Under the pieces are notes generated by a model that worked only from the letters and a program-made list of their open reading frames with translations, did no database searches and was not told where the DNA came from. DNA of 20,229 nucleotides from a virus. The stretch's first letter is position 1, and each line of letters starts with the position of its first letter. A program made the translations under genes and the position numbers. Below, one piece after another: positions 1 to 20,229 of the stretch. The stretch is from IMG/VR virus record IMGVR_UViG_3300025617_000143, positions 1-20,229 of that record. The stretch is one strand, 5' to 3'.

Positions 1-1360
1 TGTTGTCTTGCTTACTAGCATCTGCTAGGTCTACTCTCTCGGTAGATACAAGCTCCCAATCATCAGAGATTACTTCACCAAACTCTTCTAGTTGCTCAAA
101 CAGGTCGGCCATCTCCTCGTCCTCAAGATGCTCAAGTTCCTCTGGCTCTTGTTTAGATAGCTTCTCACCTGTTTCTTCCTCTCTCTTAATCTTAGTCTCA
201 ATGTTATCAAGCTCTGTGAACTCAATCGGTTGTAGAGTAACAAAGTAAAGGTTAAGGTAGATTTTGTTGAATGCAAGAATCTCGTTCAGTCCATCAATAA
301 TCTGCTGTTGGAATGGTCTAATAACCATATTATCCATAATAATAGACGCTGTACGAAGCTCCTCTGCGTTGTTACCGAAACCTGTATTGTCCTTAATACC
401 TAAAAGAATTGGAGATACAATGCGGTGTCCAAGCATAATCTTTTCTCTTGACTCGTCTGCTAGGAATTGGTATTGAGCGTGCGCATCAGGTAGATGAATG
501 GGGTCAATAGTCGCTTGGTCCTCCTGCGACTCGTTGAACGTAAGTATGAATTTACCTGCATTTGAACTTCCGCTAAATTTATCATATATCTTTCTTTCAA
601 TTAACTCTTGAGTTTCCTCGTTAGGGATTCCGTTGTTAAAATTAACGAGTAGTGAAGGCTGTAAGCCGTTCTGAATATTGTTGATGTGATAGTTAGCCAC
701 CTCTTCTTCAAGTTCAGCGTACTGAAGGCAGCCGTTATAATCCACAGGAGCATAGTAATAGAATCCTGATTTGTAAGGTTTGAATACATAAAGTTCAATA
801 ACCTCACCTTTAGAGCCGTTACCGAATGTAGGAATGCGTTTAGGTTTATCACTAGGCTTTAGTTCTGACCATTTAGGATGATAGTAGTATGCTTGACATT
901 TTCCGTTCTTAGCTTTCTCTGCTCTCAATGTTTCCATTGGGAAATGACTTACTTGAGTGATAACGGTCTTTGCCTTATTGTAAATTACTTGCACAGCACC
1001 TTGACCAAGTAGCTTGTAGTCATTAACTAGCTTACGCATACAAGAAGGCTTGAGAAGTAGCTTCATCTTTGCATACATCTCTGGCTTCTCTTTGCTATCT
1101 AGTGCATCAAGTCCTCTACCGTAAATCATCTCGGTAATACCATTGATACAACAAGCATTGGTAGGGCTACCTAGATACTTTTCTATTAAGGACTCAAAGT
1201 AATCCTGCCCATCATCTCCTGTAGTGTATAATACCCAGTCTTTACGGTCATCTTCAATAACCTCTGGAGATTGGTAGCCACTTAAATTAACAACCTTAAT
1301 GCTATTCTTATAAGCCTTTGGCTGTTGTACTGTGTTTACTAATTTAACTCTGTTTTTCAT
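1..1360 (-). CDS. Phage portal protein (3' end cut by window edge)
   Basis: An open frame starts at ATG 1360 (MKNRVKLVNT) and stays open to the left edge, giving 453 residues without a stop. It was recovered by translating the minus strand directly. The portal forms the dodecameric ring at the capsid vertex through which terminase packages DNA. The call rests on overall resemblance to portals of Bacteroidota phages, especially the segment around residues 316-350 (HRIVSPILLGIKDNTGFGNN, then EELRTASIIMDNMVIRPFQQ), which resembles the stem and wing helices of that family. The far C-terminal part is highly acidic. The start lies 1 nt after the stop of the upstream gene, so the two are probably translationally coupled. 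It is the last visible gene of the structural operon, which is an unusual place for a portal. The family call is from memory of sequence patterns, not a search. Confidence 0.85.
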   Translation of the reverse strand, partial: MKNRVKLVNTVQQPKAYKNSIKVVNLSGYQSPEVIEDDRKDWVLYTTGDDGQDYFESLIEKYLGSPTNACCINGITEMIYGRGLDALDSKEKPEMYAKMKLLLKPSCMRKLVNDYKLLGQGAVQVIYNKAKTVITQVSHFPMETLRAEKAKNGKCQAYYYHPKWSELKPSDKPKRIPTFGNGSKGEVIELYVFKPYKSGFYYYAPVDYNGCLQYAELEEEVANYHINNIQNGLQPSLLVNFNNGIPNEETQELIERKIYDKFSGSSNAGKFILTFNESQEDQATIDPIHLPDAHAQYQFLADESREKIMLGHRIVSPILLGIKDNTGFGNNAEELRTASIIMDNMVIRPFQQQIIDGLNEILAFNKIYLNLYFVTLQPIEFTELDNIETKIKREEETGEKLSKQEPEELEHLEDEEMADLFEQLEEFGEVISDDWELVSTERVDLADASKQDN

Positions 1361-1361
1361 A

Positions 1362-1724
1362 CTATAATACTATATACTCGTCAGCACCATCATTACGCTC
1401 TGTGTAACGCTCTGGGTAGGCGAATACTTCTTTTTTATTTGTCTTACTTGTGATGTACACTAAATCTCTATAAAGTACATCAGTAGTTGTAGTCAGTTCT
1501 AGTGTATATATCTGGTCCTCCTTAAATGTTATCGTAGGGGTCAAGCTAATCTCAATGTAGTTTCCATTAGAAGATGCTGACCAGGTAAATAAAACATTAC
1601 TTTCTGCTTTGCTAGTTCCATTCTCTGTTAAAGTTATAGAGGCTGCATCTAGGTCTGCTGAAGCAAAAGACGAAGGTATAATACTAAACGTCTGCTCGGT
1701 TTCTATTGGTCTTAATCGTATCAC
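1362..1724 (-). CDS. Conserved phage structural-module protein of unknown function
   Basis: This is a 120-residue protein if it starts at the GTG at 1724 (IRLRPIETEQTF). A longer in-frame start, GTG at 1802, would make the coding sequence read through the terminator hairpin at 1768-1793 and would add a low-complexity leader, so I prefer the downstream start. No ATG is available in frame near either site, so the start is uncertain. The body is rich in Thr, Ser and beta-branched residues and looks all-beta. It ends with a conserved-looking tail (YTERNDGADEYIVL). It sits between the tail tube and portal genes, so a connector or minor virion role is plausible, but I do not recognise a function. 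Confidence 0.7.
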   Translation of the reverse strand: MIRLRPIETEQTFSIIPSSFASADLDAASITLTENGTSKAESNVLFTWSASSNGNYIEISLTPTITFKEDQIYTLELTTTTDVLYRDLVYITSKTNKKEVFAYPERYTERNDGADEYIVL

Positions 1725-1767
1725 AAAAGGATAACCTAAAGACCTTGTTTTTGTTTTTATTACGCAT

Positions 1768-1793
1768 AAAAAAAGAGGGCTATTGCCCTCTTT
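1768..1793 (-). terminator. Rho-independent terminator after the tail tube gene
   Basis: Read on the minus strand, a 9-bp perfect stem AAAGAGGGC / GCCCTCTTT with an AATA loop is followed directly by further T residues (A-run 1768-1774 on the plus strand). It lies 22 nt beyond the stop of the tail tube gene and before the likely start of the next gene. It should reduce transcription into the 120-aa gene and the portal. The plus-strand side also has a T-rich flank, so it may act in both directions. Confidence 0.85.
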
Positions 1794-1814
1794 CTTTCTC
1801 ACTATACTCGGTTA

Positions 1815-2342
1815 TTACGGAGCAGGAGTTCCATCATCATTACTGATTACATCTAAGAAAGCACCAACGATTGAATTTGCAGGAGTTCTTTCCATAGCAG
1901 TAAGAGTAAGCGTGTACCCAGAGAAGTCTCCCATTGCAGTTCCAGTTACAATAGTACCTCCAGTAACATCAGCTCCATGCTCTCTACCAACTAACAAAAA
2001 GTTTCCATTATAGTCCTCTACTACAACCTGTGGGCGACCAAAAGAAAGGAGTTTCAACTGATGGTTGTCCTCTTTAGTAATTTGTAATAGGGTAAGTTCT
2101 AATACTTGCTCAAAAACAACAGTACCATTTTCACGAGTAGCCTGAATGTTTTGAGTTAATGAAGAATCTCTGTTGAGCGCATATTGAAATGTATTAACTC
2201 CAGTAAACTCGGTGTGAGCAATAGAATCATCTGAACTAAGGTCAAATGAATTGCCACTATTAATGAAGTAAACATTTTTTAGCCCACCAATAAGACCCTT
2301 ACAAGCAAGTAGTCTTCCGTTTGATATTGTTTCGCAAGCCAT
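1815..2342 (-). CDS. Putative tail tube (major tail) protein
   Basis: This 175-aa protein starts MACETISNGRLLACKG and is complete. It resembles a family of Bacteroidota phage proteins that I associate with the tail tube. Conserved-looking blocks are TQNIQATRENGTVVFEQVLE (about residues 63-82), the stretch SFGRPQVVVEDYNGNFLLVG just after residue 100, and HGADVTGGTIVTGTAMGDFS (about 122-141). The composition is all-beta, as expected for a tube subunit that stacks in hexameric rings. Its own gene is bracketed by terminators upstream (after the capsid gene) and downstream, a pattern that fits dosage control of abundant virion proteins. Tail tube versus another abundant tail protein cannot be settled from sequence alone. 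Confidence 0.7.
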   Translation of the reverse strand: MACETISNGRLLACKGLIGGLKNVYFINSGNSFDLSSDDSIAHTEFTGVNTFQYALNRDSSLTQNIQATRENGTVVFEQVLELTLLQITKEDNHQLKLLSFGRPQVVVEDYNGNFLLVGREHGADVTGGTIVTGTAMGDFSGYTLTLTAMERTPANSIVGAFLDVISNDDGTPAP

Positions 2343-2360
2343 ATTTGTTTTTTACTTATT

Positions 2361-2397
2361 AAAAAAGGGTAGGCAGGCTCTTGGCTTACCTACCCTT
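2361..2397 (-). terminator. Rho-independent terminator after the major capsid gene
   Basis: On the minus strand a 9-bp perfect stem AAGGGTAGG / CCTACCCTT (plus-strand arms 2389-2397 and 2365-2373) with a 15-nt loop runs into a T-run (2361-2366). It lies about 20 nt after the stop of the capsid gene and 20 nt before the ATG of the tail tube gene. No promoter is visible in between, so the tail tube gene must rely on read-through. Confidence 0.85.
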
Positions 2398-2418
2398 CTT
2401 CGTTATACAATTATTTTA

Positions 2419-3363
2419 TTATGCTAGTGTTAATAACACTAAGTCAGACCCAATTCCGTACTGTACACCAGCAGTAAAGCGCATGATGACACGAACATTT
2501 TGAGAACCATCTAGGTCAGCCATATCAATAACTTTAACCTCGTTGTGGTCAGATAATAGACCAGTACCGAAGAATAAGTTAGAAGCCTCACCTGCTACGA
2601 TGTGGTCAGATGGCATACCTGGAGCATGCTGAATCTTAACACCATCAAAAGATAGAGCGTTTCCGTTGCTGTACCATTGAGAACCTTTGTTATCTGTACC
2701 AGCAGCACCTAATCCAGAAGCACCGAATCCACCTAATGAACGGATGTATGCTTTGTAAGCTACAGTTGGAGCGTAGATAGTAAGGTCTTCTCTACCATAA
2801 ACAGCAGAAGGAACTGAATCAAGTACGTTCTCTAATAGAGATACGATGTTTGATGAGCTGAATGAAGTCTCAGCCCCGTTAGCAGCATCAACAACAGAAG
2901 CATCAGCAGCCATAAGAGTTGTGAAACCATCAAACTCACCAGCAGTAGCGTTAACACCACCCCAGATGTTTTGCTCAGTCTTCTCAGCTACTTTACCAGC
3001 TACATGAGCGATAAGGTAGTCAGCGAATTTTGGAGGAAGTTGGTCAAATGCACCAACACCCATTTGGATAGCCTCCCAATCAGAACGGAAGTCTTTTTTA
3101 CAAAGCTCAATGTTCACTTGGAACTCTTCTGGTTGAAGAATACGCTCTGTTAAAGTGATGTTTCCTGTGTCAGCGAAGTCACAGCTTGCATCAGCGATTA
3201 ATGAAGAAGCATCAAGTTTCTTGATAACTTCTTTGTACTTTACGTTTGGTTTGATACCAATCGCATTCTCATTCAGGGTCTTTCCTGAAAGTAACGCAGC
3301 AGAGATATACTGTCCAGCAAACTCTCCAGCGTAAGTAGTTGTAATTGAAGTAGTAGTAGCCAT
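2419..3363 (-). CDS. Major capsid protein
   Basis: This 314-aa protein starts MATTTSITTTYAGEFAGQYI. It builds the capsid shell, presumably with an HK97-like fold. The region NITLTERILQPEEFQVNIEL (residues 68-87), followed by CKKDFRSDWEAIQMG, is a pattern I recognise from major capsid proteins of flavobacterial phages. The C-terminal end (MRFTAGVQYGIGSDLVLL) fits the last beta strand of such proteins. The length is typical for a small siphovirus capsid. Context supports the call: a scaffold-like gene lies directly upstream with a 12-nt gap, the protease two genes further, and a strong terminator follows. The N-terminus shows no obvious long delta domain, which fits a separate scaffold. Confidence 0.88.
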   Translation of the reverse strand: MATTTSITTTYAGEFAGQYISAALLSGKTLNENAIGIKPNVKYKEVIKKLDASSLIADASCDFADTGNITLTERILQPEEFQVNIELCKKDFRSDWEAIQMGVGAFDQLPPKFADYLIAHVAGKVAEKTEQNIWGGVNATAGEFDGFTTLMAADASVVDAANGAETSFSSSNIVSLLENVLDSVPSAVYGREDLTIYAPTVAYKAYIRSLGGFGASGLGAAGTDNKGSQWYSNGNALSFDGVKIQHAPGMPSDHIVAGEASNLFFGTGLLSDHNEVKVIDMADLDGSQNVRVIMRFTAGVQYGIGSDLVLLTLA

Positions 3364-3375
3364 TTTTTATTTAAA

Positions 3376-3858
3376 TTACTTGTTAAACATTTTTTCGTAC
3401 ACAACACTCATTGTATTGCGTGGTCTTGCACCTGAAAAGAAGTTAGGTTTAACTTCTGATTCAACCTCTGGCGTATGAGCGATAGGCTCGGCAGCAGGTT
3501 CGTCAGCAGATAAATCTACTTTCTCTTCTTCTTTTTGCTCTGATAATTCTTCAGCAGGAATCTCTGTTTCCAACTCATCAGAACCCATTTTTTCAACCAT
3601 TGCTTCGTACATAGCCTTCATTTCAGCTAGAGCAGCCTCAAATTCGTCTTTAGTAACGTAAGCAGGTTCTTCTTTTACTGGAGCTTCTTCAGCAGGAGCT
3701 TCTTCTCCTTCTTCAGCTAGCTCAACAGCATCATTTACTTCTATCTCTTCCGCAGATAATTCCACTTGCTCTTCTTGCTCTACAGCAGGTTCAGCTTGTG
3801 GCTCTTCAGCAGAAAGTAGAACAGACTTTAGTTTGTCTACAATTTCACTTGCTTTCAT
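3376..3858 (-). CDS. Putative capsid scaffolding protein
   Basis: This 160-aa, extremely Glu-rich protein has an N-terminal helix (MKASEIVDKLKSVLLSAEE), a central acidic region, a predicted coiled coil around residues 66-95 (TKDEFEAALAEMKAMYEAMV) and a basic C-terminal end (ARPRNTMSVVYEKMFNK). Scaffolding proteins typically combine acidic helices with a short basic C-terminal capsid-binding segment, and this gene directly precedes the capsid gene. The C-terminal motif RNTMSVVYEKMFN resembles C-termini of proteins in the same position in other flavobacterial phages. The assignment rests on composition and position rather than on a diagnostic motif. Confidence 0.65.
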   Translation of the reverse strand: MKASEIVDKLKSVLLSAEEPQAEPAVEQEEQVELSAEEIEVNDAVELAEEGEEAPAEEAPVKEEPAYVTKDEFEAALAEMKAMYEAMVEKMGSDELETEIPAEELSEQKEEEKVDLSADEPAAEPIAHTPEVESEVKPNFFSGARPRNTMSVVYEKMFNK

Positions 3859-3913
3859 AAATACTTAATTTATATTAGGTTAACTATTGATTACTTTTTC
3901 TGTTGTATTTTCG

Positions 3914-4057
3914 CTAAATGCGACCTATACCTTGATTAATCATATTGCCTCTACAACACTTACGGCTATAAAGCCCATTCCTGCACAAACAAGCTCTTCT
4001 AGACTCTCTAGGGCTTGTTCTGCTTGGATTATATCTATTGTTATTTCTTCTAACCAT
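3914..4057 (-). CDS. 47-aa Cys-rich conserved phage protein
   Basis: Translation from ATG 4057 gives 47 residues, rich in Arg and Asn at the N-terminus, then ACLCRNGLYSRKCCRGNMIN and QGIGRI. Four cysteines (C23, C25, C34, C35) form a CxC-x8-CC pattern that could bind a metal or form disulfides. I recognise the general shape (CLC..YS.KCC.G...QGIG) from short proteins in the head region of other flavobacterial phages and prophages, but know no function. Its ATG overlaps the stop of the upstream decoration-like gene by 8 nt (ATGGTTAG), which indicates translational coupling and supports its reality. It is too short for usual ORF cut-offs. Confidence 0.75.
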   Translation of the reverse strand: MVRRNNNRYNPSRTSPRESRRACLCRNGLYSRKCCRGNMINQGIGRI

Positions 4058-4679
4058 AATTCTGCACCTTTTGTATAAAGAATATAATGTCCCATACAGT
4101 AGCAGTACCTCCGTTAGCTGTTATCTTCCATTGACTACCGTTGCTTACAAAGTTTGAGTCAGCATAGTATTGGAATATAGCGTGATGGTCGTGAGTAGCA
4201 TCATTGCCTTTAGGGAATGTAATAGTGTCCCTGATTCTATCATAAGGAGTTCCGTTACCGCCCTCAAAGTGCATCTCTAAATAAGTCTGATTAGCATTAG
4301 GAGCAGAATACTTAAACACTACTGTCATCAGGTAAGTGTCATTCTCTGTATCTGCTGTTACTTTCTGCGTTGAAGAATTATAATAATCAACACCTGTGTG
4401 ACTTTTATAAACGCTACCTGCATCATTAGGAAGTACAACCTCTGTATCTAACGCCAACGCTAACTTATTAGATGAGGTATAAGTAGAGTCATCATACCTA
4501 GCCCATCCAAGACTTGAGTCTGCTCCACCTCTAGGATATATCTTTACCCATTCTCCATTCCAAACCGTATAAACACCCGAAGGGGTGGTTACATAAGCAC
4601 CTTCTTCTATCTTGTAAAAGGCTCTTTCCTCTTCGGTGTTTACATCAACCTGTACTTTGTAAGATGTGTTCTTTATCAT
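4050..4679 (-). CDS. Putative head decoration or fibre protein
   Basis: This 209-aa protein has an N-terminal stretch (MIKNTSYKVQVDVNTEEERA) that could anchor it, then a beta-rich C-terminal domain with GWARYDDSTYTSSNKLALAL near residues 58-77 and DIIFFIQKVQNYG at the end. The C-terminal half looks like a jelly-roll domain of the type that marine Bacteroidota phages carry in capsid-associated or fibre proteins. Position between the protease and scaffold genes supports a capsid-surface role. Its stop overlaps the next start by 8 nt, and its own ATG overlaps the stop of the protease gene by 4 nt (4676-4679). Function is inferred from fold impression and context. Confidence 0.6.
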   Translation of the reverse strand: MIKNTSYKVQVDVNTEEERAFYKIEEGAYVTTPSGVYTVWNGEWVKIYPRGGADSSLGWARYDDSTYTSSNKLALALDTEVVLPNDAGSVYKSHTGVDYYNSSTQKVTADTENDTYLMTVVFKYSAPNANQTYLEMHFEGGNGTPYDRIRDTITFPKGNDATHDHHAIFQYYADSNFVSNGSQWKITANGGTATVWDIIFFIQKVQNYG

Positions 4680-5698
4680 TTTTTAACACAATTAGGAACT
4701 CTTTTGCCGTTTTTCATTTTCCATCCATCTTGCTTGTAGCCTTCCCAGCACAAGTCAACATCAATGTTTTCCAGTTCTTCCAATCCTCTTAACTTGGATT
4801 CTACCCAGTTTTTCATGCTTTTGCCTCCCCAAAGCAGATATGATATTGTACCGCATGCCTCTGGCTTTGATGCATCGTAATAGGCTTCTGCCCTGCTGAG
4901 ATATGAGTAAATGCGTTTTAGAGTTGGCAAAGTGAATTTTTCTTTTCGTGCTAATTGTTGCGCACGAACTTTTCCTACTTGGGTAGCGCATTTATTTCCT
5001 AATTCCTGATTTCGTTTAATACCTAATTTAGCGTTGTTAGAGGCACTATCTGGGTAGCCTCCATAAGATTCTAGCTCTACTTCTTCTTCAAGAGCAGATA
5101 ATGCTTCTAAAAGAGCATATTCCGCTTGTAATTCCTCAAAGCAATCTGCGCAAAGCTCTTCCTCAACGTCTTCTTTAGGTCTATCAGAGTTGTCAGTAAA
5201 ATAACCTTCAATAGAAAAGCCCTTAACACGACCTGTTTTAACAAATTCATCCCAAACTTCTTCATTATTTACTTTTACAGACACCATCCAAGTGCCTTTT
5301 GCCATATTTAGGTTGTATAATGCAGATTTATCCTTCTTCTCATCCTCTACAATCCAAGATTCAACTACAGACATGCCTTTTAGTTGATATTCATGCTCTA
5401 GCGTTGAATTATTCTGATTACCTCGTGCTAAAAAGAGTTGAGATGCCTTTCTGACCGTATCTTCGCTAAAAAATATCTCATACTCGTCACCAAGCTCGTT
5501 TCTTCGGTAAATTTTCTTGTTAGGAATGAGTGCTGGACCCATTAGTATGCGTTTTTCATTGTTTACCTCCGCTAATTCTATCTTTTGCGACTTTAAAGCA
5601 ATGAAATCCTCTTCAATAGCAGGGTTTTCTACTATTGAGATAGCCTGAATGCCTGATTCTAGGCTTTCTTCATCTATAAATAGTTCAAAGACTTCCAT
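4676..5698 (-). CDS. XkdF-like prohead serine protease with C-terminal extension
   Basis: This 340-aa protein contains the features of the XkdF-type prohead protease family (S78-like). A candidate catalytic His lies at residue 102 (TLEHEYQLKGM), and a candidate nucleophile Ser at 162 in VKGFSIEGYF. In between are GTWMVSVKVNNEEVWDEF and the acidic strand ESWIVEDE. Such proteases mature the scaffold and capsid during assembly. After an acidic linker with CADC (183-186), a second helical domain spans about 215-303 (YPDSASNNAKLGIKRNQELG through NWVESKL), followed by a C-terminal motif CWEGYKQDGWKMKNGKRVPN CVKK. These extensions are not part of the catalytic core. Gene position next to the scaffold and capsid genes fits. 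Confidence 0.8.
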   Translation of the reverse strand: MEVFELFIDEESLESGIQAISIVENPAIEEDFIALKSQKIELAEVNNEKRILMGPALIPNKKIYRRNELGDEYEIFFSEDTVRKASQLFLARGNQNNSTLEHEYQLKGMSVVESWIVEDEKKDKSALYNLNMAKGTWMVSVKVNNEEVWDEFVKTGRVKGFSIEGYFTDNSDRPKEDVEEELCADCFEELQAEYALLEALSALEEEVELESYGGYPDSASNNAKLGIKRNQELGNKCATQVGKVRAQQLARKEKFTLPTLKRIYSYLSRAEAYYDASKPEACGTISYLLWGGKSMKNWVESKLRGLEELENIDVDLCWEGYKQDGWKMKNGKRVPNCVKK

Positions 5699-5728
5699 AT
5701 AAGGATAACTTATTAGTTAATATTCGTT

Positions 5729-7891
5729 TTAAATTGAGGCAGCCACTATAGTCTTACGAGCCATCTCCTGAGCTGTGGTTACTTCAGACTCTACTACATA
5801 AGCCTTAATTGGCTTATCTTGCATTGATGCTAGTGCTTGTGCAATTTGTGTTTGCTGAGATGCTCCCACTACATTAAATGAAGGAGACATCATTGCTGCT
5901 CCTCCACCTTGAGATGTTAGCATCGGTGATGGCATTTCAGTTCTAACATACTTTTGTTTAGCAATCATAGCTACATTAGCAAGACCAGCAGCTAAAGCAA
6001 CACCTTGAGCAATTTGCGCTCTAACAGGAGATGTAGGGTCTCCAATAACTAACTGAGAACCATAAGCAAGGAATGCGTTTCTATACACCTCAACAATAGC
6101 TTGAGCCATTTGAACTGCTTTTTGTTGCTTAAATCTCTTTTCGTTTATCTCATTCTCCTTCTCAACAAGGGCAGCTTCGTTTCTGGCTATCTGCTGATTA
6201 ATCTTATCTCTTTCTTCAGCAGAAAGTTGTTCGTTTGCAAGTCGCTTTCTTAGTTCGTCATTAAGAGCAGTTGTTTTATTTTGCTGTATAGCTATCTCTC
6301 TTTCTGCTTGCGCCTGTAACAAACCATTTAACGATGATGCTAGTTCAATGAAACCATCAACCGCAGCTTTTAATGTGTCTTTCTCAGCTTCTGCAATATT
6401 GCTTCTTCTGAGTCTTAGGTCATCAAGTACAATTAATGCTTCATCTAATTTTCTTCCAGCCTCTTCATCAGTTGCTGCTAGTATTCTTAATATCTTAATT
6501 CTGGATTCTAAAACTCTAATATCAGAGTCAAGTTGCTTCTTCTCGGTATCAAGAATCTCTTTTAGTCTTTTATCAGCAAGCTTTGCCTCTAATTCAGCCA
6601 TTCTAATGTTATGACCCTTTCTTGATAAGAATACTTTAAGGTCAGAGTTCCTCTTATCTTGCGCAATCTTATCTTCTCTCTCGGCAGATTCTTTAGCTAA
6701 CTTCTCTTCGGTTTGTTTTATTAGAACAGCATAATATTCAATAATAGCTTGTCTAGCCTGATTGTAACCCTTACCTTGTTTTAATGAGGCTATCTCGTAA
6801 GCTCTTTGAGATTCAAGAGCAGCTATTTCATTCTCGGCTCTTAATTCTTTTGCTTTCTGTATGTATGAATTAAAAACCTTTAAGTTGCTATCAAATATCT
6901 TTTCCTGCTCCTTAGCCTCTTCTGGGCTTAGGAATATATAGTTAGTTCTTTGAGTAGCTTGCTGAATTATAGATTCTCTTTCATTAGCTACATAAGCTAG
7001 ACCAGAACCTAGTTTTGATAGAAGAACAAGAGATTCTTTAATAATTTCATTCTCCTTCTCTAAATTTATTCTTGTTTGGTTTAAGTCTCTATTATATCCT
7101 TTTCTATCCTGAAGTTCAATTATATTAGCTATTGCTTCATTATTTTTTATAATCTGCTCTTCGGTGATATTTATTCCTTTATTTACATCTTCAATATCTT
7201 TTTTGGCTTGAAGTAATTCTTTTTCCTTCTCTTCTAATAGGATTACTTTTTTTATGTATTCATCAGCTAAAGCCACTTGCTCTGCTTCTGTTAAGTTTTT
7301 ATTTTCAAGTATCTTTTGTAGATTCTTCTCTCCAGCAGCTAGAGACTTTAACAGCATCAGTCTTCTTTCTGTTGGAGCTTCTGAATCTAAAAAGTTTTGT
7401 CTCAATTCCTTTAATGTTCTACCTTGAAGTATAGCCTCTGCGTTAAATTCTTTTACGGCATCAGTAGCTTCTTTTTGACTCTTTCTAAATATCTCAAAGG
7501 CAGCAATGGCAATTTGAACCCCAACAACAACACCCAAAGGACCTATAAATGCATCTTTAAGTTTTCCTATAACAGTCTCTCCCTCCTTAACACCATCAGC
7601 CATCTGTCCAAGTATAGTAGTCAACTGCGTTAAGTTGTTACCCATACCCTGAATACCATAAGGAGCATCCGATATAGTACGACCAAATTCAAGAACTGCT
7701 GTGTTTGCAAGACCAGAACTTACGCCTGTACCCTTAACTTTTTCGTTAAGAATATCAAGTTCATCCTGCATCTTCTTAATGGCAGTTGACGACTTAACAA
7801 ATCCTTTGGTAAGCCCCTCAATCTTAACCTTACCATCTTCAGTTCTTACCTGAAGGTTAAATGTTATATCTCTAATTTCTTGGTTTGCCAT
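5729..7891 (-). CDS. Tail tape measure protein
   Basis: This is the longest gene in the window (720 aa). It spans the tail lumen and sets tail length; at about 0.15 nm per residue it would correspond to a tail of roughly 110 nm. The N-terminal part has the segment VLEFGRTISDAPYGIQGMGN (66-85), which I recognise from tape measure proteins of Bacteroidota phages and prophages. A hydrophobic segment follows at about 115-134 (GPLGVVVGVQIAIAAFEIF), then several hundred residues of charged coiled coil. A second small-residue hydrophobic stretch (AQGVALAAGLANVAMIA) lies near the C-terminus. The start overlaps the end of a 50-aa gene by 20 nt. Confidence 0.85.
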   Translation of the reverse strand: MANQEIRDITFNLQVRTEDGKVKIEGLTKGFVKSSTAIKKMQDELDILNEKVKGTGVSSGLANTAVLEFGRTISDAPYGIQGMGNNLTQLTTILGQMADGVKEGETVIGKLKDAFIGPLGVVVGVQIAIAAFEIFRKSQKEATDAVKEFNAEAILQGRTLKELRQNFLDSEAPTERRLMLLKSLAAGEKNLQKILENKNLTEAEQVALADEYIKKVILLEEKEKELLQAKKDIEDVNKGINITEEQIIKNNEAIANIIELQDRKGYNRDLNQTRINLEKENEIIKESLVLLSKLGSGLAYVANERESIIQQATQRTNYIFLSPEEAKEQEKIFDSNLKVFNSYIQKAKELRAENEIAALESQRAYEIASLKQGKGYNQARQAIIEYYAVLIKQTEEKLAKESAEREDKIAQDKRNSDLKVFLSRKGHNIRMAELEAKLADKRLKEILDTEKKQLDSDIRVLESRIKILRILAATDEEAGRKLDEALIVLDDLRLRRSNIAEAEKDTLKAAVDGFIELASSLNGLLQAQAEREIAIQQNKTTALNDELRKRLANEQLSAEERDKINQQIARNEAALVEKENEINEKRFKQQKAVQMAQAIVEVYRNAFLAYGSQLVIGDPTSPVRAQIAQGVALAAGLANVAMIAKQKYVRTEMPSPMLTSQGGGAAMMSPSFNVVGASQQTQIAQALASMQDKPIKAYVVESEVTTAQEMARKTIVAASI

Positions 7892-8024
7892 ATCTTATAT
7901 TTATTAGTCGTTTTGCTTGTTTAAATGTCAATGGGAGTTCGTTATTGCCAATAGCAAGGTCAATATCTGCATCTCCTGTAATATTATCGTAACCTTGAAG
8001 AAGGTCTATTATACTCTTAACCAT
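7872..8024 (-). CDS. 50-aa protein between tail protein and tape measure
   Basis: Translation from ATG 8024 gives 50 residues (MVKSIIDLLQGYDNITGDAD, then IDLAIGNNELPLTFKQ). The start overlaps the stop of the upstream 686-aa gene by 8 nt (ATGGTTAA), and the end overlaps the tape measure start by 20 nt. Without it, the junction would be the only gap of more than 100 nt between consecutive genes inside the structural operon. No motif is recognised. The composition (mixed acidic and hydrophobic, helix-prone ends) suits a small soluble protein. Function unknown. Confidence 0.6.
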   Translation of the reverse strand: MVKSIIDLLQGYDNITGDADIDLAIGNNELPLTFKQAKRLINIRYGKPRN

Positions 8025-10077
8025 AATAGTTAATTAATTCAAAATCGGTTTTGCCATCTGCTAGATTTGTTGTCATAGCATTTATTCTATATTTTCTACT
8101 ATTGATAACTATAACATCTGATAGGTCTATATCAATAATCTTGCTTATCGGTAATACAGCATTAACTCTAATTAATCTGGTAGTTGGGTTGAATACATTT
8201 TGTATATAAGACTTATAGTACCTTTCAAACAATGAATTAGATGCATCTACATTTGTATATTCATTTTTCTCTAATCCGAAGTGTAATGTTTTAGAGTTGT
8301 TGTTTGTTATTGTCTCTAGGTTTGATGGCATGTTAATGCTCGCTGAGGTTGTAATCTCTTTAACCGTAGACCTATCAATAAGTCCAATACTATCATTAGC
8401 ACTTTCTGATGCTACATATAGAATTAATGGACTTCCTAAATACGCTTCTTCATTATCACTCACAAAGTAACCGCATTGAATATCGGTGCTTACACCTGTA
8501 CTAGAAATATCAATAAGCTTCTCGTACTTTGCATGATGGAAGTCAGGCTCTACTTTGTAGATTTCCCCATCTAAATTTCCTGTTTGCGTGTACTCATTAC
8601 CTCCCCATTCTACATCACTAAGCTCTTGCAAGTGTTGATTAGCAAGTATAGTTTTAGTGTCCTTATACTTAAAGAATATTTCTTTGTAAGGTAATGCAGA
8701 ATCAATCTTAGATTCCGTTATATCTATATACTTAGTTATATCATGTTCTTTAGATTCGTAGAAGTCATCTAGCGGTTTAACTTGTATATTACTAGAATCA
8801 TCAACATAAGCCACTAAATTGAACATCTTGAATAAGCTAGAAAGGAAGTCTATAATCTTCATCTCTGGCATCTGCTCCTTGATGTTAAAGTCAAATGATT
8901 GGCTGTAAGTTTTATTACTTACCGAGAATGAATCTTGACCTGAAGTTGCTCCTGAATATGAGCATTTCCAACTCATAGATGAGAAGCTAGAACTACTTTC
9001 GTAAGTTCGTATGTATGCTTTATACTTGTAGCCATGAACTAAAGGGTCAAGTACAGTAACCACCGTATCTCCAATAAGCCTATTTTGCTCTTGATATAAT
9101 TCATAACCAGAGCCTGTATCTCGGTAAATAACCACATCATACATGAAATTAGTATATGATGAAGAACTACTTACTGTAGTTTCAAAGGTTAATACATCGG
9201 CAGTTCTAGTAGACTCATCAATCATTACCCCTTGTGTATCTGATTGTACCTTTAGAACAATAGATGTTGCGTTCTCACTAGGATTAAATCCACTAACAAC
9301 ATTAAGTGGTCCTACAGGTATCTCTAATGCACCCTTCTTTCTATGACACCACATATAGAGGTTTGACATCTCTGGGTAAGTAGAATTATCCTTAAAGAAA
9401 CTGGTTGATGAGAAAGTTATCTCACTATACTTAGACTCAATAGCATCTAGTATCTTTCTTAATTGTATAGCGTATTTAAGCTCAAGGAACTTTACCCCCT
9501 GAACTGTGCCATTGTAGTATAAGTTACCTGATTGTTGCGATGGTCTTCCAGAATCGTAATATAAACGCTGGTTGTGTGTTATTAAAGGAATTAGGCATCC
9601 ATCGGAATCAGCAGCAGAAGTTAATGCTGTTCTTACGTCATCCGCAGCATATCCTTTGTCAATATCAAGGTCGTCTAAAGAGAATAACTTGTCCTCACCC
9701 AGTACATCTTTTAATTCTACAATAGAACCAAAGAAAGTAACTCTATAAGAAAACGGCTTGTTATCTCTCATGTCCACACCATCAAGACGAAGTTTACCGT
9801 TTCTAAATGGAAGACTATTCAGCTCAATCTTTGCATCCTTTCTTATACGAGCATCAAACCCATCCTGAATCTCATAGTTGTAGTAATGGATGAATATCTT
9901 ATTATTGATTTTAGATGCAGGAACAGTAAATTGTCTAGTAAATGTGGTAAATACCTTACTGACATCTTTAGCGTTCTTTATGCTTTGAGTGATAGAAACG
10001 CTTTCATCCTCAAACATCTCCACTCGCTCATAGGCATTTGTATCATCGTTTTTTATGTATAGCTGTATTGCTTGCAT
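8017..10077 (-). CDS. Large tail protein (tail tip or baseplate type)
   Basis: This 686-aa protein begins MQAIQLYIKNDDTNAYERVE. The N-terminal region contains FTRQFTVPASKINNKIFIHY (about 47-66) and GFDARIRKDAKIELNSLPFR, a pattern I recognise from large tail-associated proteins of flavobacterial phages. The middle is Ser- and Tyr-rich and beta-like, while the C-terminal part (RINAMTTNLADGKTDFELIN) looks like a compact beta domain. The position just before the tape measure and its size suggest a distal tail or hub component, or a protein carrying one. No lysozyme or peptidase motif is visible. It shares a TAATG overlap with the upstream gene. Confidence 0.6.
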   Translation of the reverse strand: MQAIQLYIKNDDTNAYERVEMFEDESVSITQSIKNAKDVSKVFTTFTRQFTVPASKINNKIFIHYYNYEIQDGFDARIRKDAKIELNSLPFRNGKLRLDGVDMRDNKPFSYRVTFFGSIVELKDVLGEDKLFSLDDLDIDKGYAADDVRTALTSAADSDGCLIPLITHNQRLYYDSGRPSQQSGNLYYNGTVQGVKFLELKYAIQLRKILDAIESKYSEITFSSTSFFKDNSTYPEMSNLYMWCHRKKGALEIPVGPLNVVSGFNPSENATSIVLKVQSDTQGVMIDESTRTADVLTFETTVSSSSSYTNFMYDVVIYRDTGSGYELYQEQNRLIGDTVVTVLDPLVHGYKYKAYIRTYESSSSFSSMSWKCSYSGATSGQDSFSVSNKTYSQSFDFNIKEQMPEMKIIDFLSSLFKMFNLVAYVDDSSNIQVKPLDDFYESKEHDITKYIDITESKIDSALPYKEIFFKYKDTKTILANQHLQELSDVEWGGNEYTQTGNLDGEIYKVEPDFHHAKYEKLIDISSTGVSTDIQCGYFVSDNEEAYLGSPLILYVASESANDSIGLIDRSTVKEITTSASINMPSNLETITNNNSKTLHFGLEKNEYTNVDASNSLFERYYKSYIQNVFNPTTRLIRVNAVLPISKIIDIDLSDVIVINSRKYRINAMTTNLADGKTDFELINYYG

Positions 10078-11018
10078 TAGCGCATTGTAGATATTAGGTC
10101 GTTAGCTTGCTCAACTTCTAAGGTGTATTCTACTACCTTATCATTTAGAGATGTTCTATAACTTACATCTGAACTCATTATATTAATAGGTCTTACAGTA
10201 TTATCAACATGCATCCATACCTGCTCAGACATCATCATTTCGTCTATAGAATCGTTATATTCCTCAGCTACAAAACCAGTATTTATAATGTACCTTTTCT
10301 TACCTTTAGCATTTAGTTTCTTGTACTGATGCTCGTATTTACTATAAACTCCTCCTGCGGTAATGCTAGAAGATTTATATTGGTCAGAACTGAAGCTAGA
10401 AGACTCTATAGTTTTACCAAAGAACCATAATTCTTGTGGCATACCAAATCGGTTTACAAACACTACCTTGATAGGGTCGTATTTAGAGCAAGTTCTTTTT
10501 ACCGTTACGGTAGTTCCAGCTACAGAGATATTACCTACAGTAGTAGTACCGATATTGTATTTAGTGACTACATCACTAGCTGTGTAGTAAAACACCCCTG
10601 CGGTGTCTTCTGGCAACCAGATGGTTCTTGAGGTTAGTAGCACACCATTAGCAGGTAAAGTAAAATCCTCGTCTTGGTCTTCAAAGAATGCATAAGCATC
10701 ATAAGCATCAAAGGTTACTGTAGTATCAGATATAGGAGTTCCTGTTCCTGCTGTATTATCATAGATTTTAAGGTCTATAGAAACATCAGCAGACCATCCT
10801 GAAGATGAGTTGCCAGGATAGGTAGGCATAGTACCATTATATTCAATATCAATATAGTCTCTAATGAGTTCTGATATCTCAAAGTGTGCCTCATCAGGAG
10901 TCACCTTAGCTAAAGTGTATCTTAATGTGCTGTTTATTGTTATTTCTACTTTGAAGTACTCGCCACTTGCGTTACTCATTGATACGAAGTACGGACTTCT
11001 GACTCCTACGTTTGCCAT
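10077..11018 (-). CDS. Tail-associated beta-rich protein
   Basis: This 313-aa protein starts MANVGVRSPYFVSMSNASGE. Its N-terminal segment (RSPYFVSMSNASG...TLRYTLAK...FEISELIRDYIDIEYNGT) is a recurring pattern in Bacteroidota phages, where the gene is usually paired with a large tail protein like the one directly downstream. The centre is Thr-rich and beta-like; the C-terminal part contains GFVAEEYNDSIDEMMMSEQV. Start and stop codons overlap with both neighbours in TAATG junctions, so the three genes are likely translated together. A tail tip or receptor-contact role is plausible but unproven. Confidence 0.55.
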   Translation of the reverse strand: MANVGVRSPYFVSMSNASGEYFKVEITINSTLRYTLAKVTPDEAHFEISELIRDYIDIEYNGTMPTYPGNSSSGWSADVSIDLKIYDNTAGTGTPISDTTVTFDAYDAYAFFEDQDEDFTLPANGVLLTSRTIWLPEDTAGVFYYTASDVVTKYNIGTTTVGNISVAGTTVTVKRTCSKYDPIKVVFVNRFGMPQELWFFGKTIESSSFSSDQYKSSSITAGGVYSKYEHQYKKLNAKGKKRYIINTGFVAEEYNDSIDEMMMSEQVWMHVDNTVRPINIMSSDVSYRTSLNDKVVEYTLEVEQANDLISTMR

Positions 11019-11503
11019 TACTTGTTAGTTTTTTTATTTATTTCAGTTGTAATTCTTACTATTTCAGCTTGTATTACATCTGCTAAGTCTGCATCTATGC
11101 GAGGTGCAAAATCATTTTTAATATCTGTTAGCATATTATTACCCTTAATACCGTTCTTACCGATATTTCTAGCAATGATATACGCTAAACTTCCTATTCT
11201 ATATTTCTTATTGGCATAACGCTCGCTTCGGATAGTCATACCCTTCTTATTCTCTAACCACTCTACTATCTTCCCAATAGGAGGTGCTTGCTTACCAGGC
11301 TCTCTACCGCCAGATATTACTTCTATGTACTTCCAACCCTCTATCTGTAAGCTTCTAGGTGTTACTTTTTTAATTAGTGTATTAGCAGCCTTACCACTAG
11401 CATACTTGTTGTCTTTAGTTAGCCTAGTTTTTATAGCATCCTTTACTTGGTCGCCATAGTAGTCTAATACTTTTTCTATTTCAGCATCTAAACTGACTAG
11501 CAT
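11018..11503 (-). CDS. HK97 gp10-like head-tail joining protein
   Basis: This 161-aa basic protein starts MLVSLDAEIEKVLDYYGDQV. Features of the HK97 gp10-like neck family are visible: the sequence KYASGKAANTL (about 33-43), then a strand with EVISGGREPGKQAPPIGKIVEW (two parts, 62-83), and helix SLAYIIARNIGKNGIKGNN. Members act in the neck between head and tail or in tail completion. It follows the tail terminator-like gene with a 7-nt overlap (ATGCTAG) and precedes tail genes, which fits this role. Confidence 0.65.
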   Translation of the reverse strand: MLVSLDAEIEKVLDYYGDQVKDAIKTRLTKDNKYASGKAANTLIKKVTPRSLQIEGWKYIEVISGGREPGKQAPPIGKIVEWLENKKGMTIRSERYANKKYRIGSLAYIIARNIGKNGIKGNNMLTDIKNDFAPRIDADLADVIQAEIVRITTEINKKTNK

Positions 11504-11961
11504 ATAGAAAGGTTGTTAGGTACTTCAATAATTAAATCAACTCCCCAGCCAGCTAGGTCGTTCTCAAACCTGTCTTTAAAGGGTTCGCATACTGGGTCAC
11601 CGACTAATTGAAATTTATTAGTATATAAGTCACCCCTTTTTAGGTGGCTGATTAGTTCGTTGGCAATTTGTAATTGTGTATTATATACATCAATAAGATT
11701 GCTATCATCCTGTCTATCACCTTCGTCATTAGCGTTAAAATCCTTGCTGTAATCTACTACATCTAGGAATAGCATGTTAATGGTAACTCTTATTGTATTA
11801 TCGGTTACTGTGCTGTTGCCTAATACAAAGTGAGATAGTGGGAATATAGTAGTCTTGTTCAAGTCTACCTGAGATATATCACCAAATGTTACATAATTAA
11901 CAATAGGGTTTTCTCTAAGAAAACTTTTTATCTCTGTTATTACATCGTAAATACTTGTCAT
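11497..11961 (-). CDS. Putative tail terminator or neck protein
   Basis: This 154-aa protein starts MTSIYDVITEIKSFLRENPI. The conserved-looking end includes LIDVYNTQLQIANELISHLK (about 88-107), RGDLYTNKFQLVGDPVCEPF and FENDLAGWGVDLIIEVPNN. The alpha/beta layout with a final long strand, the length, and the position directly before a gp10-like gene fit tail terminator or tail completion proteins. Its ATG overlaps the stop of the -1 frameshift extension of the upstream gene by 4 nt (ATGA), which supports coupling to the frameshifted product. Known only by pattern and context. Confidence 0.55.
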   Translation of the reverse strand: MTSIYDVITEIKSFLRENPIVNYVTFGDISQVDLNKTTIFPLSHFVLGNSTVTDNTIRVTINMLFLDVVDYSKDFNANDEGDRQDDSNLIDVYNTQLQIANELISHLKRGDLYTNKFQLVGDPVCEPFKDRFENDLAGWGVDLIIEVPNNLSIC

Positions 11962-12223
11962 TTATATGATTCTTTTATTCTTTTTGCTTCTAATTCGTTT
12001 TTCTCACTCTCAAAGGACAACCAAGTCAGACATTTATATAAGCCCTGTTCTGCAATGTTGTCAAATTTTGTGACATCACCTCCAGCAAGAGCATATATTG
12101 ATTGATACCAACCCCACTTCTCTCCGAAAGCTTGCTCTCTACTTCTGAAATGTCCTGTTCCTTCACCTTTTGAAGAGAAGAGTCCAGAGAATGTTTCGCT
12201 AATTTCATTCCTAAACGATAAAA
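11958..12223 (-). CDS. -1 frame extension of the tail assembly chaperone gene
   Basis: In the -1 frame relative to the 12754 gene, the stretch from the T-run (12220-12228) to TGA at 11958 is open for 87 codons. It reads like a real protein: LSFRNEISETFSGLF, FGEKWGWYQSIYALAGGD, FDNIAEQGLYKCLTWLSFES, then KNELEAKRIKESYK. It has no start codon of its own: upstream in this frame a TAG appears before any ATG. Its stop lies inside an ATGA overlap with the next gene. A -1 slip on TTTTTTT would give a 265-aa fusion product. Paired short and frameshifted proteins are the hallmark of siphovirus tail assembly chaperones. A one-base mutation or sequencing error in the homopolymer is the alternative. Confidence 0.8.
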
Positions 12224-12754
12224 AAAAACCATAGCTCCTATGGCAATACTCGTAGGCATGTACCTAAGTAGGTCTGCATATTTCTCACTACCCTCATAAT
12301 CCTCTATTCTATATAAGTCCTTATTAGAACCTATAATCGGTCTGTATAAAACAGCCATAGCTCTATGAACTTCTTTCCAATCTGAGATGTATGAATCTAA
12401 ATCCACATACTCACCAAAGGTTAAGTTCTTTAGGTTTGGGTGAAATCCAAATTCTATAGTTGCCCCATCACTACCCCTCATAGTAAACCTCTTTACCAAA
12501 GGAGTCTCCTCAGACAAACATTTATTTAGTTGAATAAGGATAGACTCAAATGCCGACATCGGTAACTTGTAACTATCTTTTAGTTGCAACCCACAGAATA
12601 TCTCTAGTGCTTTGAGATTTAAGAAGTCTGTTGACTCCTCAGAGTCACTATCAATATTCTCTACCACTTGCATATACCTTTGGTACTTATCAAATGATAT
12701 ATAATCTAATCTTGCTGGTACTTTTACTTCTATGTCTAATACTTCACTCATCAT
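12026..12754 (-). CDS. Putative tail assembly chaperone, zero frame
   Basis: The zero frame gives 242 aa from ATG 12754 (MMSEVLDIEVKVPARLDYIS). The first 178 residues contain the protein-like blocks FHPNLKNLTFGEYVDLDSYI and HRAMAVLYRPIIG, a pattern I associate with tail-assembly proteins of Bacteroidota phages. At residues 175-178 (MVFF) the codons GTT TTT TTT T form a run of nine T. After it, the zero-frame sequence (RLGMKLAKHSLDSSLQK...) looks less natural than the -1 frame, which continues the protein. The gene opens the structural operon and sits several genes upstream of the tape measure; in most siphoviruses the chaperone is immediately upstream of it. The short and long forms would help load tail tube subunits around the tape measure. 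Confidence 0.65.
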   Translation of the reverse strand: MMSEVLDIEVKVPARLDYISFDKYQRYMQVVENIDSDSEESTDFLNLKALEIFCGLQLKDSYKLPMSAFESILIQLNKCLSEETPLVKRFTMRGSDGATIEFGFHPNLKNLTFGEYVDLDSYISDWKEVHRAMAVLYRPIIGSNKDLYRIEDYEGSEKYADLLRYMPTSIAIGAMVFFYRLGMKLAKHSLDSSLQKVKEQDISEVESKLSERSGVGINQYMLLLEVMSQNLTTLQNRAYINV

Positions 12755-12943
12755 ATAGATAACCTTTATATTGTATTTTGTACCACATAAGAAAATCTTA
12801 TAGTACTATAAATATTATTGATGAACAGATATAAGATATTTAGTTATCTTTATACAGCGAGGATAGCTTATGGTCCTAAACTTCTATGGAGACATAGTTG
12901 GTTCAGATACATCAAGACTGCCTAGTAACTGCGTTGGTACTCT

Positions 12944-13023
12944 TTACAAACCTTTGTGTGCGCCCACCAACATACAGACTAGCCAGCATTCTTCTTTTTA
13001 TTTAAGGTTTGTAAGGGGGCGCA
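12944..13023. other. Interleaved stems with pseudoknot topology
   Basis: Two perfect complementary pairs interleave. TTACAAACC (12944-12952) pairs with GGTTTGTAA (13006-13014), and TGCGCCC (12959-12965) pairs with GGGCGCA (13017-13023). The order A-B-A'-B' means both stems together would form a pseudoknot, or the two would compete. The symmetry holds for either strand. Given the direction of all genes, a minus-strand RNA leader is favoured. Confidence 0.5.
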
Positions 13024-13053
13024 ATATCCACTTCATAGTCTATACCGCTAGCT

Positions 13054-13079
13054 GTGCTTGCACCTTTGGGGTGCAGCAC
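13054..13079. other. Strong hairpin in the structural leader
   Basis: The arms GTGC-T-TGCACC and GGTGCA-GCAC form a 10-bp GC-rich stem with one bulged base and a 5-nt loop (TTTGG on the plus strand). No T-run follows on either strand, so it is not a canonical terminator. It lies between the interleaved stems and the 49-bp repeats. Confidence 0.65.
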
Positions 13080-13086
13080 TAAAACT

Positions 13087-13184
13087 GTTGAATTCATTGA
13101 AATGGCTTACTCAACATAGCAGATATCCGTTTTACGTTGAATTCATTGAATTGAGTTACTCAACATGCTAGCTATTCATATTAC
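13087..13184. repeat. Two tandem 49-bp repeats
   Basis: Two units, 13087-13135 and 13136-13184, match at about 39 of 49 positions. Both start GTTGAATTCATTGAA and contain TACTCAACAT; GTTGA and TCAAC are inverted to each other. In the second unit the middle is a near-perfect palindrome TTGAGT-T-ACTCAA (13151-13163). Only two units exist and there is no unique spacer between them, so this is not a CRISPR array. It could be a protein-binding site. Confidence 0.75.
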
Positions 13185-13304
13185 ATTAATTTTATCTATC
13201 GTACTATAAATTTAGCTTATAATAGGGCTTGGCTTGGGTATTATAGAATTTATTTATAGTTGTTATATCTAAAAAATATACCAATAAACTTTTTCAAGTA
13301 GTTA

Positions 13305-13334
13305 CAAAAATATAGGGTACAAAAAAAGCCTCAA
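13305..13334 (-). promoter_or_regulatory. Weak Bacteroidota-type promoter candidate for the structural operon
   Basis: On the minus strand TATTTTTG (13305-13312) fits the -7 consensus TAnnTTTG, and a TTG lies 19 nt upstream (13332-13334) within the preceding terminator loop. Transcription would start near 13298 and produce a leader of about 540 nt before the first structural gene. The match is modest in such AT-rich DNA. A phage-specific promoter nearer 12754 is an alternative. Confidence 0.35.
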
Positions 13335-13343
13335 TAAAGAGGC
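13321..13343 (-). terminator. Rho-independent terminator of the second accessory operon
   Basis: On the minus strand the stem GCCTC / GAGGC (13339-13343 and 13328-13332) with a 6-nt loop runs into seven T. It lies 27 nt past the stop of the last gene of the operon. The DNA between stop and stem contains an 11-nt tandem duplication (GGCTATTTAA twice), so alternative shorter stems with AGCC are possible. Confidence 0.85.
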
Positions 13344-13370
13344 TATTTAAAGGCTATTTAAGAGGCTATC

Positions 13371-13571
13371 TTATCTTAATTGATATACTTGAGCTTGGTA
13401 AATATTTTCGCTCCTTAGGCGGTCAAAAAAGAGGCGTTCTAAGTCGTTTACCAAATATAATTTATCATGAACAAATACCGCAAATTCCTTTTTACTTTTG
13501 GTAATTCTAAAGCGTTGCTTTATTGTTATTTCAAAATTCTCAAGCTCCTCAAATGTTTTTATTTGTATCAT
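13371..13571 (-). CDS. 66-aa protein of unknown function
   Basis: From ATG 13571 this encodes 66 residues (MIQIKTFEELENFEITIKQR...). The start overlaps the upstream stop in an ATGA junction, so I prefer it to a longer reading that begins at 13604. The protein is charged, with FEELENFEITIK and a Lys/Arg-rich centre (KQRFRITKSKKEFAVFV). It is the last gene of the second accessory operon and is followed by the terminator. No family is recognised. Confidence 0.7.
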   Translation of the reverse strand: MIQIKTFEELENFEITIKQRFRITKSKKEFAVFVHDKLYLVNDLERLFFDRLRSENIYQAQVYQLR

Positions 13572-14026
13572 GATTGTAAATATCTTTTTAAGTCCGTTTG
13601 ACAAAATTGAGCCAAGTAGTTTATTAGCTCCCTTTGGTTTACTACTTGAGGAGCCTTAATATCAAAAGTATAATTGCAATTAATTGAGGGTACTTTTGTT
13701 AATTCAATAGCCCTTTTAAATTTAGCGGTATTTAATTCAGGTGCATATTTGTGTACCTCAAGCCCTATAAATTTAGTACTCACTAATTTTTGAGCTAAGC
13801 TCCTTTGTTCTAAACGCTCCGCCCTTTGGTAAACTTGCTTTGCAAAGTCAAAGGCTTTGATTGCTTGAGGGGTTATGTTTTCAAGCTCCTCAATTCTATT
13901 TTTATACTCCTCAATTAAATTCTTTTTAGCCTTTTTAGTATAAAACTCAAAGCCGTATAATATAGGCGGAGCTACTTGGGTTATTTGTTCTAAGATAAAT
14001 TGTAGTTTAGTTTCTTTTGTTTTCAT
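13568..14026 (-). CDS. 152-aa protein of unknown function
   Basis: This 152-aa, Lys- and Glu-rich, largely helical protein starts MKTKETKLQFILEQITQVAP. A coiled-coil-like stretch lies at about 32-75 (KKAKKNLIEEYKNRIEELEN and following). The C-terminal part (INCNYTFDIKAPQVVNQREL...) is less helical. It starts 5 nt after the upstream stop and couples to the next gene by ATGA. I recognise no domain. Its DNA uses GAGGAGCTTG-type codon runs, shared with neighbours in this operon but not prominent elsewhere in the window. Confidence 0.75.
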   Translation of the reverse strand: MKTKETKLQFILEQITQVAPPILYGFEFYTKKAKKNLIEEYKNRIEELENITPQAIKAFDFAKQVYQRAERLEQRSLAQKLVSTKFIGLEVHKYAPELNTAKFKRAIELTKVPSINCNYTFDIKAPQVVNQRELINYLAQFCQTDLKRYLQS

Positions 14027-14031
14027 TTCAA

Positions 14032-14310
14032 TTACTTTATAGTTGCAATTATATCATTGTCTGCTAAAATAGCTTGAGCTATTTCGTAAAAATTTACTTG
14101 AGCCAAGAACGCCAGACAATAGTCCTTTGCTATTTCGTTTTCGCAATTACAAGTACTCCACTCCTCCGCAAGCTCCTCAAGGTACTTTGCAAAGTCGTAA
14201 GTATCATAATTATAAAGCTCCTCCTCAAATTCAAAGCCGTTAAACAATTCTAAATTTACACGCCATGTAGCGTAATTAGTCCACCCTTGGTAAGTTTCTT
14301 TTGTGTTCAT
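14032..14310 (-). CDS. 92-aa phage accessory protein with GWTNYATW motif
   Basis: This 92-aa acidic protein starts MNTKETYQGWTNYATWRVNL. The motif GW-x-NYATW-x-V near the N-terminus is shared with a widespread family of small phage and mobile-element proteins of unknown function (DUF7249-like, recalled by pattern only). The rest is acidic and helical (FAKYLEELAEEWSTCNCENE). Its ATG lies 1 nt after the stop of the 30-aa membrane peptide. The role is unknown; members are typical of accessory or early regions rather than virions. Confidence 0.7.
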   Translation of the reverse strand: MNTKETYQGWTNYATWRVNLELFNGFEFEEELYNYDTYDFAKYLEELAEEWSTCNCENEIAKDYCLAFLAQVNFYEIAQAILADNDIIATIK

Positions 14311-14311
14311 C

Positions 14312-14404
14312 TTAATTAAATATAGTTATTAAAAATAATAAGCCTTTAAATAAAGTAACCGCAAAGGCTATAAATAAAGCGGTATTAATTAATTCTCTTT
14401 TCAT
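14312..14404 (-). CDS. 30-aa single-span membrane peptide
   Basis: Translating from ATG 14404 gives MKRELINTALFIAFAVTLFK followed by GLLFLITIFN and a stop. A short charged N-terminus (K2, R3, E4) precedes a continuous hydrophobic segment of about 23 residues broken only by a single Lys, so one membrane span with a cytoplasmic N-terminus is likely. The start overlaps the upstream stop as TAATG, and the downstream gene starts 1 nt after its stop. This fully fills the 93-nt gap between the two neighbouring genes. It is too short for standard ORF calling. Function unknown. Confidence 0.65.
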   Translation of the reverse strand: MKRELINTALFIAFAVTLFKGLLFLITIFN

Positions 14405-14625
14405 TATATATTATTATTAATTATTTCTCTTAATTTCTTTTGGCTTATTCCAATAGCTTGACAAACATTTTTAAAATGTAGGCTTTGTAATTCTTTGTCA
14501 AATTCAAAAGAGTTCCAAATCCAATTATTGTTTACTCTTGCTTGAAATGTTATTGTTATTTCATCGCCATCAAAAAAGACGCTTTGTAATATAACATCTT
14601 TACTAAGTTTTAAAAATAGTTCCAT
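14404..14625 (-). CDS. 73-aa protein, first gene of the second accessory operon
   Basis: This 73-aa protein starts MELFLKLSKDVILQSVFFDG. The N-terminal half looks like a small beta sheet (DEITITFQARVNNNWIWNSF). The C-terminal half (FKNVCQAIGISQKKLREIIN) could form a helix-turn-helix-like unit, which would fit a small regulator, but this is weak. It lies 28 nt or so below a well-formed promoter and is translationally linked to the following membrane peptide. No family recognised. Confidence 0.7.
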   Translation of the reverse strand: MELFLKLSKDVILQSVFFDGDEITITFQARVNNNWIWNSFEFDKELQSLHFKNVCQAIGISQKKLREIINNNI

Positions 14626-14659
14626 CTTATTAAATTTATTTTAGTGCATTATTGCTTTA

Positions 14660-14689
14660 CAAACATAAAAACAAAAATTTACTTACAAA
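14660..14689 (-). promoter_or_regulatory. Bacteroidota-type promoter of the second accessory operon
   Basis: On the minus strand the -7 element TATGTTTG (14660-14667) is preceded 18 nt upstream by TTTG (14686-14689), matching the Bacteroidota primary sigma consensus TTTG...TAnnTTTG. The predicted start near 14653 gives a leader of about 28 nt. The core ACAAACATAAA-ACAAAAAT (plus strand) is nearly identical to the promoter at 17573-17606. Confidence 0.8.
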
Positions 14690-14747
14690 TACTTTTTTTC
14701 ACTTTTTTTATTATTTGTAATTAGTCTAAATAAGTGGGAAGATACCC

Positions 14748-14827
14748 CCACTATGTTAAAGACCCTACTCTATTAAAGAGGAATAAAAAAGCCCTACTCT
14801 GTTAAAGAAGGGCTACTCTGTTAAAGA
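14748..14827. repeat. Repeat array A: four copies of CTACTCTRTTAAAGA
   Basis: Four copies of a 15-nt repeat start at 14748 (diverged, CCACTATGTTAAAGA), 14765, 14794 and 14813, spaced 17, 29 and 19 nt. Better copies contain the inverted repeat CTCT-NNNNN-AGAG. The last copy overlaps the stop codon and last two codons of the 68-aa gene. Copies three and four flank the terminator stem. The same repeat forms array B at 17672-17738. Confidence 0.85.
14784..14814 (-). terminator. Terminator of the ParB-like operon
   Basis: On the minus strand AGCCCT (14809-14814) pairs with AGGGCT (14790-14795) around a 13-nt loop and is followed by six T. It lies 6 nt past the stop of the 68-aa gene. The loop is one full unit of the 15-nt repeat, so the repeat and the terminator are physically merged here. 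Confidence 0.75.
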
Positions 14828-15027
14828 TGATTCAAAACGTAAACTTCTGGTATATCTATGGGTAAGTCTGGGTAGTTCTTTGTTATATAACCAATATAGT
14901 TATCTACCAAGTGAATATTATCCTCTACCTTAAGCAAATACTTTCTTCTGCTTTGAAGTATCCTACATGCTTCTATTGATGGCATTCCTTTGTAGTCAAA
15001 CTCATCTATTCTTTTTAGTTTTATCAT
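14821..15027 (-). CDS. 68-aa protein of unknown function
   Basis: From ATG 15027 this encodes 68 residues (MIKLKRIDEFDYKGMPSIEA...), ending with IDIPEVYVLNHL. The reading that begins upstream at 15036 uses a TTG and overlaps the previous gene, so ATG 15027, 1 nt after the previous stop, is preferred. It has a basic N-terminus and a central RILQSRRKYLLKVED segment. It is the last gene of the ParB-like operon, and its stop is embedded in the repeat-terminator element. Function unknown. Confidence 0.65.
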   Translation of the reverse strand: MIKLKRIDEFDYKGMPSIEACRILQSRRKYLLKVEDNIHLVDNYIGYITKNYPDLPIDIPEVYVLNHL

Positions 15028-15028
15028 A

Positions 15029-15178
15029 CTATTCAAATGTTATTTCAATTCTATCATCTACATCTAAGATAGATTCAAGTTCTACTTCTGTTAAATCATA
15101 ATCTACTGAAGTGTAGAATATAACTTCCTTATCTTGGTCATGGGTTTTTAATAACCTGATTAACTTCTCTACTTTCAT
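15029..15178 (-). CDS. 49-aa small acidic phage protein
   Basis: Translation from ATG 15178 gives 49 residues: MKVEKLIRLLKTHDQDKEVI, then FYTSVDYDLTEVELESILDV and DDRIEITFE. The N-terminal helix followed by D-x-EVIF resembles small phage proteins of the form MTVKELIEKL-x-x-x-D-x-D-x-EV-V, common in accessory regions and of unknown function. It begins 1 nt after the stop of the 36-aa membrane peptide and ends 1 nt before the next ATG. The tight packing and clean composition support a real gene. Confidence 0.7.
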   Translation of the reverse strand: MKVEKLIRLLKTHDQDKEVIFYTSVDYDLTEVELESILDVDDRIEITFE

Positions 15179-15179
15179 A

Positions 15180-15290
15180 TCAATCACAAAATATAGTTAC
15201 CATTGCAGACCATAGCCCAATACCAATAATTACTGCTGCCATACCCAACACATAGGTACACATCATTGCTGAAAATTCCTTGTTACTCAT
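15180..15290 (-). CDS. 36-aa single-span membrane peptide
   Basis: Translation from ATG 15290 gives 36 residues: MSNKEFSAMMCTYVLGMAAV followed by IIGIGLWSAMVTIFCD. Residues about 9-34 form one uninterrupted hydrophobic segment, so a single membrane span is expected. The ATG overlaps the upstream stop by 8 nt (ATGAGTAA), and the next gene starts 1 nt after its stop. It could be a small membrane effector, but no family is recognised and no lysis cassette surrounds it. Confidence 0.7.
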   Translation of the reverse strand: MSNKEFSAMMCTYVLGMAAVIIGIGLWSAMVTIFCD

Positions 15291-15741
15291 AACTAACCCT
15301 CCTTCCTTCACTATCAAATAATAAGTCTGAATCATTTAAGAAATCTACCATTCTACCCCATTCAGTTAAAGCATTGTATTCCTTCTCAATAATGCCTAAC
15401 ATAAACTCCTCCATATCCTTCTTGAATAAAGAGAGGGCTAAATCATAATCTTCTTGGCTTGGTGCAGTTTGAACGAACTCTAACCAATTAGCACAATGTA
15501 CACATTCTGGAAACTCGTGTAGGAAATTCTCTGCCACTTCATAAGGCTCTTGTTCAAAGGTATAGTCCACATAGGTAGGATTTATTTCTAATTGGAAATC
15601 TTCTACATAAGCACCTAAATCACCAAATAAGTCAATAGTATCTTGATACCAGTGTTCATCAAGAACCCAGTTCTTATGGGTGTCCACCACATACTCTTGA
15701 GCATTGTAGTCTAATTCGCTGAAGTAATAATGTTTTTTCAT
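15283..15741 (-). CDS. 152-aa acidic protein of unknown function
   Basis: This 152-aa protein starts MKKHYYFSELDYNAQEYVVD. It is strongly acidic and rich in Tyr, Trp and Phe (NWVLDEHWYQDTIDLFGDLG, TFEQEPYEVAENFLHEF). The opening pattern F-x-EL-x-x-x-AQ-x-x-V-x-D is like that of small acidic proteins common in phage accessory regions, which I cannot assign. A negatively charged surface could suit DNA mimicry or inhibitor function, but that is speculation. It begins 2 nt after the stop of the 58-aa gene. Confidence 0.75.
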   Translation of the reverse strand: MKKHYYFSELDYNAQEYVVDTHKNWVLDEHWYQDTIDLFGDLGAYVEDFQLEINPTYVDYTFEQEPYEVAENFLHEFPECVHCANWLEFVQTAPSQEDYDLALSLFKKDMEEFMLGIIEKEYNALTEWGRMVDFLNDSDLLFDSEGRRVSYE

Positions 15742-15743
15742 AA

Positions 15744-15920
15744 TTAGTCTTTAAAGGTTCTTAATAGGTCAATAATATCTGCTCTGTGTTCGCTATCCAG
15801 TAGCCTATCCACAAGCCATTTAATCTCATCAAAAGGTGTGGTGCAATCATGCAATACAAATTCAGCGTAATTCTCTGACCAAGATTCTAATTCTACTTTA
15901 ATATTTTCTTTAGTTTCCAT
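15744..15920 (-). CDS. 58-aa acidic protein of unknown function
   Basis: Translation from ATG 15920 gives 58 residues: METKENIKVELESWSENYAE, then FVLHDCTTPFDEIKWLVDRL and LDSEHRADIIDLLRTFKD. It fills the 190-nt gap between its neighbours: 12 nt after the upstream stop and 2 nt before the downstream ATG. It is acidic and helical, with an amphipathic C-terminal helix (WLVDRLLDSEHRADIIDLLR). No family is recognised. Confidence 0.7.
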   Translation of the reverse strand: METKENIKVELESWSENYAEFVLHDCTTPFDEIKWLVDRLLDSEHRADIIDLLRTFKD

Positions 15921-15932
15921 AGTTACATTAAT

Positions 15933-16172
15933 TTATAGGTTACCAATTCTTTTCTTAAGGTTCTCTTTTATCTTGTCAATTTCCTTGTGTGATATGAACT
16001 CCAGAAACTCCTCATCTCTAAAATATATATGCATAGTTACATATTCCTCTTTTTCAACTCCAACTTCACTAAAAACTCCATCTGCAACCAAAGATATTTG
16101 GTAGTCAGTTTGATTTAATGCACAAGTGTGCAAGTTGATAGACTCAAAAAATAATCGCTTATTAGTTTTCAT
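15933..16172 (-). CDS. 79-aa protein, paralogue of the 16442-16663 product
   Basis: From ATG 16172 this encodes 79 residues (MKTNKRLFFESINLHTCALN...). The start 2 nt after the previous stop is preferred to a TTG at 16181. Its last 24 residues (FLEFISHKEIDKIKENLKKR IGNL) match the gene at 16442-16663 at 21 of 24 positions, and the N-terminal halves share L-x-LHT-x-x-LN-x-TD. The two are clearly paralogues separated by one unrelated gene. The C-terminal half is a basic amphipathic helix. Function unknown. Confidence 0.75.
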   Translation of the reverse strand: MKTNKRLFFESINLHTCALNQTDYQISLVADGVFSEVGVEKEEYVTMHIYFRDEEFLEFISHKEIDKIKENLKKRIGNL

Positions 16173-16174
16173 AA

Positions 16175-16429
16175 TTACCAAGTTATCGTTTTATCATTAA
16201 TTTCTAATTCATTAATAAGCTTCTCACCTATTTCCATTAACTCCTCATCATATACTTCTTCTCTATCTTCATCATATACTTCAATATCATCAATACCCCA
16301 TCCACCATTGATGTATTGTCCTTGAGCGGTGTAAACTTTTCCGTTATGTTCAAATGTAACATATAGCTGAAAGTAATAAGCCCAAACTTCCTGATTCAAT
16401 ACCTTGTATTCTTGTTTAATAGTTTCCAT
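16175..16429 (-). CDS. 84-aa acidic protein of unknown function
   Basis: This 84-aa protein starts METIKQEYKVLNQEVWAYYF. The first part looks like a two-strand sheet (QLYVTFEHNGKVYTAQGQYI), followed by the acidic segment VYDEDREEVYDEELMEIGEK and a final helix. It is located between the two paralogous genes, 12 nt after the first and 2 nt before the second. The small sheet plus acidic helix is common in phage accessory proteins. I recognise no family. Confidence 0.7.
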   Translation of the reverse strand: METIKQEYKVLNQEVWAYYFQLYVTFEHNGKVYTAQGQYINGGWGIDDIEVYDEDREEVYDEELMEIGEKLINELEINDKTITW

Positions 16430-16441
16430 AATAGTTTAGTT

Positions 16442-16663
16442 TTATAAGTTATCAATTCGTTTCTTAAGGTTCTCTTTTATCTTATCAATTTCGTGGTGTG
16501 ATATACATTCTAAAAAGGTCATATCATTAAACACAACACAAAGCTCAATAGACTCACCATTGTAATATGACCTACCACACAAATAAACATCTGAATCCGT
16601 TTCATTAAGCTGAATCGTATGCAAGTCATATAGGTTTAGATACATTTCTTTTCTCTTTTCCAT
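16442..16663 (-). CDS. 73-aa protein, paralogue of the 15933-16172 product
   Basis: This 73-aa protein starts MEKRKEMYLNLYDLHTIQLN. It shares the motif L-x-LHT-x-x-LN-x-TD near the N-terminus and almost the whole C-terminal helix (FLECISHHEIDKIKENLKKR IDNL) with the second gene downstream. The DNA of the two 3' ends is also nearly the same, about nine in ten bases over roughly 60 nt, while the 5' halves have drifted. It starts 2 nt after the previous stop. Function unknown. Confidence 0.75.
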   Translation of the reverse strand: MEKRKEMYLNLYDLHTIQLNETDSDVYLCGRSYYNGESIELCVVFNDMTFLECISHHEIDKIKENLKKRIDNL

Positions 16664-16665
16664 AA

Positions 16666-16809
16666 TTATTTAGTTAAATGATTTAATTGAAGTTTAGTTA
16701 AGAAGCTATCAAAGTCTTGTTCGTACTTCTTAATAAGTTCCTTTTGTCTTTCTGCATCTGCTATTCTTTTAGCTTTTGCGATGTTGTGATTGAATTGTTC
16801 TTTTTTCAT
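16666..16809 (-). CDS. 47-aa basic helical peptide
   Basis: From ATG 16809 this encodes 47 residues (MKKEQFNHNIAKAKRIADAE...), ending with DSFLTKLQLNHLTK. It begins 1 nt after the stop of the ParB-like gene, so I prefer this start to an upstream ATG at 16863 that would overlap that gene by more than 50 nt. The sequence is basic and helical (RIADAERQKELIKKYEQDFD). No family is recognised. Confidence 0.65.
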   Translation of the reverse strand: MKKEQFNHNIAKAKRIADAERQKELIKKYEQDFDSFLTKLQLNHLTK

Positions 16810-16810
16810 C

Positions 16811-17542
16811 TTATTTAGAATTATATAAGTTATAGAAATAAACATAGTTATCTGATGCATCATTTTTAGATGGATTCAGTTTCGGTGCATTCGGTATCTT
16901 ATCCAAGAAAGACTTACCTAGTCCACCATTAAGATAGTATAGTTTCTTTAATGGTCTAGCAATTCTAGCGGTGAATACATCGTAATTAACTCTACTCTGT
17001 AATTCAAGTAAGAAATTAAATATATCAACACCTTTATTAATATCGGATTTGTAAGTACCATTTTTGATTCCTGCGGTAGAGGATGCCTTTGAATCTTTTA
17101 ATAACTCTAAAGACATATTAAGAGTAATTCCTTTGCCTTTAACTCCTTTTGGGTAAGATGCTTTACTAATAGACTTCCATTGATAAGCAAGTGTTAAAGC
17201 CTCACCGATATCTTTATTACCATTCTTCATGTGGTGATGTGCAAAATCAACAACATTCCATCCCTTAGCGGTATTGTTAATCTCTACAATAAATTCGGTG
17301 TCGTTTTTTACGGAATTGTTTATCATATATATAATAGGTAAACCTAACCGCTTAACTGCCTCAAATCGGTGTTGTCCATCGTGAATTACTCCCTTAGAAT
17401 CTGTAATGATAGGCATAAGTTGCCCATACTTACGAATACTAGTCATGAATTGCTTAACATGCCTTTCTTGCAATTCCCTATTGTTAGGATTGTTTTTAAA
17501 GATTGAATAATCTCTAGTGTCTTTTAATTGTAGTTTTTTCAT
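16811..17542 (-). CDS. ParB-like nuclease-domain protein
   Basis: This 243-aa protein starts MKKLQLKDTRDYSIFKNNPN. The N-terminal 80 residues match the ParB/Srx fold: a helix with NRELQERHVKQFMTSIRKYG (21-40), the strand QLMPIITD (41-48) and the signature VIHDGQHRFEAVKRLGLPII (52-71), corresponding to the GQHR/GERR box of ParB-type domains. The remainder lacks an obvious helix-turn-helix and no partner ParA is present, so a plasmid-type partition role is unlikely. Phage ParB-like proteins act as nucleases, regulators or modifiers. The gene heads the first accessory operon, about 24 nt below a strong promoter and beyond repeat array B. Confidence 0.8.
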   Translation of the reverse strand: MKKLQLKDTRDYSIFKNNPNNRELQERHVKQFMTSIRKYGQLMPIITDSKGVIHDGQHRFEAVKRLGLPIIYMINNSVKNDTEFIVEINNTAKGWNVVDFAHHHMKNGNKDIGEALTLAYQWKSISKASYPKGVKGKGITLNMSLELLKDSKASSTAGIKNGTYKSDINKGVDIFNFLLELQSRVNYDVFTARIARPLKKLYYLNGGLGKSFLDKIPNAPKLNPSKNDASDNYVYFYNLYNSK

Positions 17543-17572
17543 TGTGGTGAATTTTACGGATTAAACTTGAAA

Positions 17573-17606
17573 CAAACATAAACACAAAAATCTAAACTTT
17601 TGCAAA
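17573..17606 (-). promoter_or_regulatory. Bacteroidota-type promoter of the ParB-like operon
   Basis: On the minus strand the -7 element TATGTTTG (17573-17580) follows a TTTG (17603-17606) at 22 nt, which fits the Bacteroidota consensus. The leader would be about 24 nt. The core ACAAACATAAACACAAAAAT (plus strand) differs by one base from the promoter at 14660-14689 over 20 nt. Further upstream, TCTAAATAAG (17649-17658) recurs at 14725-14734. Confidence 0.8.
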
Positions 17607-17671
17607 CTTTTGCTTTATTAACAAAACTTTAACAGTCCTTAGAATGATTCTAAATAAGGAAGTTTTTTGGG

Positions 17672-17738
17672 CTACTCTGTTAAAGAGGCTACTATATTAA
17701 AGAGGGTACTATATTAAAGAGCCTACTCTATTAAAGAA
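17672..17738. repeat. Repeat array B: four units at exact 17-nt period
   Basis: Units start at 17672, 17689, 17706 and 17723, each exactly 17 nt apart. The sequence is CTACTCTGTTAAAGA with CTCT or CTAT variants, and a GC-containing spacer of about 2-4 nt. Units one and four contain the inverted repeat CTCT-NNNNN-AGAG/AGAA. The array lies between the large terminase terminator and the promoter of the ParB-like operon. A 17-nt period is in the size class of iterons and repressor arrays. Confidence 0.9.
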
Positions 17739-17778
17739 AAATAAAAAGAGGCTAGCTACTTTTATTCGCTAACCTCTT
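17737..17778 (-). terminator. Strong terminator after the large terminase gene
   Basis: On the minus strand AGAGGTTAGC (17768-17777) pairs over 10 bp, with one G-T pair, with GCTAGCCTCT (17747-17756) around an 11-nt loop and is followed by TTTTTATTTTT. It ends the terminase operon and abuts repeat array B. Between the terminase stop at 17846 and this stem there are about 70 nt without an ordinary gene. Confidence 0.85.
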
Positions 17779-17845
17779 TCCAACAAGAATTTCCGTAATG
17801 TACGACAGACACTCACCACAAGCATCTATTCAAATATACAAAAAA

Positions 17846-19057
17846 TTATCTAATTACATACCTACCTAAAGATTTTCCTTGTACTAAATACTGGAGGGCA
17901 TATCTAATGGCATCTAGGTAGTGGTCATACGCCATTACTGGCTTTGCGTTACGCTCTTGCCAAACATAATTGTTAAGCTCTCTGACTATGCCGTGAGAGT
18001 TCTTATCTATTATCATTTCATAGTCTTGCACTAAAGCAATACCAGAAAGTATAGAGCCTTTCTTCTTAACAGCTCCTCGTATATTCAAGTCCATATTCTT
18101 TAGTTCCTGAATCAATCTAGGTTCTGCTGAATCACAAATGATTAAGTCTAGCCCACAGTACTGCCTATTCTTACTTGCAATCTGCGAAGTAGTCATATTC
18201 TTTTGTCCATAGCATTCTCTTACCCACATCTTCTTCTCTTCAGGGTCTACACTAACCTGCACCAATGTAGTAGGGTCAGTAGAGAAACCAAAATCCTGCC
18301 CAAAGACTGTAAGCTCCTTGTGCTGGTAATCACCTATTCTCCAGTTCTTGTAGATAGTACCCTCTGCTTTATTAAGCCAACCCCCTAGTATAGCATGCTG
18401 ATATTGGTCAGGTCTTCTACGCTTCATATCCATAACCTGTTCCAAGAACGACTCTGATAGGTTGTCCTTGTTGTCCATGTAGGTAGTATGAATGTAAGTA
18501 GCATTACCTTCTTTACCATTCCATCCCTCTGGAACTCCTATATTCTGAAACCAGCGTTGATATATCCAATGTTCTTTAGTAGTAGGGTTCAATATTAAAA
18601 TACATCGGTTCTGTCTTTCTTGTACCCTAACCGATAAATCTATCTTGTTAAAGGTATCTTCATCAATAAGTTCTTCTGCCTCATCCAACACAAAGGTTGT
18701 AATACCATTTAGAGACTTCAGGGCAGCCGTTTGATTACCACTTGATGTTCTAATACCTTTAAATATAATAGAGTTCTTAGTGGTCAGATTTATAATCTCA
18801 TCCTTAGTAATCCTAAAGTCATTCTGCACACCCATTAACTCAATCTTCTCTACGAACTCAGGGATAATAGATGTTTGTGCAGAGGTCATTGTATATCTAC
18901 TGAAAAGTACCTTGTGTCCTTCTTCATAGGTTAGGTTAAGTAGGAATACAGCAACCCCAAAGGACTTACCTGAACCCCTACCTCCAGTAACAACAAAATA
19001 CCGACTATCATCTTGAAATAGCGGTACATACTTTTCATTCAACACTACATTACTCAT
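17846..19057 (-). CDS. terL: Terminase large subunit
   Basis: This 403-aa protein is the ATP-driven DNA packaging motor with a nuclease domain. Walker A is VVTGGRGSGKSFG (22-34), Walker B is TTFVLDEAEEL (120-130), and ILNPTTKEHW (155-164) fits the coupling motif. The RNase H-like nuclease shows the acidic residues expected: D255 in GQDFGFSTDPT, D309 in IICDSAEPR, and D378/D382 in YDHYLDAIRYAL. Architecture and length fit the Terminase_3 type (PBSX/T4-like). The ATG overlaps the stop of the small subunit gene by 8 nt (ATGAGTAA). In most phages a portal gene follows; here a terminator and the accessory operons do. Confidence 0.95.
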   Translation of the reverse strand: MSNVVLNEKYVPLFQDDSRYFVVTGGRGSGKSFGVAVFLLNLTYEEGHKVLFSRYTMTSAQTSIIPEFVEKIELMGVQNDFRITKDEIINLTTKNSIIFKGIRTSSGNQTAALKSLNGITTFVLDEAEELIDEDTFNKIDLSVRVQERQNRCILILNPTTKEHWIYQRWFQNIGVPEGWNGKEGNATYIHTTYMDNKDNLSESFLEQVMDMKRRRPDQYQHAILGGWLNKAEGTIYKNWRIGDYQHKELTVFGQDFGFSTDPTTLVQVSVDPEEKKMWVRECYGQKNMTTSQIASKNRQYCGLDLIICDSAEPRLIQELKNMDLNIRGAVKKKGSILSGIALVQDYEMIIDKNSHGIVRELNNYVWQERNAKPVMAYDHYLDAIRYALQYLVQGKSLGRYVIR

Positions 19058-19439
19058 CCTCTTCTGGAGTTATATCTATAGTCTGCTCGTCAGGTTGCTG
19101 ATTGAAAGAGAAATTAATAGTCGGTGCTGATTTACTTGGAGTGTGACTAGTCTCACCCTTTTCTAAGTGTTCTAGGTACATCTTGATTGCGTTTAGCTTA
19201 ACGCTGTCTGAGTCACCTCCCTTAATAATATCAGCCAACTGCTCAAAGATACCAGCAGCACCTCCAAGATGCTTAATCGCTACCTTCTCTGCAATCTTCG
19301 GTAGCAACTTTTTCTTAGCATCGTTCATACGAGCTGGGCTAGAAGTAACCTGACCTTTTATCTTTACCTTAGATGGCAGTCGCTTGTTGTGCTTCCTGCC
19401 ATCGGTACTTCTTATCTCATTACTTTTTTCTCTTGCCAT
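19050..19439 (-). CDS. Putative terminase small subunit
   Basis: From ATG 19439 (MAREKSNEIRSTDGRKHNKR) this encodes 129 residues. A longer reading from ATG 19472 adds 11 residues and overlaps the upstream gene by 53 nt instead of 20, so the shorter start is favoured but not certain. The N-terminus is very basic, followed by helices (LLPKIAEKVAIKHLGGAAGI, DSVKLNAIKMYLEHLEKGE) and an acidic, Gln-rich tail. Small terminase subunits recognise DNA and load the large subunit; basic ends, helical core, size and the 8-nt overlap with the large subunit gene all fit. No exact motif proves it, and the DnaA-like protein upstream is an alternative DNA-binding partner. Confidence 0.65.
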   Translation of the reverse strand: MAREKSNEIRSTDGRKHNKRLPSKVKIKGQVTSSPARMNDAKKKLLPKIAEKVAIKHLGGAAGIFEQLADIIKGGDSDSVKLNAIKMYLEHLEKGETSHTPSKSAPTINFSFNQQPDEQTIDITPEEDE

Positions 19440-19701
19440 AATTTCTTTGGTATATATATCTGTAAGCATCATTCACAGCATCAATAATATTATCTCCTGT
19501 GTATATATACTCACTATGATTCACTTGTTGTCCGTTCCTAATATTAATTCTGTACTTTCCAGTCTGCTTGTAGTAACCGCCATCTAATATAGCTTCAGGC
19601 TCCCAAGTAACATAAATGTGCTTTTTAAAACACCATTGCATCTCTTTGACTGGGTTATCAGTTTTCGGAGATGCAATAGCTTTCTTCTTAATCTTGGGCA
19701 T
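19420..19701 (-). CDS. 93-aa protein of unknown function
   Basis: This 93-aa basic protein starts MPKIKKKAIASPKTDNPVKE. It contains aromatic, strand-like segments (MQWCFKKHIYVTWEPEAILD, KYRINIRNGQQVNHSEYIYT) and a Tyr-rich helix at the end (DAVNDAYRYIYQRNYGKRKK). The start overlaps the end of the DnaA-like gene by 14 nt. The layout, a small curved beta sheet followed by a helix, might suit nucleic acid binding, but no family is recognised. The position suggests a role with the packaging or replication proteins on either side. Confidence 0.65.
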   Translation of the reverse strand: MPKIKKKAIASPKTDNPVKEMQWCFKKHIYVTWEPEAILDGGYYKQTGKYRINIRNGQQVNHSEYIYTGDNIIDAVNDAYRYIYQRNYGKRKK

Positions 19702-20185
19702 TGTAGTAGACTCTATTCTTCACAGCAGCCTTAACAAATATCTCTAGTTTGTTATAGACCTCATCTACTTCATCTACTCTAAGGTTGTCAAATAAATTAC
19801 CGAACCTATCTCTATTATTAAGCATCCTCTTCATATAAGTATTCTCTGAACGCAACTTAGATATTAAGCTGATAGTATCTTGACCAGAGTCCTTCTTAAC
19901 TACTTGCTTTGGTTTGTACTCATCTTTTAATGCATCGTAAATATCTTGAAACCTAGTCTCCTTCATAGCAAAAGGGAATACTACTTTAATATTGTGCATT
20001 ACTGTAGCATGGTCTCTATTAATAGCCTTACCTACATCGGATAGTGTCATACCCATAGACTCTCTTGCTATCTTGCAGAATACTGCTCTTGCATAAGTAA
20101 GGTGTCTTTTTCTACATGGTGTATCAATCCTCTGTTCTACTGCTACTTCTATTTGTGTCTTCAGTTGTTTTAACCTGTCTTTCAT
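19688..20185 (-). CDS. DnaA domain IV-like DNA-binding protein
   Basis: This 165-aa protein starts MKDRLKQLKTQIEVAVEQRI. The segment 30-66 (TYARAVFCKIARESMGMTLS, then DVGKAINRDHATVMHNI) matches the C-terminal DNA-box-binding domain of DnaA, including the helix-turn-helix and the signature DHATVMH (58-64). The AAA+ domain of true DnaA is absent, so it cannot be an initiator ATPase by itself. It could bind DnaA boxes on phage or host DNA, act as a regulator of replication, or serve as the DNA-recognition part of packaging, given the terminase genes directly downstream. The C-terminal half has a coiled-coil-like stretch (ISLLISKLRSENTYMKRML region). Confidence 0.8.
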   Translation of the reverse strand: MKDRLKQLKTQIEVAVEQRIDTPCRKRHLTYARAVFCKIARESMGMTLSDVGKAINRDHATVMHNIKVVFPFAMKETRFQDIYDALKDEYKPKQVVKKDSGQDTISLISKLRSENTYMKRMLNNRDRFGNLFDNLRVDEVDEVYNKLEIFVKAAVKNRVYYNAQD

Positions 20186-20229
20186 AAATCTCTTTCAATA
20201 TATCTTCAAAAATAAGTCTACTAACCCTT

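Follow-up and report, generated by a model that had tools for sequence, protein, structure and literature searches.

Closest Described Systems

Frameshifted tail assembly chaperones are a textbook example of ribosomal recoding. In systems of the lambda type, the short form binds the tape measure protein and the long form recruits the tail tube protein; neither of them is found in the virion. The frameshift of lambda G/GT (Xu, Hendrix, Duda, 2004) is covered in a review (PMC5009743). Transcriptional slippage on a U run has been demonstrated for Shigella mxiE and related type III secretion genes (PMC1088944, PMC5009743), and, according to Larsen et al. (2000), as cited in PMC3711429, dnaX homologues use either polymerase or ribosomal slippage. 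In the open literature, tail assembly chaperones and transcriptional slippage were found together only in two general studies and one tool paper, and neither a tail chaperone made by transcriptional slippage nor a description of the Bacteroidota gene family reported here was found there (subscription papers were outside the scope).

The locus analyzed here lies on the minus strand of a stretch of 20,229 nt, referred to as the window, from the IMG/VR record IMGVR_UViG_3300025617_000143. It resembles lambda G/GT in that two products have a common N-terminus, a C-terminal domain is encoded in the -1 frame, the gene is a small one of the tail module, and the downstream gene abuts tightly. Unlike in lambda, the slip site in this family is a T9 or T10 homopolymer, the zero frame continues for 23–87 codons and is kept open, four genes separate the chaperone-like gene from the tape-measure-like gene in the window, no detectable similarity in sequence or fold links it to known chaperones, and the slip may be transcriptional. 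As in Shigella mxiE, a single inserted U would bring two overlapping frames together in one longer protein, but the genes are unrelated and slippage was shown there, whereas it is inferred here. For dnaX, the parallel lies in slippage on A9 in Thermus thermophilus versus ribosomal frameshifting in E. coli, by which homologous genes may arrive at one and the same pair of products, to be compared with the T9 families and the T7 clade described below; dnaX differs in being a cellular gene with an A run and a shorter frameshift product. PHROG 32199, represented by gene 38 of phage P12024S, has a homologous zero-frame protein, and its gene likewise shows T9 and the -1 frame, but P12024S_38 and _39 are annotated as separate hypothetical proteins, and neither a function nor a frameshift is recorded for them.

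Organization of the Gene and Its Two Predicted Products

The zero-frame gene (12026..12754, minus strand, read from 12754 to 12026) comprises 242 codons and a stop and encodes the short, gpG-like product. Its first 178 codons (12221..12754, minus strand), ending with ...AMVFF, are common to both products, and 64 further residues complete the protein of 242 aa. The presumed slip site is a homopolymer of exactly nine T (12220..12228, minus strand; G-TTTTTTTTT-A) in the context ATG GTT TTT TTT TAT CGT TTA GGA. Within this run, the in-frame heptamer T_TTT_TTT (12221..12227, minus strand) represents a possible ribosomal slip site. Re-reading of one T would lead into a T-domain-like extension in the -1 frame (11958..12221, minus strand; 87 codons and a stop), which reads LSFRNEISETF...ALAGGDVTKFDNIAEQGLYKCLTWLSFESEKNELEAKRIKESYK and would give a fused product of 178 + 87 = 265 aa. 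The -1 frame ends with a TGA stop at 11960-11958 inside an ATGA overlap (11958..11961, minus strand), in which the ATG of the next gene starts at 11961. This gene (11497..11961, minus strand) encodes a protein of 154 aa that belongs to PHROG 30964 and has no known function. The zero-frame stop, on the other side, leaves a gap of 64 nt to the next gene. Both frames are thus open over a dual-coded stretch (12026..12220, minus strand), formed by the zero-frame tail of 64 codons plus stop and the -1 frame. The third frame, which would be entered after loss of one T, immediately meets a TAG (12211..12213, minus strand). Upstream of the slip point, the -1 frame of the window is open for just 14 codons. 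The coordinates, the nine T, the pair of 242 and 265 aa, the ATGA overlap, and the 64-nt gap given in the first-pass annotation, which had proposed a -1 frameshift on this run, were all found again on the letters.

Conservation of the T Run and of the Two-Frame Layout

A search with the zero-frame protein retrieved 69 loci in IMG/VR, most of which were homologous over the whole length of the zero-frame gene. The -1 domain was located in the -1 frame in 69/69 of them, and the run was exactly T9 in all 68 loci of this first scan that covered the site. Alignment queries with the -1 domain increased the number of relatives in IMG/VR to at least ~595. The family, whose host phylum is Bacteroidota, is common in viromes (hundreds of contigs). 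For a detailed comparison we used 210 distinct loci from IMG/VR, two MAGs, and the cultured Nonlabens phage P12024S. At the site, 153 of these loci carried T9, 56 T10, and one T12, while a shorter run was never found, and the two frames stood in the same -1 relation in 210/210. These loci are related and not independent. Since their ranking was based on how similar they were to the -1 or the zero-frame protein, and not on the run, the run is not an ascertainment effect. Runs of at least nine T were retained in relatives with as little as about 29% protein identity and also in the cultured Nonlabens phages; the T10 runs arose in three registers. Elsewhere in the coding sequence of these loci (779 kb), T runs of at least nine are avoided, with only six occurrences compared to about 60 in synonymous shuffles. 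The cultured Bacteroidota phages 6H, B40-8, P2559S, and the part of B124-14 that was inspected showed no such T-run layout.

The single T12 is located at 2991-3002 of locus L108 (CTT TTT TTT TTT TAC). When three TTT codons occur in other members, a T directly before them is avoided in nearly all cases, which keeps the run at T10.

In P12024S, T9 is found at CTTTTTTTTTATC, followed by a -1 frame of 81 codons (L071:5917-6611, corresponding to JQ823122.1 23136-23830). Very probably, genes _38 and _39 of this phage are one recoded gene and _39 was given an artificial start. Annotation pipelines miss the recoded gene, which is how this cultured relative came to be listed with two hypothetical genes.

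Homopolymers are error-prone and mutable, and errors in sequencing or assembly, mutation of the frame, or phase variation at a contingency run were considered as alternatives. As the first-pass annotation had pointed out, homologues that have eight T and read through in a single frame would reveal an error or mutation; a search among close homologues turned up none, and no in-frame phase variant was seen among the 210 loci. Independent assemblies from many samples, the cultured phage, and a single-contig genome of 3.9 Mb (L253) concur, and selection acts on both frames (see below). Error, mutation, and phase variation were therefore rejected on the basis of 210 loci in the same frame relation, and we consider them barely conceivable; the two-frame layout is real.

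The strong conservation of the -1 frame in its own right would also be expected if it were a separate overlapping gene, translated without recoding by internal initiation or translational coupling. In nearly all loci, however, the slip site is precisely where its homology sets in, only 4 to 36 codons are open upstream of this site, a conserved start is absent, and an invariant T run would be needless. This explanation is very improbable. The conservation of frames and run strongly supports the view that the T run is the site of a programmed change into the -1 frame, by either of the two routes discussed below, and we regard this as nearly certain.

Selection on Both Reading Frames

The zero-frame tail comprises 52–87 codons in the main clade and 23–43 codons in more distant clades. 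In most members, the two frames overlap for 52 to 67 codons, which makes the family an unusually clear case of dual coding. In 134 sequences, the zero-frame tail had a mean length of 62.6 codons, compared to 12.8 codons after synonymous shuffling of the -1 codons. Substitutions were counted change by change in 49 sequence-disjoint pairs, which gives approximate rates. Relative to neutral changes, those altering the -1 protein occurred at a rate of 0.55 (0.43–0.66), those altering the zero-frame protein at 0.71 (0.55–0.90), and those creating zero-frame stops at 0.07 (0–0.13). A different, earlier count had been conditioned on equal zero-frame length and was left out of the claim on nonsense changes. 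Purifying selection acts on both frames. Because stops are so much rarer than altering changes, the zero-frame tail is strongly kept open, whereas its sequence is only moderately constrained. The earlier description of the zero-frame continuation as less natural was wrong in this respect, and the codon-level analysis of both frames suggested at the same time indicated selection on the -1 frame and on the zero-frame tail alike. Since the zero-frame tail is kept open as well, the data point to programmed recoding with a long dual-coded stretch.

Part of the visible zero-frame conservation is due to the other frame, as the zero-frame motif GVGINQYM mirrors the -1 motif KWGWYQSIY. Conservation of the zero frame as a mere by-product of the -1 frame was rejected, as its openness lies far above that of the synonymous shuffles and nonsense changes are depleted.

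Diverged Relatives in Bacteroidota

Whole-genome searches in Bacteroidota identified prophage versions with about 20–35% identity, which carry family members of the same downstream genes; tblastn searches with the diverged forms against the phage collection gave no match. Profile comparison of the zero-frame proteins supported the relationship with probabilities of 97% (L261), 95% (L262), 94% (L263), and 69% (L264). T9 is retained in ten of the diverged loci (L253, L254, L258, L260, L261, L262, L264, L270, L279, L280). In seven of them (L254, L261, L262, L264, L270, L279, L280) the run begins at codon position 3, with GGT, GCT, ACT, or TAT followed by TTT TTT TTG/TTA, compared to GTT TTT TTT TGT in the position-2 register. 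Loss of an upstream T thus goes along with gain of a downstream T. The leucine codon that completes the run is TTR in 7/7 position-3 loci (product of background frequencies 0.003, uncorrected for relatedness or for the constraint of the -1 frame), and this holds even where TTT makes up just 24% of the Phe codons of the genome. A comparison of the two run ends with each other is weak at lineage level, because the register moved in few independent lineages, and it represents support rather than proof.

Shorter runs were found in L263 (T8) and in one clade formed by L271, L273, L274, L275, and L277, which are weak matches (E about 1e-4) and have the bare heptamer in CAT TTT TTT A (T7). In this T7 clade, a -1 domain (EKFKYINTINSLAGGDITKW) is present in the same layout. 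The clade may be regarded as a natural ribosomal counterpart of the T9 genes, and a ribosomal slip would be the simpler reading there. The sole candidates for a one-frame form are L255, L256, L259, and L281, very distant weak matches without a T run. In these (L255:1012-1668, L256:1075-1650, L259:967-1704, and L281:949-1707, reverse complement), the T-like domain is continuous with the N-terminal part.

Whether tailed phages and prophages of Bacteroidota set the ratio of the two chaperone products by polymerase slippage on T9/T10 rather than through the ribosome, with a phylum-wide series of T9 (polymerase), T7 (ribosome), and one-frame forms, is a proposal for which we see even chances. If it is true, the three forms would show how a single assembly problem has been solved in a series of natural ways.

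Route of the Frame Switch

Two routes could produce the long form. In the first one, RNA polymerase would slip on the A9 template, giving rise to some mRNAs with ten U, from which the long form would be translated with no need for the ribosome to shift frame; mRNAs lacking one U would run into a stop within a few codons. One gene would in this way give two proteins with 178 common N-terminal residues, the zero-frame product of 242 residues and a product of 265 residues ending in the -1 frame. According to Baranov et al. (2005), selection against slippage is usually seen from a length of nine, and a run of 9A/9T whose length is conserved among homologues is very likely to serve purposeful transcriptional slippage (PMC1088944). 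The family meets this description of a homopolymer of about nine or more A/T with conserved length in 210/210 loci, the exceptions at phylum scale being the one T7 clade and the one T8 locus.

The second route is -1 ribosomal frameshifting at T_TTT_TTT (GTT TTT TTT), as in lambda gpG/gpGT, with the extra T being constrained by the protein or raising efficiency. This route cannot be excluded by sequence, because any T9 contains the in-frame heptamer, and the heptamer was indeed in frame at every T run examined. In addition, the run of the T7 clade consists of the heptamer alone, and the tail-chaperone cases in the review cited above are ribosomal (PMC5009743). Of the two extra T, one occupies position 2 of a V/L/I codon and the other position 1 of a Y/W/C/L codon, and protein constraint could partly fix them. 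The 210 loci, on the other hand, contained no other slippery heptamer and no T7 or T8, and in the diverged T9 lineages the upstream loss of a T is paired with a downstream gain. Among 83 representatives, a stimulatory RNA structure was not found downstream or upstream of the site (mean folding z about 0; pseudoknots were outside the model), nor was one found in the T7 loci, and Shine-Dalgarno-like motifs were present in only 17 of the 83. Bacteroidota hosts rarely use Shine-Dalgarno sequences, as stated in the abstract of PMC8710568. We consider ribosomal frameshifting a possibility that must be taken seriously, but less likely than polymerase slippage as the main route.

Polymerase slippage is favored because the run length is kept at nine or ten while the codon register moves, and because ribosomal stimulators are absent. 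We assign a probability of roughly 0.58 to RNA polymerase slippage being the main route of the frame switch. The first-pass annotation had mentioned that a run of this length could act by such slippage; this idea gained support, but it remains unproven, and the T7 clade fits the ribosome. In the absence of transcript, RNA-read, or peptide data, the slippage itself and the ratio of the products are inferred. If polymerase slippage is confirmed, it shows that the ratio needed for phage assembly can be determined by the polymerase instead of the ribosome, and this would occur in bacteria that rarely use Shine-Dalgarno pairing.

Loss of one T leads to a stop within 2–7 residues in 210/210 loci, in 203 of them at the same place. 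This suggests a fit with slippage in both directions, but is partly forced by coding: at upstream positions, 39% meet a stop of this type within four codons anyway. Being largely forced by dual coding, the third-frame stop is no more than suggestive. It was also observed in most of the diverged lineages.

Putative Function as Tail Assembly Chaperones

By analogy, the two products most likely work in the manner of lambda gpG and gpGT. Binding of the tape measure protein would be the task of the shared part, and recruitment of tail tube subunits that of the -1 domain. The chaperone role is inferred from three features, namely a layout with two products, the size of the gene, and its location in the tail region, and binding and recruitment are likewise inferred, as protein data are not available. 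Judged by layout and conservation alone, the gene qualifies, as it is small and its -1 shift joins a second domain onto an N-terminal part that is common to both forms. Homology provided no such support. No member had a relevant match in Pfam, and the zero-frame protein matched PHROG 32199 (E 3.4e-11), whose function is unknown. A predicted model of the zero-frame protein (mean pLDDT 77) found no match in a fold search of the PDB at E ≤ 0.001. In BFVD, the model retrieved the P12024S relative and proteins of uncultured phages; a viral fold match named tape-measure chaperone was weak (E 0.15). The designation as tail assembly chaperone gene, used from the start, is thus backed by layout and position, but not by a match to a family, profile, or solved structure. 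The gene is G/GT-like in layout, and membership by homology has not been shown.

Genomic Neighborhood

Chaperone genes of the lambda type stand between those for the major tail protein and the tape measure protein. The chaperone-like gene here follows the terminase genes instead, with the terminase large subunit (17846..19057, minus strand) as upstream neighbor, and is located upstream of the tape-measure-like gene with four genes between them. Downstream, the order is the 154-aa gene, a 161-aa gene, two large genes, the gene for a probable tape measure protein of 720 aa (5729..7891, minus strand), a gene with a head maturation protease match, a capsid-like gene, and a portal gene. The tape-measure and capsid labels are based on appearance or weak matches only, that of the 720-aa protein on appearance alone. 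In the relatives that were read, members of the PHROG 30964 family also come after the chaperone-like gene.

Between 5729 and 12754 of the window, the module order is unusual and partly common to P12024S: the chaperone-like gene is placed after small early genes, and the capsid and portal genes are located further downstream of the tape-measure-like gene. The gene at 4676-5698 encodes a protein of 340 aa with matches to head maturation protease PHROGs in its N-terminal half. Several other PHROGs, of unknown function, are matched by its last 30–70 residues, which suggests a fusion of two domains.
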